Shown here: in pieces, positions 1 to 64,000 of the stretch
Layout of the letters: each line of letters opens with the position of its first letter
Position numbering within the stretch: the first letter of the stretch is position 1
Assembly: GCA_017962745.1 (NCBI GenBank)
Contig: JAGCUR010000017.1
Span: forward strand, 1-64,000
Origin: Bacilli bacterium
GTDB lineage: Bacteria; Bacillota_I; Bacilli_A; ML615J-28; CAG-698
DNA length: 64,000 nucleotides
Reading direction: 5' to 3'
Notes under the pieces: model-generated
The model's input: the letters and a program-made list of their open reading frames with translations, nothing else
Told to the model about the DNA's origin: nothing
Databases searched by the model: none
Made by a program: the position numbers and the translations under genes

Positions 1-20
1 AAAGATTATTGGTTGGCAAA

Positions 21-49
21 AGGTCCATTTCCGTATTGGAAATGGACCT
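21..49. repeat. Perfect 12-bp hairpin at the left edge
   Basis: AGGTCCATTTCC and GGAAATGGACCT are perfect inverted repeats around a 5-base loop. There is only a weak T-rich tail (ATTCTT) on the plus strand, so it could be a terminator of a plus-strand gene lying left of the window, but that gene is not visible. It sits directly before the GACCCCCA repeat array. Confidence 0.5.
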
Positions 50-56
50 ATTCTTA

Positions 57-136
57 GACCCCCAGTTACTGAAGAGGCGTTTTGACCCCCAAGAAATTAA
101 GAGGGATTATTTATCTGACCCCCAGTTATTTAAGAG
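57..136. repeat. Three direct GACCCCCA repeats, possible IS21-type end
   Basis: Three related 20-bp units begin at 57, 84 and 117: GACCCCCAGTTACTGAAGAG, GACCCCCAAGAAATTAAGAG and GACCCCCAGTTATTTAAGAG, separated by short spacers. Two are preceded by T, giving TGACCCCC. Multiple about 20-bp repeats starting TGACCCCC are typical of the terminal regions of IS21-family elements (istA/istB). No istA or istB gene is in the window, and the orientation of the units does not settle on which side the element lies. It is therefore either the end of an element outside the window or a remnant. It abuts the end of the YhhN gene. Confidence 0.45.
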
Positions 137-164
137 CGCCCAAATTTAATGAATCAGCTTTATT

Positions 165-830
165 TTAACAACCAATTATTAAACCTAAAACGATTAATAA
201 CTCGCCAATTGAATATGTTAACATTACCAAAAAGTGGGTATGCATTATTGAATTCTTATTGAATCTAGCAAAGAATAATGATGAATCTGATATTAAGAAT
301 AATAAAGCACCAATTACAGTAATTAGGGGCCCAGCAAATGAATTTATCGCAATTCCTGTTGCAAGTCTAAAGATCGTAAATACATTCATTGATCCATTAA
401 ATAACAAGTATCCACAAGTTGGTATGAATAATTTCTTCTTAACATATGGTTTTAGTTTAATTAAAACCATTGCTACACTAGCTACCATTATAATTGGGAA
501 TACAATTAAAACCCAAATTGGTATTTTTGAATAAATAATATCGTAGTTATAAGCAACAATAAAAGATGCATGGGCAATCCAAAAACTAGTGCCCCCAAGT
601 ATAAACCATTTAACTCCATGCATAATTAGTAATACATCTCCAACCCAACAAGCAACAAGTGCGATAACCACAAATGGATTTATCACCGTTGCTTCGGTTA
701 AATAAAGTATTATTAGAGGAATTAAGATAAATACTTTAGAAATATCTCTAAGTTTTGCTTTCTTAGTTAAGCGGGCATATAAATGCAAAGCAGTTACTAC
801 TGCAAATATACCCAGTAATACATAACTCAT
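165..830 (-). CDS. YhhN (TMEM86) family membrane protein
   Basis: This is a 222-residue integral membrane protein with about seven to eight hydrophobic segments and almost no soluble part. The WVGDVLLI segment followed by a hydrophobic stretch and WIAHASFIVAY match the YhhN/TMEM86 family. Some family members are lysoplasmalogenases that cleave the vinyl-ether bond of lysoplasmalogens; activity here is only inferred from the family. The start at 830 is chosen because AGGTGA lies five bases upstream; an earlier in-frame codon at 872 would overlap nadE and has no ribosome site. It is the last gene of the aro-nad operon, 13 bases after nadE, and its function has no obvious link to those pathways. 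Confidence 0.7.
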   Translation of the reverse strand: MSYVLLGIFAVVTALHLYARLTKKAKLRDISKVFILIPLIILYLTEATVINPFVVIALVACWVGDVLLIMHGVKWFILGGTSFWIAHASFIVAYNYDIIYSKIPIWVLIVFPIIMVASVAMVLIKLKPYVKKKLFIPTCGYLLFNGSMNVFTIFRLATGIAINSFAGPLITVIGALLFLISDSSLFFARFNKNSIMHTHFLVMLTYSIGELLIVLGLIIGC

Positions 831-843
831 ATCTTCACCTATA

Positions 844-2721
844 TTATTTATTCTTTGGTTTTCTAATGTCACCAGCGATTCTTAAATCGCTTCTTGGCGA
901 CATACTAATATTTAGTAATTTTACTCCTTCTGGTATCGTAATACGTTTGTATTGTTGAGAAAAGAAACGCTTTTGGAAATTATCTACATATTTAAAAGCA
1001 TCTTCTTCGCTTAATCCAAATCCTTTTTGGATTAAAAACATAATACGGGCAGCTTCATCTCCATTTACTAAGAAATGATATAAGATAAAATCATTAATTT
1101 CATATTTGCCAATGATATCTTCGGTTAATTGGTTAGAGCCAGCAAGCTCTGGGCTAATTGGTGTACCAATTACACTTAGTAAGCATTCTTTTAATTCTGG
1201 ATAAATATCGATATAGAATCTTACCATTTCGCGAACAACTGTTTTTGGTATTCCTGCATTTAAGCCATACATTGCCATTTGGTCACCATTAAATGTGCTC
1301 CAGCCTAAAGCTACTTCGCTCATATCTGATGTACCAACAACGATTCCACCTTCCATATTAGCGATATTCATTAAAGTATATGTTCTAAATCTGGCTTGAA
1401 TGTTTTCGTAAGTTGTATCTTTTTTCGTTTTATCATGGCCAATTAACTCTTCTTGGCGCACTACATCATCGTGGATATTGATTTCTCTTAAATCTACCCC
1501 TAACTTTTCCATCAACTTAATCGCATTAGTATATGTTGTATCTGATGTATTAGATGAAGGTAGAGTAACAGCGATGATATTTTTATGATCAATTCCATAT
1601 TTATCATAGCAGTAAGCTATTGAAAGTAGGGCAAGAGTGGAATCAAGACCACCACTTACACCAAGTACACACTTTTTAATGCCAATATAATTAAGGCGAT
1701 TAATTAGTGATACTGCTTGTAAGTCAGCAATATGTTTAAAACTATAGTTGTCTAGCGATTCTAGACTTCCTTCCCTGGGAAGAAAGGGACTTACATTAAT
1801 TTTTTCTTCAAACTTAAAATCTTTATCTTCTTTTAAATCGAAGTTTACTTTAATGTATTTAGAATCATCAATATCTAAATATCGTTTCCAGCCTTTAGTG
1901 TTTCTAATATGATTTAGTTTACCTAAATCTAAATCAACTTTTACCACTTTAGACTCAATCGATAAATTAGCATCTTCTTTTAGTAAATCACCATTTTCAT
2001 AAGCTAAAATGGCTGAAGAGAATATACATTCACTACTAGATTCACTAGCGTTTGTAGAAACATAGATATATGCGCCATTTCCTTTGTATGAAGCAGCAGC
2101 TGCAATAAGTTTGCGCGCTTTTTCTTTTGCGGCATATTCAGGACTTGAAGATACATTGAAGACAATTTGTGCACCTACTGTATATAATTCTTCATTAGGT
2201 GAATCTGGAGCCCAGTAATCTTCACATATTTCTACGCCAAATTTAACTCCTAAGCTTGTAGTAAATAATAATTTACCAAATGGAACAGCCTGTCCTAGTA
2301 TTTCTACTTCTTTAAAGTTGGCATTTGCACCACTTTCGAAATATCTTTCCTCATAAAACTCATAAGTTTTAGGAATATAACGTTTTGGAACAAGTCCTAA
2401 AATCTTATCTCTTTGGATAACGAAACATACATTATAAATAACATCATTTACTTTGATATATGATCCAACTAGAATCACACCATCATATGGATTATTATCA
2501 AGTAAATATTTAATCGCATTTAGGTTATCTTGATACATATATTCTTGGAAAATTAAGTCATTAATTGAATAACCAGTAATAGCCATTTCTGGTAGACACG
2601 CAATGCTAGTATCCTTAGCATCTTTTAGACAGTTAATGATTTCATTAACATTATCTAGAGGATTACCAAGTTTAACTTTAGGACTAATACATGCAACTTT
2701 AATAAAATTCTTATAAAACAT
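844..2721 (-). CDS. nadE: Glutamine-dependent NAD+ synthetase
   Basis: It makes NAD+ from deamido-NAD+, ATP and glutamine, the last step of NAD synthesis. The N-terminal half is a nitrilase-type amidase that releases ammonia from glutamine, with the Glu of CLPEMA, a Lys near PKRYIPK and the Cys of GVEICEDYW (about residue 162). The C-terminal half is the synthetase with the P-loop GVSGGLDST (about residue 355). The 625-residue length fits the two-domain enzyme. The Met at 2721 is preferred over that at 2727: the AGAGGT site at 2729-2734 is seven bases from the first and only one base from the second. That site overlaps the nadD stop codon, so the two genes are coupled. Confidence 0.95.
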   Translation of the reverse strand: MFYKNFIKVACISPKVKLGNPLDNVNEIINCLKDAKDTSIACLPEMAITGYSINDLIFQEYMYQDNLNAIKYLLDNNPYDGVILVGSYIKVNDVIYNVCFVIQRDKILGLVPKRYIPKTYEFYEERYFESGANANFKEVEILGQAVPFGKLLFTTSLGVKFGVEICEDYWAPDSPNEELYTVGAQIVFNVSSSPEYAAKEKARKLIAAAASYKGNGAYIYVSTNASESSSECIFSSAILAYENGDLLKEDANLSIESKVVKVDLDLGKLNHIRNTKGWKRYLDIDDSKYIKVNFDLKEDKDFKFEEKINVSPFLPREGSLESLDNYSFKHIADLQAVSLINRLNYIGIKKCVLGVSGGLDSTLALLSIAYCYDKYGIDHKNIIAVTLPSSNTSDTTYTNAIKLMEKLGVDLREINIHDDVVRQEELIGHDKTKKDTTYENIQARFRTYTLMNIANMEGGIVVGTSDMSEVALGWSTFNGDQMAMYGLNAGIPKTVVREMVRFYIDIYPELKECLLSVIGTPISPELAGSNQLTEDIIGKYEINDFILYHFLVNGDEAARIMFLIQKGFGLSEEDAFKYVDNFQKRFFSQQYKRITIPEGVKLLNISMSPRSDLRIAGDIRKPKNK

Positions 2722-2732
2722 ATTCATTACCT

Positions 2733-3293
2733 CTAAAGATATAAATTATTATCTTTAATATATTCGTATACTTCACTAGTTAATAAGTTTTGATCCTTTA
2801 ACTCTCTAAATGAAGTTGATGAACAATCAATTTCTTTAAAATCATCAATGATTTTAAAATGATTTTTATATTTTTTCAATAGTTCATCATTATTAATTAT
2901 TCCTTTTACACTAATATTATCTCTTGGAAATACAATAAATTGGTTATCTTTGATTAATACTTCAGGGTTAATCCAGCTAGTAACCTTTGCTAGTGCGTCC
3001 GCTCCTATAACAAAATATGGGTGGTTTAGTTTAGCTAGAGTATCAGCTGTACCTAAATATTTATCATTTTGTTTTAATTCAAAATCAGATACTTCGATAT
3101 TATCTAGCCCTTTAACAAGTAACTTAACCATATTTAAGCGATGTGAATAATCGACTAGTTTTTCATCTTTATATTTATTATTAGTCGGCATCACTAAAAT
3201 ATGTGCATCCGCATAATGTTTTTGCAAATACTTAATTATTTCTAAGTGTGCAATTGTTGGGGGATTAAAGGCCCCGCCATATAAGATAACCAT
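2733..3293 (-). CDS. nadD: Nicotinate-nucleotide adenylyltransferase
   Basis: It transfers AMP from ATP to nicotinate mononucleotide, giving deamido-NAD+, the substrate of the nadE product encoded next. The nucleotidyltransferase signature is seen as GGAFNPPTIAHLEI at residues 6-19; the usual HxGH box reads TIAH, with Thr and Ala at two positions. The second signature, the (I)SSTxxR-type motif, appears as CSSTSFRELKD near the C terminus. The 186-residue length is normal. AAGGA lies seven bases before the ATG. The gene follows aroA by ten bases, so NAD synthesis is wired to the shikimate operon. Confidence 0.92.
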   Translation of the reverse strand: MVILYGGAFNPPTIAHLEIIKYLQKHYADAHILVMPTNNKYKDEKLVDYSHRLNMVKLLVKGLDNIEVSDFELKQNDKYLGTADTLAKLNHPYFVIGADALAKVTSWINPEVLIKDNQFIVFPRDNISVKGIINNDELLKKYKNHFKIIDDFKEIDCSSTSFRELKDQNLLTSEVYEYIKDNNLYL

Positions 3294-3303
3294 ATGCTTT
3301 TCC

Positions 3304-4488
3304 TTATTTATATTCTATTTTGATACCTAAACTTTCTAAATCTTTAAAAAAGTTAGGATATGATTTATTAACGCATTCAGCGTTATTAATTATTACTTTA
3401 TCTTTCGCAATCGTAGCTAAAATTGCTAGACCCATACAAACACGGTGATCGTTATATGAATCTAGTTCTTCGGTAGTTGCTAAATTATTACTACCTGTAA
3501 TAAAGCAAATGTTATTTTTAACTTCAGCTTTAATACCAAATTTAACTAAATTATTAATCATCGCTAAAACACGGTTTGATTCTTTATAAATTAGCCTACT
3601 TGTATTAATAAATTTTGTAGTTTTAGGTAGTGTTGCCGCATAAGCAAACAAAACTGGCCCTAAATCGATATTATTTGATAAATCTATTTCATCTTTGTCT
3701 AATAAATCATAAATTAATTTATCATTTTGTAAGCTATCTTTATTTAGACCAACTACATCTACTAAATTATTGATCTTTGATAAGACAATAAAGTTAGAAG
3801 CTTGTGTATAATCGCCTTCTTCTTCTAAATTAGATGGTTTAATACTAGATGGGATGATATAGATAACATTATCATCTCTTTTGATATTTTGGCCAAACTT
3901 GCCTAAAGCATCAATTGTTAAGTCGATATAACTAGATGAAGCAATGTTACCTTGAATGATGATTGTAGATGGATGTGCTTTAACCACTTGGTTAAAAATC
4001 ATTCCTGTTACAAACTGGCTTGAGATACTGCCATCAATATAAATAGTATCAGAATCAACAGTCTTTGTTACGACTATTTCATTACCACTAATCTTAATAT
4101 CAGAGCCAAATAAGCGAACGTATTCATCCATTGGGCGGCTAAATAAAACTTCGCTACCCATAAATGTTACTTTATTTGCGTAATTAATTAGCAATGGAAT
4201 TAAAAATCTAATGGTAGATGCTGATTCATGGCAATCAATTACTACTTCATCTACGCTGTGGAAGTCTGTTGAATCGATTGTTAGGCATTTACCACTGATT
4301 TTATATTTAATACCAAATGGTAAAAACGCATTTAGTGTTGATAAAGTATCAATGCATTCATCATAATTTTCAATTTTTGATATTCCTTTCGCAAGGCAAG
4401 CACAAATTATATAGCGGTGAGCGATACTTTTTGAGCAAGGAACTCTTACAATTCCATTTGCCCTACTAGGATAAATGATAACTTTCAT
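3304..4488 (-). CDS. aroA: 3-Phosphoshikimate 1-carboxyvinyltransferase (EPSP synthase)
   Basis: It joins phosphoenolpyruvate to shikimate-3-phosphate, the sixth step of the shikimate pathway. Family motifs are in order: PCSKSIAHRYII near residue 17, HESASTIRFLIPLL near 86, SISSQFVTGM near 154 and YNDHRVCMGLAIL near 344. At 394 residues it is slightly shorter than the usual 420-430. Its ATG shares one base with the TAA of aroF (TAATG), which implies coupled translation. It lies between aroF and nadD in the operon. Confidence 0.93.
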   Translation of the reverse strand: MKVIIYPSRANGIVRVPCSKSIAHRYIICACLAKGISKIENYDECIDTLSTLNAFLPFGIKYKISGKCLTIDSTDFHSVDEVVIDCHESASTIRFLIPLLINYANKVTFMGSEVLFSRPMDEYVRLFGSDIKISGNEIVVTKTVDSDTIYIDGSISSQFVTGMIFNQVVKAHPSTIIIQGNIASSSYIDLTIDALGKFGQNIKRDDNVIYIIPSSIKPSNLEEEGDYTQASNFIVLSKINNLVDVVGLNKDSLQNDKLIYDLLDKDEIDLSNNIDLGPVLFAYAATLPKTTKFINTSRLIYKESNRVLAMINNLVKFGIKAEVKNNICFITGSNNLATTEELDSYNDHRVCMGLAILATIAKDKVIINNAECVNKSYPNFFKDLESLGIKIEYK

Positions 4489-5501
4489 TATAATTTTCTA
4501 CCAACTGCTTTAGCTACAAGCGCTAATCTTTCTCTTAAATCGATATAATCATCGATTGTTAAGGCTTGTGAAGCATCACTTTTAGCAGTTATAGGGTTAT
4601 TATGAACTTCTAATAATAATCCATCAGCGCCAGCAGCAATACTTGCTAGGCTCATCGGTAAAACATATTCTTTTTTACCAGTAGCATGAGATGGATCTAC
4701 AATTACTGGTAAGTGAGTTAACTTCTTTAATACTGGAATAGCTGATAAATCAAGCGTATTTCTTGTGCTCTTTTCGAATGTTTTAATGCCACGTTCGCAT
4801 AAAATGACATTTGGATTACCATTAGATACGATATATTCGGCGGCCATTAATAATTCTTCGATTGAAGCTGCCATACCACGCTTTAGTAAAATTGGTTTAT
4901 TTACTTTACCTAAAGCTTTAAGAAGATCGAAGTTTTGCATGTTTCTTGCACCGACTTGGATAATATCACATTTGGATGCATATTCATCGATATCATTAAC
5001 TGATACAATTTCGCATACGATTGGTACTAAATATTCTTCACTTGCTTCTTTTAAATATTTTAAAGCTTCATAGCCTAAACCTTGGAAGCTATAAGGTGAA
5101 GTACGCATCTTAAATGCACCACCTCTTAGACAGTCAAAACCAGCAAGTTTTAAGCTAGAACAAATTGATAATATTTGTTCTCTTGATTCAACAGCGCAAG
5201 GTCCTGCAAAAATAGTTATTTTTTCACCACCGATAGATACTCCCTTAACATTAATAACTGTATCTTCTTTTTTAAATTCTCTACTTACAAGTTTATAAGG
5301 AGTAGAAACGCGTGCTACGCTATTAATCCATGGATAAACATTGATCATGTTTTCATCAATATGAATAGTTTCTCCAACTAAACATATTAAACTGATCTCT
5401 TCTCCTTTAACTACTTGCACATTCGAACAATATCTTCTTAAGTTTTCTACAAGTTCTTCTACTTGTTCAATTGGTGCATCATTTTTAAAACTTATAACCA
5501 T
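4488..5501 (-). CDS. aroF: 3-Deoxy-7-phosphoheptulonate (DAHP) synthase
   Basis: It condenses phosphoenolpyruvate and erythrose-4-phosphate, the entry step to aromatic synthesis. The N-terminal 90 residues form the small ferredoxin-like regulatory domain of type I-beta enzymes (as in Thermotoga). The barrel carries GPCAVESREQ, RGGAFKMRTSPYSFQGLG, LLKRGM and PVIVDPSHATG. That N-terminal domain in relatives binds aromatic amino acids for feedback control, so this enzyme is probably feedback-regulated; no chorismate mutase domain is attached. It begins two bases after the AroE-AroK stop and overlaps aroA by one base. Confidence 0.93.
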   Translation of the reverse strand: MVISFKNDAPIEQVEELVENLRRYCSNVQVVKGEEISLICLVGETIHIDENMINVYPWINSVARVSTPYKLVSREFKKEDTVINVKGVSIGGEKITIFAGPCAVESREQILSICSSLKLAGFDCLRGGAFKMRTSPYSFQGLGYEALKYLKEASEEYLVPIVCEIVSVNDIDEYASKCDIIQVGARNMQNFDLLKALGKVNKPILLKRGMAASIEELLMAAEYIVSNGNPNVILCERGIKTFEKSTRNTLDLSAIPVLKKLTHLPVIVDPSHATGKKEYVLPMSLASIAAGADGLLLEVHNNPITAKSDASQALTIDDYIDLRERLALVAKAVGRKL

Positions 5502-5503
5502 AA

Positions 5504-6754
5504 TTATAAACCTGCTTTTTCAATAATTTCTTTTATAATGTCTTTAATACTCTCGTTATTATTGATGATAATATCAGCACACATACAATAATTATCATAT
5601 CTAGCTTGGTATAATTCTCTAAATTTCTCTTCACTTACCGCAAGAGGTCTATTTTTATTACCATCCGCAAACACTGCTTCAATTGAAGCATCTAAGTCAC
5701 GATTTAAAAAGACAATAATACCATTCTTTCTTAGTTTTCTTAGATTATCAAGGTTTTCAATAGCGCCCCCACCAGTAGCAATAACGGTATTCTTTAAGTT
5801 AGCGCACTTATCGATTAGATTTGTTTCCATTGTTCTAAAGCCATCAACGCCACGAGCATTGATGATTTGCGCAATTGTGGCATCAGCTGATTGTTCTAAT
5901 ACATCATCTGTATCCACAAATCTTTTCTTTAATTTCTTCGCTAATTTCTTACCGATAGTAGTTTTACCTGCGCCCATCATGCCAATTAAGATGATATTTA
6001 CGCTACCTCTAATAATCTTTTTCGTAAGCTTTGCAATCTCATCATCACTAATACGCTTATTAGTAAATAGTTTATGAGCAGCACCAGCTTGCATTACTAG
6101 CATATCGATACCACCGACATATTTAAGACCTCTTTCTTTCGCATCAACACCAATTGCGGATGTATATGGGTCATAATTAATATCGATTACAGTCTCTAAA
6201 GATTTCATATTGCTAATATCGACTGGTTTTTCTTCAATATTAGGGTATCTTCCGACAGGAGTCGCATTGATTAATATTTGGACATCGATATCGTTTGCTA
6301 AATCGCGGTAACTCATACCATTGTTTTTAATACGTGAACAATATCTAATTCTTCCTGCTCCTTTATTTTGTAAAGCAACACGAATCATCTTGCTCGTACC
6401 ACCCGATCCCATAACAACACAATCTTTACCAAATACATCTACATTGTTCTTATTTAATAGATACATAAAGCCGATATAATCGGTATTATATCCCATTAAG
6501 AAACCTCTTTGGTTAATAATTGTATTAACTGAGCCGATTTGACGGGCTCTTTGTTCCATATTATCTAAATATTGCATGCAATCTACCTTAAAAGGCATCG
6601 TTACATTTATTCCTAAGAAATCCTTTTTAGTTAAGAATAAGCCAAGTTGTTCAGGTTTTAAGATAAGTAGTTCGTACTTATCGCGTCCCATCATTTCATG
6701 TAACTTCTTAGAATATGAATATTGTACATCAGTTCCTATTAAACCATATTTCAT
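5504..6754 (-). CDS. aroE-aroK: Shikimate dehydrogenase-shikimate kinase fusion
   Basis: One 416-residue chain carries two consecutive pathway enzymes. Residues 1-245 are shikimate dehydrogenase: SYSKKLHE for shikimate binding, GINVTMPFK with the catalytic Lys, NTDYIGF with the catalytic Asp, and the NADP loop GSGGTSKM. Residues about 250-416 are shikimate kinase: Walker A GMMGAGKT at about 258, the DTDD motif, FRTMET and the TGGGAI loop. There is no stop or internal ribosome site between them. The two enzymes act one after the other, so channeling or simple stoichiometric expression is plausible. It sits four bases after aroC. Confidence 0.92.
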   Translation of the reverse strand: MKYGLIGTDVQYSYSKKLHEMMGRDKYELLILKPEQLGLFLTKKDFLGINVTMPFKVDCMQYLDNMEQRARQIGSVNTIINQRGFLMGYNTDYIGFMYLLNKNNVDVFGKDCVVMGSGGTSKMIRVALQNKGAGRIRYCSRIKNNGMSYRDLANDIDVQILINATPVGRYPNIEEKPVDISNMKSLETVIDINYDPYTSAIGVDAKERGLKYVGGIDMLVMQAGAAHKLFTNKRISDDEIAKLTKKIIRGSVNIILIGMMGAGKTTIGKKLAKKLKKRFVDTDDVLEQSADATIAQIINARGVDGFRTMETNLIDKCANLKNTVIATGGGAIENLDNLRKLRKNGIIVFLNRDLDASIEAVFADGNKNRPLAVSEEKFRELYQARYDNYCMCADIIINNNESIKDIIKEIIEKAGL

Positions 6755-6758
6755 AATC

Positions 6759-7808
6759 TTATTTACCTTCTTCCAAATAACTATCCAGTAGTGCGATAGC
6801 CATCATTCCTTCCACAATCACGCCGGCGCGATATGCAAAGCATGAATCGTGGTTACCTTTAACAGTTAAATCAATATTTTCTTTATTTAAAATGTCAATT
6901 GATTTTTGTTCTTTACTAATTGATGATGTCGGTCTAAATTTAACTCTAACAACGATTGGACATCCATTAGATAGGCCTCCATTTATCCCACCTGCATTAT
7001 TTGATAACAAGTTTACTTCACCATCAATATATGTCATTTGGTCGTTATATGTACTACCAAATTCTTTACTTAAATCTAAATCTTTACCAAAAGATACTTC
7101 TTTTGCTCCCGGAATCGCAAACATCAAACTAGATATTTTACTTTCTAGGCCACCGAAATAGTTTTCGCCGAGGCCAATTTTAGCCCCACAAGCGATAACT
7201 TCAATGGTTCCTCCGATCGAATCGCCATCATTTTTAGCCTTGATGATAGCGTCTTCCATTTTTGCTAGTTTTGCTTTGCTTGTTTGAAGCGTCTTAGCAT
7301 TAACTTTCAAGTAATTAATCTTTTTGTCTTTTATATTACCAATCTGGTAAAGATGTGATCCAATTACAACACCATATTTTCTCAAAGCAGTTTTTGAAAT
7401 TGCTCCTAAGATAGCAATTAGAATAGTTAAGCGACCAGAGAATTCGCCACCACCGCGGTAATCAAAGTTATCACCATACTTTACATATGCTGGATAATCC
7501 ACATGACCTGGTCTAATTATTCCTTTTTGGTAATTATCGGAATTAAAGTTTTGATTCTTTACTTCAATAATTAACTCTTCCCCATTGGTTTTGCCATTAT
7601 TTACACCACTAATAAATGTATAATCATCGGCTTCATGGCGCGCATTTGATAAATTGCTATTTGGCATTCTACGGTTTATTGCTTCTTCAATTGCTTTAGT
7701 GTCGATTTTAATTCCTTTTGGAAAGCCACTAACTTTGATTCTCATCGCTTCTGTATGGCTTGCCCCTGACATTTCTATTACAAGGTTAGATCTAAATACA
7801 TTACTCAT
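6759..7808 (-). CDS. aroC: Chorismate synthase
   Basis: It converts EPSP to chorismate using reduced FMN. Signatures are SGASHTEAM near residue 15 (the usual GESHG region, here changed), the RPGHVDYPAYVKYG block near 98, DYRGGGEFSGR near 117 and a C-terminal VKGNHDSCFAYRAGVIVEGM stretch. The 349-residue length is normal. Its ATG overlaps the end of aroB by eight bases and a GAGG site lies nine bases upstream inside aroB. Confidence 0.93.
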   Translation of the reverse strand: MSNVFRSNLVIEMSGASHTEAMRIKVSGFPKGIKIDTKAIEEAINRRMPNSNLSNARHEADDYTFISGVNNGKTNGEELIIEVKNQNFNSDNYQKGIIRPGHVDYPAYVKYGDNFDYRGGGEFSGRLTILIAILGAISKTALRKYGVVIGSHLYQIGNIKDKKINYLKVNAKTLQTSKAKLAKMEDAIIKAKNDGDSIGGTIEVIACGAKIGLGENYFGGLESKISSLMFAIPGAKEVSFGKDLDLSKEFGSTYNDQMTYIDGEVNLLSNNAGGINGGLSNGCPIVVRVKFRPTSSISKEQKSIDILNKENIDLTVKGNHDSCFAYRAGVIVEGMMAIALLDSYLEEGK

Positions 7809-8802
7809 TTAATAAAACCTCATAATCTTCTAATTTAATATCTTTAAATTCATATTTATTAATTGATGTTAAAAATACTTCATTAATAAACATATGATAT
7901 GAATTTACGACTTTTTTATCATTTTTAATAGATTCAATGATTTCAGCCTTATTGTTCTTAATAAAAGCATAAATATCATCTAGATATACATAATTCTTTA
8001 AATCATTGATTACTTCTTTCTTTAATATTTCATCTTTAATAAAATATTTAAAGCAAGCAGCAACAGCAATTCCGTGTAATAAATTCATCTTTAGTTCAAT
8101 TGCATGCGCAATTGTATGTGCAAAGTTTAAAACATGGCGCAAATCGTTATCAAATGGATCTTCGTTTACGATTTTTATTTTAGCTTCTAGTGATAATTTA
8201 ATAACTTCTAAATAATTATTATCTTTAATCGCTTTAATAATATCTTTATTTAAAGTTAAACCCATCTTATATGCTTCCATTAAACCGTTAATTAGGTGTT
8301 CTTTTGGTAGGCTATGTAGATAATATGGGTCTACTATTACCATTTGTGGAGCATAAATTGTGCCAAGCAAGTTTTTAATGCCATTATAGTTAATAGCAAC
8401 TTTTGCTCCCACTGATGCATCTACCATCGCTAACATACTAGTAGGAATTGAGATAAACTTAATTCCTCTTTTGTAAGTTGAAGCCACGAATCCAGCTAAA
8501 TCTAATATTACGCCACCACCAAATCCTAAAATATAATCACATTTACCAAAGTTTAAGCTTACTAATAAGTCAATAATTTTTAAATATTGATCGATTGATT
8601 TATTAGCTTCTTCCGCTTTTACTTTTAATAAATAAGAATTAGGAAAAGCAGCTACAATATTATCAATGTCATTATCTTCTAAATTAGCATCAGCTATTAC
8701 TAATACTTTATCAAAAGTAAATCTTTCGATTAGTTTATAAGTAATATTGTTACCGATATAGACATTATATTTATTCGGTTGTAATACCCTTAAATTTTCC
8801 AT
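7801..8802 (-). CDS. aroB: 3-Dehydroquinate synthase
   Basis: It cyclises DAHP to 3-dehydroquinate, using NAD+ and a metal. The NAD site FGGGVILDLAGFVA, the SIPTSMLAMVDASVGAK block and the metal ligands in MEAYKMG and NFAHTIAHAIE are present. At 333 residues it is somewhat shorter than typical. It is the first gene of the operon, with AAAGGG eight bases before its ATG and a promoter just upstream. The next enzyme in the pathway, dehydroquinate dehydratase (aroD/aroQ), is not encoded in this operon. Confidence 0.93.
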   Translation of the reverse strand: MENLRVLQPNKYNVYIGNNITYKLIERFTFDKVLVIADANLEDNDIDNIVAAFPNSYLLKVKAEEANKSIDQYLKIIDLLVSLNFGKCDYILGFGGGVILDLAGFVASTYKRGIKFISIPTSMLAMVDASVGAKVAINYNGIKNLLGTIYAPQMVIVDPYYLHSLPKEHLINGLMEAYKMGLTLNKDIIKAIKDNNYLEVIKLSLEAKIKIVNEDPFDNDLRHVLNFAHTIAHAIELKMNLLHGIAVAACFKYFIKDEILKKEVINDLKNYVYLDDIYAFIKNNKAEIIESIKNDKKVVNSYHMFINEVFLTSINKYEFKDIKLEDYEVLLNE

Positions 8803-8836
8803 GCAAAATACCCTTTATACATACTTATACATAATA

Positions 8837-8865
8837 ATTATAATATAACTAAATGTATAAATCAA
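8837..8865 (-). promoter_or_regulatory. Promoter of the aro-nad operon
   Basis: On the minus strand TTGATT (8860-8865) and TATAAT (8837-8842) are 17 bases apart. Transcription would start near 8830, leaving a short leader before the aroB ribosome site. No T-box or attenuator is visible in so short a leader. Confidence 0.6.
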
Positions 8866-8874
8866 TAAACCAAT

Positions 8875-8911
8875 AAAAAAGAGCGACCCAATTATTGGCT
8901 CGCCCTTTTTT
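8875..8911 (-). terminator. Terminator after the mraZ-rsmH operon
   Basis: A strong hairpin (GCGA/TCGC outer and CCAA/TTGG inner stem) is flanked by six A and six or more T residues, so it can act on both strands. It ends the mraZ-rsmH-small peptide transcript and separates it from the aroB promoter. Confidence 0.8.
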
Positions 8912-9003
8912 GCGCGTGTTATATATTTATAAAGTAAGTGATATCTATCTTTACAGACTAGAATAAAGGTAGATCATTCCTACTTTAGAAATACCCATTT
9001 AAT

Positions 9004-9063
9004 TTATTCTTCCTTTGGTTCAGGAGCTTGTGTAGGTTTTGGTAAAGGTCTATAGTTTTTCAT
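9004..9063 (-). CDS. 19-residue proline-rich peptide after rsmH
   Basis: The short reading frame encodes MKNYRPLPKPTQAPEPKEE. It has a near-perfect AGGAGG site six to seven bases before its ATG, stronger than that of rsmH, and begins eleven bases after the rsmH stop in the place where ftsL normally lies. It is rich in Pro-x-Pro and charged residues and has no hydrophobic segment, so it is not a normal FtsL. It might be a real micro-protein or the remnant start of a lost gene. I know no family for it. Confidence 0.4.
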   Translation of the reverse strand: MKNYRPLPKPTQAPEPKEE

Positions 9064-9074
9064 AGCTTTTCCTC

Positions 9075-10013
9075 CTATATCTTTTCTATAATTCTTAGTT
9101 TGGCACTATGTGCACGATTATTTGCCAGTAATTCAGATGATGATGCAGTAATTGGTTTATTAGTTATTAGTTTATATTTTCTAATAATGTCATTGTCTTT
9201 AATTGGTAAACCTTTTGGAATCTTTACATCAACTGCATCTTTAAATGTTTGTTTAACAATTCTATCTTCTAATGAATGAAAACTAATAACTTCACATCTT
9301 CCACCTTTATTAAGTAAGCTTAATGCACTCTTTAATGACTTCTCTAATACATTTAACTCGTCATTAACCGCAATTCTTAAAGCTTGAAATACTTGTTTAG
9401 CGGGATGACCAGCTTTTCTTCTTTCATATGCTGGCAAACTAGAAGTTACGATATCTGCTAATTCAATAGTTGTTTCAATTAATTTCTTATCGCGAGCATG
9501 GCAGATTTTCTTAGCAATACTTGCTCCATATTTTTCTTCCCCACACTCATAAAATATTCTCTTTAAATCTTCGTATGAATAATAATTAACAATTTCGTAT
9601 GCTGTTAAATATTGGTTCTTATCCATACGCATGTCAAGCTTGGCATCTTTATTATAGCTAAAGCCACGATCACCCATATCAAATTGAAATGATGATACAC
9701 CCAGGTCATATATAACCCCATCAATCTTAGTAATCCCATATTTTTTTAACTCCTCACTTATATTACAAAAGTTGGATTTAATAATAGTGAAGTTAGGATT
9801 ACCGACTTCTAGTAATGCTGCCTCCCCTCTTTTAATTGCATAATCATCTTGATCGAAACAATAGAGGTGGCCGTTTTCGCTTAAGTTTTTTAGAATCTCA
9901 CTTGCGTGGCCTCCACCACCAAGTGTGCAATCTACATATACCCCATCTTCTTTAATATTTAATCCATAAATTGTTTCATTTAATAATACTGGTATGTGCT
10001 TAAAAGGTTCCAC
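9075..10013 (-). CDS. rsmH: 16S rRNA (cytosine-1402-N4)-methyltransferase
   Basis: It methylates N4 of C1402 in 16S rRNA using S-adenosylmethionine. The SAM site VDCTLGGGGHASEIL near residue 28, DLGVSSFQFD near 104 and the late EVISFHSLEDRIVK block are typical. The 312-residue length is normal. It starts with GTG sharing one base with the mraZ stop (TAGTG), with AGGAGG ten bases upstream. It is the standard partner of mraZ, but the division genes that usually follow (ftsL, pbp, mraY) are absent. Confidence 0.95.
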   Translation of the reverse strand: MEPFKHIPVLLNETIYGLNIKEDGVYVDCTLGGGGHASEILKNLSENGHLYCFDQDDYAIKRGEAALLEVGNPNFTIIKSNFCNISEELKKYGITKIDGVIYDLGVSSFQFDMGDRGFSYNKDAKLDMRMDKNQYLTAYEIVNYYSYEDLKRIFYECGEEKYGASIAKKICHARDKKLIETTIELADIVTSSLPAYERRKAGHPAKQVFQALRIAVNDELNVLEKSLKSALSLLNKGGRCEVISFHSLEDRIVKQTFKDAVDVKIPKGLPIKDNDIIRKYKLITNKPITASSSELLANNRAHSAKLRIIEKI

Positions 10014-10435
10014 TAAAATTCAACCTCCTCAGCCATAAAACTATAATCGTCTTTACTATCGATCTTATATTGTTTCCAAGTTTCCTTGTCCCATAATTCT
10101 ACATGATTGCTTGCGCCTAAGAATACGCATTCTTTTTCAAGGTGTGCATGTTCAATTAATACTGATTCTAGGTTAATTCTTCCTTTTGAATCAACATTAA
10201 CGCTAAAGGCATTAGACATAAATAAACGCGCAAACTTTCTGTTAACTGATTTAGTGATAGCAAGGCTACCAATCTTTTCAGCTAACTTTTGCCATTCGTC
10301 TAATGTAAATAAGTAGATACAATCTTCAAATCCTTGCACACAAACGAGTTTGTCTCTAAATTCATCGCGAAAAGCAGTTGGAATGGAGATTCTTCCCTTA
10401 TCATCTAAGTTGTAATTATAGTTACCCATGAACAT
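10013..10435 (-). CDS. mraZ: Transcriptional regulator MraZ
   Basis: MraZ is a double AbrB-like DNA-binding protein that controls its own operon. Two copies of the fold are marked by LDDKGRISIPTAFR near the start and VDSKGRINLES in the second half. The start is set at 10435, giving MFMGNYNYNLDDKGR, which fits the family; a longer frame from 10459 would run through the operator and is rejected. The operator is described separately. About 140 residues, normal length. Confidence 0.95.
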   Translation of the reverse strand: MFMGNYNYNLDDKGRISIPTAFRDEFRDKLVCVQGFEDCIYLFTLDEWQKLAEKIGSLAITKSVNRKFARLFMSNAFSVNVDSKGRINLESVLIEHAHLEKECVFLGASNHVELWDKETWKQYKIDSKDDYSFMAEEVEF

Positions 10436-10442
10436 AATTTTT

Positions 10443-10466
10443 CCCACCTTAGCCCACATATTCCCA
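10443..10466 (-). promoter_or_regulatory. MraZ operator: three TGGG boxes at 10-bp spacing
   Basis: On the minus strand TGGG occurs at 10463-10466, 10453-10456 and 10443-10446, exactly one helical turn apart, as TGGGA, TGGGC and TGGGA. MraZ of E. coli and mycoplasmas is known to bind direct TGGGN-type repeats upstream of mraZ. The last box overlaps the ribosome site of mraZ. Binding would therefore block both transcript elongation and initiation. Confidence 0.85.
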
Positions 10467-10495
10467 TATGTACTTCGATTTTAGCACACCAAAAT

Positions 10496-10501
10496 ATTAT
10501 A
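10496..10501 (-). promoter_or_regulatory. Minus 10 box of mraZ
   Basis: TATAAT on the minus strand lies 30 bases upstream of the first TGGG box. No good minus 35 hexamer is seen at 17 bases; the region is a T/A run. The operator therefore lies downstream of the start of transcription. Confidence 0.45.
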
Positions 10502-10534
10502 TGCAACTATTTTTTTTAACTTTTTTTAAAAAAT

Positions 10535-10561
10535 TAAAAAAGGCACAAAATCATTGTGCCT
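10535..10561 (-). terminator. Second terminator after rpmF
   Basis: AGGCACAA and TTGTGCCT flank a five-base loop, followed on the minus strand by a run of T. Together with the hairpin at 10580-10606 it forms a tandem terminator that isolates mraZ from the ribosomal gene. Confidence 0.8.
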
Positions 10562-10579
10562 GATATCTATATAAATTAA

Positions 10580-10606
10580 AAAACGCTCATCCTTCGTGAG
10601 CGTTTT
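10580..10606 (-). terminator. First terminator after rpmF
   Basis: A ten-base stem AAAACGCTCA/TGAGCGTTTT with a seven-base loop is followed on the minus strand by T residues. It lies 26 bases after the rpmF stop. Confidence 0.85.
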
Positions 10607-10631
10607 AATTAAGACAATTGCCTAATGGATC

Positions 10632-10895
10632 TTATTCAGCATCCTTTAAAGTTGTTCTTCTAGTTTTTTTAGCAGGTTTTGCTTCTTCTACTTTTTCTTC
10701 TTCAGCTTCTTTAGTTTTAATTTCTAAAACTTTTCTGCCATCGTAGTATCCACATGCTTTACAAACTGTATGAGCAAGCTTCATTTCTCCACAATTAGGA
10801 CAAAGTGTCATTCCTGGAACTTCAATCTTGTAATGAGTACGACGTTTACGTTTACGAGTTTTTGAAATTCTACGAACTGGTGCGATTGCTCCCAT
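10632..10895 (-). CDS. rpmF: 50S ribosomal protein L32
   Basis: The [16 protein letters not shown] basic block and the four-Cys zinc ribbon CPNCG...CKACG identify L32. At 87 residues it is about 30 longer than usual, because of a Lys/Glu-rich, low-complexity tail (residues about 62-87) of unknown use. The start at 10895 has AGAGGTG six bases upstream; the longer frame begins with a GTG that is part of that site. It follows the DUF177 gene, the standard arrangement in bacteria. Confidence 0.95.
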
Positions 10896-10913
10896 GACTT
10901 TCACCTCTCTTAA

Positions 10914-11315
10914 TTAATTCTTTTGTGTAGCTTCGTATTCAGCCTTGACAATGCGCATTGGTTTTTCTAAGTAAATATTTTGCCAAACCACATCTTTTAA
11001 GTCGATCGTATTTCCACTAATTATATTAACGTCTTCGCTTGATTCGACTTTATCGAAATCTTCAGTAACATCTAAATTGATTTTATAATCAACTGGTTCT
11101 AGGGTTAGCGAACACTCTAAAGTCATTACGCATTCAATATGAATATTAAATTCATAATGATCATCTTTAATGCATCTACCAACTCCACTTACCTTTGCCG
11201 GTGAGATTTTTAGAATATCTGCATCGTCTTTAATATAATCGGTAAAATCATATTCTCCTTCAAAAGAAAATGGTTTACCATTGTATCTAAATAGTTGAGC
11301 TAAAGCCCATTTCAT
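10914..11315 (-). CDS. DUF177 (YceD) family protein
   Basis: DUF177 proteins are encoded next to rpmF across bacteria and plants and are linked to 23S rRNA accumulation. The 133-residue protein shows the central IECVMTLECSLTLEPVDYK region, equivalent to the conserved C-x-R-C-L block with one Cys pair, and the acidic VTEDF segment. The start at 11315 lies eight bases from AGGGAG; upstream ATG and GTG codons are too close to that site. Confidence 0.85.
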   Translation of the reverse strand: MKWALAQLFRYNGKPFSFEGEYDFTDYIKDDADILKISPAKVSGVGRCIKDDHYEFNIHIECVMTLECSLTLEPVDYKINLDVTEDFDKVESSEDVNIISGNTIDLKDVVWQNIYLEKPMRIVKAEYEATQKN

Positions 11316-11342
11316 AGCCATCACTCCCTACACAACAATAGC

Positions 11343-11371
11343 ATTATACACCAAAACGCTATAAATTGCAA
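11343..11371 (-). promoter_or_regulatory. Promoter of DUF177-rpmF
   Basis: TTGCAA (11366-11371) and TATAAT (11343-11348) on the minus strand are 17 bases apart, just upstream of the DUF177 gene. Confidence 0.6.
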
Positions 11372-11421
11372 TAATTATTTAATTTAGTTTAAGATGTTCA
11401 AGTTGCATTCTGTAGTTTTAA

Positions 11422-11757
11422 CTACATACAGTTACCTAACTGTTTAAGCAGAACTGGGAAATCATTTATAACTGTATCATAAACAATTGATGCTTGTACC
11501 ACTTCATAATTATGTACTATTTTATTTCTTATACCTTTTATTTGATTCCATGCCACTTCCGGATGTTCGAATCTATACTTATCAGATAATTTACTTGAAT
11601 TTTCTGATATTTGAATAAATGAAAACATTATAGCATTAGTTAAAACTTCATCATCTTCGAATTCTTTTAATGTGACTTCATTCAAATGTTTAATCGAAAA
11701 GTTAATATACTCAATTATTTTGCCTAAATAATACGCATCATTTTTGATATTATCCAT
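11422..11757 (-). CDS. hepT: HepT-like RNase toxin
   Basis: HepT toxins are HEPN-domain RNases. The all-helical 111-residue protein carries the catalytic RNKIVHNY (R-x4-H-x-Y) near residue 82. It is encoded directly after, and overlapping by eight bases, an MNT nucleotidyltransferase gene. In characterised pairs the MNT protein adds AMP to the Tyr of this motif and so inactivates the toxin (type VII system). All active-site residues are present, so the toxin looks functional. Confidence 0.85.
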   Translation of the reverse strand: MDNIKNDAYYLGKIIEYINFSIKHLNEVTLKEFEDDEVLTNAIMFSFIQISENSSKLSDKYRFEHPEVAWNQIKGIRNKIVHNYEVVQASIVYDTVINDFPVLLKQLGNCM

Positions 11758-12220
11758 ATATCCTTATGCCATCCTTTAATATTTCTTTGATGAATTCAGG
11801 ATTTTTAACTGCTTCATCCATAATTATGAGATCAACTCTTTTGTGCAATTCATCAATTAAATCTTGAAGCAAACCATAATAGTTTAATCCCGTGATTGTA
11901 GAATCGATCATTAAATCTACATCGCTAGTTTCTTTTTGCAATCCCTTTGCATAACTGCCAAATAAATAGCATACTTTAATATCATATTTGCTAAAGACTT
12001 TTGTTACAACTCCTTTGATGCTTTCAATTGTTAAGACACCATGATCTTCATCTAATTTTGCTTCATTCGCTAATAGTTCACACATTCTATCATATTTTAA
12101 AGTGTTAATATATTTATCATCATTTTCATAACGAAAATATGTTTTGTATGAAATGCCTAAAAACTGCGCAGCTTGCTTTTGAGTAAAGCCACATTCATTT
12201 CTAAGACTTCTCAATTCCAT
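11750..12220 (-). CDS. mntA: XRE domain-MNT nucleotidyltransferase antitoxin
   Basis: Residues about 1-50 form an XRE-type helix-turn-helix (CGFTQKQAAQFLGISYKTYFRYE). Residues about 65-156 are a minimal nucleotidyltransferase with the diagnostic LFGSYAKG-x5-SDVDLMID and the third carboxylate in RVDLIIMDE. The catalytic part is expected to AMPylate and silence HepT. The attached DNA-binding domain is expected to control the operon through the CAAAGTAGTCA repeats upstream. GGAGGTG precedes the ATG. A one-piece XRE-MNT protein is less common than a plain MNT. Confidence 0.85.
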   Translation of the reverse strand: MELRSLRNECGFTQKQAAQFLGISYKTYFRYENDDKYINTLKYDRMCELLANEAKLDEDHGVLTIESIKGVVTKVFSKYDIKVCYLFGSYAKGLQKETSDVDLMIDSTITGLNYYGLLQDLIDELHKRVDLIIMDEAVKNPEFIKEILKDGIRIYG

Positions 12221-12243
12221 GAAAACACCTCCAATCTAATTAC

Positions 12244-12272
12244 ATTATAACACGTTGTGACTACTTTGTAAA
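12244..12272 (-). promoter_or_regulatory. Promoter and operator of mntA-hepT
   Basis: TTTACA (12267-12272) and TATAAT (12244-12249) are 17 bases apart on the minus strand, with TG one base before the minus 10 box. The spacer begins with AAGTAGTCA: the element TGACTACTTTG (plus strand 12258-12268) overlaps the minus 35 box. The same element recurs upstream at 12322-12332 (one change) and, inverted, at 12340-12350. Confidence 0.65.
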
Positions 12273-12275
12273 TAA

Positions 12276-12300
12276 AAAAATAGCCAAAATGGCTATTTTT
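12276..12300 (-). terminator. Terminator after the glucan operon
   Basis: AAAAATAGCCA and TGGCTATTTTT flank a three-base loop, with a longer T run on the minus strand. It ends the 22-kb glucan operon just before the mntA promoter. Confidence 0.8.
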
Positions 12301-12321
12301 AAAAAGCATAAATGGTCATTT

Positions 12322-12350
12322 TGACTATTTTGTAAAAATCAAAGTAGTCA
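12322..12350. repeat. Inverted repeat sharing the mntA operator element
   Basis: TGACTATTTTG (12322-12332) faces CAAAGTAGTCA (12340-12350) across seven bases, one mismatch in the arms. The right arm runs into the stop codon of the phosphatase gene. It could be an upstream operator of mntA or an mRNA hairpin at the end of the glucan operon. The shared sequence with the promoter element favours the first. Confidence 0.5.
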
Positions 12351-13040
12351 TTTTATAAGACCATCTTTATATAAATGCGATCCATCAGAATAACATTTCA
12401 TTCTTGGAATACATATGCCATCGATGTCTTTAAATTCAATAATCGTTATATGAGTTGTACCCATTTGTAAATGGGTCGAAGAAAAGACATTATAGGGAAT
12501 ATCTAAGACACTACTTACAAATGCCATTCCAAAACCACTATGCGCTACAAATGCTATTTTTTTATCATTAGCATTCTTCACTACATATTCTTTTTTCTTG
12601 CGATCATGAACATATCCTAACTTTTCCAAGAATATATCGATTTCTTGGTCAATTCTTTGTAACCCTTGTTTAAAGTTATAATCTTTAAACATCTCATGGT
12701 CATACCAATTATCGCCTAGTTTTAAAACTTCTGGGTCTTTAAACATATTAACGATATTTCTAAATTCAAAACACCAATTATATCTACCATCAATTTCTAA
12801 GCTCATATCGGCCCATACTTTATCTTCTCTGGCAAAACCTAGCGGTATACACTTCTTATTAAGCAATTTACAAGTAGGTTCTGCTGTCATTAAAGCGCGT
12901 CCACAGCTAGATGCATATACTTCATCAATGGTTTCTTCAGCTAGTCTTTTTGCTAAAGAAGCTGCTTGAATCTTACCAAATTCAGTAATTGAATCCGGAT
13001 TATATATAGGTTCCGCATGTCTAATGTAATATAGTAACAT
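12348..13040 (-). CDS. Histidine phosphatase family protein
   Basis: This is a phosphoglycerate-mutase-fold phosphatase of 230 residues. The phosphorylated His lies in IRHAEP (residue 8; the family's usual RHG Gly is Ala) and the second catalytic His in VAHSGFG (about residue 167). The Arg and Ser of ASSCGRALMTAEP are the substrate-binding block. It is the last gene of the glucan operon, ten bases after the phosphorylase. A role in removing phosphate from a sugar phosphate is possible, but the substrate cannot be read from sequence. Confidence 0.75.
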   Translation of the reverse strand: MLLYYIRHAEPIYNPDSITEFGKIQAASLAKRLAEETIDEVYASSCGRALMTAEPTCKLLNKKCIPLGFAREDKVWADMSLEIDGRYNWCFEFRNIVNMFKDPEVLKLGDNWYDHEMFKDYNFKQGLQRIDQEIDIFLEKLGYVHDRKKKEYVVKNANDKKIAFVAHSGFGMAFVSSVLDIPYNVFSSTHLQMGTTHITIIEFKDIDGICIPRMKCYSDGSHLYKDGLIK

Positions 13041-13049
13041 AGTTTACCT

Positions 13050-16000
13050 CTATTTTAGATATACATCGATATTTTGATATTTGGCTTCCCTAACTTCTGC
13101 AGCTAGTTTGCCGCTAACTTCACAATGCTTTTTACCATCAATAACGTATGTTACATCACTAAAGTTAAATGAATCGTCAAGTTTATCAAAATGATAAATA
13201 ACATTTATCTTACTTAAAAACTTAGCTGATATTGTTAAGTCTTTTGTTATGAATTCTTTAGTAACAACTGGCTTTAAGTTTAGAGTCAAGTTACCATCTT
13301 TTAAGATAAATGGTTTAGCACCAAACATCATAATGTTCCAAATGCTTAAAGCTTCCGCTGTAGACCCAGAAAGCCTTGCTACAAATCCTTCTCCCCAAAC
13401 ATCTGGGTCTGGATTATTTGATGTAGCGATAAAGCTTGAATTTTCATAAACACTTCTCCCATATACGTTTGGGTCCATAAAGCATGTAAAGTTGTTCTTT
13501 AATTCATTAAAGAACTCTTTATACATCTTTGCTTTAAGTAAACCTAGTAAATACTTATAACTCATATGAAGGAAGTTAGATTCACGCTCTAACCAACCTT
13601 TTTGGAAGGCTCTAATACGACCAATTTCATATGACCAATCATCTAGTGGCACACTAGTCTTATACATCTTAAGCACTTTATCATATAGATCTGAAGCTTT
13701 AATCATTTGATATTGCTTTTCTAAAACATTTAGATCTTCTAAATATTTCATACTTCTAGCTGGTGCTTCTAAGAATAATGGTAGAGCAACTTGCCTAAAT
13801 CCTGTAACTTTCACAGTTGGTAGTTTATAGTTACCAATATGGTCTAACTCAATATAAGATGATGCTTCATATGATAAGAATGTAGGAAGAATTCCTTTGC
13901 CGATAACTAATGCTTTTTTAATAGCCTCATCTAATGTCTTCTTCATTAATGCTAGTAATGCACAGACATTATCGTTATTAAATAAAGCTACCTTTTCAAC
14001 ACCAAAGCGAATATTTTCACGATATAATTCTACTTCATCTTGAACTTTATCCCATAAATTAAAACTATCTAGTTTATCATTATATAGTTTAAAGATTTTA
14101 CTAGCTAAGTTTATTTGTTCAATTGGTAAGCTAATATCTTTATTATCTAAATGATTAATTAAATATTTAACTAGTCTAGCTAGTTCTACAGTTTCACTTA
14201 CCCCTGATGCAAAGATACCAGGAAGGCCGTTCATCGCATCATTCCAGCCTGGTTTATTAGCATCCATGCTAATACCAACCTGCTCTGGATCAAGTAAGCT
14301 AAACTTATTAATGGCTAAGCTTAATAATTTTGAATAAAGGTTTGTTGTAACTAGCAAATCGCTATCTTTAAACTTTTGCCAGTTAGTGCCCCATTCATCC
14401 ATCTTGCACTTACCAATCTTTTCATAATCTTTATTTAGTAAAGATCCATATTGTCTAACTTTACCATCTTTTCTTAGGCAATACTTTTCGCTTCTTGGAA
14501 GTACACTTACTGGACAGTTATAAAAACGATATGTTTTATCATCAAATAAGTATGTATTCATCTTATCTGGTTCAATCGCTTCCACATTCTCAATTAAATC
14601 TAGAATATATGTCCAGTGATCAATCCAATAACCTTCACCAAATTCCGCTTTAATATCGCTTTTAGCTTCTTCAAAGACTAACTTAAATACTTCTTCATCA
14701 TTTAAATTAGTGCTTATTTGTTCTTTTTCGATTAAATTAGCGATTGACCCTGGTGTAAATGTACCTTCTAAATGTTTAGCAAGTATTTCTACTTTATTAC
14801 TAGCTATTTTACTAGCAAGCCTTGCTGCACTAGCCTTATCTACTAAACTAAATGATAAGCCGCTTACACCTAGCGGGTTATATCCATCTAAGCAAATAAG
14901 TTCGCTAAACATTTTAGCGTTAAAGATTCCTACTTCTTTATGGAATAAGTTATCGCTTCTTCTGTTTTGGCATACATCTCTAAAGTTACCATTGCCTTGT
15001 GAATAAAATTCAGGAGCAATGCTATAGAAATTGTATTCTCTTTCCATATCGCCATGGCGTCTAGAATATAGATGATAAACAAAATGATTAGAATTTGTAT
15101 CAATGAAGTATGGAATTCCACCTCTTAATACATTATCTAAATAATTTTGCTTCATATAGTTATCATATAATTCTTGATTTGTATGACACTCGATATCACT
15201 AGTTATCTCTTCAATAATACTTCTTGCTTCTTTTTCTTTTTGTTCAAAGTATGAAGCCTCACTAAACTTAGCTAGTTTATTTAAGATGAAGTCTTCATCT
15301 TCGGAATAACCAATAATAGTATTAATTTCAATTGATTCTTTCGCTTTTAAGTCTTTAGATGCAATTGAAAAACCACCACTTACTTTATCAGCAGCAACTT
15401 GCATGCTATTATTTAGTTCTTCAAATGATTTATTATTGAAATTAACAGGGATTGATAAAGATGTATCATATCCAAATAAGACATTCATATCATAAATAGT
15501 CTTAGTAAGTTTACCATCTACAAACGATACATAGTAGTTACCGTGTCTAGCCGTCTCTACTTCTACATTATCACCAGGAATCGATGTTTCATAATAAAAA
15601 CCAATCTTTCCTTCTAATACTTTCACATCCATCCAACTCTTTAGTAAGTTAGATTGATGTTTAAGCATCCATTCATTAGCATCAGTTGGAAGTAACTGCG
15701 TAATTCCATCAGCTACCATATAGTTTTTATTACCTTTTTTATTTGTAATCTTAACTCTTCTAACTAAACCAGCAATGTTTTCATTAGGTAAGATGAAATA
15801 TTTAACACTAATTTGATAATCTTCAGCTTCTTCAATAATTTCTACGGCATCGGCACTAATATTCATTTGTTTACTAGTATTAGATCCTACCTTAAAGGCT
15901 TCAACCGCTTTTCCATCAATCTTAAGAAAAGTTCTAAACCCCATCTTATCTACAATTCGATAAGCCGTATTGGCAGGATAGAATTCTAATATGCCACCAT

Positions 16001-16154
16001 TTTTATCCCTTAAGCCAAATGATGTAATTAGTTGGCTTCTATTAGTGTAATGACACCATAGAGGTATTCCTCTTTTACCAGCAATACCTGGTAAAAAGGA
16101 AGCAAATGGTTTTTTCTTATCATAATCTTTAATAACAAATGTATCTTTATTCAT
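13050..16154 (-). CDS. GH94/GH149/GH161-type glucan phosphorylase
   Basis: This 1,034-residue cytoplasmic protein belongs to the inverting beta-glucoside phosphorylases often labelled cellobiose phosphorylase. N-terminal beta-sandwich hallmarks include GIPLWCHYTNRSQLITSFG. The (alpha/alpha)6 barrel shows GYWIDHWTYILDLIE (about residue 512) and GWNDAMNGLPG (about 638), whose Asp matches the catalytic acid of GH94. Size and neighbours (GH16, GH30) favour a beta-1,3-oligoglucan phosphorylase such as GH149 or GH161 over cellobiose phosphorylase; this is inference. It would release glucose-1-phosphate and save ATP. The start at 16154 has GGAG seven bases upstream and overlaps the GH30 gene by eight bases. 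Confidence 0.75.
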   Translation of the reverse strand: MNKDTFVIKDYDKKKPFASFLPGIAGKRGIPLWCHYTNRSQLITSFGLRDKNGGILEFYPANTAYRIVDKMGFRTFLKIDGKAVEAFKVGSNTSKQMNISADAVEIIEEAEDYQISVKYFILPNENIAGLVRRVKITNKKGNKNYMVADGITQLLPTDANEWMLKHQSNLLKSWMDVKVLEGKIGFYYETSIPGDNVEVETARHGNYYVSFVDGKLTKTIYDMNVLFGYDTSLSIPVNFNNKSFEELNNSMQVAADKVSGGFSIASKDLKAKESIEINTIIGYSEDEDFILNKLAKFSEASYFEQKEKEARSIIEEITSDIECHTNQELYDNYMKQNYLDNVLRGGIPYFIDTNSNHFVYHLYSRRHGDMEREYNFYSIAPEFYSQGNGNFRDVCQNRRSDNLFHKEVGIFNAKMFSELICLDGYNPLGVSGLSFSLVDKASAARLASKIASNKVEILAKHLEGTFTPGSIANLIEKEQISTNLNDEEVFKLVFEEAKSDIKAEFGEGYWIDHWTYILDLIENVEAIEPDKMNTYLFDDKTYRFYNCPVSVLPRSEKYCLRKDGKVRQYGSLLNKDYEKIGKCKMDEWGTNWQKFKDSDLLVTTNLYSKLLSLAINKFSLLDPEQVGISMDANKPGWNDAMNGLPGIFASGVSETVELARLVKYLINHLDNKDISLPIEQINLASKIFKLYNDKLDSFNLWDKVQDEVELYRENIRFGVEKVALFNNDNVCALLALMKKTLDEAIKKALVIGKGILPTFLSYEASSYIELDHIGNYKLPTVKVTGFRQVALPLFLEAPARSMKYLEDLNVLEKQYQMIKASDLYDKVLKMYKTSVPLDDWSYEIGRIRAFQKGWLERESNFLHMSYKYLLGLLKAKMYKEFFNELKNNFTCFMDPNVYGRSVYENSSFIATSNNPDPDVWGEGFVARLSGSTAEALSIWNIMMFGAKPFILKDGNLTLNLKPVVTKEFITKDLTISAKFLSKINVIYHFDKLDDSFNFSDVTYVIDGKKHCEVSGKLAAEVREAKYQNIDVYLK

Positions 16155-17418
16155 CTTTATTCTCCATGACAATTGTAGTTATTGATCTAGGCATAATTTT
16201 ATAATTATCATCTAGTGAAATAATAAATTCATCTTCTTTTTGATTTAAAATTACTATTACGGTATTTCTATCATCTTTAAAAGCCGTATAGATTAAATCA
16301 TCACTTTCAATTTTGATCTCAATTCTTTTCATTCCCGGCTTTATAAAGTGTGATAAATGTTTAATGCCATAATATGAATATTGTTTGATGTATTTATCTT
16401 TATCAATAATCATAATTGGCGCATCACACATATTGCCAACCCAGTTAGGACCACCATCTTTATCTAAATATAAATTCCAGTCGATATAACCTTCAGTATA
16501 TGCATTCATATCACCGATAATATTACGGGCATATCGCTCTAGACCTTCATAAAAGTTATAATGCGGGCCACCTTCGATACATGATTCAGTATGAATGATA
16601 TGTTTATTAGGATATTTATTATGAACTTTAGCAATATTAGCGTAAGGTTCATTATCATACCAGTGGATAGCTGCCCCATAAATGATATTATCTTTATCTA
16701 AATCATAAATCGGGCTAACGCGTTCTTCCATAATGTCGCGGTTATGATCCCAAACTAAAATTTTAATATCTAGGCCTGCTTCTTTTAGTAATTTAGATAG
16801 GATTTTAGCTAGCTTAAATTCTTCTTCAGGTGAAAACAAGCATGAATCCCAAGTTTGAGTTGCAGCTGGTTCGTTTTGAATTGTTAAATACTTAACATTT
16901 AATCCTAAATCATTTACTAAATGTTTTAAGAAACTAATATAGTATTCTGCATATTCTTCATAATATTCATCTAGTAACTTACCACCATAATTTCTTTTTT
17001 TGTTATCCTTCATAAAAACTGGTGGTGACCAAGGAGATACTAAAAAGATAATATCTTTGTTAACTAATTTATAAGTATCAATAAAATACTTATCTAACCT
17101 TGAATAATCTAGTTTTCCACTTTCTAAATAGTCAAAAGGTCCTAAGCTGAAATCAGAACTTGCCATTGGAATTCTAGCTAGATTATAATTTAAGCCATTT
17201 TCGCTAAAATAATCATTGATGGCTTCTACTCTTTTATCTAAATCAAGCTTTAATAGGTTATAGCAAGCAGCCTCCGTAAATGCTCCGCCAAATCCTAACC
17301 ATGCTTGATAAGTAATACTTGGATCTAGCCTTACTTTTAAGCCTTTACTAGTAGTGTGCAAGTCTAATTCATTACATAAATTATTATTATATTTATCAGT
17401 TACAAATGATTTAGTCAT
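16147..17418 (-). CDS. GH30 family beta-glucosidase/beta-1,6-glucanase
   Basis: The family signature GFGGAFTEAA opens the barrel. The acid/base Glu lies in TIQNEPAATQTWDS (about residue 182) and the nucleophile Glu in IIHTESC (about 278). GH30 members of this general type act on beta-1,6-glucan or beta-glucosides; beta-1,6 side chains of laminarin-like glucan fit the operon. There is no signal peptide, so it works on imported chains in the cytoplasm. The 423-residue protein includes the small C-terminal beta domain. GAGGA precedes its ATG. Confidence 0.88.
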   Translation of the reverse strand: MTKSFVTDKYNNNLCNELDLHTTSKGLKVRLDPSITYQAWLGFGGAFTEAACYNLLKLDLDKRVEAINDYFSENGLNYNLARIPMASSDFSLGPFDYLESGKLDYSRLDKYFIDTYKLVNKDIIFLVSPWSPPVFMKDNKKRNYGGKLLDEYYEEYAEYYISFLKHLVNDLGLNVKYLTIQNEPAATQTWDSCLFSPEEEFKLAKILSKLLKEAGLDIKILVWDHNRDIMEERVSPIYDLDKDNIIYGAAIHWYDNEPYANIAKVHNKYPNKHIIHTESCIEGGPHYNFYEGLERYARNIIGDMNAYTEGYIDWNLYLDKDGGPNWVGNMCDAPIMIIDKDKYIKQYSYYGIKHLSHFIKPGMKRIEIKIESDDLIYTAFKDDRNTVIVILNQKEDEFIISLDDNYKIMPRSITTIVMENKDE

Positions 17419-17420
17419 TT

Positions 17421-18131
17421 TTAGTCCTCGATTGATTCTATTTTTAAATATTTAATGATGAATTCTTCTTTTTGGAAAGCTGGATCAACTGGTCCTGGGA
17501 AATATCCGCCAATTGCCATATTGATGATTAAGAAATAGTTTTGATCAAACGGCCAAGATGCATAATCCTCATTATCGCCTTTTTTAAATAAATCATAATG
17601 GATGCCATCAATATCAATAGAAAAGCCTTCTTTTGTCCAGTAATAGACAAAGTCGTGAAACTCGCTATCATTTATATCGATTACTTTGGTACGATGATTA
17701 CCTAAAGTGTGGTTATAAGTCTTGCAGTGAAGCGAAGAATGGATTTTACCTGGCATTCTTCCGATAAATTCCATAATGTCTATCTCCCCACACTCTGGCC
17801 AGTTATGTCTTTTAATGATATCTTCACTTAAAAGCCATATAGCTGGCCATGTTCCTTTTAGAGTAGGGAGTTTACACGAAAAACTAATCTTTCCATATTT
17901 AAATAGCTGATTTGAAACAATGCGGGCCGATGTATAGTGGCGATTTTGGTAATCTTCTTTTAGGCCTACGATATGTAAGCCTTCTTTATCGATAAATAAG
18001 TTATCGATACGGTCAGTATAATACTGTAATTCGCCATTACCAAAGCCGTGTCCGGCTATAACATAGCGCCAGTTAGCTTTATCAACTTGATTTAAATTAT
18101 AGTTAGTATAGTCTTCGTAAAATATAGTCAT
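17421..18131 (-). CDS. Cytoplasmic GH16 endo-beta-1,3-glucanase
   Basis: The GH16 core of 236 residues has the catalytic GEIDIMEF (E-x-D-x-x-E, about residue 117), GTWPAIWLL and the FFLIINMAIGG-like strand (FLIINMAIGGYFPG). It lacks a signal peptide and any binding module, unlike the lipoprotein GH16 at the other end of the operon, so it should cut glucan chains already inside the cell. The start at 18131 has AGGAG six bases upstream; the longer frame runs into the preceding permease gene. Confidence 0.9.
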   Translation of the reverse strand: MTIFYEDYTNYNLNQVDKANWRYVIAGHGFGNGELQYYTDRIDNLFIDKEGLHIVGLKEDYQNRHYTSARIVSNQLFKYGKISFSCKLPTLKGTWPAIWLLSEDIIKRHNWPECGEIDIMEFIGRMPGKIHSSLHCKTYNHTLGNHRTKVIDINDSEFHDFVYYWTKEGFSIDIDGIHYDLFKKGDNEDYASWPFDQNYFLIINMAIGGYFPGPVDPAFQKEEFIIKYLKIESIED

Positions 18132-18132
18132 T

Positions 18133-19164
18133 TTATTCTCCTGCGATACCGCTCTTTTCAATTCCTTCCACAAAGAATCTTTGTAATACGAAATAATTAA
18201 TTAACAGTGGTAGTATTGATAAAAATACTGCTGCCATTTTTACACCTTGGTAAAGAATGATTTCTCTTTCACCTCTATCTAAAAGCGAATTTTGGAAATT
18301 CTGTAAAGCAATCGGTAGCGTTATCCAACGAGGAGCGTCCTGTCCCGCTTTTACGATATTTAAGTACATCGATGCAGTCTCGCTATCGTTCCAATACCAT
18401 ACAAAACTAAATAAAAGTACTGTAATAACTGATGGAATTACTAATGGAAGGGCAATTCTAAAGAAAATTTGCAGATTATTAGCCCCATCAATTCTAGCTG
18501 ATTCTTCTAGTTGGACTGGTAAGCGCTTAAATGTAGAATAGAGGATCATGAAATATAGAGCAAAACATAAACCTTGTCCTAATGAAGAAGGTAAAATGTA
18601 AGTTAAAATACTACCAAGTAGTTTTAGTTTTGCATACCATGCATATCTTGGAATACTAATTAGGGCAGTTGGGACGATATATGTAATGATCATTATCGCA
18701 AACCAAAGTTTTTTAAGTGGGAAATTAAACCTAGCAAACCCGTATGCTGTTAAGCAACCGATTATTACATTAAATAATGTAGGTAACATTGCTACAATTA
18801 TTGATTTATATAATGCTTTTAAGTAGCCTAACTGTTTAAATGCCTCCACATAATTTCTAAAATATAGACTTGAAGGTAACAAGCCACTTGCAGAGTCGGC
18901 TAAATCCATTTGTGGCTTAAGACTAGTTAATAGCATATAAATCATTGGGTATAAGAATATGAAGCTGACGATTACTAAGAATATATAAATAAATAATTTA
19001 TATACTAGTCCATCAGTAAAATTCATACCTAACATTACTTTTTTAACCTTCTTCTTGTTTATCCTAATCGGTCCACCATGAAGTTTTACAATGATTGGGT
19101 TAGGTGTGAAGATTAAAATTGCAACTAAAGCTAATACGATTAATACGATTAAGAAAGGTAACAT
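18133..19164 (-). CDS. Carbohydrate ABC permease, MalG type (second pair)
   Basis: This 343-residue inner-membrane permease has an extra N-terminal hydrophobic segment and charged stretch before the usual six helices. The EAA loop that docks the ATPase reads EESARIDGANNLQIFFRIALP. It pairs with the MalF-type permease encoded next upstream. The start at 19164 has AAAGGAGG eight bases upstream. The N-terminal extension of about 60 residues is unusual for MalG-type proteins. Confidence 0.88.
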   Translation of the reverse strand: MLPFLIVLIVLALVAILIFTPNPIIVKLHGGPIRINKKKVKKVMLGMNFTDGLVYKLFIYIFLVIVSFIFLYPMIYMLLTSLKPQMDLADSASGLLPSSLYFRNYVEAFKQLGYLKALYKSIIVAMLPTLFNVIIGCLTAYGFARFNFPLKKLWFAIMIITYIVPTALISIPRYAWYAKLKLLGSILTYILPSSLGQGLCFALYFMILYSTFKRLPVQLEESARIDGANNLQIFFRIALPLVIPSVITVLLFSFVWYWNDSETASMYLNIVKAGQDAPRWITLPIALQNFQNSLLDRGEREIILYQGVKMAAVFLSILPLLINYFVLQRFFVEGIEKSGIAGE

Positions 19165-19165
19165 T

Positions 19166-20116
19166 CTAACGTCCTCCTTTCTTAATTCTTGGCTTTTTAG
19201 GCACAAAGATTAAAGCGTATAAGCCAATATGAAGTAAGATTATACCTAAATAAATAATACCTAGGCAACATGCATATCCATATCCTCTACCAGTTGCGCT
19301 CGTATATTGAGTAGCAATATATTGAGCAATTGACATAGTGGATGTGGCCTCACTTGATGCTGCTTCTTGGATTAGTGATGAATTTGATAAAGTTACAATC
19401 ATGTAGACGGCATTTACTAATATAAATGAAGACATTGAAGGAAGCGTAATCTTCCAAAATGATTGCCACTTACTAGCTCCATCAATAGCAGCTGCTTCAT
19501 ATATTTGTTTGTTTAATCGTTGTAATCCGGCTAAAAAGATTAAAATTGGAATACCGGTATACCATAATACTAAAATTAGTTTATCAAATAGAATGGTTAT
19601 TAACTTACCAAAAAACTCTGGGATGATGCTAACGATTGCACTACCGATATTATCACTAGCAACCGATATCGTAGTTGATCCTTGAGACATCAGTTCAGAT
19701 ACCACTGGACCGGAAATTATAATTGCTGGTAAGAAATATATAACCCTCCACATTCCTCTTAGCTTAATATTTTGATTTAATATCATCGATATTAATAAAG
19801 CAAATGTTAGTGAGAATGGTACTTGAACAACAATTTCAAGCAAATATTCACGAATCATGGTCGGAAACTTAGTATCGGTTGCAAATGCATATTTGAAATT
19901 TTCAAACCATGTAAATGTGGCAACGATTGAGTTTCCTCTAAATACTGCTTCACAAAAACTATAATAAAACGCTTGGATAATTGGCCATAAAGTAAAGATA
20001 CATACACCTATTATCCATGGTAAGATGAATAAATAGCCGCTTGCCCATTCACGTTTCTTATTATCTAATCTAAATGGTTTTCTGGAAGTCTTTGAATCTT
20101 TAACTACATTATTCAT
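19166..20116 (-). CDS. Carbohydrate ABC permease, MalF type (second pair)
   Basis: A 316-residue permease with six predicted helices. The EAA loop is seen as YEAAAIDGASKWQSFWKITLP. The large loop between helices three and four (QGSTTISVASDN region) is Ser/Thr-rich. It overlaps the end of the DUF5696 gene by eight bases. With the MalG-type neighbour it makes a second complete permease pair in the operon, with no solute-binding protein of its own directly beside it. Confidence 0.88.
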   Translation of the reverse strand: MNNVVKDSKTSRKPFRLDNKKREWASGYLFILPWIIGVCIFTLWPIIQAFYYSFCEAVFRGNSIVATFTWFENFKYAFATDTKFPTMIREYLLEIVVQVPFSLTFALLISMILNQNIKLRGMWRVIYFLPAIIISGPVVSELMSQGSTTISVASDNIGSAIVSIIPEFFGKLITILFDKLILVLWYTGIPILIFLAGLQRLNKQIYEAAAIDGASKWQSFWKITLPSMSSFILVNAVYMIVTLSNSSLIQEAASSEATSTMSIAQYIATQYTSATGRGYGYACCLGIIYLGIILLHIGLYALIFVPKKPRIKKGGR

Positions 20117-22520
20117 ACTTCCCTCCTACTACTGCATATGAGTGAGCAGAAACTATCTTACCCATATAAGTTACATTAGATAAATTATAATTAATGATTA
20201 AAGTAGTATAACTACCATTATCAATATTTTGATAAGTGACAATTGATACACCTGATTCAGGAACGTATCTTGAATATACTTTAGAATTTAGGATAGCGTT
20301 ATAACCATCTTTGTAAACATTATTAAATCTAGCGATTTCTTCTTTCCAATCATCAAAACTTGTTGTGAAGTATGATACTGTATCAGTATGTTTCAAGTTA
20401 TGACTTGCTTCTTTTGTGATTAAGTAGCTTGGGAAGGCACCATAATCTAAATAACGAAGGTAACCAATCTCACCTAATGAATTGTAATTTAAGTGTTCGC
20501 CATAATAATCTACGTAACCTTTAATTACATAAGGCACAAATGGTACATTATCTGAATACAAATGATAAATGTTTGCATATGTTGGCATTTGTAAATATGC
20601 ATCTAGATATTTATAGAAATAATCATTTGGTTTTGATAAAGCTAATCTGTATTTAGAACTAACTAAATCTAGTGCATTATCATATTCAGAATAACAATCA
20701 AATCTTGAATTATTTTCGTTATTTTCATAATAACTAAATAATACATTACCTAAATTATTAATTGAAATACCATTTAAGCCTAACTTTCTATCACCTTTTT
20801 TAACTAAATCAGCTGCTAACTTATTAGTATAAGTTGGATCGATATAGTTATATTCAGTAAATAAGTTATTACCTGAATTCTTAAAGACCATTCTAAGTTT
20901 AAGTAGTGATGTAGCAATCTTAGATTTAGTTAAGTTACCTCTAGTGTAACCAACTACATAATTATCGTTTAGATATGCTTCAATACCCTTGCTTTTTAGC
21001 TCTTTTAGGTAGCGCTTGAAGGCGCCTTTAGAACCTAGGCTAGTATTGTATTTAAGCGTATATGGGCTAGCTCCACTGTAGCCAGCTTTATTCCAACCTA
21101 AAATATTAACTAGTGGGATAGTTCCATCCTCACTTACCTCACTTACGATTTTCTTTAAATCGGCAAGGGTTGTCATTTTAACTGTGGAATAGCCGAGCAT
21201 ACTCTTTTGGGCATCACTCATTAAAACATCGATATTAGTCTTAAACTCACCACTTGTGTTACGGTTTAATAATTCATGTTCTAATAAATATTCTTGATAA
21301 CATTTAGCCATACCAACGTAGTTTGCATCATTTCCGCTTAAGAAGCGGTAATTAATTGCCATATCTTCTTCATACAACTGATCAATCATCGTTAAATTAA
21401 TACCATATAAGTAATAATTAAAACGCGTTGTGAAAGTCGAGAACATAAAGTTAGTCTTAATGTTATAAGATCCACTTGGAGAAACCGTTAAGCTAGCTTG
21501 TTTATTACCATCTTCTAAGATAGCTAGTACTGCATCTTGATTAACCCCATTTACAAAGCCATAAACTGGCATTGTAAGTGTCTTATAATCATGCATACCA
21601 TTATCTTCATCTAAGCCTTGCGTTTGAATTCCTCTATCGCTACCGTAGAATGGATATGATTGCCATGTGACAGCAGACCCAGTAACAGAGCCATATCTAA
21701 CTAAAGCGCCAGCGCCATCTGGAATTAGCATATAACCAGGAGTATCGCTTGTAGCTGAGCCTAAAAGTGGCATTACCATAATACCAGCTAATACATATTT
21801 TTCATTCTCTTCTTTGATTTCATCGCGTGGAATCTTTACATGTAAGCCGTTATCATCCAAAGTAACATATGCTGATATTGAAATACCTAATGAAAAACTA
21901 CGGTCAGTATTCATTTCTTTCGCATTAGCGAAAGTAATGTTAACTTTTATACCATTTTGAATTTGTTGATAGTTATAAACAGTCTTTTCCGCAATCGTTA
22001 GTTTAACTTTAGTTGCTTCATCTTCTGGAAGTGTTTCTTTTTCAGCTCTTGTGTGCTTTGTACCTTTAGTAAGCCAAGCACGCGTTGTATTGATATCGAA
22101 GTTTTGGCTTGAAGATAAGTATTGGTAATAATAAATTGAGAAACTACTTGATAAGAAACCAGAATAATACTCACTACACATCGATTCATCTACTTCATCT
22201 AAAGCTGATGAATAAATGTAGCCAGTTTCCATATTCTTGATCTTAAAAATACATAAATTACTATTGAAATATAACTCTAGTTTGCCATTGGCACTCCTTG
22301 TAACGAATGTATCATTTTCGTTTAGACTACCTTTAAAAGTATTGATGCGTGTATCATCAGCACCAGTATAGAACGATGAATCGATAATCATATCGTTAGA
22401 GAAGTTATATTCAATATCTTCAGTTGATGCTTCATTTGCTTTAATTACTAAAATACTAGCAACTGCTAAAGCAAAGATACCTATTAAAGCAAGTAATCTT
22501 AGTTTTGAAATTCTAAACAC
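20109..22520 (-). CDS. DUF5696 protein of the glucan operon
   Basis: An 803-residue protein with one N-terminal membrane anchor (residues about 7-27) and a large extracellular part. It fits DUF5696, a family found beside paired sugar permeases in Bacillota. Residues about 210-300 look like a beta-sandwich with MLIPDGAGALVRYG, recalling some glycosidases; the centre (about 440-680) alternates strands and helices as a TIM barrel would. It might therefore bind or cleave glucan next to the permease, but no catalytic pair can be assigned. It starts with GTG behind GGAGGTG and overlaps the upstream gene by eight bases. Confidence 0.75.
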   Translation of the reverse strand: MFRISKLRLLALIGIFALAVASILVIKANEASTEDIEYNFSNDMIIDSSFYTGADDTRINTFKGSLNENDTFVTRSANGKLELYFNSNLCIFKIKNMETGYIYSSALDEVDESMCSEYYSGFLSSSFSIYYYQYLSSSQNFDINTTRAWLTKGTKHTRAEKETLPEDEATKVKLTIAEKTVYNYQQIQNGIKVNITFANAKEMNTDRSFSLGISISAYVTLDDNGLHVKIPRDEIKEENEKYVLAGIMVMPLLGSATSDTPGYMLIPDGAGALVRYGSVTGSAVTWQSYPFYGSDRGIQTQGLDEDNGMHDYKTLTMPVYGFVNGVNQDAVLAILEDGNKQASLTVSPSGSYNIKTNFMFSTFTTRFNYYLYGINLTMIDQLYEEDMAINYRFLSGNDANYVGMAKCYQEYLLEHELLNRNTSGEFKTNIDVLMSDAQKSMLGYSTVKMTTLADLKKIVSEVSEDGTIPLVNILGWNKAGYSGASPYTLKYNTSLGSKGAFKRYLKELKSKGIEAYLNDNYVVGYTRGNLTKSKIATSLLKLRMVFKNSGNNLFTEYNYIDPTYTNKLAADLVKKGDRKLGLNGISINNLGNVLFSYYENNENNSRFDCYSEYDNALDLVSSKYRLALSKPNDYFYKYLDAYLQMPTYANIYHLYSDNVPFVPYVIKGYVDYYGEHLNYNSLGEIGYLRYLDYGAFPSYLITKEASHNLKHTDTVSYFTTSFDDWKEEIARFNNVYKDGYNAILNSKVYSRYVPESGVSIVTYQNIDNGSYTTLIINYNLSNVTYMGKIVSAHSYAVVGGKYE

Positions 22521-24564
22521 GGGAGATCACCTCCTTCAATAAGTTAATAATGAAGTTAATAAACTGCTTAGTTAACATATATAGCAAGAATCCAAAAGCA
22601 ACAAACAGTAACATTGTAAGTATTGATAACAAGATATTACTGTTATTTTCTTTGAAGGTGAATTCTTGAATATCTTTAACCATAAAGTACATTAATACAA
22701 AGCTCCATCCCCATAAAACTAGATGTGGCATCGTATAGAAGAATGATTCTGTCTCAATTACAAAGTTAGATAAGATAATTACAAATGGCATAAAGATTAA
22801 ATAAGGGGCTAAGCAACAAATTGAATTGATGTAAACATCCTTAAATCTACCACTTCCGCTTCTAATTGAACTAATTAAGTAGTTACATACTACAAATAAA
22901 AGTAATGGTAAGATACTTTTTAGTAAAATTGAAACGATTGTAATGCTTTGCTTATCACCAGGATTAAAGACAAATCCCGTAAAGAAGCTAGCTAGTACTG
23001 TTAAGATGAAGAACCAGCCGTACCAGATCGTAGCTGATGCTACGCTCATAGCTTCTAATCTTCTATTTTCATAGAATCCATCTAATGGATGACGGATAAA
23101 TCTAAATAGGTGGCAAGTTTCTTTAATTAGTTTTACTTTAAACATCTTCTCTTTGAAAGCGCGCATACTAGTTTTTGGTTTATCAAAAATATGAAGTTTA
23201 TTTAAAACGATCAAGATAATAATTAAGCTAGCTAGAATTATGAATAATAAATAACCATAATCATTTAGCCAATTATTTCTAACTTCCCAAAAAGCATTGG
23301 AATAAGATGTCGTATCTTTAGCTAGTTTAAACTCAGCTAAAGCTTCTTTATATAATCCTTCTCTTAAATATGCATTACCTAAACCTTTATGAGCTAGGTC
23401 AAACATATTATTAAGCTTTAATACTTCTTCCCATGGTTCTCTACTTTCTTGATATTTACCATCGTTATATAGTTTTAAGGCTTCATGAATTAAGCCGGCA
23501 AACTCGGTTTGGACAAATATTTGAATTTGATTACCATCTAGAACATATAAATTATACTCATCATCTACTTCAATGCTTGTAGAAGATCTAAATAGACCGA
23601 TTGTTACACCTGTAGAATCATAACCGGCGAAGTTAAATAATAAGTTACCTTCGCGGTCATATTCGCAAATATAACCATATTTTTCAACCGTATAAATGGT
23701 TTCTGTTGGTCCAATCGCGATATCCACATAATCGCTCCAATCCCTCATGTTGGTTGGTAGCAAGTTATTACCAGCGATATTAAGTTTCTTAACAGCTGAG
23801 CCTTCAGTATTACTTAAAGTATTAATTAAGCCATCGCCATCAATCGCAAGATTGATTGGACTAACTGGTGAAACATAAAGTTTCTTTCGTTGTTCTTTAG
23901 TCGAGAATAAGAATTTCACTACATATTTAAAGTCAGGTTGAACGTAGTTAGCACCAAAATAACCCGAGAATTCATTATCTTTAGTGATCGTAACAATACC
24001 ATTGGCATTACCAGAATCAATGATATACATCGTTCCCACTGGATCTACGACGATCTTAGTTGGTAAAAAGTCACTAGATGACTCGATATATAGTGGATGC
24101 GTTGGTTTATAGATGTATGTAGGGTTAGCTAAATCATTTAAATCAAAGATTACTACTGCTTTTAGCCCATAGTCAGCTACATACACTAGCTCATCATCGG
24201 ATGCGTAAACGCCTTGTGGTTTAACTAAGATGCCTTTACCGATTTCTAAAGCGTTAGTAAAGGTTGCATCAGTTTGAATGATGCGTGCATTACCAGTATC
24301 GGCGATATAAAACTTTTTGAATTTTGAATTATAATAAATGTCTTCTGGATTATTTATGGTAATAGTTTCTGAATTCGAGAAAGTAATATTAGTTACTTTC
24401 TTCACAGCGATATAAGCATCTTGAGTTGGAATCATATCTCCGTTGGAATCAACGGTATATGTTTTATGTGATGCTCCATTATCAGCCATAACTTTTACTT
24501 GCATAAAGACGATACAAGTAATGGCTACTAGTAAGAATAAAGTAAGTTTACGTAATTTCTTCAT
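22513..24564 (-). CDS. NHL propeller-TPR-Yip1 membrane protein
   Basis: Domain order in 683 residues: signal peptide (1-27, ending near VMADNG); NHL/beta-propeller repeats (about 60-360) with IYYNSKFKKFYIADTGNARI and GVYASDDELVYVADYG; two TPR-like repeats (about 370-430, EALKLYNDGKYQESREPWEE); a transmembrane segment (about 447-465); then a Yip1 domain of about five helices. The outside propeller and the inside-membrane Yip1 part suggest a scaffold. It lies between the first permease pair and DUF5696, a position its relatives share. Function is unknown. Confidence 0.8.
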   Translation of the reverse strand: MKKLRKLTLFLLVAITCIVFMQVKVMADNGASHKTYTVDSNGDMIPTQDAYIAVKKVTNITFSNSETITINNPEDIYYNSKFKKFYIADTGNARIIQTDATFTNALEIGKGILVKPQGVYASDDELVYVADYGLKAVVIFDLNDLANPTYIYKPTHPLYIESSSDFLPTKIVVDPVGTMYIIDSGNANGIVTITKDNEFSGYFGANYVQPDFKYVVKFLFSTKEQRKKLYVSPVSPINLAIDGDGLINTLSNTEGSAVKKLNIAGNNLLPTNMRDWSDYVDIAIGPTETIYTVEKYGYICEYDREGNLLFNFAGYDSTGVTIGLFRSSTSIEVDDEYNLYVLDGNQIQIFVQTEFAGLIHEALKLYNDGKYQESREPWEEVLKLNNMFDLAHKGLGNAYLREGLYKEALAEFKLAKDTTSYSNAFWEVRNNWLNDYGYLLFIILASLIIILIVLNKLHIFDKPKTSMRAFKEKMFKVKLIKETCHLFRFIRHPLDGFYENRRLEAMSVASATIWYGWFFILTVLASFFTGFVFNPGDKQSITIVSILLKSILPLLLFVVCNYLISSIRSGSGRFKDVYINSICCLAPYLIFMPFVIILSNFVIETESFFYTMPHLVLWGWSFVLMYFMVKDIQEFTFKENNSNILLSILTMLLFVAFGFLLYMLTKQFINFIINLLKEVISRV

Positions 24565-24572
24565 ATTATCAC

Positions 24573-25439
24573 CTACTTTATACCCGAATGAGCCATTGTA
24601 TCCATGACTTTAGATTGAACTATAATAAAGAATACTAAGTTAGGCAAGAAGATTATTAGTGAAGCTGCTGCTGCCATACCTTGACCTGACACACTAGCGT
24701 TAGTAGTTAGGGTAGATAGGAAGAAGGCAAGCGTTCTATGACCTTCGTCGCTAACAAAGATAGACGATGTTTCCATATTATTCCAGAATCCTTGGAAGGA
24801 TAGAATCGCTACTGTAGACAAAGCCGGTTTAATAAGCGGCATTATAACGCGCCAAAAGACTTGGAAATCGGTAGCGCCATCTAACCTTGCTGCTTCTATC
24901 AACTCATCTGGGATTTGATCAATGAACTGTTTTACTAAGAATAAGCCTACTGGCATAGCAAGTAATGGAATAATGTGGGCAAAGAATGTATTGGTAATGC
25001 CTAAACTAGATATAACTAAATATCTAGGGATTACTAAAGCTGACCCAACAAACATCATTGCTACTTCGTTTACTTTAAATAATAACTTCTTTCCTTTAAA
25101 TCTTAACTTTGATAAAGCAAAAGCAGTTAGTGATGTAATAAACATGGTAGCGGCAACACCAACTAGCGTTACCGAGATACTATTAAATAAGTATCTAGAG
25201 AACGGAATTGATGATTGCGTTGTTTGATTGAATAAATTTTTAAAATTATCTAGCGTTGGATTGATAACATAGAATTTTGGTGGATATTCCAATAATTCTG
25301 ATATCGGTTTAAACGCATGAACAATAATAAACACAATTGGAAGTAACATAAATAAAGCCATTAGTCCTGTAATAATATAGAACTTAATTTGACTCGGATG
25401 GAATCGATCAGGATTGATCTTTTGGTTACGATAAGCCAT
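24573..25439 (-). CDS. Carbohydrate ABC permease, MalG type (first pair)
   Basis: A 288-residue permease with six helices and the EAA loop ELIEAARLDGATDFQVFWRV. The start at 25439 is backed by AGGAGG six bases upstream; the longer frame would overlap the preceding permease. It pairs with the MalF-type gene eleven bases upstream. Confidence 0.9.
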   Translation of the reverse strand: MAYRNQKINPDRFHPSQIKFYIITGLMALFMLLPIVFIIVHAFKPISELLEYPPKFYVINPTLDNFKNLFNQTTQSSIPFSRYLFNSISVTLVGVAATMFITSLTAFALSKLRFKGKKLLFKVNEVAMMFVGSALVIPRYLVISSLGITNTFFAHIIPLLAMPVGLFLVKQFIDQIPDELIEAARLDGATDFQVFWRVIMPLIKPALSTVAILSFQGFWNNMETSSIFVSDEGHRTLAFFLSTLTTNASVSGQGMAAAASLIIFLPNLVFFIIVQSKVMDTMAHSGIK

Positions 25440-25449
25440 AATCCACCTC

Positions 25450-26466
25450 CTAATCCTTACTTCCAAAGAGTTTATAAGCAACTCTTGAAATAATTAATAT
25501 TATTAAAAGTAAAATAACTGTTACAGCACAAGCCATTCCGAATTCATATTTATTATAAATATAGTCATCTACATGGTTAATGATAAGTTGACCCGCATAT
25601 TGTGGAGTTGGGTTAGAACCTGATAAGGTTACACCGATTCCACCCGCTGCAAAGGTATTAACTACAGCCATTACGGCACCAAATAGCATTTGTGGCTTCA
25701 TCATTGGAATAGTAATATAGAATACTTCTTGGAATCGATTCTTCATTCCGTCCACATATGCTGCTTCATATACATCTTGAGGAATGTTTAAAATACCTGA
25801 TAACATGGCTAAGAAGCCTACTCCTAAACTTGACCATAAAGATATAATAATCATTATTGTCATTAAGTAATTAGGATTTTGTAACCATTCAATTGGCTCA
25901 TTGATAATCGTTAAGCTAATTAAAATATAGTTAATGTAGCCAGTATCTGAACCAGAAAAAATAATAATCCAAAGTACTCCTAAGGCAACACCCATTGTCA
26001 TTGAAGGTGTATATAGGATAATTGAGATAACTGTTCTACTTCTTTTTGGCATTTGCGCTAAGCACCAAGCCATAAAGAAACTTAAGACATAGCCTCCTAC
26101 CCCAACAATTAAAGCGAACTTTAATGTATTAGGTAATACATATTGCGTAAATGTCTTATCTTTAGTGAATAGATAAATAAAGTTATCAATAAAGACAAAA
26201 TCAGGTTTATTAACACCATTAAATGATGTAAATGAAAGTAAGATAGCAATAATAATTGGTGCTACGATACAAGTTAGGAACAAAATGGCATATGGTGTAA
26301 CAAAAAGCCATCCGTTTCTTGTTTCTAATTGATCACGTGTAAGTAGCTTCTTTTGTACTTTTTTAGCTTTTCTAATAAAGTGATAAATTAAAACACCAAT
26401 TAATATAGCGGCAACAACAATCCAAAAGATGATAAATGGGGTAATTTTAGATTTAACAAGGAACAT
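25450..26466 (-). CDS. Carbohydrate ABC permease, MalF type (first pair)
   Basis: A 338-residue permease with an extra N-terminal helix and seven in all. The EAA loop is VYEAAYVDGMKNRFQEVFYI, in which the usual DGA is DGM. AAGGAGG lies six bases before the ATG. It follows the large solute-binding protein by two bases. Confidence 0.9.
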   Translation of the reverse strand: MFLVKSKITPFIIFWIVVAAILIGVLIYHFIRKAKKVQKKLLTRDQLETRNGWLFVTPYAILFLTCIVAPIIIAILLSFTSFNGVNKPDFVFIDNFIYLFTKDKTFTQYVLPNTLKFALIVGVGGYVLSFFMAWCLAQMPKRSRTVISIILYTPSMTMGVALGVLWIIIFSGSDTGYINYILISLTIINEPIEWLQNPNYLMTIMIIISLWSSLGVGFLAMLSGILNIPQDVYEAAYVDGMKNRFQEVFYITIPMMKPQMLFGAVMAVVNTFAAGGIGVTLSGSNPTPQYAGQLIINHVDDYIYNKYEFGMACAVTVILLLIILIISRVAYKLFGSKD

Positions 26467-26467
26467 T

Positions 26468-29400
26468 TTATTCCTCCTTACTCGTTAACCATTGATCGAT
26501 GTTAGCGATCGATGGAACGATATAATCTTTTACTTTTACACCATTAACGATATATTTGAATTCTGTCATCTTTCGTTCAATTTCTCTATTTGATTCAATA
26601 ACAGCATCATCTAGAGCAATTCGCACATTAGTTCCATTAAATACTACTTTACTATAAGCATCAGATATACTTCTTTCAATCATGTATGCAGCTGGAACTC
26701 TACTTGCTTCCATGCTGAAGTCACGAAGTTGGGTTAGCATTACTTGCTTGTGGCTTTCCTCAATTGGAAGAGTTGCAAAAGCATTTAAGTTAGCAGAATA
26801 CCATAAGTATTCTAGCCCATACATGCTATACATCTTTTGAATGAATGATTCTTGAGTAGGTGTTGACATCCACCATTTAATAAATTCCCAAGATTCTTGC
26901 TTTTTATCGCTAGCTTCAAACATCGTAATACCTTGAGAACCCGCAGTCGAATAACGGTTTACATTACCGTTTATATCTTCATAACCGATATGCGGAGCTA
27001 TACTCCAGTTACCGTTGATTTCAGGAGCCGCAATTAATAGCGATGTATAAGTACTACTATTTGCAATACCAATTGGTAGGGTACCATATCTAAATGAGTT
27101 ATAAAAACTCAAAGTTTCTTCTGGCACATCATAAATTGTAAATAAATTAGTAGTAAATTTAAGTGCCGCAACATATGCTTCATCTGATAAAGTCGTATTC
27201 ATTCCATCAGATGTATATAAACTACCCGTATAAGTTCCTTCGTATTTACCACTTGAAGCATATTGATATAGTATCGGTAAGCTAGCTACATATGGCTTTA
27301 AGCCACGGTAGCTTGAAAGTGGCGAATAGAAATTATAACCTAGGCGTTGTAAAATCGGTAACTGCCCAATTAAATCATCCCAAGTAGATGGAACATCTAA
27401 ATTTAGGGATGAATAAATGTCACTACGGTAGAATGTTACCCAAAAATCTTGCGTTTCCGGGATTCCATACATGCCATCTTCATATGCATAAGGAATCATA
27501 GCTCCTTTTGCAAAGTTAGCTACTAACTCAGCATAGCCATTAAATCCTCTTAAATCTACAGTTATTCCTCTTAGGGCTAAATCATAAGGTATCCAGTTAC
27601 TAATACCAATCGCTACATCAGGCAGGTCACCTGATGAATTAGCAAGTATTAGCTTATTTTGATCAGGCATGATTGAGAACTTAACTTTAAGTCCCGCTTC
27701 ATCTACCATTTGTTGCATTACTTCCACATACTGTCTACTTCTATTAACCCATACTTCTACTTCATCATCCGATACATCTTTTGTAGAATATTCTTTTTTA
27801 AAGAAGGAAATAAAGAATCTTTTAACTCCTTCAAATAAAGAAACAAAGAAGTTTTCCTTAGCTCTTGGTAGTTTTACATCTGCTTTAGATAAATAAATTC
27901 TTTCTAATCCCATTGGGTTATTATTTAAAGTCAATAATAAATTACCAAGCACTTGAGAAACTGAACTTGATCCATCCGTAAATAAAGTAATCTTATTACC
28001 GATTTGATCAGGATCTTTAGCTAAGTTTTGTAGTTTTGTAATTGCTACTTTTAATGATGAGAATGTTGATGATTCTTTGCCATTGGAACTAAACTGTTTT
28101 AAATAATCTCTTAAATTATTTATTTGGTCACACCAACTATTAAGCCTATCTTCTAAATCTGGGATATATTTTGATATATTCCAGTTACGATAAGTATCTG
28201 TTTGACCATTAGTTAAGCTCTTTATTTCAAGGCTTAAATCATTCATTTCATCCATTATGCGGTCAATTTCTTCAATCGCATAACGATAAATATCAATATT
28301 AACTTTAAAAGTTAAAGTGTTTTCACCTTCATTTAAATAAACATATAACTTACCAGCATCATTATGAAGAGTTTCATTTTGCCATTTTTTAGAATAGTAG
28401 AATGGATATGCATATAAATCTTCATATGGTACTTCGCCGTTAATCATAATTGTACGACTAACTGGCATATTTAAAAATGAATCCTGGAGAAACTTAATAC
28501 TTATACTATATAGGCCGGCAGTTGGGGCATTTAGTTTATAACTAATTGCTTGGTTACCGTTATCCCATGATGCATTGTAAACTGCATTAAGTAGTTTATG
28601 TGATGTATCATATCTTGTAGCGGTAGAATCTTGAAGTGAATATACTCTAATATCAAGGCTTGATTTAGTGTACACTTCTTCAGCTCCGATTGTGATTGTA
28701 TCACCATCATAATATGGAGCCCCATTATAGTTAGCTAAGTACTCATTGTAAGTTAAATATTTATTAATCGATTGTAAATAGATATCGCTAATTGCTACTT
28801 CACCGCTTTTAATAGTTAAATCGATGGTATTTTCACCTTCATCTAAATAAATATAAAGTGGTGAATCGTGCAAGCTAGAGCCATCTGCTAAGAAGGCATT
28901 TTCATACCATTTTGATAATCTGCTTGCGGAAGGTAAGATTTCGTTGCCATAGCGATCAGTTTTAAATTCAGTGCTAGATTCCCATTCTTGAGGAAAGATT
29001 AATTGTAATAATTCGTAGTATTCTACAACCCCATTAATCTCCATACTAGCTTCCGTATCAACAATAGAACTTGAGTTAGCAAAATATGTAAAGCCTAAGG
29101 CATATAATCCTTCTTGCTCTACAGTTACTTTAAACTTATAACTATCGCCAACACCTAACTTAATAGCATTCTTTCCTTCAATCATTGAAGCAACTATTTC
29201 GCTATCTATATCGATATATTCTTCATATGTTATTTTTTTATAATAAGAATTAACGATTTTTACCTTAAACATATTTAGAAACTTAGTGTACTTTAAATTA
29301 CCATCATTGTTGATGGTATTTTCTAAATATGCCATACCGTTTTCTACTGGGTCATCTTTTTCTTCTAATGGCTTTGCGGTAACAATACACGCAAAGATGA

Positions 29401-29473
29401 AGAATAGGACAAAGATAGTAGCAAAAATACAGCTAATTCTTATTACTCTTTTAATTATTTTGTTTTTTATCAT
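26468..29473 (-). CDS. Giant solute-binding protein with beta-sandwich front
   Basis: A 1,001-residue secreted or membrane-anchored protein with a hydrophobic N-terminal segment (about residues 9-31) and no lipobox Cys match of the usual form. Residues about 60-420 hold two beta-sandwich modules with repeated YIYLDEGENTIDL and LYVYLNEGENTLTF strands. A helical linker (about 420-500) leads to a family 1 solute-binding fold (about 590-960), with GIPETQDFWVTFYRS and AGSQGITMFEASDKKQESWEFIKWW split over that region. The front modules may hold polymer while the back delivers oligosaccharide to the permeases. Normal binding proteins are 400-500 residues. Confidence 0.82.
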   Translation of the reverse strand: MIKNKIIKRVIRISCIFATIFVLFFIFACIVTAKPLEEKDDPVENGMAYLENTINNDGNLKYTKFLNMFKVKIVNSYYKKITYEEYIDIDSEIVASMIEGKNAIKLGVGDSYKFKVTVEQEGLYALGFTYFANSSSIVDTEASMEINGVVEYYELLQLIFPQEWESSTEFKTDRYGNEILPSASRLSKWYENAFLADGSSLHDSPLYIYLDEGENTIDLTIKSGEVAISDIYLQSINKYLTYNEYLANYNGAPYYDGDTITIGAEEVYTKSSLDIRVYSLQDSTATRYDTSHKLLNAVYNASWDNGNQAISYKLNAPTAGLYSISIKFLQDSFLNMPVSRTIMINGEVPYEDLYAYPFYYSKKWQNETLHNDAGKLYVYLNEGENTLTFKVNIDIYRYAIEEIDRIMDEMNDLSLEIKSLTNGQTDTYRNWNISKYIPDLEDRLNSWCDQINNLRDYLKQFSSNGKESSTFSSLKVAITKLQNLAKDPDQIGNKITLFTDGSSSVSQVLGNLLLTLNNNPMGLERIYLSKADVKLPRAKENFFVSLFEGVKRFFISFFKKEYSTKDVSDDEVEVWVNRSRQYVEVMQQMVDEAGLKVKFSIMPDQNKLILANSSGDLPDVAIGISNWIPYDLALRGITVDLRGFNGYAELVANFAKGAMIPYAYEDGMYGIPETQDFWVTFYRSDIYSSLNLDVPSTWDDLIGQLPILQRLGYNFYSPLSSYRGLKPYVASLPILYQYASSGKYEGTYTGSLYTSDGMNTTLSDEAYVAALKFTTNLFTIYDVPEETLSFYNSFRYGTLPIGIANSSTYTSLLIAAPEINGNWSIAPHIGYEDINGNVNRYSTAGSQGITMFEASDKKQESWEFIKWWMSTPTQESFIQKMYSMYGLEYLWYSANLNAFATLPIEESHKQVMLTQLRDFSMEASRVPAAYMIERSISDAYSKVVFNGTNVRIALDDAVIESNREIERKMTEFKYIVNGVKVKDYIVPSIANIDQWLTSKEE

Positions 29474-29495
29474 ACAAAAACCTCATAAAAGATAA

Positions 29496-29520
29496 GGGGG
29501 AAATAAATAATTATTCCCCC
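29496..29520 (-). other. Hairpin between the two solute-binding protein genes
   Basis: GGGGG plus AATAA pairs with TTATT plus CCCCC with one bulged A. No T run follows on the minus strand, so full termination is unlikely. Such hairpins downstream of binding-protein genes are known to stabilise the upstream message or lower read-through, giving more binding protein than permease. Confidence 0.6.
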
Positions 29521-29531
29521 CGCATAATAAA

Positions 29532-30971
29532 TTAATCAACAGGTTGTAAATTTAAAGCTTGGTATGCTTCTTGTACTTTTTGGTTAATTAATATTGTCCA
29601 TTCACGAGCAAGCTGATCAGTAGGTTTATTGTACCAATCTTCTTCTTCGTTAGTTTCTTCGATATAGTTCCAGAAATCACTATATCCTGGTAACCATTTG
29701 TCTACATCTGGTGCACCATCACTTAAGTGATCGATGCAATAGATATAACCACTATAGTTATGAGTTTCATTTAACTCTTCCATATATTCAATAATATCTT
29801 CCCAAACTTGTGGATAGTTAGCTACTGGGAATCTGTCGATTCCTTTGCCAGTCTTTTTCATGATTTCGAGTCTAGCTTTCCAGCCTTCTTCTCCAAAGCT
29901 CATCCATTTCATAAGTTCGTATGCTTCTTCTGGATAATCAGTTAAGCTTGATACGCACATATAATCTAGGATTACAGCTTCATTAGCAGTATCACCAGCT
30001 GGATATGGATAGAATTCAACTTTCATATTAGCTGCTTGGAATGAATCTAAATAGCTTAAGATGTTCCAAGAACCTTCAACTGCGAAAGCAGTATGGCCTT
30101 TTTCGAATGGCCAAGCTGATTCGTTACCATAAATTTGTTCTTTTTCTTCAGCTGTTAATTGTTCTAACATACCTGTTTGGTAGAATTCTTCAGTATATCT
30201 ACGATATTTTAACCATTGTTCTGATTCATAGTTAAATCTATTACCATTCCATGAATCATATCCAAGACCTGAATTAGTTTGTGCTGTCATCGCCTTTTCA
30301 AAATCTAAAGCGCCATAATAACCATTAATGGCAAAGATTCTAGTTCCATCTGCATTAACACCCATATCTAAGATATCTTTAGAGATGTCATAGAAATCTT
30401 CAAATGTCCAATCATATCCTGGAACATCCATACCAAGGTTAGTAAGTAATGTTTGATTTACAAAGAAACCTTTGATGAATTGGTATGATGGAGCAGCAAG
30501 TCTTACAACTTTACCGCTAGCATCTTTATAAATAGCAGTCTTTGCGATATTTGAATATACTTTAGCAGCATCTGGATCTTTATCCCAGAATTCAGAAATA
30601 TCATAAACTAAACCATTTTTAATTACTGAAGGTACATTATCAGTTACGAATACATCAGGTAACATATTACCTTGAGCAGCGCTGATTAAGTTAGTAGTAA
30701 ATGTAGTACCACTACCAGTAATTGATGTATCTAGGGTAACTTTAATGTTTGGATGAGCAGCTTCGAAGGCATCGATCATTGCTTGTGCAACATCTTGATC
30801 GCCCCATTCCGCATAAGTTAGGTAAATTGTACGGTTTCCACCGCCACCTTGGCTACCGCCGCCATTTCCACCTTGGTTACCGCCGCTATTTCCGCCATTG
30901 CCACTTTCTCCACAAGCAACAAGGCCTAGGCCTAATAATATTAAAACTAAAATTGATAAAAACTTTTTCAT
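29532..30971 (-). CDS. Solute-binding lipoprotein, family 1
   Basis: A 479-residue lipoprotein with lipobox LVAC (Cys at about residue 20), then a Gly/Asn/Ser linker of about 25 residues that lifts the domain off the membrane. The binding fold starts at IYLTYAEWGDQDVAQAMIDA and includes FAVEGSWNILSYL and YPEEAYELMKWMS, typical of sugar-binding proteins. It lies between the glycan-binding lipoprotein and the hairpin. It is the normal-sized partner of the 1,001-residue protein, so two binding proteins serve the operon. Confidence 0.92.
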   Translation of the reverse strand: MKKFLSILVLILLGLGLVACGESGNGGNSGGNQGGNGGGSQGGGGNRTIYLTYAEWGDQDVAQAMIDAFEAAHPNIKVTLDTSITGSGTTFTTNLISAAQGNMLPDVFVTDNVPSVIKNGLVYDISEFWDKDPDAAKVYSNIAKTAIYKDASGKVVRLAAPSYQFIKGFFVNQTLLTNLGMDVPGYDWTFEDFYDISKDILDMGVNADGTRIFAINGYYGALDFEKAMTAQTNSGLGYDSWNGNRFNYESEQWLKYRRYTEEFYQTGMLEQLTAEEKEQIYGNESAWPFEKGHTAFAVEGSWNILSYLDSFQAANMKVEFYPYPAGDTANEAVILDYMCVSSLTDYPEEAYELMKWMSFGEEGWKARLEIMKKTGKGIDRFPVANYPQVWEDIIEYMEELNETHNYSGYIYCIDHLSDGAPDVDKWLPGYSDFWNYIEETNEEEDWYNKPTDQLAREWTILINQKVQEAYQALNLQPVD

Positions 30972-30988
30972 ATTTCACCAGTTATTTA

Positions 30989-33415
30989 TTATTCATTAGC
31001 AACGATTGCGATGTTGCTTACTTCTGCTTCGAATGCACCAATGTTACCATTAGCTTCAGTACCGAATTGAAGTGATAAGCCAGCTTTGCTAGCTGCAGTT
31101 AGTTCGAATGTAACAGTTAATGTATTATCACCAGCTACTACATCTTGACTAGCGATAGCAACGATTGCATTATTTGCGCCTGAGTTAGCTGCAAATTTTA
31201 CTTTACCAGCTTTATTAAGCTTTAAGTTGAAAGATAAAGTATAACTGCCAGGTTGTAATTCTTTTGAATATAAGAATAATTGAGTAGCAAACCAGCAAGA
31301 ACCACTTGGTTGTGTACCATTAATCTTAATAACGCCATCTTCTAAAGAGAATGTAGTAGGGCTAGCAGCACCAACCCAGCCATCGCGGTCATACCATACA
31401 ACTGCTTGACCAGGATTAGCAACTGCGATTCCTTCTTCGCCCATTTCAGCTTTTAAGCTCTTAAGGCTAATTAATTCGCCATCATCTTCTCCTTCACCTT
31501 CGTTACCTTGGCTTGAGCCAACTTTTGCTGCTACGCCATCCATCTTGAATTCAGATAATACTAATGTATTGCTACCTAAATATTGATGAGATATAGGATT
31601 AGCACCTTCAACTTTTTCTTCCCAACCAAGTTGAATTGAAAGAACGAATTTAGCACCGGCATTAACTTCAGCTGCGAATTCAATATTATTATCACCAGCT
31701 ACGATATCAACTTTAGTACCATTGATTGTAATAGTACCAGCTGCGCTAGCATTAAGTTTGAATGAAACTGTATGAGTTCCAGCTGCTTCAATTGCTTCAG
31801 TTGCATAGAAGATTTGAGTTGCGAACCACCAATGTTCTGCTGTTAAGTTAGATGTAACAGTTAAAGCACCATCAGCATAAGATTGATTTGTAACACATAC
31901 TGGACCTAAATTCCATCCTGCATCTTGCACATACCATACAAAGAATGTATAAGGTTCACCATTTGCATCTGTTTCACCACCGATCTTAGAACCTTTAATA
32001 GTTCCAAGTAAGCAAGTAGGATCTGCATAATCAACAATTACAGGATCACCATTTCTAACAAGTAAAATTTCGCTAACTTCTGCTTCGAATGCGCCAATGT
32101 TTCCACCAGCTTCAGTACCGAATTGAATTGATAAGCCAGCTTTACCAGCTTCTAGTAAGTTAAATGTTAATGATAATGTATTATCACCATTTACAACTTC
32201 ACCACTATTAACAGCTTTTAAGGCAGTTTTGCTACCATCGTTAACTGCATATTTGATATTGCCATCTTTATTTAACTTTAAGTTAAATGATAATGTGTAG
32301 TTACCAGCTTGTAATTCACTAGAATATAAGAATAATTGAGTAGCAAACCAGCAAGAACCACTTGGTTGTGTACCATTAATCTTAATTATGCCATCTTCTA
32401 AAGAGAATGTAGTAGGGCTAGCAGCACCAACCCAGCCATCGCGGTCAAACCAAACAGTTGCAACTTCAGGGTTAGCGATTGCAGAATCTTCATCACCTAA
32501 TTCTCCCTTTAAGCTTGCTACGTTAAGTAAGCTTGCAATCTTAGTTTCTTCTACTTTGATATCATCTAAGTAACAAGCAGTTTGAGCTGAACTCTTACCT
32601 TCAGGTTGAGTTCCGAAACCAAATAATACTTGAATCTTAGTTAAATCGCTAGCAATTGAGCCATCTGCTAAGAATGAAACTTCGAATTCTTGCATTGTAG
32701 TAGTTAAGTCTACATTGATATCAGCTAAACCATTGAACCATGGATTTTCGCTTAATAATTGACCAACTTGAACTTGAATTGATCTAGCTTCATCTGCTCT
32801 AGCTTTGAATGATAACTTATAATATTTACCATTAGTTAAAGTAAATTCATTAGTTTCAACTCTTGGGCTAACTTTTTGCCAACTTACAGCAGTAATATCA
32901 ACTTTTAATTCATGGCTTTCACCATTCTTAACAACGCTTAGAGTAGCACCACCATTGTCGAATTCACTCTTAGTGAATGGATCAGTAGCACCTAATTCAA
33001 AGTCACCATTAACTACTAAGTCATCAGATTGAGGTAATTCAAATATAACTGTTACGCTACGGTATAAGTTATATTTTTGACCATTAATTGTAATGACATA
33101 TTTAATTTGATAAGTACCAGATTGTTTTACACATCCTTCTTCATCAAGTGGAATTAAATGACTAACTTCGATTTGACTAGTTAAGTCATTTCCATTTTCA
33201 TCAATTGCTTTAACGCCTTCTAAAGCGTTTAGTTTATCACCAACTTTTAGTTCAAATGAACTAGTTTCAGCTGTGATACCAGCAGTGTAAGTTGTACCAC
33301 CTTGTTGGCTACCGCCACCGCCTTCGCCACCTTCTCCGCCAGGGTTGTTTGTTTTACAAGCAACTAAAGCGAATAAAGCGATAAATGTTAATAATAAAGT
33401 AAAGATTTTTTTCAT
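30989..33415 (-). CDS. Surface glycan-binding lipoprotein with four modules
   Basis: An 808-residue lipoprotein with lipobox LVAC (Cys about 20) and no catalytic domain. An Ig-like domain (about 45-125) precedes a CBM4/9-like module (about 130-295). Three further related modules follow: A (about 305-462), B (about 470-640) and C (about 655-808). A and C share the DRDGWVGAASPTTFSLEDG block and are nearly identical over a 126-bp stretch. The exposed Trp residues of GSCWFATQ suit sugar stacking. By its place in the operon it should hold beta-glucan on the cell surface for the GH16 lipoprotein. Confidence 0.8.
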   Translation of the reverse strand: MKKIFTLLLTFIALFALVACKTNNPGGEGGEGGGGSQQGGTTYTAGITAETSSFELKVGDKLNALEGVKAIDENGNDLTSQIEVSHLIPLDEEGCVKQSGTYQIKYVITINGQKYNLYRSVTVIFELPQSDDLVVNGDFELGATDPFTKSEFDNGGATLSVVKNGESHELKVDITAVSWQKVSPRVETNEFTLTNGKYYKLSFKARADEARSIQVQVGQLLSENPWFNGLADINVDLTTTMQEFEVSFLADGSIASDLTKIQVLFGFGTQPEGKSSAQTACYLDDIKVEETKIASLLNVASLKGELGDEDSAIANPEVATVWFDRDGWVGAASPTTFSLEDGIIKINGTQPSGSCWFATQLFLYSSELQAGNYTLSFNLKLNKDGNIKYAVNDGSKTALKAVNSGEVVNGDNTLSLTFNLLEAGKAGLSIQFGTEAGGNIGAFEAEVSEILLVRNGDPVIVDYADPTCLLGTIKGSKIGGETDANGEPYTFFVWYVQDAGWNLGPVCVTNQSYADGALTVTSNLTAEHWWFATQIFYATEAIEAAGTHTVSFKLNASAAGTITINGTKVDIVAGDNNIEFAAEVNAGAKFVLSIQLGWEEKVEGANPISHQYLGSNTLVLSEFKMDGVAAKVGSSQGNEGEGEDDGELISLKSLKAEMGEEGIAVANPGQAVVWYDRDGWVGAASPTTFSLEDGVIKINGTQPSGSCWFATQLFLYSKELQPGSYTLSFNLKLNKAGKVKFAANSGANNAIVAIASQDVVAGDNTLTVTFELTAASKAGLSLQFGTEANGNIGAFEAEVSNIAIVANE
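31266..31391. repeat. 126-bp intragenic direct repeat, copy 1 (module C)
   Basis: This stretch matches 32322-32447 with only two differing bases. It codes for the core of module C of the glycan-binding lipoprotein. The flanks have diverged much more, so the identity points to recent gene conversion or strong selection. Confidence 0.9.
32322..32447. repeat. 126-bp intragenic direct repeat, copy 2 (module A)
   Basis: Partner of the repeat at 31266-31391 (two mismatches), coding for the core of module A. The two copies start 1,056 bp apart, in the same orientation and reading frame. Confidence 0.9.
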
Positions 33416-33433
33416 TTTCCTTTTCCTTTCCTT

Positions 33434-35002
33434 TTACTCTATACTTAAGTAATTTATTACTATTGCATTTCCTGTATCACTTGCATTACAAGTGATTTGA
33501 ATTTGATAATCACCTTTTGGTAAGTTTAACTCAGGAAATGCGATATCGTTATACTTACCAAATGTAGCACTTAAGGCTACTTTGTTTTCATAAACTATAT
33601 TAGTTCCACTCATAATCTTAACTTCTACTTCGCATGCTTTTAAGATATTAGCACGCAAGTTAACATTATAAGTTCCGCTTTCAGTCGTTTTTGCATTATA
33701 ATTGATGGTTGTTCCACTTGCTACTTGCAAGCAGTTACCACCTTCACTTGAAGCCGTTACAACTGTTACTTTTTTAGAAGCTGATGAATAATCAGTTCCT
33801 TTAATCTTACCAGGTAGAACAGGTTCTTTTAGTGTTGAGAATGTATAAATATCTGATAATGTCCAGTTACCATTAAAATCAACACTAATAATTCTAACTT
33901 GGTATGTTGTTGCTTCTTCTAAATTCTTAATCGTATAGTTATTAGACATCGTTGCCCCAATTTGTTTGTTGTTTACAACGATATCATATTGTCTAATACC
34001 TTGATTATCAGTAGCTTTATCCCATTCGATATATAAATTATCATAGCTTGCTACATAATTTTTAATATCTACTTGGCTTGGAACTTCTGTATCATTTTCA
34101 TCTACTTTTTGATATACCCTTACATAATCAACTAGCATCTTGGCTTCGTTAAAATCACTTGCAATATTGCCACCCATATTACCACCCATGGCAATATTCA
34201 TGATCAAGAAGAATTTTTGGTCAAATGGCCAGCGCGTTGCATCATGACTTGGTGAATGAGTATATGTGAAATAAGTTTTACCATTAACGATAAATTTGAT
34301 ACCTGTCTCATCCCACTCGCAAGCATAAAGATTCCAATCTTTTGTGGAAGTTGGGCAAGTGGTAGCTCCACCGACGCCACCGCCTTGCGATACAGTCGTA
34401 TGAGTTGTACCTTGGATGTAGTTAGGATTCTTACCAGTTGTTTCCATAATGTCGATTTCACCACTATTTGGCCAGCCACCATATACTGATTCAGTTGGCA
34501 TCATCCATAAAGCTGGCCATGTGCCAAGCCCTTCAGGTAGAATTGCTCTAAATTCAATATAGCCGTACTTGAAATCGCCTTTATTTTTCGATGTAAGTCT
34601 AGCGGATGTGTAAGAATAACCGCTTAATGATTCTTTTTTAGCAGTAATCGTTAAGTAGCCATCGCTTACATAAGAGTTATCATCGCGGTTAGTGTAAAAC
34701 TGACTTTCGTTATTACCCCAGCCACCACCGCCTACTTCATAATTCCATTTAGCAGGGTCAGGTGAACCAGTATAATTGAATTCATCAGTCCAAATTAAGC
34801 GGTATCCGTTAGATAAAATAGCAATCGTATCATTACTGAATTCGTCTGGTTCGATTTCACGATAGACAAATTCGGTTTGTTGATTGCCACCACTTCCACC
34901 AGATCCACCGTTACCGCTTGGATCTAGTTCGCAACCTACTAGGCAAATAGCACTAATTAGTAATAGAAAAATAAATAATTTCTTGATTGTTTTTATGTTC
35001 AT
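33434..35002 (-). CDS. GH16 beta-1,3-glucanase lipoprotein with FN3 and CBM6-like domains
   Basis: A 522-residue lipoprotein: lipobox LVGC near residue 24, a Gly-rich linker, and a GH16 domain (about 65-300) with GTWPALWMM and the catalytic GEIDIMETTG (about residue 182). A fibronectin type III domain (about 315-400, IEWDKATDNQGIRQYDIVVN) and a CBM6-like beta-sandwich (about 410-522) follow. It should cut beta-1,3-glucan at the cell surface. It is the first gene of the operon, after a good promoter. The start at 35002 is preferred: Met codons at 35020 and 35026 lie at or too near the start of transcription. Confidence 0.9.
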   Translation of the reverse strand: MNIKTIKKLFIFLLLISAICLVGCELDPSGNGGSGGSGGNQQTEFVYREIEPDEFSNDTIAILSNGYRLIWTDEFNYTGSPDPAKWNYEVGGGGWGNNESQFYTNRDDNSYVSDGYLTITAKKESLSGYSYTSARLTSKNKGDFKYGYIEFRAILPEGLGTWPALWMMPTESVYGGWPNSGEIDIMETTGKNPNYIQGTTHTTVSQGGGVGGATTCPTSTKDWNLYACEWDETGIKFIVNGKTYFTYTHSPSHDATRWPFDQKFFLIMNIAMGGNMGGNIASDFNEAKMLVDYVRVYQKVDENDTEVPSQVDIKNYVASYDNLYIEWDKATDNQGIRQYDIVVNNKQIGATMSNNYTIKNLEEATTYQVRIISVDFNGNWTLSDIYTFSTLKEPVLPGKIKGTDYSSASKKVTVVTASSEGGNCLQVASGTTINYNAKTTESGTYNVNLRANILKACEVEVKIMSGTNIVYENKVALSATFGKYNDIAFPELNLPKGDYQIQITCNASDTGNAIVINYLSIE

Positions 35003-35005
35003 ATT

Positions 35006-35019
35006 TGAAAACCTTTTCA
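35006..35019 (-). promoter_or_regulatory. cre-like palindrome at the glucan operon start
   Basis: TGAAAAGGTTTTCA is an inverted repeat (TGAAAA/TTTTCA) that differs from the CcpA/LacI-type consensus TGWNANCGNTNWCA only in one of the two central bases. It lies just after the predicted start of transcription and overlaps the ribosome site. A CcpA- or LacI-family repressor is likely to bind; none is encoded nearby. Confidence 0.5.
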
Positions 35020-35030
35020 TAGACATAACG

Positions 35031-35059
35031 ATTTTACACGAAAACCCATTAAAAGTCAA
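35031..35059 (-). promoter_or_regulatory. Promoter of the 22-kb glucan operon
   Basis: TTGACT (35054-35059) and TAAAAT (35031-35036) on the minus strand are exactly 17 bases apart. Transcription would start near 35024 and give a leader of about 22 bases. No comparable promoter was noticed inside the operon. Confidence 0.7.
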
Positions 35060-35087
35060 TCAAAGCGCATTTTTATGAAGCTTAATA

Positions 35088-35122
35088 AAAAAATATCATA
35101 ACAGTTCGTTATGATATTTTTT
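35088..35122 (-). terminator. Terminator after the FNT gene
   Basis: A 15-base stem, AAAAAATATCATAAC/GTTATGATATTTTTT, with a five-base loop. A and T tracts on both sides make it usable in both directions. It lies three bases after the FNT stop and upstream of the glucan promoter. Confidence 0.9.
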
Positions 35123-35125
35123 AAT

Positions 35126-35758
35126 TTATTCAGTTATTTTTATTATTTTTGATAATGCTGGTATTAATAAGCCACCAATTGAGTTACCTAAAATCATTAA
35201 TAACATGTATAAAAATGCTTTTAAACTCCATGCATCGGCTATCGAAATATAAAACATATTAGCGATGCAGTGTTCATAACTGCTAATGATGAATACAAAT
35301 ACACAAATGATTATCGCAAATACTTTTGAGAAATTATTATTTGATTTTTTAAATGTATTTACGCCTAAATAGATTAATAGGCCACACATTATAGCTAGGA
35401 TTAGTACACTAAACCAGCTATCATTTAGTTTAATTGCTACTAAATCGTTAGCTTTTAGAGTAATCGAATCAAATATTCTTGTTAAGTGAATTATTCCGGA
35501 TACAAAAAATGTACCTATGAAGTTACCAACTACGATTACAGGTAATAAAAAGTTAGTAGTTTTATCGTTATCTAGGGCATATCCGATTGCTCCTGTATAT
35601 AGTTTAAAACCACCTTCTACGATAAAGAATAATCCTACCGCAAAAGCTAGAGCTCCTAAATACTTTGATTCAGTTGATAAAAATACAACTCCACCAATGG
35701 CAATCAAAATACCAGATATAAAACTAGATATTAAAGTATTTATTATTTTTTTAAACAT
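35126..35758 (-). CDS. Formate/nitrite transporter (FNT) family channel
   Basis: A 210-residue membrane protein with six helices. Family marks are GILIAIGG in helix one, VGNFIGTFF, and SSYEHCIANMFY, which holds the central His region of the pore, and GNSIGGLLIPA near the end. FNT channels pass small monoacids such as formate, acetate or lactate, so it may export a fermentation acid. It is shorter than FocA (about 285). It overlaps the Nudix gene by eight bases and ends the engB operon. Confidence 0.8.
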   Translation of the reverse strand: MFKKIINTLISSFISGILIAIGGVVFLSTESKYLGALAFAVGLFFIVEGGFKLYTGAIGYALDNDKTTNFLLPVIVVGNFIGTFFVSGIIHLTRIFDSITLKANDLVAIKLNDSWFSVLILAIMCGLLIYLGVNTFKKSNNNFSKVFAIIICVFVFIISSYEHCIANMFYISIADAWSLKAFLYMLLMILGNSIGGLLIPALSKIIKITE

Positions 35759-36308
35759 TTTCTTTTTCCTTTAGTAATTTATATCTTAAATATACTGCTA
35801 AACTCTTAGCATCTTCAATTTCTCCATTTAATACCATTGCTTCAAATTCTTTTAAAGAAATCTTTTCATATCTTAGATATTCATCTTCATCTAAGTGTTG
35901 ACTACCTTTTTCAAATTCATCGCAATAATATAAATATATTATTTCACTACAAAAGCCAGGTGAAGAATGAACTTTACCTAAAGAATGAATGCTTTTAGCA
36001 TTTAGGCCTACTTCTTCACTCACTTCTCTAATAGCAGCTGCTGTTGGATCTTCATCTTTTTCAAGTTTTCCGGCAGGTAATTCTACTAATACTTTACCAC
36101 TAGGGTTTCTAAACTGTCTAACAATGTAAGTATATTCTCCATCAATAACTAAAATACATACTCCACCATAATGGGTAACAATTTCACGCATCGCTTGTTC
36201 GCCATTTGGTAAAAGTACCATATCTTTTCTTACTTTGATGATTTTACCATCATAAATCATTTCACTAGAAATGATTGGTTGAAATTCTAAATTATCATTC
36301 TTTTTCAT
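35751..36308 (-). CDS. nudF: Nudix hydrolase, ADP-ribose pyrophosphatase type
   Basis: The 185-residue protein has a full Nudix box in GKLEKDEDPTAAAIREVSEE (G-x5-E-x7-R-E-x2-E-E). The upstream VRQFRNPSGKVLVELPAGK block is typical of ADP-ribose pyrophosphatases, which split ADP-ribose to AMP and ribose-5-phosphate. Its ATG overlaps the engB TGA as ATGA and no ribosome site is evident, so its translation probably depends on engB. Confidence 0.88.
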   Translation of the reverse strand: MKKNDNLEFQPIISSEMIYDGKIIKVRKDMVLLPNGEQAMREIVTHYGGVCILVIDGEYTYIVRQFRNPSGKVLVELPAGKLEKDEDPTAAAIREVSEEVGLNAKSIHSLGKVHSSPGFCSEIIYLYYCDEFEKGSQHLDEDEYLRYEKISLKEFEAMVLNGEIEDAKSLAVYLRYKLLKEKENV

Positions 36309-36877
36309 TTTAAATTATTGATGATGGCTTCTACTTCATCGATTCCTTTCTTCGTATTAGCGCTTGTTACGATAATTTGGGCATCACTAATCTTATTTTT
36401 AATTTCTTTTACGGCTCTAAATACTAGCGTAGATCCGATTTTATCCGATTTCGTTGCCACAATTATAAAAGGTACATTTAAATACTTTAAATATTCATAC
36501 ATTAACATATCATCTTTAGTTGGTCCTACTTTAGTATCAACTAATAAAAATACCATCTTAAGATTATCATTTTTAGTTAGGTATTCTTCTAAGCTATCAC
36601 CAAAATCAATTCTTTTATCGATTGATTTAGCGGCATAACCATATCCTGGTGCATCCACAAAATAAAACTCTTCATCGATTAAATAATAATTTAGCGCAAT
36701 TGTTTTACCAGGTTTAGATGAAGTGTAGGCTAATAGTTTTCTTCCTGCTAAGGCATTAATTAAACTTGATTTACCTACATTACTTCTACCTAAGAAAATA
36801 AATTCACTTAAATTATTTTTATTAGGAGACTGATTAAGTTTTGCTGTACTAATAATATATTCGCTTTTTTTAAACAT
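36305..36877 (-). CDS. engB: Ribosome-biogenesis GTPase EngB (YsxC)
   Basis: The 190-residue GTPase carries G1 GRSNVGKSS, the G2 region TSSKPGKT, G3 VDAPGYG and G4 ATKSDK. EngB helps assemble the 50S subunit. AGAGGT precedes the ATG. The gene begins only about 20 bases after the 3' end of the RNase P RNA, with no terminator between, so it is probably transcribed from the rnpB promoter. Confidence 0.95.
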   Translation of the reverse strand: MFKKSEYIISTAKLNQSPNKNNLSEFIFLGRSNVGKSSLINALAGRKLLAYTSSKPGKTIALNYYLIDEEFYFVDAPGYGYAAKSIDKRIDFGDSLEEYLTKNDNLKMVFLLVDTKVGPTKDDMLMYEYLKYLNVPFIIVATKSDKIGSTLVFRAVKEIKNKISDAQIIVTSANTKKGIDEVEAIINNLK

Positions 36878-36897
36878 AATATACCTCTATGGATAAT

Positions 36898-37210
36898 GTA
36901 TTCAATAAGCCTCGTTCTGTTTTATGCAATCATTTATCTAAAGAATTACTTCTTTTCTGGAATCCATTCTTAATTAGTATCCAGACTCCCCTACCAAATT
37001 TGGGTTTCTAGCTTATGGGGTTTACCCGTTCCACCCATCCGTTTCCAGATGGCTCGTCTCTGTGGCACTTTATGAGGTTAACCATTTGAGGTCACTTCTC
37101 GCCGTCACCAATCCCTTGGTGCCCTAGTTTATCACTAGGCATAAACACTACAGCATCACAGCTGTGCTAGCAAGGACTTTCCTAACCTTTCGGCTCGATT
37201 GCTCGAATAC
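36898..37210 (-). ncRNA. rnpB: RNase P RNA, class B (Bacillus type)
   Basis: Read on the minus strand, the conserved blocks of Bacillus-type RNase P RNA come in order: GGAAAGTCC, GTGTTTATGCCTAGTGAT, GGTGACGGCGAGAAG, AAAGTGCCACAGAGACGA, GGTGGAACGGGTAAACCCC, GAAACCCAAATTTGGTAGGG, ATAAATGATTGC and ACAGAACGAGGCTTA. The ends pair as helix P1 (GTATTC with GAATAC). At about 313 bases it is shorter than the roughly 400 of B. subtilis. It processes the 5' ends of tRNA precursors. The 5' end at about 37210 agrees with the start predicted from its promoter. Confidence 0.95.
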
Positions 37211-37216
37211 TTAAAC

Positions 37217-37245
37217 ATTATAAATTAAATAGGGAGATTTGTCAA
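37217..37245 (-). promoter_or_regulatory. Consensus promoter of rnpB
   Basis: TTGACA (37240-37245) and TATAAT (37217-37222) on the minus strand, 17 bases apart: a perfect sigma-A promoter. The minus 35 box is embedded in the T run of the pnp terminator (TTTTTTGACA). Confidence 0.92.
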
Positions 37246-37276
37246 AAAAGGCATTGATACAAGTATCAATGCTTTT
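37246..37276 (-). terminator. Terminator of pnp
   Basis: GCATTGATAC and GTATCAATGC form a ten-base stem, flanked by A and T runs. On the minus strand the T run leads straight into the minus 35 box of rnpB. Confidence 0.88.
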
Positions 37277-37281
37277 TTAAT

Positions 37282-39396
37282 TTAAGCGTTAATTGCTGCT
37301 TTACGAGAAAGTTTAATCTTGCCTGTCTTTTCATCGATTCCGATTACTTTAACAACAATTTCATCACCTTCTGCTAAAACATCTTTAACAGCTTTAACTC
37401 TTTCGTTAGCAAGTTCTGAAATATGAACCATTCCTTCGCATCCTGGCCATAATTCTACGAATGCACCGAAGTCAACGATCTTTACAACTTTACCAGTATA
37501 AATTTGATCAACTTCTGCTTCTTTAACGATGTCTTGAATCTTTTCGCAAGCTGCTTCAATCCATTTACGATCTTGATGCATTACGAATACTCTACCATCT
37601 TGTTCGATATCAATCTTTACGTTATCGCATTCTTCGATAATCTTAGTGATAACTTTTCCACCAGCACCGATTACTTCTCTAATCTTATCTGGATCGATTC
37701 TAAACATTACAACTTTTGGTGCATATGGTGATAATTCATCACGATATGTATTAATAGTATTTAACATATGTCCTAGAATTGTCATTCTACCAACTTTAGC
37801 TTGAGCTAAAGCTTCTTTTAAGATGTCACGAGAAATTCCTTTAACTTTAATATCCATTTGCAAAGCAGTGATACCATTTCTAGAACCAGCTACCTTGAAG
37901 TCCATATCACCATAATGGTCTTCCATACCTTGGATATCTGTTAAGATTGTGTATTTACCAGTTTCTTCATCACTAATTAGACCCATAGCAATACCAGCAA
38001 CAGGTGCTTTAATTGGTACACCAGCAGCCATTAGAGCCATAGTTCCTGAACAAATTGAAGCTTGAGATGAAGAACCATTTGATTCTAAGATTTCACTTAC
38101 AACTCTAATAGTGTATGGGAATTCATCTTCAGATGGAATTACTTGGGCTAATGCTCTTTCAGCTAAAGCACCATGACCGATTTCACGTCTTCCAGGTGAA
38201 CCATATCTTCCTACTTCACCAACAGAGAATGCTGGGAAGTTGTAGTGGAACATAAATCTCTTACCTTCTTCAACTCCTAAGCCATCGATTACTTGGAATT
38301 CATTTAAAGAACCAAGTGTTACGATACCTAATGATTGAGTTTGACCTCTTGTAAATAAAGCAGATCCATGAGTTCTTTCTAATACATCAACTCTACTTGA
38401 AAGTGGTCTAATTTCATCAACTTTTCTACCATCAGGTCTAACTTTATCTTCAGTAATTAATCTACGTACTTCTGTAGCTACGATTAATTCTAAGATATTG
38501 TTAACGAATTTCATCTTATCTTCTAAGTCTTCATCACCTTTCCAGGCAGCCTCTAACTTTTCGATAACTTCTTCGTTGATTGCTTCGATTGTTCTAGCAC
38601 GTTCTAGCTTATCATAGATACTTACAGCTTTAACTAATCTATCTTCAGCCATATCGCGAACTAGTTTATTGATATCTTCTGGAATAACTCTTAACTCAAC
38701 TTCAGTCTTAACTTTACCACAAGCCTTAACGATTTCTTTTTGGAAAGCGCATAATCTCTTGATTTCTTCAAAACCGAACATTAAAGCATCTAACATATCT
38801 TCTTCAGATACTTCTTTAGAGCCAGCTTCTACCATGTTAATAGCTTCGCTAGTTCCAGCTACGATTAAGTTAATATCGCTCTTTTCTAATTCTTCTACAG
38901 TTGGGTTGATTACGAATTCACCATTAATTCTACCAACTTGGACACCAGCAATTGGTCCTTCAAATGGAATATCTGAGATGCATAAAGCAATTGATGCACC
39001 TAACATTGCTGTCATTTGGCTTGAATAATCAGGGTTAGCAGATAGTACTGTATTGATAACTTGTACTTCATTTCTAAATCCTTCGGCAAATAATGGTCTA
39101 ATTGGTCTATCAATTAAACGTGAAGTTAATGTTTCATGTTCAGTTGGTCTACCTTCTCTTTTAAAGAAACCACCAGGAATCTTACCAGCTGCATATAATT
39201 TTTCTTGATATAAAACAGTTAATGGAAAGAAATCAGCAGTTGATGCATTATTTGAAAATACAGCAGCACTTAATACAGTTGTATCGTTGTAATGAACCAT
39301 AGCAGCACCATTGGCTTGCTTTGCAACTTCTCCCACTTCGACTACAAACTTACGTCCTTCTTTTTGAACGTATTCAAATCTTTGAATTTCACTCAT
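37282..39396 (-). CDS. pnp: Polyribonucleotide nucleotidyltransferase (PNPase)
   Basis: PNPase degrades RNA from the 3' end by phosphorolysis. The 704-residue protein has two RNase PH domains (about 5-230 and 310-550), a KH domain (about 555-615, [12 protein letters not shown]) and an S1 domain (about 625-695, [20 protein letters not shown]). The start at 39396 is an ATG with AAGGAG nine bases upstream; the longer frame opens with TTG and no site. It follows rpsO as in most bacteria, with a structured leader between. Confidence 0.96.
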
Positions 39397-39451
39397 TTTT
39401 TTATTCTCCTTTTCCAACCACCTTATACTACTCCCGATAAGTAATATAAGC

Positions 39452-39472
39452 GTACTAAAATCTTTTTAGTAC
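39452..39472 (-). promoter_or_regulatory. Hairpin in the pnp leader
   Basis: GTACTAAAA and TTTTAGTAC form a perfect nine-base stem with a three-base loop in the roughly 130-base region between the rpsO terminator and pnp. In other bacteria pnp leaders carry a hairpin cut by RNase III for PNPase self-control. The role here is inferred from position only. Confidence 0.4.
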
Positions 39473-39528
39473 TAACCTTTATGGGGGCTACCCTATATAT
39501 AAACCTAAATGTTAGGATATATTCATAC

Positions 39529-39548
39529 AAAAAGGGCAATCAATGCCC
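39529..39548 (-). terminator. Terminator after rpsO
   Basis: GGGCA/TGCCC stem with a five-base loop followed on the minus strand by five T. The stem is short, so some read-through into pnp is likely. Confidence 0.7.
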
Positions 39549-39562
39549 TCCAAGTTTTCAAA

Positions 39563-39835
39563 TTATTTTCTTAAGCCAAGTTTCTTAATAACTTCACGAT
39601 AGCTATTAACATCATGTGCTTTAAGATAAGCTAGTAAGTTACGACGATGACCAATCTTTTTAAGTAAGCCACGACGTGAGTGGAAATCATGAATGTGTTC
39701 TTGTAAATGCTCATTTAAACGGTTGATTTCAGCTGTTAAAATGGCGATTTGAACTTCTACAGATCCACTGTCTTTTTCATTCTTACCGAACTCAGCAACA
39801 AGTTTAGCTTTTTCTTCTTGAGAAATGCATGACAT
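39563..39835 (-). CDS. rpsO: 30S ribosomal protein S15
   Basis: The 90-residue protein has the S15 core: [40 protein letters not shown] and [19 protein letters not shown]. It binds 16S rRNA in the central domain of the small subunit. AAGGAGG lies upstream of the ATG. It has its own promoter and an about 78-base leader. Confidence 0.97.
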
Positions 39836-39913
39836 AATTTGTTCCTCCTTATTAATTAATGTCGCCTAAGACAAAGAATAACGTTGGAGAATCATTACTC
39901 CTAGTCACAGGTC
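39836..39913 (-). promoter_or_regulatory. rpsO leader, possible S15 autoregulatory site
   Basis: The predicted transcript starts near 39913. Within it GGAG-n8-CTCC and GTC-n6-GAC can pair before the ribosome site. S15 represses its own leader in several bacteria by binding a leader structure, but leader folds differ between groups, so this is a plausible site and not a recognised one. Confidence 0.4.
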
Positions 39914-39919
39914 ATTAAC

Positions 39920-39948
39920 ATTATACTCTATTCAATCAAAAAATTCAA
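39920..39948 (-). promoter_or_regulatory. Promoter of rpsO
   Basis: TTGAAT (39943-39948) and TATAAT (39920-39925) on the minus strand are 17 bases apart. The IS30 insertion begins only 12 bases further upstream, so the promoter core was spared. Confidence 0.7.
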
Positions 39949-39959
39949 GTAAAATGTTA

Positions 39960-39974
39960 TCTATTATCTTGCTG
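39960..39974. repeat. Target-site duplication, left copy
   Basis: TCTATTATCTTGCTG is repeated exactly at 41466-41480 on the other side of the IS30 element. Beyond these 15 bases the flanks differ. Confidence 0.8.
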
Positions 39975-40027
39975 TGAAAATTGTAAAATATAAATTGACA
40001 GTAAATAAAGAGAAACAAAGGGGTTGA

Positions 40028-40046
40028 AGGGGGAATGTGTCCCCCT
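40028..40046. repeat. Hairpin near the left IS end
   Basis: AGGGGG and CCCCCT flank a seven-base loop, a very stable stem upstream of the transposase start. Insertion sequences often carry such hairpins to block transcription or translation entering from outside. Confidence 0.6.
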
Positions 40047-40147
40047 GATACTCGCATAGAAAAGCGAAATTTTAAAAACCATTAAAAAAACACATCGTTT
40101 TATTCTATAATGTTAATAACCACAAAAACAGAAAGGAATAAAACGAT

Positions 40148-40432
40148 ATGTCCACTTATTATTCTACATCATTCTCTTCCAAAAATATACAATTTATTCA
40201 TAGAGCCATAATAGCAAAGGCCTTAAAAGATGGCGATACTGTTACTGAAATAGCTAAAGAACTACATTTTTCAAGACAAGCAATTCATAGTGAAATAAAA
40301 CGAGGCACATTTGATAAACTTACGTCTGAATTAGACATGGTAAAAGTATATGATCCATATAAAGCAGAATATGCGCATCTTTCTTCTCAACAATTCAAAG
40401 GAAGACTATTGATGTATATAATAAAAAAATAA
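40148..40432 (+). pseudogene. IS30-family transposase, N-terminal part
   Basis: The 94-residue piece holds the IS30 helix-turn-helix (DTVTEIAKELHFSRQAIHSE) and the KVYDPYKAEYAHL segment, then stops at TAA right after an A7 run. The catalytic part continues in the same frame from 40514, with a second TAA just before it. A minus 1 shift on A AAA AAA opens another frame but does not join the catalytic part, so two in-frame stops have to be bypassed. The most likely reading is a dead transposase. Confidence 0.75.
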
Positions 40433-40513
40433 CAAGCGAATGGCTGTTATCTAGAGGGCTACAATTGCCCAAAGATGCAACCAACTTGTTATCTACCAAC
40501 ACTATAACATCAG

Positions 40514-41422
40514 ATGAAAGTGTTGTCAATAGGGCAGAAGATAAAAAGACGAGCTATTAAAAAAGCGTTAAAAGTAAAAATAAGCATATTAGATGGTCAT
40601 CCAGAATTAAAAGAGATTATAGAGCATAAACTATCTAAAAAGCATTCTCCAGAAGTAATAGCTCTAGAAATAAGCAAGTTATATCAAGATGAAGCCGTTT
40701 CATATAAGCCATGTTTTAAAACAATTTATAATTTAATCAACTCACATAAGCTTAACGTAAATGAAAAATGGTTTATATACAAGCGCAAAAAAAGAAATAA
40801 AGCGCATAAAGAAGAAAAAACTATAGAAAAGCCTAATGGCGGCTTATCAATTGATTTAAGGCCCAATATAAGTGATAGAATCGAATTTGGTCATTGGGAA
40901 ATCGATTGTGTAGTTGGTAAGCGCAATGGTAAATCTACTTGTCTTATGACCTTAGTAGAAAGAAAAACTAGATATGGTATTACGATGTTAATTCCTAAGA
41001 AAAGTAAGAAATGCATCGTAAATGCCTTAAAAGCAATAAAAAGACAATTTGGTAAATACTTTTATGACATCTTTAAATCAATCACAGCTGATAATGGCTC
41101 TGAATTTAAAGATGCTTTAGGCATGTCTTTAAAACTTAAGAATGGTAAAAGCGTAATGATTTATTATGCTCACGCCTATCATTCATGGGAAAGAGGATCA
41201 AATGAAAACTACAATAGGATGATTAGAAGATACTTTCCAAAAGGCACAGACTTTACGAAAGTAACAAATAATCAAATTCAAAAGGCAATAAACTTAATAA
41301 ATAGCTATCCTCGAAAACAATTTGGATTTAAAACGGCTAAAAACAAATTTATAAAAGAATTATCGTCTATTATAGACGATAATAACATTATACATAAAAT
41401 GATTAAAGGGATTAACCAATAA
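40514..41422 (+). pseudogene. IS30-family transposase, catalytic part
   Basis: The 302-residue piece contains the DDE core: HWEIDCVVGK (first Asp), ITADNGSEF (second Asp) and HSWERGSNENYNRMIRRYFP, whose Glu is the third. All three acids are intact. No ribosome site is seen before its first ATG, so by itself it is unlikely to be translated well. It lies in the same frame as the N-terminal part. Confidence 0.8.
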
Positions 41423-41465
41423 TACGATTAATCCCTAAGTGTAAACTTTTTATTTACAAATTGCT

Positions 41466-41480
41466 TCTATTATCTTGCTG
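41466..41480. repeat. Target-site duplication, right copy
   Basis: Second copy of TCTATTATCTTGCTG. With the following ATAGTAG it forms CTATTAT-n7-ATAGTAG, an imperfect inverted repeat, so the element seems to have entered a hairpin-like target downstream of the membrane gene. Confidence 0.8.
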
Positions 41481-41521
41481 ATAGTAGCATAAAATCATTA
41501 AATTCTTTTATGATTCACTTT

Positions 41522-42160
41522 TTATGCTTTATATCTAGCAAATCTTATAATCATTATTAAACCAACTACTACCATTAGAATACCTACGCCTAATGAAAAA
41601 TAGTTATTTATGAATAATAAGATATCAATTTCTTTATATTCTAAAATAATACGTGATACATATTCTTCAATAATTACTAAGTCAGCTAAAGCAGATACAA
41701 ATACCATTTCTTTTAAGCCAATTACCATAATGTCTCTCTTTTCTAAAGCACCTCTTAGCTTTAGACAAGACATTATAAACATGATTAGCATAAATAAGAT
41801 TAGTAATGATCCTATTAAGCCACTATATGTTTTATCATTAGAGATATCAATACCATTTACTTTTAGTACTACAAAAGCAATAAAGATAAAGGCATATACT
41901 AAAATGGCAATAGCCATTTTTAAATAAGCCTTTTTCTTCTTTTCTCTAGTTTGTAAAACATTCTTTACAAATACAACTTTGCAAATAAATACCATCAAAG
42001 TAGAGATAGATGCTATTAGTAATACTAATTATTTTGTTAAGAAGCCTAAGCCAAATTTATATAGGAAGCTTACTAAAGTGATTAAAGATGTGAAAAAGGT
42101 TGACCTTTTTAACTTCTTTTTCTCACTTAGTTGTTTTCTTTCTTCTTTTGTCTTTCTCAT
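41522..42160 (-). pseudogene. Six-helix membrane protein broken by an in-frame TAA
   Basis: The gene starts at 42160, where its ATG overlaps the glyA TGA (ATGA). It runs 43 codons ([20 protein letters not shown], then a first hydrophobic helix) to a TAA at 42029-42031. The same frame continues without any shift (LVLLIASISTLMVFICK onward) to 41522, giving 211 residues with about six membrane helices if the stop is ignored. The coupling to glyA and the clean frame show that it was one gene. I do not recognise the family. A sequencing error or a recent mutation are both possible; the second part alone could start at a Met but lacks a ribosome site. Confidence 0.65.
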
Positions 42161-43395
42161 CTATCCATTACCTTTTCTAGTGGGTATTTCTTGGTTAAGT
42201 TTAATACTTTTTCGTGAATCTTAGCAAGTTTAGCTTCATCATCCTTATTTTTAATTGCTTCATCGATTAAAGTGGCAATTTCTTTCATATCGGCTTCTTT
42301 AAAGCCTCTGGTAGTGATGGCAGCTGTACCCATTCTGATACCTGATGCTACCATTGGTGGCAGGCTATCGAATGGTACTGTATTTTTATTAACTGTAATA
42401 CCAACTCTATCAAGTAACACTTCAACTTCTTTACCCGTAAGGCCACAAGAAGCATACATATCAACTAATAATAAGTGATTATCAGTGCCACCTGTTACTA
42501 CTTTATAGCCTTTTTCGATTAATGCATTGGCTAGCGCTTTCGCATTACTAACTATACATTTTGCATATTCTTTAAAACTATCTTTAAGTGCTTCTCCAAA
42601 ACATACAGCTTTACCAGCAATCACATGCATTAAAGGTCCACCTTGAATGCCAGGGAATAAGGCAGAATTGACATTTTTATATACTTCATAATTATTGGTT
42701 AAAATTAAACCGCCTCTTGGACCTCTTAGTGTCTTATGCGTAGTTGATGTTACGATATCCGCATAATCAACTGGGTTTTGGTGAATACCTGCGGCAACTA
42801 AACCTGCAATATGCGCCATATCAACCATCAAATAAGCGCTAACTGAATCAGCGATTTGTCTAAAGCGCCTAAAATCAATCTCACGCGCATATGCACTAGC
42901 GCCAGCTACGATTAGTTTTGGTCTAAATTCTAAAGTAATACGCTCGATCTCATCATAATCAATCATTTGCGTATCTTTACTTACTTGATAATATCTAAAT
43001 TCATAATCTTGACCAGAAAATGATAATTTATGACCATGAGTTAAATGGCCACCATGCTCTAGTGCCATTGCTAAAACTTTATCACCTTTATTAAGGAGCG
43101 CGCGATATGCTGCCATATTGGCCTGACTACCAGAATGGGGCTGCACATTAACGTATTTTACGTTAAATAGGGCTTTAGCTCTATCTTTTGCCAATTGTTC
43201 AATATCATCTACAAATTCGCATCCCCCGTAATATCTTCTTCCGGGATAACCTTCAGCGTATTTATTAGTAAGGATTGATCCTACTGCTTCTAATACATCA
43301 TTTGATACATAGTTTTCACTAGCTATTAATTCGATATTGTCTTCTTGTCTAGTCTCCTCGTTTTTAATTATTCTTAAAACTTCTAAATCTTTCAT
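42157..43395 (-). CDS. glyA: Serine hydroxymethyltransferase
   Basis: A PLP enzyme that turns serine and tetrahydrofolate into glycine and 5,10-methylene-tetrahydrofolate. The 412-residue chain has the [12 protein letters not shown] start, the [14 protein letters not shown] block and the PLP Lys in [14 protein letters not shown]. It lies nine bases after mtnN and ends in TGA overlapped by the membrane gene. It links the operon to one-carbon supply. Confidence 0.96.
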
Positions 43396-43403
43396 TTACA
43401 TCC

Positions 43404-44120
43404 TCAAATATTCTCTAACAAATATAGACTAATTTTTAATCCCATCTTATCGGCATCACTAATTGATGCTTCAAATACATCGTCTTGATTTTCCATCCCA
43501 ATTACGTCAGATATGTACCTAATTGCTAAGAAATTATTTCCCATCAACATACAGCTTTGCGCATATGCTGCTGACTCCATATCAAACGCCATTATGTTTA
43601 AATCACTAAAGTGATCACTAATTAGTTTATCGCATTTTTCTTTATCAACCATGAACGATTCATTGGTGCAAATATCACCATATTTTAACTTAAAATCGCT
43701 TTTCTTAAGTAATTTAACTAATCTTTCATCACCACTAAATTGCAAAGGACACTTGCTCATTTGGCCGTAGCGATATTTTGATTCAAAGACACTTAAGTTG
43801 ACATCGCCATATAGACAGTTAAGTCCAACTACGATATCGCTAACATTAACTTTACTAGTGCCACCAGCAGTTCCTAAGTTAATAATGTAATCATCTTTAG
43901 TTAGATTAAATGTCTGATTTAAATTAGAAATTAACAAAGCACTAGCAACTCTACCTACGCCACTAATACCAATTATTACTTCAATTCCTCTTTCTAAATC
44001 ATAATCACCAATTGTATATTCGTATATACTAGATTTGATTACTTTTTTATTTACTAGAGGAATGAACCTCGTTAGCGTATCTAGTTCTTCTTGCATTGCG
44101 GCAATGATTACGAATTTCAT
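43404..44120 (-). CDS. mtnN: 5'-Methylthioadenosine/S-adenosylhomocysteine nucleosidase
   Basis: It removes adenine from methylthioadenosine and S-adenosylhomocysteine, the waste products of SAM use. The 238-residue protein has IIAAMQEELD at the start (catalytic Glu), NLGTAGG for the ribose, FDMESAAYAQ (the Glu that grips the ribose) and the catalytic Asp of RYISDVIG. It overlaps ribF by four bases. Confidence 0.93.
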   Translation of the reverse strand: MKFVIIAAMQEELDTLTRFIPLVNKKVIKSSIYEYTIGDYDLERGIEVIIGISGVGRVASALLISNLNQTFNLTKDDYIINLGTAGGTSKVNVSDIVVGLNCLYGDVNLSVFESKYRYGQMSKCPLQFSGDERLVKLLKKSDFKLKYGDICTNESFMVDKEKCDKLISDHFSDLNIMAFDMESAAYAQSCMLMGNNFLAIRYISDVIGMENQDDVFEASISDADKMGLKISLYLLENI

Positions 44121-45031
44121 TTTCTAACCTCTTCAATATCTTTTAATATTTGTGCTCTTAGCTCTTCAACCGAATTAAATTTAATCTCATCTCTAATAAA
44201 CTCTTCAAACTCCACAAGCATAAATTTGCCATATAAATCTTGATCAAAATCAAGAATATGGACTTCGAGAGTTCTAGTATTATTTAGCCCCACGGTTGGG
44301 TTTAGGCCGATATTACAAATAGCTTTATGCTTTTCGTGATCAATAATGGCATTACATTTATAAACACCAGGTTTAATACAAAAATCATTTTCTGCTAGTT
44401 TAATATTAGCAGTCTTAATTCCTAGCTTTGAGCCAATTTTGTTACCTTTAGTTACAATCCCACCCATCTTAAATGTTTTTAGTAATAACTTATTAGCTTC
44501 ATCAATATTACCTTCAATTAAGTAGTTACGGATGTCTTCACTTCCAAGCTTACTTCCATCTTCTTTTCTTAAAGCAGGGATTATAAATAAGTTAGATGTA
44601 ACTTCACCTAAAGTTTTAACTGATCCTTGACCATATTTACCATATCTAAAATCTTCGCCGACAACAATCGCATCCATTTCGGCTAAAAAGCGCGCATTAA
44701 ATTCTTGATATGGCATATTAACTAATGTTTCATCACATCTGATGATGCAGCAGTAATCAATACCTAACTGTCTAAAAGCATTTATTCTTTCATCTAATAG
44801 TAATAAATAACCTTTATTTTCGCGTTTTTTTAAAACATAATCAGGATGTGGATCAAAAGTAAAGACGACAGTTTTAGCGCTAAACTTCGCTGCTTCTTTC
44901 GCTAAAGCGCCGAAGATAAGTTTATGACCTTTGTGTATGCCATCAAAGACACCAATTGTGCATACCAAATTTGTGTCATTGCTCATCTTATCTTTAAATA
45001 CATCATTACTATATAAATATATTAATTCCAT
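44117..45031 (-). CDS. ribF: Bifunctional riboflavin kinase/FAD synthetase
   Basis: It phosphorylates riboflavin to FMN and adenylates FMN to FAD. The N-terminal nucleotidyltransferase part (about 1-180) has GVFDGIHKGHKLIF and VVGEDFRYGKYGQG; the C-terminal kinase part (about 185-304) has GNKIGSKLGIKTANI and CNIGLNPTVG. It overlaps truB by ten bases; a truB-ribF order is common in bacteria. Confidence 0.95.
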   Translation of the reverse strand: MELIYLYSNDVFKDKMSNDTNLVCTIGVFDGIHKGHKLIFGALAKEAAKFSAKTVVFTFDPHPDYVLKKRENKGYLLLLDERINAFRQLGIDYCCIIRCDETLVNMPYQEFNARFLAEMDAIVVGEDFRYGKYGQGSVKTLGEVTSNLFIIPALRKEDGSKLGSEDIRNYLIEGNIDEANKLLLKTFKMGGIVTKGNKIGSKLGIKTANIKLAENDFCIKPGVYKCNAIIDHEKHKAICNIGLNPTVGLNNTRTLEVHILDFDQDLYGKFMLVEFEEFIRDEIKFNSVEELRAQILKDIEEVRK

Positions 45032-46551
45032 ACTCTTCTCGCTTTATACCTATCCATATTTTCATCATAATAATAAATTGCTAATAATTTATTATTATGA
45101 ATTAAAGCAACTTCATTATCATTTGGATAATTTAGTTCATCCTTCTTTAACATCTTGCCATCGATTACTTTATTATAAATAAAATCATCGACTTCAATCT
45201 TTTCTAAATCGATTAAATCAATAATTTCAATAATCTTATAATTATTGTTTTTAATATCATCAATACTAAAAGCTTCTTCAACACTAAACTTACCTGATTT
45301 AGTTCTAAACAATTCTTTTACGATACCATAAGAATTTAATCTAATTCCTAGATCATTACATAATGATCTAATGTAAGTACCTTTAGATACTTTAGTTTTA
45401 AACTTAAATTCAAATTCTTCATTAATATCGCTTAATCTTTCAATGCTTAAAATATTAATTTTTCTTGCATCAATCTCTATTTCTTTATTATTTCTAGCTA
45501 AATCATATAATTTTTTACCATCTACTTTAATAGCAGAATACATTGGTGGTACTTGTAATTGTTCACCTAAAAATGAATTTAGTGTTTCATCTAATAACTT
45601 ATTAGTGACATTTACTTCCTTTTTATCTACTACTTTACCATCAATATCATATGTATCAGTTTTAATTCCAAGTTTACAAGTAGTTATATATTCTTTATCT
45701 TCAGCTAAGATATAATTAGATAACTTCGTAGCTTCATTAAGTAAAACAATTAAAACTCCGGTTGCAAGCGGGTCTAATGTCCCCGCATGACCGATTTTTT
45801 CAATAACTAGTCCATTTCTAGTTAATTCATGTTTAATATCAATTAGAGCATCTTGGCTCGTAATTCCTTTTGGCTTATTATAAATAATAGCGCCATTAAC
45901 TAGTAAATGATTATTATTTACGATATAGTTTTCTACTTCTTTGGCGCTATTAAAGAATAAATCAGCACCCTTTAATTCACATTTCTTACGATAACCCCAA
46001 AGGCATGCTCCCATTAATAAACTCGCATTCTTGGCAGTTAATAAATCGATATCAGAATCTCCTAAATATAAAACATCATCTTTATCTATTTTAAAATAAT
46101 CTAAAACTTGATTGGTGGCATCTATTTCTGGTTTTAGTTTAACACCATCTTTACTACCCGCTACATAATCAAATAAGCCATTAAAATAATGATTAATTAC
46201 TGCTTCACTATCAGCTTGTGGCTTATTTGATAAAACAGCTAACTTTATACCAGCTTGTTTTAATGTTTTTAATAAATGCATAATCCCTTGATATGGATTA
46301 GTGTGAATCATATTATGTTCTTTATAATAATTAATATAATCTGCTTTTACTTTATCAAAAAAGTTAGAATTATCCTTAACTGCTTTTTTAATTAAATGAT
46401 CAACGCCACTTCCTACCATATATAAGCATTCTTCAACACTTACTTCTTCTAGGTTATTACCTTTTAGTGCATAGTTAAGGGCGATATTAATATCTTTAAT
46501 TGTATAAAGTAATGTGCCATCTAGATCAAAGATAACAAGCTTTATATCCAT
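45022..46551 (-). CDS. truB: HAD phosphatase fused to tRNA pseudouridine synthase TruB
   Basis: Residues 1 to about 212 are a HAD phosphatase of the phosphoglycolate phosphatase type: nucleophile Asp in FDLDGT, VLSNKPQ (motif II), LKPEIDA (motif III Lys) and YLGDSDIDLLTAKNA (motif IV). Residues about 217-509 are TruB, which makes pseudouridine-55 in tRNA: NGAIIYNKPKGITSQD, catalytic Asp in GHAGTLDPLATG (about residue 257), PPMYSAIKVDGKKLYDLAR and GTYIRSLCNDLG. There is no stop, ribosome site or start codon at the junction. GAGG precedes the ATG. I know of no standard HAD-TruB fusion; both halves look complete. Confidence 0.9.
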   Translation of the reverse strand: MDIKLVIFDLDGTLLYTIKDINIALNYALKGNNLEEVSVEECLYMVGSGVDHLIKKAVKDNSNFFDKVKADYINYYKEHNMIHTNPYQGIMHLLKTLKQAGIKLAVLSNKPQADSEAVINHYFNGLFDYVAGSKDGVKLKPEIDATNQVLDYFKIDKDDVLYLGDSDIDLLTAKNASLLMGACLWGYRKKCELKGADLFFNSAKEVENYIVNNNHLLVNGAIIYNKPKGITSQDALIDIKHELTRNGLVIEKIGHAGTLDPLATGVLIVLLNEATKLSNYILAEDKEYITTCKLGIKTDTYDIDGKVVDKKEVNVTNKLLDETLNSFLGEQLQVPPMYSAIKVDGKKLYDLARNNKEIEIDARKINILSIERLSDINEEFEFKFKTKVSKGTYIRSLCNDLGIRLNSYGIVKELFRTKSGKFSVEEAFSIDDIKNNNYKIIEIIDLIDLEKIEVDDFIYNKVIDGKMLKKDELNYPNDNEVALIHNNKLLAIYYYDENMDRYKARRVWN

Positions 46552-46584
46552 AATTATTCCTCTTATACATAATACTCCATATTA

Positions 46585-46590
46585 ATTATA
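46585..46590 (-). promoter_or_regulatory. Minus 10 box of the HAD-truB operon
   Basis: TATAAT on the minus strand, 34 bases before the HAD-TruB start. The minus 35 region is a T run without a good hexamer. Confidence 0.4.
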
Positions 46591-46632
46591 TAACTTTTAT
46601 ACGCAATAAAAAACACTTAATTAATAAACATT

Positions 46633-46668
46633 AAAAGCATTCCTAACAATTTGTTAAGAATGCATTTT
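46633..46668 (-). terminator. Terminator after hicB
   Basis: GCATTC/GAATGC and TAAC/GTTA pair with one mismatch around a five-base loop; A and T runs flank the stem. It directly follows the hicB stop. Confidence 0.8.
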
Positions 46669-46669
46669 A

Positions 46670-47128
46670 TTACTTATTCTTTTTCTCAAGTTTTTCTCTA
46701 AATTCTCTAACAGTTTCTACTGTTAAAGGTTTTAGATTATAGTAGTTGTCATCGTTTCTTTCAGCTAAATAGCATGTATAATTACGTCTTTCAATATATT
46801 CTGCTATGGCTTCGTTTAATAACGAATTAATACTGATGCCTTCTTTTTTTGCGCGTTCGTCAACTTGTTTGTGTAAGGTTTTAGACATCCTCAAAGTTAC
46901 TTTACCACTATAATAATCATATTCATGCATAGAAGGTTCTGGGACAGCAATTTTTAGTTCCTTACATGCTTCAATATATGCATCTAAGTTTCCTCTTGCC
47001 TCTTCAATAGCTTCTTCAATTGTATCACCAACACCGATAACTGTTTCAAAATCAACATATTTAACTACATATTGTTTTCCATCAGCGCAATAATCTGTAA
47101 ATACTTCAAAGCGATAATCTCTTTCCAC
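46670..47128 (-). CDS. hicB: HicB antitoxin with ribbon-helix-helix domain
   Basis: The 152-residue antitoxin has the HicB partial RNase H fold at the N terminus (YVVKYVDFETVIGVGDTIEEA) and a ribbon-helix-helix DNA-binding domain (about 80-115, KVTLRMSKTLHKQVDERAKK). A charged tail of about 30 residues follows. It starts with GTG sharing a base with the hicA stop (TAGTG), behind GGAG. It should neutralise HicA and repress the pair through the palindrome upstream. Confidence 0.9.
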   Translation of the reverse strand: MERDYRFEVFTDYCADGKQYVVKYVDFETVIGVGDTIEEAIEEARGNLDAYIEACKELKIAVPEPSMHEYDYYSGKVTLRMSKTLHKQVDERAKKEGISINSLLNEAIAEYIERRNYTCYLAERNDDNYYNLKPLTVETVREFREKLEKKNK

Positions 47129-47379
47129 TATTTTTTCTCCTTTTTATATATTATTTCATTTGCAAGTTTCACATATGATGATTTAACAATTTTACCATTA
47201 ACAGTTGGTATACTAATTACTACTTCGCTGCTTTCTTGATAAAAAACATGATGCGATCCTTTTATAGATATTCTTTTAAACCCATTAATTTCTAGATACT
47301 TCATGAATTCAACAAAATCAACCTCCACCGGAAGCGGATATGTCGTGTATTTTTTAATAAGTTTTTCTTTTTGGCTCAA
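47128..47379 (-). CDS. hicA: HicA mRNA interferase toxin
   Basis: The 83-residue protein has the double-stranded RNA-binding-like HicA fold with the catalytic His in GFKRISIKGSHHVFY and the conserved VNGKIVKSSYVKLA end. HicA cuts mRNA independently of translation in known systems. It starts with TTG, supported by GAGGT six bases upstream; the next Met would trim the first 25 residues. Toxin-first order is usual for hicAB. Confidence 0.88.
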   Translation of the reverse strand: MSQKEKLIKKYTTYPLPVEVDFVEFMKYLEINGFKRISIKGSHHVFYQESSEVVISIPTVNGKIVKSSYVKLANEIIYKKEKK

Positions 47380-47392
47380 CTTAATACCTCGC

Positions 47393-47416
47393 TATGCCAC
47401 CATATATAGTGGCATA
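47393..47416 (-). promoter_or_regulatory. HicAB operator palindrome
   Basis: TATGCCAC and GTGGCATA are perfect inverted repeats eight bases apart. They cover the predicted start of transcription of hicAB, a natural place for the HicB ribbon-helix-helix domain to bind. Confidence 0.75.
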
Positions 47417-47419
47417 TAC

Positions 47420-47448
47420 ATTATATCAATAATCATTTTTCCATGCAA
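47420..47448 (-). promoter_or_regulatory. Promoter of hicAB
   Basis: TTGCAT (47443-47448) and TATAAT (47420-47425) on the minus strand, 17 bases apart. Confidence 0.7.
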
Positions 47449-47547
47449 TACCTATTTTTTGCTTTTTATAAGTTTCCAAAAATATAGTAAATTCGCTCTA
47501 AAATATTGATATAATTAGCTATTTTTCCACGATTTTTAGTAAACAAA

Positions 47548-47579
47548 AACGTACCTATAACAAACGTTATAAGTACGTT
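47548..47579 (-). terminator. Terminator after the giant surface protein gene
   Basis: AACGTAC-C-TATAAC and GTTATA-A-GTACGTT form a 13-pair stem with one mismatch and a four-base loop; T residues follow on the minus strand. It lies seven bases after the stop of the 10-kb gene. Confidence 0.8.
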
Positions 47580-47585
47580 ATTTTG

Positions 47586-50500
47586 TTATCTAACAATGAA
47601 GTCAGGAACAACTTTCGCATTAGTATAAATTACGAAGTTGCTTGCATATGAAGAAATGATTGGATCATCTTCATTAAACAATGAAACAGATACTGTAACT
47701 TGATAATTTGAATATAATAAGTTACTTGCTTCAAATGCTGATCCTGTCTTTACTGTCATTGTAATAATTGGGAATGTGATGTAAGCACCATCATCTTCTA
47801 AAACCGATAGTGGCAACTCGATTGTACCAGCTTGCATTTGGGCAGCTGTAAGAGTTGTAGAACCGATCTTAATTGAAGTTATGTATGTGCTTAAATCTAA
47901 TGGTTCACCGTATGATGCTACCCCTGTCTCTGAATCATGTACTTTTTGTTTCAATGTGAATGAAACAGTAGCACTAGTATATCCTTCAACTTGTAATCTA
48001 ACCGATGTAGTATCTAATACTGCTAATAGATCAAAGGATGATGCCACAATGCCGCTTGGATTTAGGGCATTGATACCCATTGATGTGATATTACCTTGTC
48101 TATCTTCAACAGGATTCAAATATAGCGAAGCATATTCAGGAACATCTTCTGAGTAATATAGTCTAGCCGGTGTTTCGTTTGATGAAACAGTATTTTTACT
48201 TGCAGCCGTAGCTGAACGGATAAATGACAAGTTAGAAAAACCAGTTACAGTTGTACCATTATCTGGAAAGTTATCGCTTTGACCTGGGAACTGAGCACTA
48301 ATAGCTGCACTTGTACTATATGTAAGTGTTACTGTAGCACTAACATCAAAACTATTTCCGGTAGCAAAATAACTACTTAAACTACTTGAAACAAATTCAG
48401 CGTAGTTATTATTAATTCTAATGTCATCAGTTCCATATGCAGTTGTTATTGTTTGAGCGTTATCGACGCCATTTTCAGTTACTACATAATCGATTGTATA
48501 ACTTCCGGCACCAGCTGGGCTACCAGCTATAACTTTTACAATATTAGCTCCATCATATCTATTTAGTTGTACTAAGAAGCTTTGATAAATTGGAGTTGAT
48601 GCTATTAAGCTTTGTAGATATGATCTAATGTCAGCATCCATTCCTTCTTCTACAGTACGCAAGCCAAATGATGCACTCATATTGATTTCTAAGACGTTGT
48701 TTTCAAGTGTCATAATCGTTGTTTGATTTGGTGTATCACTTGATACGTCAAAATCAGTATGGTCAAAAATCTTACCCATAACTAAGTGAACCATTGTATG
48801 GCCACCTGTATCTAAGATCTTTGATGGATATTCAGTTTCCGAGAAACTTGCAGGAGATGTTATTAGATAATAATGGAATAAGCTATAGTCTGCTGAAGTC
48901 TCAGTGAAGAATGTTAAATAATAACTTTCTTCAATGTAATCTCCAGTAACTGTAATTGAATACTTAGTTCCTGTATCTTCACTTGTAGCTAGTTTGTAAT
49001 AAGTATTTCCTACTTTTACAGTAGCATGAGCTTCATCTGTCTCTACAAACATTCTATCATCGCCAGTTGATGATACTGTAATTTGCATCATATCGCATAA
49101 ATATTTAGGTTGGAAGGCTTCACCCGTAATTGAGAAGCTTCCATTGCTATAAACCATTGTCTTAAACTTCGATAAGTCTAGCGTTACGCCATCCGCAAGC
49201 AATGCATCGCCTAACCTTGCATAATATACTTTACCATCATTATCAGGTCCTGATAAAGATAACATCGTATTTGCATTGAGGCTAGATAATGTGTCACTCG
49301 TATTAGCTTTATATAAATATAAAGATTTTTGATAGAAACGCATTACGTTTTCGCCTGAGTTAATAGCGCTAGTCCATTCAGCTGCTGTTCTTGAATATGT
49401 ATATTTGAAGTAAGCAGTTACTGGACTACCGATATTTTCAATTAAAGCTTGACCATATTTATCAGTATATTCATCTTCTAAATATGTTGTTCCACCTTGA
49501 ACTGCAATATCAAAGCTATATGATAATACTTTCTTAACAAATACTGGAATGTAAACATGGAATGCTACATTAGCTGGTCTAGTAGGGTTATAGTAGCTAA
49601 TATCAATTAATGAGAATTGCATCTTACCACTATCAAACACGTTAAAGATTGTGTAGAATCCAGTTTCATCTCTTTGTAAGCTAGCACCAACTGTGCTAGA
49701 TACAAATTTATTTGTAGATGGATCATATGTCATCTTATAGATTGATACTGAGAAATGACCAGGCATATCATATGCATAATCATATGTAGAGTTAGTAATC
49801 ATTCTAATATAACTATTGATGTACATATTAGTATTACTATCTTCTAGTAATAATACTGGGAAGTCGATATCTAAGTATCTTGCGCCTTCTACTTGAACGA
49901 TTTCATCGCCAAACATTGATAACTTGCCTAAAGCAATTTGGGCATTATCATAGTTTGTAGCCCCACTACTACCAGTGTAGTATTTATTACCTACATAACT
50001 ATAAATATCGGCGTTATTGTTAGTCGGGCTATCGCTTAGAATATCGCTAATTGGTAAGCTATCAATTGTAATCTTACCACCAACTGGAGTTGCGAAGGCA
50101 TCACCGATGAAGTCGTATCCACCAATTGTTACTTTTGGATTAACAGTAACGTATGGTTCCTCGGCTACTACGTTTGCTGAAGTATTACCGATATTTGAAA
50201 AAGCATTGTTATCTAGGTGCATATTGTAATCAGTAAAGATAATTTGACCATCACCAAAGTTTTGCTTTGTATTATTTACAGTTACTTGGAATGTACTAGT
50301 ACCAAATTCATTGTTATTTGTTCCTGCTTTTCCGCATATCTTTCCGCAGTATTCATTATCACCAGTATATTTAATTGAAATACCAACGATTCTAATTGAA
50401 GAGCCGGCTCTATTGTTACCTACTACTTCACCAATTGATTGGTTATTAGCAGCAGTAGATTTATCAGTTACGCCGCCTTCTAGATGTTTAATAACATTAT

Positions 50501-53500
50501 CTTCAAGCAAAATGTTGTATCCACTGATTTTAACTCTGTTGTTGTTCGTATCTGATGGATTACATTCTGTTGCTGTGTTATTTACATTAGTATTAGCGGT
50601 TGTTGGGTGATTACCACCAGTTAGAGCACCAGCTATTCCACCAGTTCCACTATAATTATTCGAATTAGAACCATAATTAGTAATAATATTACATTCCTTA
50701 ATATAAATATTATTTAATTCATATGGCCAGTTAGTAGTTTCAGTATCTGATTTATTACTACCTGATACTAGTCCAAACATACCACCGGCATTACATTCTA
50801 TATTAGTAGTACCAGTATAAGTAGAAATGATATCGTAATTATGAATATTAACGTTCTCTAAGTCCATATAGAAATAGTCACGTCCAATTGCATAACCGAT
50901 TATTCCACCGGCATGTCTTGTACCTTTAATATAATAATTATCAGAATCACCATTTTCACCGTTAATCGTTACACCATCAAATAACACATTATATTTTTGG
51001 GTAAGTTTACCGATGATTCCACCGGCTGAATTAGCCGTGATATTGATCTTTGAAATTGAAGAATTAGTTATATTAATTAGGGCACCATGGGCTGATCCGA
51101 TAAATCCACCAGCATAGTTATTGTATGAAGGATTAGCAACACTATCATTACGTACTTTGATCACTGATGGTGTATCACCGCCTAGACCAAGAACATTGAT
51201 GTTACTAATATAAATTCTTCTTCCGCTACTACCTTGGATCTTATCGCCACCACCTTTACGTGCTGACCATGAAGATCCGATGATTCCACCAGCGCCAGTA
51301 ATGGCGTTTGCGCCATAGGCAAGAGGTTTTTCATTTGGCACACCACACTTCATTTCAATATTTTTAATATAAAGGTCAGTGCCGCTTGCTTTACCAGCAA
51401 TTTCTATTTTTTGACCCCAAATTCTACCAATTAAACCACCAGCTTGTAAGCCACCGACTACATTGACATAACCATAGGTTGTAGCTGAAGAATCATAATT
51501 GATGTAGTTTGATGCCAGGTCAGAATTATCAGCTCCCTTTTGCTCTAAAAGACCAATTAGGCCACCGGCTGTCTTAGCACCTTCTACTTCAAGTTTATTA
51601 AATGTAACATTATTGATAGTAATAATGTTTATTGTACAACCAATTAAACCACCAACTGATAATGTTGTAGCGTAGTTGACTGAATTTCCATCAATTGTAC
51701 CTTTGATCTTACTGTTACCATCTTGGTAATTATCACCATCATATTTATTGAAGTAATAATTACTTCTAGTACCATCAATAGAATATACATCGTAGAATAC
51801 GCTACCTGCTAATATTAAATTATTGAAAGTAGCACGAGTATTAGTACTATTAAGTTGGATGTAGTTAAACAAACCAAATCCGGCAGTTGATGTATCACCA
51901 CTGCTATCATATGCGCGGTATTTTGATACATATGCATGTGCATATTCTAAATAGCGCATATGTAGTGTAACTTGATATGCATATTTAGTTCCGTTTGATG
52001 CGCCATTTAGTGTTGATACACGCAATCTTAAATTTCCATTATCATAATAAATATTACCGATTCCTCTAAAGCCAGCAGGCACATCGCAATCACCTGTAAT
52101 ATTAACGGTAACTCCATCGTTATATGCTAGCATACGTGCAGGATAAGTACCCGAATCCGCAACTGTATATGCGCTAATGATATAAGGAGTCTTTGTTAAG
52201 CCACTACCATATAGCGAGTCTCCTTTAGCAAGTGTATAATCAGCTGCATCTGTACTACCGATAGATGTATATTTGGCTGTACCTCTTGCAGTAGTATCTG
52301 CTCTGTATGCTTGCCAGAAATCACTTAAGCCTGCATATGCCTTACTAGCCCCGCTTGCAGAACCAGCACCTGAATTTACGATAGCACTAAGGATAAACAT
52401 TGACTGTCCATTAGGCACATTTATAGTTTTACCATCGCTACTTACGCTAAGTTTATCACTATTTGAAGATGGTACTACTAAGTCAGCGATTGTGTAATTC
52501 TTTAAACCGTTCTTTAAAGTAGCTGTATCTTCAGTTCCATGGTATGTAGTAGTCTCATGGAATGCATAACCTGCTATTACTCTACCGATAATTGGGTTAA
52601 AGTATAAATAGCCTTCATTAGCAACTCTAGAATCTACTGTAGATGTAATACCTACATTTGATGATGTCATTCCTCTAAAGATAACTCCACCATTAAGTAG
52701 TGTACCTACATATCCACCAACTGGAATTAATGTAACATAGCGTGAAGTTGAAGCTGCTGTTAAGTTAAATGTAGTATTAGTGAATGTTACATTTACCGTA
52801 TCGATAATTGTATCTCCACCCATAACTTTAGCAATTAAAGCACCGTATGTTTCAATACCACCACTATAAGCATATAAATCAGAGCCAAGTGGAGCAGCTA
52901 AAGTAATAGTTACGGAGTTAACATCCACATTGATACCTTTGATTACACACCCCGTTGAATTATCAATTAAAGGTTTTTGTGATTTATTGGTAATGGTTGC
53001 ACCATTTCCAAAAATAACACCCTTAAATGGATAATCCGCATCACGTCCAAATGAATCATACGCATTGCTAACTAGTTCAGTATAGTTAGCTAGCTCGATA
53101 TCAGTTGTAATCTTGTAATATGCACCTGACAAGTATTGTCTAACTTTCGCATTAGCGATAGTTGTAGATCCATCTGAGAAGTTATCTAAGCCGAATGAAA
53201 ATTCGCTCTTAGTATAGTTTACACTAGCTGGTACATAATTATAAGCAATCGAATTATTGCTATTTGTAAGTGTACTAGGTAGTTCTATTTTTACGCTACT
53301 ACCTACATCAACACCAGCCATGATGTTTGAAATTATTGCTAATTGGTCGCCGGACTCAATTAAGTATGGGTCACCATACTTACCAGCACCTTGAATAGCT
53401 GTACTAAATGATGAGTTAATTCTTAATTCATGATAATTATTATTAGCTGCTGTATATACATATGGTAAGAAACCACTTGCAAATGAATACTCAGTTGTTG

Positions 53501-56500
53501 CCTCATATGTAGTTGGGTGAACATAATACTCACTAGCTGCATATTTCTTTTGACTATTTTGGTATTCAGGTGATACTGTTATTTCTTTTCCATAAGTAAC
53601 ATTATGGATAGCTGTAGTTGAGTTAGACCAATCATCAGTGATTTCAAAGCTATATGCGCCTGAACTTTCACCATAATATGCAAATGAATTAAGTAATGTT
53701 GCTCTACTAAAGATTGATTTAGTAGTGCCATATACTGTATCCATGTTGCCAAGTGAATTAACTGCGCTTCTACCATCGAACTTAATACCACTAAATGTTA
53801 AGTATATTGCTCTTGCATCAGCGCTACCAACATTACCGATTAAGCTTGATGCGGCATAAATTGATGCAAAGCCTGTATAACTATCTTGACTAGCATTAGT
53901 TAAAGTTAATTTTGTGTTTTTACCAACTTTATTAACGATTAGTGGTGCATATGCATTAGTAGTTAAGTCTGTACCGTCACTATTAACAATATGTAAGCCA
54001 CTTAAAGTTAAGTCGTTAAGTGTAATTCTAGCTGTGCTTGTATCCGAGTTACCAATTGTATTGGTAATGATAAAGCCACAGAATGAATCACTTATTTTTG
54101 GTACATTACCGCTTAATGTAGATGAAGTTATTTGAATTGTACCTAAATAATTTCTAAATAAGCCTGTATGCATCAAATAATGTTGGTTATCATTTGCTCT
54201 AGTAGAGCGCTTAGCGTTACTACCAGTATAAGGTAAGCTAACATTTGCTTCTGTTGCCTTATTATCTAATTTGATAGTTGCGTTATTAAATACTAAGTTC
54301 ACGCCACTCACATCAATTGGATAATATGATAGGCCGCTCATGTCTAAATCACCACTAAAAGTAGTGTCACTAACGCTAAACCAACCTGCTAAATCAGTAT
54401 AAGCATATCTATTTACTGACCAAACTAGGAATTTATATTTGCCAGTTGATGTATTACTTCTAGCATATGCTAGATTGTAATAATATCTAGTATTAGCATT
54501 TAATGCTTCAGCATCATTTTTACCATAAGTAGTTTTATTTAAATATGCATTAGCTGTAGTTGTAATTGATATTATAGAATTACCGTTATTAGTAATATCT
54601 TGGCTATTATATCTACTATCAGCTACTATTTCATCATAAACTGAAAACTTTGGATCAGTTGTAAAAGTTAAGCCGCTAATATTGTAGTTTGTAGATGTAT
54701 CATCTACATCTAGATATAAGGCTGATCCATAAGTATCAGCAGTCTTATGAGTTTTATTAGCTACAAATCCAAATGTATTACTAGTACTAACTGGTAGTGT
54801 ATAACTTACTGTACCTAAGCTAATATTATTAATTACCATATGACCAGTAGCAACTTGAGTTAAGAAACCAAAGTTATTGCTACTTCCTTGGGCAGCAACA
54901 GTTGCATTAACTGTTAAGCCATTAATATTTGTATCTAAGCTTATCCATTCTTTACCTAAAACACCACCGAAGGCATTATTCTTTGAATATCCTTTAACAT
55001 CTAGGTTAACTGTTACATTTTCAATATTAACAGTTCTAGATCCTTTTACATATTGAGTATTTGATGTATTAGCGATTAAGCCACCAAATACAGCTGGTCT
55101 ATTAGTATTAGCTGGATAATCATCGGTACCAGTACCATAATAATGTAAGCCGGCAGTTATCGAGCTAAAGTTAATAGTTTGATTGCTACCGCTATTCAAA
55201 TAGCCAATAGCACCACCAACATATGATTCATTTGTGGCATTATCAGAAATATCGATAATTGTAGGATATAGGTTAGATGAACCATTAATTGTTAAATTAA
55301 GGTTACTATCTACAGCAGCACCTATAGCTCCACCAATCTTAGAAATAACATTAGAGCTTGTAGCAAGGTTTACTGTAAAACTACTTGTCAGATTAGTGAT
55401 AGTTACGGTTCCACTTGCACTAGCAACTACACCTGCTTTTAAGTTAGTTGTTGCTTGACGAATGTTAAAGTAACCATTAACTGTTAAATTTTTAATTGTA
55501 GCATTATGTGCTTTCGCAAATAAACCATTTTGTAAATGGTTAATAATATAGCCATCACGTGTAGTAGTACCAATTGCAGTTCCACTGCTAGTTAGACCAT
55601 ATACTTCACCTGTTGCCATTGTGATAGTACGGTTATTACCATCAAATGTTCCACTAAATGTCATTCCAGCATCAGAATCGTTATCACGAGTTAAGCCAGT
55701 TAGACCAGTATTTGCTAAATTAATATCATTAGAAAGTGATAAGCTAGCATTTAAGATATTGCTACTTGAATTAGATGAAGCAAATCTTAAAGCGCCATTA
55801 GTTACATCAGTTCTAGTATTTAGGCTAATGTTTAAAGCAGTTTTCGCAAAATCTACGATTGTTCTCATACTTGCAACTTCTGCTTTTACAGTTACTGTAT
55901 GATTAGCATCATCAACTGTAAATAAATCTTCTTCACTTAAAGTTGATCCATCTAATCTTAATACTTGTCCCCAAGCATAAATGTCATCTAGAGTTTTATC
56001 ATCAGTAGTATTGCGTTTAAATGCCCAGCCATTATTAGTGCCTTCACCATCACCGATGGCATAAACTAATGATGCATCACGATATTTCATAATTTGGCCG
56101 CTATTCCAATCTACATATGAAGTATTAGATAAATCAGTTAAGCCTTTAAGTCTTAAGACACCTGTTGGTCCATTACCGATAAGAGCTGCTTCTACTTTTC
56201 CACTACCTTTTACAGTAATTGTTCCTGAAACATCTATAAATGGTCCTTTGTTACCCATTGAACCAATTAATCCACCATTGATTACACCTTCTGGTAAGTT
56301 TGTAGTACAGTTGCTTATGTTAACATATGATGCTGTACTAACATAACCAATTAAGCCGCCTGTAGCTTCGCCACCTGAAGATTTAATCTTCGATTCAGTA
56401 TTTGTAATATTAAATGCATAAGATAGGCTAGTTGATTGGTATTCTCCACAAACACCACCACGATATTTACCATTAGTGGCATTAAATTCAATAGCTTCAT

Positions 56501-57614
56501 TTGCGAAGTTTCCATCAAATGCAAATGTGCCACCGGCATTAATTAACATACCATAGATTGCACCAGATCTATTTGTAGATGAAACATTTAAATCTGGATC
56601 AATACTAAATGTATTTAGTAAAGATACTGATCTAGATGCATTAGTGTTTTTATAATAACCAAATACACCACCAGCACCATTATTAGAAGTAATTGTTCCA
56701 TTTATTTCATAATCAGTAACGCCATCTGCAAATTCAATCTCTACATTTTCTGCATGACCAACTAAGCCACCGGCATAGCTAGTAGCAGTGATTGTAGATA
56801 CTTTAGTATTATTATTTGATAATAATTTTAGTGTAGAATTGGCTTTCATTTGACCAACTAAGCCACCAGCGTGGCCTGATGTTGTTGAAACAGTAATTGG
56901 GTTACCGCTTGAAGTTGTTTTAACTTCTAGTGTTGCTCCTTCTCCTACTGTTCCGCAGATTAATCCTACATTTCCACTTGATACTACATTTAATGTAGAT
57001 GAGTTATTGAATTCAATCTCTACGCTTGCTCCATCGGCAATATCGCCGATTACGCTATCGTAGTTATATGCTTCAAGTCCACTACCAGCACCATCGATTG
57101 GCATCAATGTTACTTTCCATTTAGCTTTACTTGATCCAGCTAAAACGTGATTAGCAAATAGTGATCCGCTTGTAAGTAATAGTGGGTCAGGATCTACGTT
57201 TGCTCTTTCACGGATAATCTTTACTTCGCCACTTCCAAGTAACTTTAAGTCAGTTGTTACATAATCAAACAACGGACAGTTATATAAGTGGAATGTATCG
57301 ATTCCTGATGCAGGCGTTACGATAATACCTTCGAATGGTCTATCAGCTGAACCTAAACTGATAAAACCATCAGTAGTAACTACACGACCACTATTAATAG
57401 TAATTTCTAGTCGGTCACTTGGGTTTCTTGCGCCTGATTTATATGCAGCTGCATAAGTATTAAAAGCTTCGGCTGAATTGATTACATATGTTTGGGCTGC
57501 TTCAGCCTTAACAAATGGTAAATCAATAAATCTTGATAAGCCAATTAATGCAACGCAAATAAATGCGATAAAAATATTTAGTTTTATTAATTTTTTAGCA
57601 ATCTTGCTTCTCAT
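47586..57614 (-). CDS. 3,342-residue surface protein with GLUG-type repeats
   Basis: A 10-kb gene for a secreted giant. A signal peptide (residues about 1-40, ending near VKAEAAQ) precedes a long repeat region from about 200 to 2,430. Many short blocks there read AGGLVG, GGLIG, GGIIG or GGFIG between Thr/Asn/Ser-rich strands, as in GLUG-motif beta-solenoid proteins. The last 900 residues look like beta-sandwich domains without GLUG blocks. No LPXTG motif, S-layer repeat or C-terminal membrane helix is seen, so attachment is unexplained. It shares an operon with three small secreted proteins. A fibre, adhesin or sheath role is possible; nothing proves it. TAGGTGG precedes its ATG. Confidence 0.8.
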   Translation of the reverse strand: MRSKIAKKLIKLNIFIAFICVALIGLSRFIDLPFVKAEAAQTYVINSAEAFNTYAAAYKSGARNPSDRLEITINSGRVVTTDGFISLGSADRPFEGIIVTPASGIDTFHLYNCPLFDYVTTDLKLLGSGEVKIIRERANVDPDPLLLTSGSLFANHVLAGSSKAKWKVTLMPIDGAGSGLEAYNYDSVIGDIADGASVEIEFNNSSTLNVVSSGNVGLICGTVGEGATLEVKTTSSGNPITVSTTSGHAGGLVGQMKANSTLKLLSNNNTKVSTITATSYAGGLVGHAENVEIEFADGVTDYEINGTITSNNGAGGVFGYYKNTNASRSVSLLNTFSIDPDLNVSSTNRSGAIYGMLINAGGTFAFDGNFANEAIEFNATNGKYRGGVCGEYQSTSLSYAFNITNTESKIKSSGGEATGGLIGYVSTASYVNISNCTTNLPEGVINGGLIGSMGNKGPFIDVSGTITVKGSGKVEAALIGNGPTGVLRLKGLTDLSNTSYVDWNSGQIMKYRDASLVYAIGDGEGTNNGWAFKRNTTDDKTLDDIYAWGQVLRLDGSTLSEEDLFTVDDANHTVTVKAEVASMRTIVDFAKTALNISLNTRTDVTNGALRFASSNSSSNILNASLSLSNDINLANTGLTGLTRDNDSDAGMTFSGTFDGNNRTITMATGEVYGLTSSGTAIGTTTRDGYIINHLQNGLFAKAHNATIKNLTVNGYFNIRQATTNLKAGVVASASGTVTITNLTSSFTVNLATSSNVISKIGGAIGAAVDSNLNLTINGSSNLYPTIIDISDNATNESYVGGAIGYLNSGSNQTINFSSITAGLHYYGTGTDDYPANTNRPAVFGGLIANTSNTQYVKGSRTVNIENVTVNLDVKGYSKNNAFGGVLGKEWISLDTNINGLTVNATVAAQGSSNNFGFLTQVATGHMVINNISLGTVSYTLPVSTSNTFGFVANKTHKTADTYGSALYLDVDDTSTNYNISGLTFTTDPKFSVYDEIVADSRYNSQDITNNGNSIISITTTANAYLNKTTYGKNDAEALNANTRYYYNLAYARSNTSTGKYKFLVWSVNRYAYTDLAGWFSVSDTTFSGDLDMSGLSYYPIDVSGVNLVFNNATIKLDNKATEANVSLPYTGSNAKRSTRANDNQHYLMHTGLFRNYLGTIQITSSTLSGNVPKISDSFCGFIITNTIGNSDTSTARITLNDLTLSGLHIVNSDGTDLTTNAYAPLIVNKVGKNTKLTLTNASQDSYTGFASIYAASSLIGNVGSADARAIYLTFSGIKFDGRSAVNSLGNMDTVYGTTKSIFSRATLLNSFAYYGESSGAYSFEITDDWSNSTTAIHNVTYGKEITVSPEYQNSQKKYAASEYYVHPTTYEATTEYSFASGFLPYVYTAANNNYHELRINSSFSTAIQGAGKYGDPYLIESGDQLAIISNIMAGVDVGSSVKIELPSTLTNSNNSIAYNYVPASVNYTKSEFSFGLDNFSDGSTTIANAKVRQYLSGAYYKITTDIELANYTELVSNAYDSFGRDADYPFKGVIFGNGATITNKSQKPLIDNSTGCVIKGINVDVNSVTITLAAPLGSDLYAYSGGIETYGALIAKVMGGDTIIDTVNVTFTNTTFNLTAASTSRYVTLIPVGGYVGTLLNGGVIFRGMTSSNVGITSTVDSRVANEGYLYFNPIIGRVIAGYAFHETTTYHGTEDTATLKNGLKNYTIADLVVPSSNSDKLSVSSDGKTINVPNGQSMFILSAIVNSGAGSASGASKAYAGLSDFWQAYRADTTARGTAKYTSIGSTDAADYTLAKGDSLYGSGLTKTPYIISAYTVADSGTYPARMLAYNDGVTVNITGDCDVPAGFRGIGNIYYDNGNLRLRVSTLNGASNGTKYAYQVTLHMRYLEYAHAYVSKYRAYDSSGDTSTAGFGLFNYIQLNSTNTRATFNNLILAGSVFYDVYSIDGTRSNYYFNKYDGDNYQDGNSKIKGTIDGNSVNYATTLSVGGLIGCTINIITINNVTFNKLEVEGAKTAGGLIGLLEQKGADNSDLASNYINYDSSATTYGYVNVVGGLQAGGLIGRIWGQKIEIAGKASGTDLYIKNIEMKCGVPNEKPLAYGANAITGAGGIIGSSWSARKGGGDKIQGSSGRRIYISNINVLGLGGDTPSVIKVRNDSVANPSYNNYAGGFIGSAHGALINITNSSISKINITANSAGGIIGKLTQKYNVLFDGVTINGENGDSDNYYIKGTRHAGGIIGYAIGRDYFYMDLENVNIHNYDIISTYTGTTNIECNAGGMFGLVSGSNKSDTETTNWPYELNNIYIKECNIITNYGSNSNNYSGTGGIAGALTGGNHPTTANTNVNNTATECNPSDTNNNRVKISGYNILLEDNVIKHLEGGVTDKSTAANNQSIGEVVGNNRAGSSIRIVGISIKYTGDNEYCGKICGKAGTNNNEFGTSTFQVTVNNTKQNFGDGQIIFTDYNMHLDNNAFSNIGNTSANVVAEEPYVTVNPKVTIGGYDFIGDAFATPVGGKITIDSLPISDILSDSPTNNNADIYSYVGNKYYTGSSGATNYDNAQIALGKLSMFGDEIVQVEGARYLDIDFPVLLLEDSNTNMYINSYIRMITNSTYDYAYDMPGHFSVSIYKMTYDPSTNKFVSSTVGASLQRDETGFYTIFNVFDSGKMQFSLIDISYYNPTRPANVAFHVYIPVFVKKVLSYSFDIAVQGGTTYLEDEYTDKYGQALIENIGSPVTAYFKYTYSRTAAEWTSAINSGENVMRFYQKSLYLYKANTSDTLSSLNANTMLSLSGPDNDGKVYYARLGDALLADGVTLDLSKFKTMVYSNGSFSITGEAFQPKYLCDMMQITVSSTGDDRMFVETDEAHATVKVGNTYYKLATSEDTGTKYSITVTGDYIEESYYLTFFTETSADYSLFHYYLITSPASFSETEYPSKILDTGGHTMVHLVMGKIFDHTDFDVSSDTPNQTTIMTLENNVLEINMSASFGLRTVEEGMDADIRSYLQSLIASTPIYQSFLVQLNRYDGANIVKVIAGSPAGAGSYTIDYVVTENGVDNAQTITTAYGTDDIRINNNYAEFVSSSLSSYFATGNSFDVSATVTLTYSTSAAISAQFPGQSDNFPDNGTTVTGFSNLSFIRSATAASKNTVSSNETPARLYYSEDVPEYASLYLNPVEDRQGNITSMGINALNPSGIVASSFDLLAVLDTTSVRLQVEGYTSATVSFTLKQKVHDSETGVASYGEPLDLSTYITSIKIGSTTLTAAQMQAGTIELPLSVLEDDGAYITFPIITMTVKTGSAFEASNLLYSNYQVTVSVSLFNEDDPIISSYASNFVIYTNAKVVPDFIVR

Positions 57615-57647
57615 AAAACCACCTATTTATTTATATAAGTTTATTTT

Positions 57648-58622
57648 TTAATCAAAATCAAATGTTACAATTTCACTTTCCATATCCTGCCAAGTAACGC
57701 TACTTCCAATATCTATCTTATAGAACTGTATTTCATATCTATTAGTAGTACTTGAGTTTACCGGAAATGTTATTGAAGAATTTGAGGAATCATACTGTGC
57801 TCCAGTTATAGCTAACAACTGGCTTAATGAAACATAATTCATTTCTAGTTTTGTAGAATCCCAGGTAATTGTTACTGTACCAGATCCAAATCCGGTAACT
57901 AAATAATTATAACCATCATATTCATAAGGTTGAATACTAGTTTGTTCATCACTAAATGATCCTGACCAACTATTGTTTTCACCTTCTACCCTTACATCAG
58001 CTTTAAAGATACCAGTTAGTGTTGGTAAGCTTTCATCAGTTGGTGTAACAGTTACTTCTAAATATAAATTAGGTTTAACTGATGCAAAGTTTTTAGTGAA
58101 TATTAATTCATAAACATCAGCTGCAGCTTTTTTACCAGCTATTGTTTTAGTGAATGAATTAGATACTGTAGTATTGTTAAATGTCTTAGTCTCTTCTCCA
58201 TTCTTTAGGGTAATTACATAACTATTATCTGGTACATCAGATGTAGATGCAGCTACATAATCACCATTAACATACTTCACAAACCTAGCGCTTAGAGTAT
58301 ATGTAACACTATTTGGGTTAGGTTCTGTTTGTTTACCTTGCGCGTAGTTACATACTGTAAGTACTGCTGCTGGGTTTACACCATTTGCGGATGCATCAGT
58401 TGTATAAACTATTTTAATGTTATCTTTACTATTTCCTTTTAGTAAGTAGTTAGATGAGAATCTAATACCTACTTCATATGGGGCAATGGTACGCTGCGCA
58501 TGTAGCGAATGCGTATATGCCGCATAAACGCCTATTCCGATTAAAGTTAATAAAACGAATGCTAAAACAAAACTTAGCACTATTCTATATAACTTTTTAC
58601 CTTGCTTTAACATTCCTTTCAT
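57648..58622 (-). CDS. Secreted protein of the giant-protein operon (324 aa)
   Basis: A 324-residue protein with one N-terminal hydrophobic segment (about 14-34, ending VYAAYTHSLHAQ) and an all-beta, Thr/Asn-rich remainder. The pattern of a hydrophobic stretch ending in Y-A-A-Y recalls SipW-processed TasA/camelysin-type signal regions, but no homology to TasA can be claimed. AAAGGA precedes the ATG. It lies 33 bases before the giant gene. Its C-terminal half (about 240-324) resembles a beta-sandwich with VTITWDSTKLEMNY strands. Confidence 0.65.
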   Translation of the reverse strand: MKGMLKQGKKLYRIVLSFVLAFVLLTLIGIGVYAAYTHSLHAQRTIAPYEVGIRFSSNYLLKGNSKDNIKIVYTTDASANGVNPAAVLTVCNYAQGKQTEPNPNSVTYTLSARFVKYVNGDYVAASTSDVPDNSYVITLKNGEETKTFNNTTVSNSFTKTIAGKKAAADVYELIFTKNFASVKPNLYLEVTVTPTDESLPTLTGIFKADVRVEGENNSWSGSFSDEQTSIQPYEYDGYNYLVTGFGSGTVTITWDSTKLEMNYVSLSQLLAITGAQYDSSNSSITFPVNSSTTNRYEIQFYKIDIGSSVTWQDMESEIVTFDFD

Positions 58623-58633
58623 AATTTTCCTTT

Positions 58634-59365
58634 CTATTCACTTATTTGGCTAGAGAATACTCTCGCCGCAATACAAATAATATCTGTTTCTCTATCGTTT
58701 ACTTGTTTATTACCAATATATAATCTTAAAATGAAGTAATGATTAAATGTGGCACCTGATCCGGTTTCAATTGTGGCATTAGTTTGCCAGTAAAGTGGTA
58801 CCGCATTTTTATCTACATGTGTATATGTATCATAAGTATCTTTGTAATAATTATTACTAGAACCCATAATACCGATAATACTACTACCATCTTGGTTTTT
58901 ATAACTACCGTTAATCTTACCATTTTGTTTGATGTAATATTTAATGTTTTGTGGATTTCCACTGCTTGGGTGAGTAGTATAAATTACTTCTCCTGCTGGA
59001 TCAGTGCTTTTTTCTGATGCATTGGTTGTTGCTCTAAACAAATCAAATGTAAATTCGTTATTAGTAGTAAATGCTAGTTGAATTTTATAATGTCTTACAA
59101 ATTCTCCTGATACACTAAATACATAATCTACATATCTTTGTGAACTTGTTGCATCGATTCCTTCAAATGATAAGTATCTAATGTCTTCTTGATTACCAGC
59201 ACCAATATATAGTGATGTAGCTGTATTTACCGGAGCATAAATAGTTAATGAATGCCCTGCTAGCCATGCATATACTGGTACTACTATTAAAGTAGCAAAA
59301 GTAAAAAACATCGCAATGCTTAAACCGATAATCTTAAGTTTAAGGAATAGCATCTTATTTTTCAT
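58634..59365 (-). CDS. Secreted protein of the giant-protein operon (243 aa)
   Basis: A 243-residue protein with a hydrophobic N-terminal segment (about 8-34, ending PVYAWLAGHSL). The mature part is rich in Tyr, Asn and Thr with predicted strands, and has one late Cys. The AWLAG motif after the hydrophobic stretch is shared with the 304-residue neighbour (GWLAG). GAAAGGAG precedes the ATG. Family not recognised; a surface-fibre subunit is conceivable. Confidence 0.65.
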   Translation of the reverse strand: MKNKMLFLKLKIIGLSIAMFFTFATLIVVPVYAWLAGHSLTIYAPVNTATSLYIGAGNQEDIRYLSFEGIDATSSQRYVDYVFSVSGEFVRHYKIQLAFTTNNEFTFDLFRATTNASEKSTDPAGEVIYTTHPSSGNPQNIKYYIKQNGKINGSYKNQDGSSIIGIMGSSNNYYKDTYDTYTHVDKNAVPLYWQTNATIETGSGATFNHYFILRLYIGNKQVNDRETDIICIAARVFSSQISE

Positions 59366-59393
59366 AATATGCTCCTTTCTTTATAATTTATTA

Positions 59394-60308
59394 TTATTTT
59401 AAAGTAATTACTAAAAAGTGAATATTATCACCAATTAACTGATCGCCATCATTATAGCCATCACTTAATAAATCTTCTTCCTCTTCATTTGCATTAGTAG
59501 CAAAGAAATATTCTGGATGAGAAGATATATATGTACCAACTGCTGCTGGATATTTATTGTTTGGATCATCTGATTGTAAATCATGGATGATATCACTATA
59601 AAGTAGTGGCCATTCCCAGTAAATTGTTAGTTTATAATAGTCCTCTCCATCTACTGTTACCATTGATTTACCAGCAGTATTATAAGTAATGTGATTTCCT
59701 AAGAAGTTACTAAATTTAGTAAGTTGTCCACCTGACATAGTTCTAGATCCAAAGAATAAGATATGACCTTTAAGCATATCTAATGCTTGGTTGTAAGCAT
59801 CATCATTTTCCGGAATTACTAAAGATAACTCGTTAGTTGTTTCATTATATGTTTTTTTATATCCGCTTAGTTCAATATCAAATGATATATTTATATCCCC
59901 TTCCACAAGTGGTTTGATATAAAGGGTAAATGTACCATAAGATCCGGGAACTAGGAAATATACATTTTCATACATTACTTCGTTATCTAGTTCTAATGCT
60001 AATGCGGAATTAGTATATAGAACTGCTGGATCGGTTTCATTAAAAGCTTTACCTGATGCTTTTAATTCATTCTTAAAATCATCAATACCTTCATATACAT
60101 TATTATCATCATATTTAGTTGTCTTAGCGATGTATATTTCATATTCATCAGTTTCCGAGATAATATGCATTCCATCGCCTTCAGCTCCTTGAAGACCTGC
60201 TAGCCAACCAAATGTGATCGATAAGTATAAAAAGCTACAGCCTAGAAACATAATACCAGTAATAGCTAACATACATATTGATTTAAACAATTGTTTGTTT
60301 AGTTTCAT
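59394..60308 (-). CDS. Secreted protein of the giant-protein operon (304 aa)
   Basis: First gene of the four-gene operon. The N-terminal hydrophobic segment (about 9-36) ends in ITFGWLAGLQG, the same WLAG junction as its neighbour. The mature part is acidic and contains VPGSYGTFTLYIKPLVEGD, a strand pattern common in camelysin/TasA-like proteins, where a G-x-Y/F-x-x-x-I core is followed by an Asn/Asp-rich loop. It has no cysteines after the signal region. GGAG precedes the ATG. Function unknown. Confidence 0.65.
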   Translation of the reverse strand: MKLNKQLFKSICMLAITGIMFLGCSFLYLSITFGWLAGLQGAEGDGMHIISETDEYEIYIAKTTKYDDNNVYEGIDDFKNELKASGKAFNETDPAVLYTNSALALELDNEVMYENVYFLVPGSYGTFTLYIKPLVEGDINISFDIELSGYKKTYNETTNELSLVIPENDDAYNQALDMLKGHILFFGSRTMSGGQLTKFSNFLGNHITYNTAGKSMVTVDGEDYYKLTIYWEWPLLYSDIIHDLQSDDPNNKYPAAVGTYISSHPEYFFATNANEEEEDLLSDGYNDGDQLIGDNIHFLVITLK

Positions 60309-60371
60309 AATAATACTCCAGTTTTGGATATAAGCGAAATATACCCAAAAATACCATACTTATACAATCTT

Positions 60372-60377
60372 ATTATA
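60372..60377 (-). promoter_or_regulatory. Candidate minus 10 box of the giant-protein operon
   Basis: TATAAT on the minus strand, 64 bases before the first gene. No good minus 35 hexamer lies at 16-18 bases (TAGTTT at 17), so the promoter may need an activator or another sigma factor. Confidence 0.35.
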
Positions 60378-60440
60378 ATCCAATTTGCATTAACAAACTA
60401 TTAATCAACTAATATTATTTTCAATATAATAGACAAAATG

Positions 60441-60477
60441 AAAAAAACTATTAATAACCGCTAGGTTATTAATAGTT
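60441..60477 (-). terminator. Terminator after the Fic gene
   Basis: A perfect 14-base stem AACTATTAATAACC/GGTTATTAATAGTT with a four-base loop, followed by seven T on the minus strand. Confidence 0.92.
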
Positions 60478-60509
60478 ATAAAAAGCATTTTTGATCTTAA
60501 GTTATAAGA

Positions 60510-61727
60510 TTAATTAGCTTGTTTTGAATATAATTCATCTATTTTTTCAAGATTAGCTTGATAATATACATATCTTCCACTTTTTATCTCGTTATATAAT
60601 TCATATTTCTTTAAGCCGTTTAGTATAGTTGTTATAGTTGTAGAAGATAATTTGGATGCATTTACTAGATTAGCTCTACTAATTCCAAAATCTCCAAATA
60701 ATCTACATAAAAGCAAAACAGTTAGAATCAATTTTTCATTTTTAGTCACTGCTTTCATATCAATTATTTTATTTTGATATTGATCGAGTAACTGTTTTTT
60801 CTCGTATGCATAAAGTTCTGTCTTTGTATATGAATCATACAATATATTTAAAAATTCGCTTACAAAATAAGTTAGGTCAGCTCTATTTCTAACATCATTA
60901 GTTATTTTAAATGCATCTAGATATTTTGCTAAGTTTTCTTTTACAGCCATACTTAATCTAAACCCAATTACTTTTGTCATATTATCGTACAAAACATAGC
61001 TAGATATAAAACGATCAATTCTTCCGTTACCATCATAAAATGGATGAATATAGGCAAAAAGATAATGGAAAATTGCAACTCTAATCAAAACATCAATGCT
61101 TTCATCATTTAAAATCATTAATGCTTTATTTACATATTCAATAATCTTTTCTTCTGGAACAATACCATTATGTATTGCTTCACCATTTCTATAAACATGT
61201 ACAATATCTTTTCTAAATAATTTGCCATCAGGCAAATTATTTTGATCTTCTAACTTTATTTCATTATAAAGCATATCATCATAAAGACTTCTAATATCTT
61301 CCGGCTTATTGAAGTGCATTTTATGCTCTAGTAAAAATAAGTACTTATTAACAATTCCTTCAAATCTATTCTTCGTTTTAATCTTCTTTTCGATTTCATT
61401 AATTAAGTCATTAATATCTTTTCTAGTAGAAACAACGCCTTCTATTTCATTGGTCTATTGTATTTCATCAATTAATGACTTTCTAATGTATTGTTGATAT
61501 GCAAGATTAGGTAAACTTTTAAATAGCTCACTTACTCTTTTGTCTAACTCTCTTATATTTGCTATTTTTTTCATCAAGTTTGCATCATACAAAAAGAAAG
61601 CTTGATGATTATTAATAAAAATATCAAACTTTAAAGTAGAAAGAGAATTAAATCTGTTACTATACTCTTTTTCAAAATCATCATTATTTCCCATCACAAA
61701 TACTTTATAAAGCGATAAATAATCCAT
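60510..61727 (-). pseudogene. Fic-domain AMP transferase broken by an in-frame TAG
   Basis: The frame starts at 61727 (AGAGGT site, own promoter) and reads 90 codons to a TAG at 61455-61457, then continues unbroken in the same frame to 60510, 405 codons in all. The Fic motif HPFYDGNGRIDR (about residue 229) is intact. The stop falls directly before TNEIEGV, which matches the inhibitory helix motif (S/T)-x3-E-(G/N). A late winged-helix-like region (about 330-400) ends the protein. A single changed base (for example TAT or TAC to TAG) would explain it. If translation restarts at the ATG at 61319, a Fic core without its inhibitory helix would be made. Confidence 0.75.
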
Positions 61728-61747
61728 ATGTATACCTCTTTTTAAAG

Positions 61748-61776
61748 ATTATAACATACATTATGCTATATTTCAA
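61748..61776 (-). promoter_or_regulatory. Promoter of the Fic gene
   Basis: TTGAAA (61771-61776) and TATAAT (61748-61753) on the minus strand, 17 bases apart. The promoter is intact although the gene is broken, which suggests a recent lesion. Confidence 0.7.
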
Positions 61777-61892
61777 GAAATATATAACAAATTTAACCGT
61801 TTTTGTTATGCATTAGTAATTATTAATTGTCTTAAAACAAATACTGTGAATAATTGATATGTATATTTACGAGTAAAATACTAAATTACTGC

Positions 61893-63569
61893 TTAAAACC
61901 TTAATACATATACTTGATAAGGTTTTAATAAAATACTATTCTTACTAAGATTTAAGCCATCATAATTACTAATTAATACTTCAAAATCTTTATCAATAAA
62001 TTCTTTAGGTAATTTATATTTAATATCTTTACCTTTAAAGTTAGCTATTACTAGTAATCCTTTATCTTCTAATATCCTTGAATAACAATATACTTTGTTA
62101 TTCTTTTTATTATATTCAGTATAACTTCCATCCCTTACAATTCTATTACCTTTTCTTAAAGCTATTAGCTTTTTATAATAATTTAGAATTGAATCTGGAT
62201 CTTCTAGTTCTTCTAAAACATTAATACCTTGTTTATAATTATCATTTACTATAAACCAAGGTTTACCTTTAGTAAAACCCGCATTATCAGTATTATCCCA
62301 TTGCATCATCGTTCTAGCATTATCTCTAGATTTTAAATGAATGGCTTTCATCAAGTATTTTTTAGTAAATAATAATTTCCTACCAAGCTTATAGAAATTA
62401 GCAGTTTCAATATCTTCATATTCATCTAAATTTAAGCTAATATTGCGCATACCAATTTCTTGACCTTGATAGATAAATGGTGTTCCATATTGAAAATACA
62501 TCATCGTTGCTAGCATTGTGGAAGATGCAAAAGGATAAGCTTTTGCATCAGTTCCAAACCTACCAATTGATCTTGGCTGGTCATGGTTTTCTAAATACAA
62601 ACTACCCCATCCATTACCTATTAAGTTATTTTGCCATTTAGTTAAAGTCTTTTTAAATCTAACTAAATTAAATCTTCTTAAGAACCATTTAATATGAAAC
62701 CATCCATCTACATCAGTATGTTCAAAACTAAATAACATATCTAGTTCTTCATTTTCTTCCTTTACATACTCAATAGCTTCTTTTGGTGTAATCATGACTG
62801 ATTCACCTACTGTCATACAGTCGTAGTTAGATAAAACATCTTTATTTAATTCATGAATGTATTCATGAACATGAGGGCCGTTAATGTAGTATTCGCCACC
62901 TCTTAAAATTGGTAGTATCCTTTTAGAATTAGGTAAGCCTGCTTCTTTAGATATGATGGTTATAACATCACATCTAAAACCATCTACTCCTAAATCTAGC
63001 CAGTAACGTAGAATATCTTTCATTTCTTTTCGAACTAGCGGATTATCCCAATTTAGGTCTGGTTGTTTTTTAGAAAATAGTTTTAGATAATATTCACCAG
63101 TATCTAATCTGTTCCAAGCACCTTCTGCGAAGAAGCTTGTCCAGTTGTTAGGTGGCTTCTTGCCATTCTTTTTTCCTTCTTTAAAGAAATAATAATCATG
63201 GTATTTAGAATCTTTATCTTTAGATCCTTTAATAAACCATTCATGTTCATCACTTGTATGGTTCCCTACAAAATCCATGATTAGTTTTATTCCTGCTTCA
63301 TGCATTTTCTCTAACATTTCTTTAAAATCATCTAATGTACCAAACTCTGGATTGATATCTCTGTAATCAGAGATATCATAGCCATTATCATCATTAGGGC
63401 TTTTATAGACTGGACTTAACCATACTGCATTAATTCCTAAATCTTTTAAGTAATCTATTTTAGATATTATTCCTCTAATATCACCAATACCATCGGCATT
63501 ACCATCACAAAAGCTTCTTGGATATATTTGATAAATTATAGCATCTTTATACCATCTACTTCTCTGCAT
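61893..63569 (-). CDS. GH13 alpha-glucosidase/oligo-1,6-glucosidase
   Basis: A cytoplasmic GH13 enzyme of 558 residues. The conserved regions are DFVGNHTS (usually DxVVNH), DGFRCDVI (nucleophile Asp), GESVM (acid/base Glu) and ENHDQPR (stabilising Asp). The WWKDAIIYQIYPRSF-like start reads RWYKDAIIYQIYPRSF. Such enzymes split isomaltose, sucrose or short alpha-glucans from the non-reducing end. The start at 63569 is six bases from AGGGA; the Met at 63575 touches that site. It stands alone, with no transporter beside it. Confidence 0.9.
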   Translation of the reverse strand: MQRSRWYKDAIIYQIYPRSFCDGNADGIGDIRGIISKIDYLKDLGINAVWLSPVYKSPNDDNGYDISDYRDINPEFGTLDDFKEMLEKMHEAGIKLIMDFVGNHTSDEHEWFIKGSKDKDSKYHDYYFFKEGKKNGKKPPNNWTSFFAEGAWNRLDTGEYYLKLFSKKQPDLNWDNPLVRKEMKDILRYWLDLGVDGFRCDVITIISKEAGLPNSKRILPILRGGEYYINGPHVHEYIHELNKDVLSNYDCMTVGESVMITPKEAIEYVKEENEELDMLFSFEHTDVDGWFHIKWFLRRFNLVRFKKTLTKWQNNLIGNGWGSLYLENHDQPRSIGRFGTDAKAYPFASSTMLATMMYFQYGTPFIYQGQEIGMRNISLNLDEYEDIETANFYKLGRKLLFTKKYLMKAIHLKSRDNARTMMQWDNTDNAGFTKGKPWFIVNDNYKQGINVLEELEDPDSILNYYKKLIALRKGNRIVRDGSYTEYNKKNNKVYCYSRILEDKGLLVIANFKGKDIKYKLPKEFIDKDFEVLISNYDGLNLSKNSILLKPYQVYVLRF

Positions 63570-63589
63570 ATTCATTCCCTACACGTTCC

Positions 63590-64000
63590 TTATATGTTTT
63601 TTATCGTTTCCTTCCAGTTTTCGTTTAATCCCATCTCTTTCAACACTTTATTGAACTTTAATTCATCTAATTTTTTTGTAGTTTTTCAATCAAACCAAGA
63701 AGTTGTGTTTTAAAAAGATTAAAATCATCTATTGATAATAGAGTTTTAAACACTATTATCGTGGCTAATAAATCGTTAACACCTCTTTCATATCTTCCCG
63801 AAGCGTTGTTTATTCCTATGCCCATTTTTTCATATATTTCTTTCATCTTATTAATCTTTTGAGGAATAGAGTTAATTGTTTTATAGCGATACAACACATC
63901 ATTATGAGCACATACATTCCTAATCAAATTAATATGAATTATATATGACGCTAAATAGTCATGTGGAAGTTGATAGTTTTTTGCTATGTTTATCCTGTTT
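63590..64000 (-). pseudogene. Abi family protein, C-terminal part, frameshifted, cut by window edge
   Basis: The frame is open from the right edge (NRINIAKNYQLPHDYLASYI) through HINLIRNVCAHNDVLYRYK to a TAG at 63667. RN-x2-AH-x3-LY is the mark of Abi (AbiD/AbiF, Abi_2) abortive-infection proteins. Just before the stop lies a run of seven A (63671-63677). One base backward, the frame continues LDELKFNKVLKEMGLNENWK to a stop at 63590, and MG-x3-NWK is a normal Abi ending. The gene has thus lost or gained a base in the A7 run, unless a minus 1 ribosomal shift is used. Its 5' part is outside the window. Confidence 0.7.

Follow-up and report, generated by a model that had tools for sequence, protein, structure and literature searches.

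A HAD-family phosphatase and the tRNA pseudouridine synthase TruB encoded as one protein in a genus of Bacilli, apparently by fusion of operon neighbours

In the window, the 64,000-nucleotide stretch of DNA analysed in this study, a single open reading frame on the minus strand (45022-46551; 509 codons and 509 aa, ATG start, no internal stop) encodes a HAD phosphatase at its N-terminal end followed by TruB, both complete. The fusion is true, conserved within its genus and taxonomically narrow, and it looks like a by-product of gene packing rather than a new function. It probably represents a lineage-specific fusion of neighbouring operon genes that left two independent enzymes on one chain. 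The fused gene, its parts and the genes downstream of it are the following:

45022-46551, minus strand: fused HAD-TruB gene, 509 aa; the fusion is also present, without indels, in a relative of the same genus
46021-46536, minus strand: HAD_2 phosphatase domain, residues 6-177 (Pfam PF13419, E 3.8e-32; same position in the whole-genome scan)
45901-45948, minus strand: residues 202-217, covering the last part of the C-terminal HAD helix and the junction, without in-frame start codon and with a dip in model pLDDT
45022-45900, minus strand: TruB half, residues 218-509 plus stop (TIGR00431), with the ancestral TruB start Met replaced
45370-45813, minus strand: TruB_N domain, residues 247-394 (Pfam, E 8.1e-52)
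44117-45031, minus strand: ribF, bifunctional riboflavin kinase/FAD synthetase (PF01687, PF06574; TIGR00083 above cut-off), sharing 10 bases with the fused gene
43404-44120, minus strand: mtnN-type MTA/SAH nucleosidase gene (TIGR01704, 106.8 versus 73.8 bits), overlapping ribF by 4 bases
42157-43395, minus strand: glyA, serine hydroxymethyltransferase (PF00464, E 1.9e-169), downstream of the mtnN-type gene

The first-pass annotation of this DNA had proposed one protein with complete HAD and TruB domains, and the profile searches bear this out. HAD_2 scored 112.3 bits in the HAD half (cut-off 23.8) and the NCBIfam TruB equivalog TIGR00431 219.3 bits in the fused protein (cut-off 151.45); TruB_N was also above its cut-off, and the C-terminal domain TruB_C_2 lay just under it (28.2 versus 29.3 bits, 43 of 66 positions covered). 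HAD enzymes carry four catalytic motifs (DxD, S/T, K and DxxxD), and the catalytic Asp of TruB sits in G(T/A)LDPLATG. The HAD motif residues D9, D11, S108, K140, D165 and D169, together with TruB D260, are identical across the three fused proteins found in the order, and the TruB half contains the GTLDPLATG and SKGTYIRSLC motifs. Because each genome yielded one TruB match and the fused protein is the sole TruB found in the source genome of the window (G000), the TruB half is almost surely the tRNA Psi55 synthase. A gene of this kind, possibly annotated as phosphoglycolate phosphatase, conceals the only TruB of its genome and makes a case for automatic annotators. The TruB half also shares its Foldseek fold match with known TruB enzymes (PDB 1k8w, 1r3e), but the fused protein differs from them in approximately 217 extra N-terminal residues, which form the HAD enzyme, in the loss of the ancestral start Met and in a 5-residue insertion before GHAGTLDP.

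Judging from its sequence, the HAD half resembles a phosphatase of the phosphoglycolate-phosphatase-like group, one of the possibilities raised by the first-pass annotation, with a putative substrate assignment. Its closest PDB sequence matches were 2hi0, 2nyv and 2yy6, labelled as phosphoglycolate phosphatases (putative for 2hi0), and those of the C-terminal part were TruB structures. It is like Gph-type HAD enzymes (2hi0, 2nyv) in its HAD_2 match and in its best PDB sequence and fold matches, but unlike them it is fused to TruB and every phosphoglycolate phosphatase equivalog that it matched scored under the cut-off (NF009695, 115.6 versus 225 bits; TIGR01449, 88.8 versus 180 bits). We take the HAD half to be C1-capped. 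Three further, weaker HAD_2 matches were found in G000, one of them a YjjG-family pyrimidine nucleotidase above cut-off. An AlphaFold2 model of the fused protein, built from a 9-row alignment and given without PAE, comprises two confident domains (mean pLDDT 85.2) with a low pTM of 0.57, and its pLDDT falls to 69 at residues 211-220, the linker. The model is consistent with two domains arranged like beads on a short string, and Foldseek matched one half to TruB structures and the other to phosphoglycolate-phosphatase-like structures.

The same fused frame, 70% identical and without indels, is present in a separately deposited metagenome assembly of the same genus, g1 (G001, JAFZWP010000014.1). 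In the order set of 43 genomes, 37 of which had a TruB match, the fused frame was found in three: G000, G001 and G014, the latter from another genus (g14, which also contains G023). The open frames containing TruB measured 519, 519 and 542 aa in these three, versus 172-332 aa in the other 34. Across 392 genomes of the phylum, PF01509 matched in 371, and among the roughly 150-160 best-scoring matches listed, only the G000 open frame exceeded 400 aa. The truB gene of G018 (L003, G018:C98) holds an in-frame TAG, which may reflect a pseudogene, recoding or an assembly error.

Within the family (28 genomes), three genomes carry the fusion, 12 have adjacent separate genes, eight have the two genes in separate places, and in five (G008, G009, G016, G021 and G027, which include incomplete drafts, one at 61% completeness) one or both genes were missing or cut by a contig end. 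In the 12 genomes with adjacent genes, the HAD gene lies directly upstream of truB, overlapping it, abutting it or at most 26 bases away. Separate genes in close relatives, which the first-pass annotation had regarded as evidence against a single protein, are thus found at the family level, whereas at the genus level the fusion is conserved. The order HAD-truB-ribF is constant in all 15 fused or adjacent genomes, with mtnN next wherever the contig reaches (the G025 contig stops inside the gene after ribF), and the maps of these 15 genomes show neither a truB-ribF nor a ribF-mtnN fusion. The scanned upstream neighbours vary: glycerate kinase, beta-eliminating-lyase-like, HD-domain and DNA_binding_1 (O6-methylguanine methyltransferase-type) genes, and one without a Pfam match. 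Among 11 split HAD/truB junctions, five overlap by 4-8 nt, three abut (0-1 nt) and three are spaced by 15-26 nt; the twelfth (G022) shows a 4-nt overlap on the gene map. In G006 (L051:5078-6805), the HAD domain is fused to the upstream glycerate kinase in a frame of 575 aa (PF02595, residues 4-356; HAD_2, residues 364-543) and truB is separate. Two other genomes of the G006 genus, G019 and G025, have the HAD and glycerate kinase genes as separate neighbours.

Comparison of G000 with G001 by the NG86 method, without indels in either half, gave dN 0.226 and dS 0.733 for HAD and dN 0.191 and dS 0.783 for TruB, that is, dN/dS of about 0.31 and 0.24, respectively, with the uncertainty that attaches to dS near 0.75. 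The differences at codon positions 1, 2 and 3 were 0.23, 0.145 and 0.37 in HAD and 0.209, 0.113 and 0.377 in TruB. These values indicate purifying selection on both halves. The 17 codons of the junction differ at 17.6% of the amino acids between the two genomes.

How often the fusion arose was addressed by comparing the three fused genomes with G023, in which the genes are split with an 8-nt overlap. G014 and G023 pair in the trees, with support of 100/96 on TruB and 91/83 on TruB+RibF+MTAN, and genus g1 is placed beside G006 in the TruB-only tree and beside g14 in the combined tree. The hypothesis that the three fused sequences form a clade to themselves was weakly rejected (AU p 0.049 for TruB and 0.031 for TruB+RibF+MTAN). 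A 5-residue insertion before GH(A/C)GTLDP (45802-45816 in the window) is found only in G000, G001, G014 and G023 among 30 TruB rows. Since this insertion unites g1 with the two g14 genomes, including the split G023, a single fusion followed by re-splitting in G023 stays viable and would be as parsimonious as two fusions, with two changes each. We lean towards two independent fusions, because the G023 junction resembles the ordinary ancestral overlap.

The explanation that we favour starts from an ancestor with the order HAD phosphatase-truB-ribF-mtnN, in which the border between HAD and truB would have been an overlap or a short spacer. Small mutations at this border would have abolished the stop codon of the HAD gene and the start codon of truB and produced one frame; the event emerges from the comparison of relatives and the exact mutations are inferred. 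Joined by the short linker, the two domains would each retain their fold and their catalytic residues and, most likely, function independently of one another. The fusion would be tolerated, and perhaps slightly useful by fixing synthesis at 1:1, so that a shared pathway would be unnecessary. The fusion has survived one speciation or more, at 30% protein divergence, and has kept its junction conserved, which would not be required of a purely neutral accident and speaks against the explanation that we favour. Translational coupling of operon neighbours through short overlaps is treated in a published study (PMC10666635). The present case is like other fusions of coupled operon neighbours in that the genes of relatives are adjacent, often overlapping or abutting, and that the stop and start were lost. 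It differs from them in the particular HAD-TruB pair and in the fusion of HAD on its other side, to glycerate kinase, in another genus. The titles and opening parts of abstracts retrieved by a literature search, whose coverage mostly excluded subscription papers, name no HAD-TruB fusion; this domain pair may be previously undescribed, but the type of event is well known.

HAD and truB were both found in 23 family genomes, and their adjacency or fusion in 15 of these is a possible hint of a link between the two enzymes and counts against the explanation that we favour. It would fit a functional coupling in which the HAD half dephosphorylates PsiMP from tRNA turnover, FMN or another TruB-linked metabolite and the fusion was selected for this reason, the more so as ribF shares the arrangement. 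HAD enzymes acting on PsiMP are known, as are HAD-riboflavin kinase fusions in plants. PsuG (PF04227) is encoded in 21 of the 28 family genomes, G000 included, which would also suit this proposal. However, it occurs in 13 of the 15 adjacent or fused genomes versus six of the eight non-adjacent ones; its distribution does not track the HAD-truB arrangement and therefore provides no argument for PsiMP. Moreover, G000 encodes both psuG and the separate YjjG-type pyrimidine nucleotidase elsewhere, and the nearest solved structures of the HAD half are of the phosphoglycolate-phosphatase type. Further evidence comes from 80 HAD homologue loci obtained by an alignment-based contig scan, out of at least 472 confirmed relatives, from Bacteroides, Lachnospiraceae, Bacilli and others. 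In 75 of them neither TruB nor RibF lay within the fetched stretch, some stretches ending at contig ends, and the HAD protein therefore appears to have no general tie to TruB; the five loci with TruB and RibF all belong to metagenome assemblies of Bacilli or Acholeplasmataceae. Together with the split neighbours in relatives and the HAD-glycerate kinase fusion, these loci leave the connection of tRNA modification to nucleotide housekeeping, floated in the first-pass annotation, unsupported. We consider functional coupling unlikely, and it is very unlikely that the HAD half is a phosphatase of PsiMP or a close nucleotide, with one protein making and recycling tRNA pseudouridine and the fusion selected for that. 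The psuG gene of G000 (Indigoidine_A; L154:4458-5411, G000:C8) lies beside PRK13670-type nucleotidyltransferase and Mrp/ApbC-like genes, and no kinase match was found among its two scanned downstream neighbours.

If the two enzymes share no pathway, as in the operon-fusion explanation, the series of short spacers, overlaps, downstream fusion and upstream fusion seen in this family is a natural illustration of how multi-domain proteins may arise from a packed operon, and a warning against inferring function from a 'Rosetta stone' fusion.

The single-chain reading depends on where translation of TruB begins. No ATG, GTG or TTG occurs in frame within codons 181-260 of the fused protein, in line with the first-pass annotation, which saw no start at the junction. 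At the position of the ancestral TruB start Met, the codon is Val (GTT) in G000 and Ala (GCT) in G001, neither g1 species having a start there, and G014 has no in-frame ATG, GTG or TTG at this position either. The closest in-frame start to the junction is the ATG of codon 180, within the HAD part. Initiation there would give all of TruB with a 38-residue tail, and TruB might be made also, or only, from this internal site. Nevertheless, the site lies inside the conserved HAD fold, and its pairing with the anti-Shine-Dalgarno sequence is weak (-2.5 kcal/mol versus -5.9 for the real start). Of 41 scored ORF starts of the window, several of them possibly miscalled since the longest ORF was taken, 30 pair more strongly than this ATG. 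Production of TruB from an internal start is, in our judgement, quite unlikely.

That the HAD half is catalytically dead and serves only to provide TruB with a scaffold or an RNA-binding appendage is highly improbable: apart from the fusion itself nothing speaks for it, and it conflicts with the retention of all HAD motif residues and with the dN/dS of the HAD half. That an assembly or sequencing artefact joined two genes is barely credible, even though metagenome assemblies account for the relatives' genomes that could be identified and the G018 truB contains a TAG, since a second species shares the frame with conserved junction codons and the codon-position differences are coding-like over both halves; the shared frame and the purifying selection on both halves exclude artefact or chance for practical purposes.

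Upstream of the fused gene, HicB-like antitoxin and HicA-like toxin genes with a one-base overlap (46670-47379) sit between it and a giant ORF, and no HicA/HicB match was found within the 4.5-kb locus compared in G001. The giant ORF (47586-57614, minus strand), just upstream of the pair, comprises 3342 aa in one frame and apparently encodes a repetitive secreted or surface protein.

Follow-up and report, generated by a model that had tools for sequence, protein, structure and literature searches.

The DNA analysed here (the window) is a stretch of 64,000 nucleotides from a member of the Bacilli, and it carries four ORFs on its minus strand, at the places given by an earlier sequence-only reading, that encode three small proteins (S1, S2 and S3) and one giant protein. 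The features of the locus are the following:

60446..60477, minus strand: terminator-like hairpin 5' of S1, which closes the preceding Fic gene
59394..60308, minus strand: ORF of S1, the first small protein, 304 aa
60207..60308, minus strand: S1 signal segment, residues 1-34, predicted cut site
58634..59365, minus strand: ORF of S2, the best-conserved small protein, 243 aa
59267..59365, minus strand: S2 signal segment, residues 1-33, predicted cut site
57648..58622, minus strand: ORF of S3, the third small protein, 324 aa
58521..58622, minus strand: S3 signal segment, residues 1-34, predicted cut site
47586..57614, minus strand: ORF of the giant, 3,342 aa
57495..57614, minus strand: signal peptide of the giant, ordinary signal peptidase I type, ending FVKAEA/A (slash, predicted cut site)
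56262..56867, minus strand: first of two clusters of GLUG-like glycine blocks, six blocks, aa 250-451
50772..51653, minus strand: second of the two clusters, eight blocks, aa 1988-2281
47586..47723, minus strand: conserved C-terminus of the giant, carrying a YTNA that does not vary among nine giants
47548..47579, minus strand: terminator-like hairpin immediately 3' of the giant

The genes are separated by gaps of 28, 11 and 33 bp, and because terminator-like hairpins, each of 14 pairs with a T run, lie at both ends of the array, we regard S1-S2-S3-giant as a single bounded operon. A promoter scan gave no excess of sites (68, as compared with 73 in shuffled sequences). Each of the four proteins has a single hydrophobic segment, at the N-terminus, and none further on. 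Searches of Pfam and NCBIfam gave none of them a score above a curated cut-off, and a PDB sequence search with profiles of all four returned no notable match. Among the neighbouring genes, a HicA/HicB-like pair lies 3' of the giant in the window (46670-47379) and 5' of S1 in a sister species (L013:16565-17268), while the Fic gene found 5' of S1 in the window is missing from the sister-species locus. Elsewhere in the window, at 13050-35059, there is a carbohydrate-use cluster with two ABC transporter permease sets, solute-binding proteins and beta-glucanase-like enzymes, which, as read from the translations, would be consistent with glucan use.

The junctions that follow the signal segments of the small proteins are TFG/WL in S1, VYA/WL in S2 and VYA/AY in S3. 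Among relatives of S1 and S2, a small residue ends the hydrophobic segment and is followed by an invariant tryptophan (W35 in 50 of 50 S1 sequences, W34 in 51 of 51 S2 sequences), and the next residue is F in 42, L in 5, I in 2 and Y in 1 of the S1 relatives, and F in 38, L in 11 and Y in 2 of those of S2. Among S3 relatives the second mature residue is Y or F in all 48. S1, S2 and S3 show the pattern of SipW-dependent signals, in which an AxA-like site precedes an aromatic second mature residue, and we predict that their junctions are SipW-type cleavage sites. Signal peptidase I of E. coli is known to be inefficient when the second mature residue is aromatic, and SipW is known to cleave TasA, which has a residue of this kind (PMC10269814). 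The WLAG junction to which the sequence-only reading had drawn attention is a local feature of S1 and S2 in the window, the conserved part being W followed by F, L, I or Y; since W is invariant among the relatives and the SipW pattern applies, WLAG can be understood as the variant that a general cleavage site takes at this locus. None of the NCBIfam models for SipW-cognate proteins matches S1-S3. When the profiles of the three were compared with one another, two of the pairs aligned in the signal region only and the third alignment was weak. A common origin was therefore rejected, and we treat S1, S2 and S3 as three different proteins because they exhibit no convincing mutual homology in their mature regions. 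A phage tail tube identity for S1 was also considered and set aside, the Pfam match (E 0.07) being at the level of chance.

AlphaFold2 models bear out, for S1 and S2, the earlier suggestion that the mature parts of the small proteins are rich in beta structure. The S1 model (pLDDT 88) has a helix at residues 5-37 and a free segment at 39-48, followed by strands mixed with helices, and the S2 model (pLDDT 85) consists mainly of strands with some helices. In both models order is lowest in the stretch just after the junction (residues 39-48 in S1 and 41-47 in S2), which would be compatible with a free donor strand. Fold searches with S1 and S2 gave no significant match to TasA or to any solved structure, the TM values for TasA being 0.17-0.21. 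The TasA fibre (8aur) took third place in the S1 search at a non-significant E of 0.05, a model-based result that we treat as a lead only. Membership of S1-S3 in the TasA family was rejected on the non-significant fold searches with S1 and S2 and on the lack of Pfam, NCBIfam or PDB sequence matches.

A scan of one genome per species, covering 84,980 species with two peptide patterns, detected the four genes together in other genomes, at 52 loci distributed among the Bacilli and Clostridia. When ORFs were re-called in loci with enough DNA, and with the window included, S1 was found to precede S2 directly in 52 of 53 loci, the exception (L046) being one in which S1 is broken into two ORFs; S3 followed S2 in 49 of 49, and a homologue of the giant was present in 45 of 45. 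The linkage of the four genes is thus nearly inseparable. The sequence-only reading had named two observations that would speak against a coherent unit, namely a wide occurrence of the small genes without the giant and the assignment of all the genes to unrelated known families. Both were looked for; the giant occurs in every one of the 45 checkable loci and no known family was matched, so that the set stands as the coherent unit it was thought to be. In several Ruminococcus loci (L054-L068) there is an extra S1-like gene 5' of S1, mostly of low similarity to S1.

The carriers are mostly rumen Bacilli and Clostridia, and include the cultured species Ruminococcus flavefaciens and R. albus. A ruminant gut site is named in 22 of the 52 record titles, and 15 have RUG or RUI names, of which RUG stands for rumen uncultured genomes; the three Ruminococcus carrier strains are rumen isolates. 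Since the scan depended on two peptide patterns, distant or non-rumen relatives may have been missed. S2 occurs in 6 of the 43 genomes of the order to which the window genome belongs, and all six retain the order S1-S2-S3-giant as far as their contigs reach. A sample of 392 genomes from the phylum yielded two real carriers only, and the weak S2 matches in two further genomes (G247 and G329) were discarded, for they cover the first 79 positions only and look like matches to the signal. In a tree of S2 the Bacilli sequences require, with strong support, at least two separate places among the Clostridia, which suggests transfer between the classes; the placement of one of the genomes (G038) could also reflect a binning error, since that genome is 6% contaminated.

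The giant is rich in Ser, Thr, Asn and Gly and has few cysteines. Its full-length homologues have 3,296-3,676 aa and are 32-74% identical to it, with conservation along the whole length. Besides the two clusters listed above, it has three further GLUG-like blocks at aa 727-883. The "dozens" of blocks originally reported were an overcount: the strict pattern GG(L/I)(V/I)G occurs 10 times, as compared with 0.05 in shuffled sequences, and a looser pattern 17 times, as compared with 0.7. The Pfam GLUG model does not match the giant. That the giant has no visible anchor was confirmed, in that none of nine giants has LPXTG within the last 80 residues and Pfam detected no anchor domain or S-layer domain in them; a C-terminal hydrophobic segment is absent from S1, S2, S3 and the giant. 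One might speculate that the invariant YTNA end serves as an attachment strand.

The composition of the giant could be taken to mean that it is itself a fibre, a sheath or an S-layer component, for which the small proteins would be chaperones or tip proteins. Its great length, its richness in glycine, Ser, Thr and Asn, its few cysteines, its repeated glycine blocks and the absence of a zinc-protease motif would all suit such a role, yet there is a single giant gene with two short repeat clusters only, the protein shows no obvious repetition over most of its 3,342 residues, and Pfam found no S-layer domain; we consider this reading quite improbable. The sole Pfam match of the giant, to Peptidase_M26_N at aa 677-742, lies below threshold (20.5 bits, cut-off 27.7) and is what might recommend the giant as a secreted enzyme resembling the IgA1 proteases. 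The match is seen in only one of the nine giants, and none of the nine has an HExxH zinc motif or an M26 catalytic domain, so that the missing zinc motif contradicts this reading, which we rejected as exceedingly unlikely.

No SipW is encoded in the window, as had been noted, but the search for a SipW-type peptidase in the rest of the genome led to two SipW-like peptidases on another contig, C8:

L004:7543-17676 and L005:76-11110: C8 core and downstream set

Both have Ser and His motifs and a THRI motif, and they score 51 and 33.5 bits against TIGR02228 (cut-off 51.85), the better of them thus lying slightly under the curated cut-off; both are far below the cut-off of the stricter SipW equivalog. 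They flank an McrB-like AAA+ protein (510 aa) and a coiled-coil protein (861 aa), with which they make up what we call the core, and the core is followed by three small proteins, whose junctions resemble those of S1-S3, and by a giant of 3,400 aa. The unit in the window is accordingly not "self-contained", as had been proposed, since the peptidases that would process its products are encoded elsewhere, together with the McrB-like AAA+ protein and its coiled-coil partner. The dual-SipW/AAA+ core and the four-gene unit co-occur. All 20 carriers tested have matches to the SipW-type model, 18 of them above the cut-off, and a pair of SipW genes lies on the same contig as S2, at a distance of 4-25 kb, in 10 of 14 sampled Clostridia, for which eight of the SipW-pair regions were read gene by gene. 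The McrB-like ATPase of the core is present in 32 of 34 carriers. SipW-family matches are common in the order without the four-gene unit (42 of 43 genomes), so that co-occurrence with SipW alone is a weak argument. The ATPase is found in 25 of the 43 genomes of the order and in all six carriers, an outcome with a chance of ~0.03 if relatedness is ignored, and the core is thereby more widespread in the order than the unit itself (6 of 43).

Our preferred interpretation of these observations, to which we assign a probability of about 0.6, is that the products of the four genes belong to a single structure on the outside of the cell, in which SipW-processed subunits are assembled with a giant adhesin; a fibre or sheath is a plausible form for it. 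The Sec route would carry S1-S3 out as precursors still tethered to the membrane, and one of the two SipW-type peptidases encoded elsewhere would cut them free. The N-terminal segment freed by cleavage might then serve to join the subunits to each other, and probably also to the giant; the simplest mechanism would be the donor-strand exchange of TasA, which polymerises via an N-terminal donor strand directly after the cut (PMC9674648). The giant would be exported via ordinary signal peptidase I and kept at the cell surface through the small proteins, so that its long body could extend outward as an adhesin or fibre, with plant particles or neighbouring rumen cells as plausible targets. A rather unlikely alternative, though one deserving more weight than those raised above for the giant, is that S1-S3 do not polymerise and instead make up a compact platform, associated with the membrane or the wall, which takes up the giant and displays it as the sole functional adhesin. 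It would account for the presence of three unlike small proteins, from a single gene each, at nearly every locus, for the lack of a duplicated major subunit in the window, and for the conservation of the giant from end to end. Against it, the SipW-dependent proteins studied so far, TasA, BsaA and CalY, do polymerise (PMC9674648, PMC7395162, PMC13082335), and an additional S1-like gene is found beside S1 in some Ruminococcus loci.

The assembled surface structure that we favour invites comparison with the TasA/TapA/SipW system of Bacillus subtilis, with which it shares a dedicated SipW-type peptidase, an aromatic residue immediately beyond the predicted cut, and small, beta-rich secreted proteins whose N-terminal segment would be free once cleaved. 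It differs in that S1-S3 have no detectable sequence homology or significant fold homology to that system, in that there are three dissimilar small proteins with a partner of 3,300-3,700 aa, and in a core with two SipW copies, an McrB-like AAA+ protein and a coiled-coil protein. The BsaA/SipW pellicle of Clostridium perfringens and the CalY/TasA/CapP system of Bacillus cereus are similar in being SipW-linked and sortase-independent, with accessory secreted proteins, and BsaA and CalY form extracellular filaments (PMC7395162, PMC13082335); they differ in that their descriptions, as far as consulted, report no giant or AAA+ core. Proteins with GLUG motifs and the N-terminal region of the M26 IgA1 proteases resemble the giant in their short glycine blocks and through the weak Pfam match, from which the giant is separated by its sub-threshold score and by having neither a protease motif nor a Pfam GLUG match, while sortase-assembled pili and LPXTG surface proteins differ in the sorting signal that the giants lack. 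We found no paper in the open-licence literature that describes such a SipW/giant system, and the set probably encodes a fibre or adhesin so far undescribed. If so, many rumen Firmicutes, including cultured cellulose degraders, would have an unstudied surface structure in common, on which biofilm formation or adhesion to plant particles could depend, and the biology of SipW-dependent fibres would be widened beyond simple TasA-like systems to include structures of several subunits with giant partners, and linked to an AAA+ ATPase. These proposals are directly testable, since carrier strains of R. flavefaciens (YAD2003) and R. albus (KH2T6) are cultured.

Seven core regions of the order were read, and in six of them small SipW-type proteins and a giant follow the core; no small proteins or giant lie within the DNA covered for the seventh. 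The core-linked giants have 2,000-3,400 aa, one being cut by a contig end, and belong to several unrelated families. The giant on C8 was not found in any other genome of the order, and it was rejected as a paralogue of the window giant since the two have no similarity. In a sister species (G001) the AAA+ protein of the core is 96% identical, and the giant beside the core is a different, unrelated one. The unit in the window appears to be one cassette arranged in this general way, located on a contig separate from the core. On this basis one may imagine, tentatively and with the odds somewhat against it, a new class of surface machine in which the dual-SipW, McrB-like AAA+ and coiled-coil core exports or assembles interchangeable cassettes, of which the window operon would be one that is widely shared in the rumen; that each cassette combines roughly three small proteins of the SipW type with a single giant is, within such a scheme, an equally tentative suggestion. 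Variations of the core itself were also seen. In several Ruminococcus genomes (L111-L120) a single ORF of ~983-1,007 aa encodes the coiled-coil protein with the second SipW-like peptidase fused to its end, and core regions of the Ruminococcus type (L111-L125) also encode a 'STYAWFTMN' protein together with two small conserved proteins, of the TVGGMRAVELYYR and DVLELRRTAKE types.
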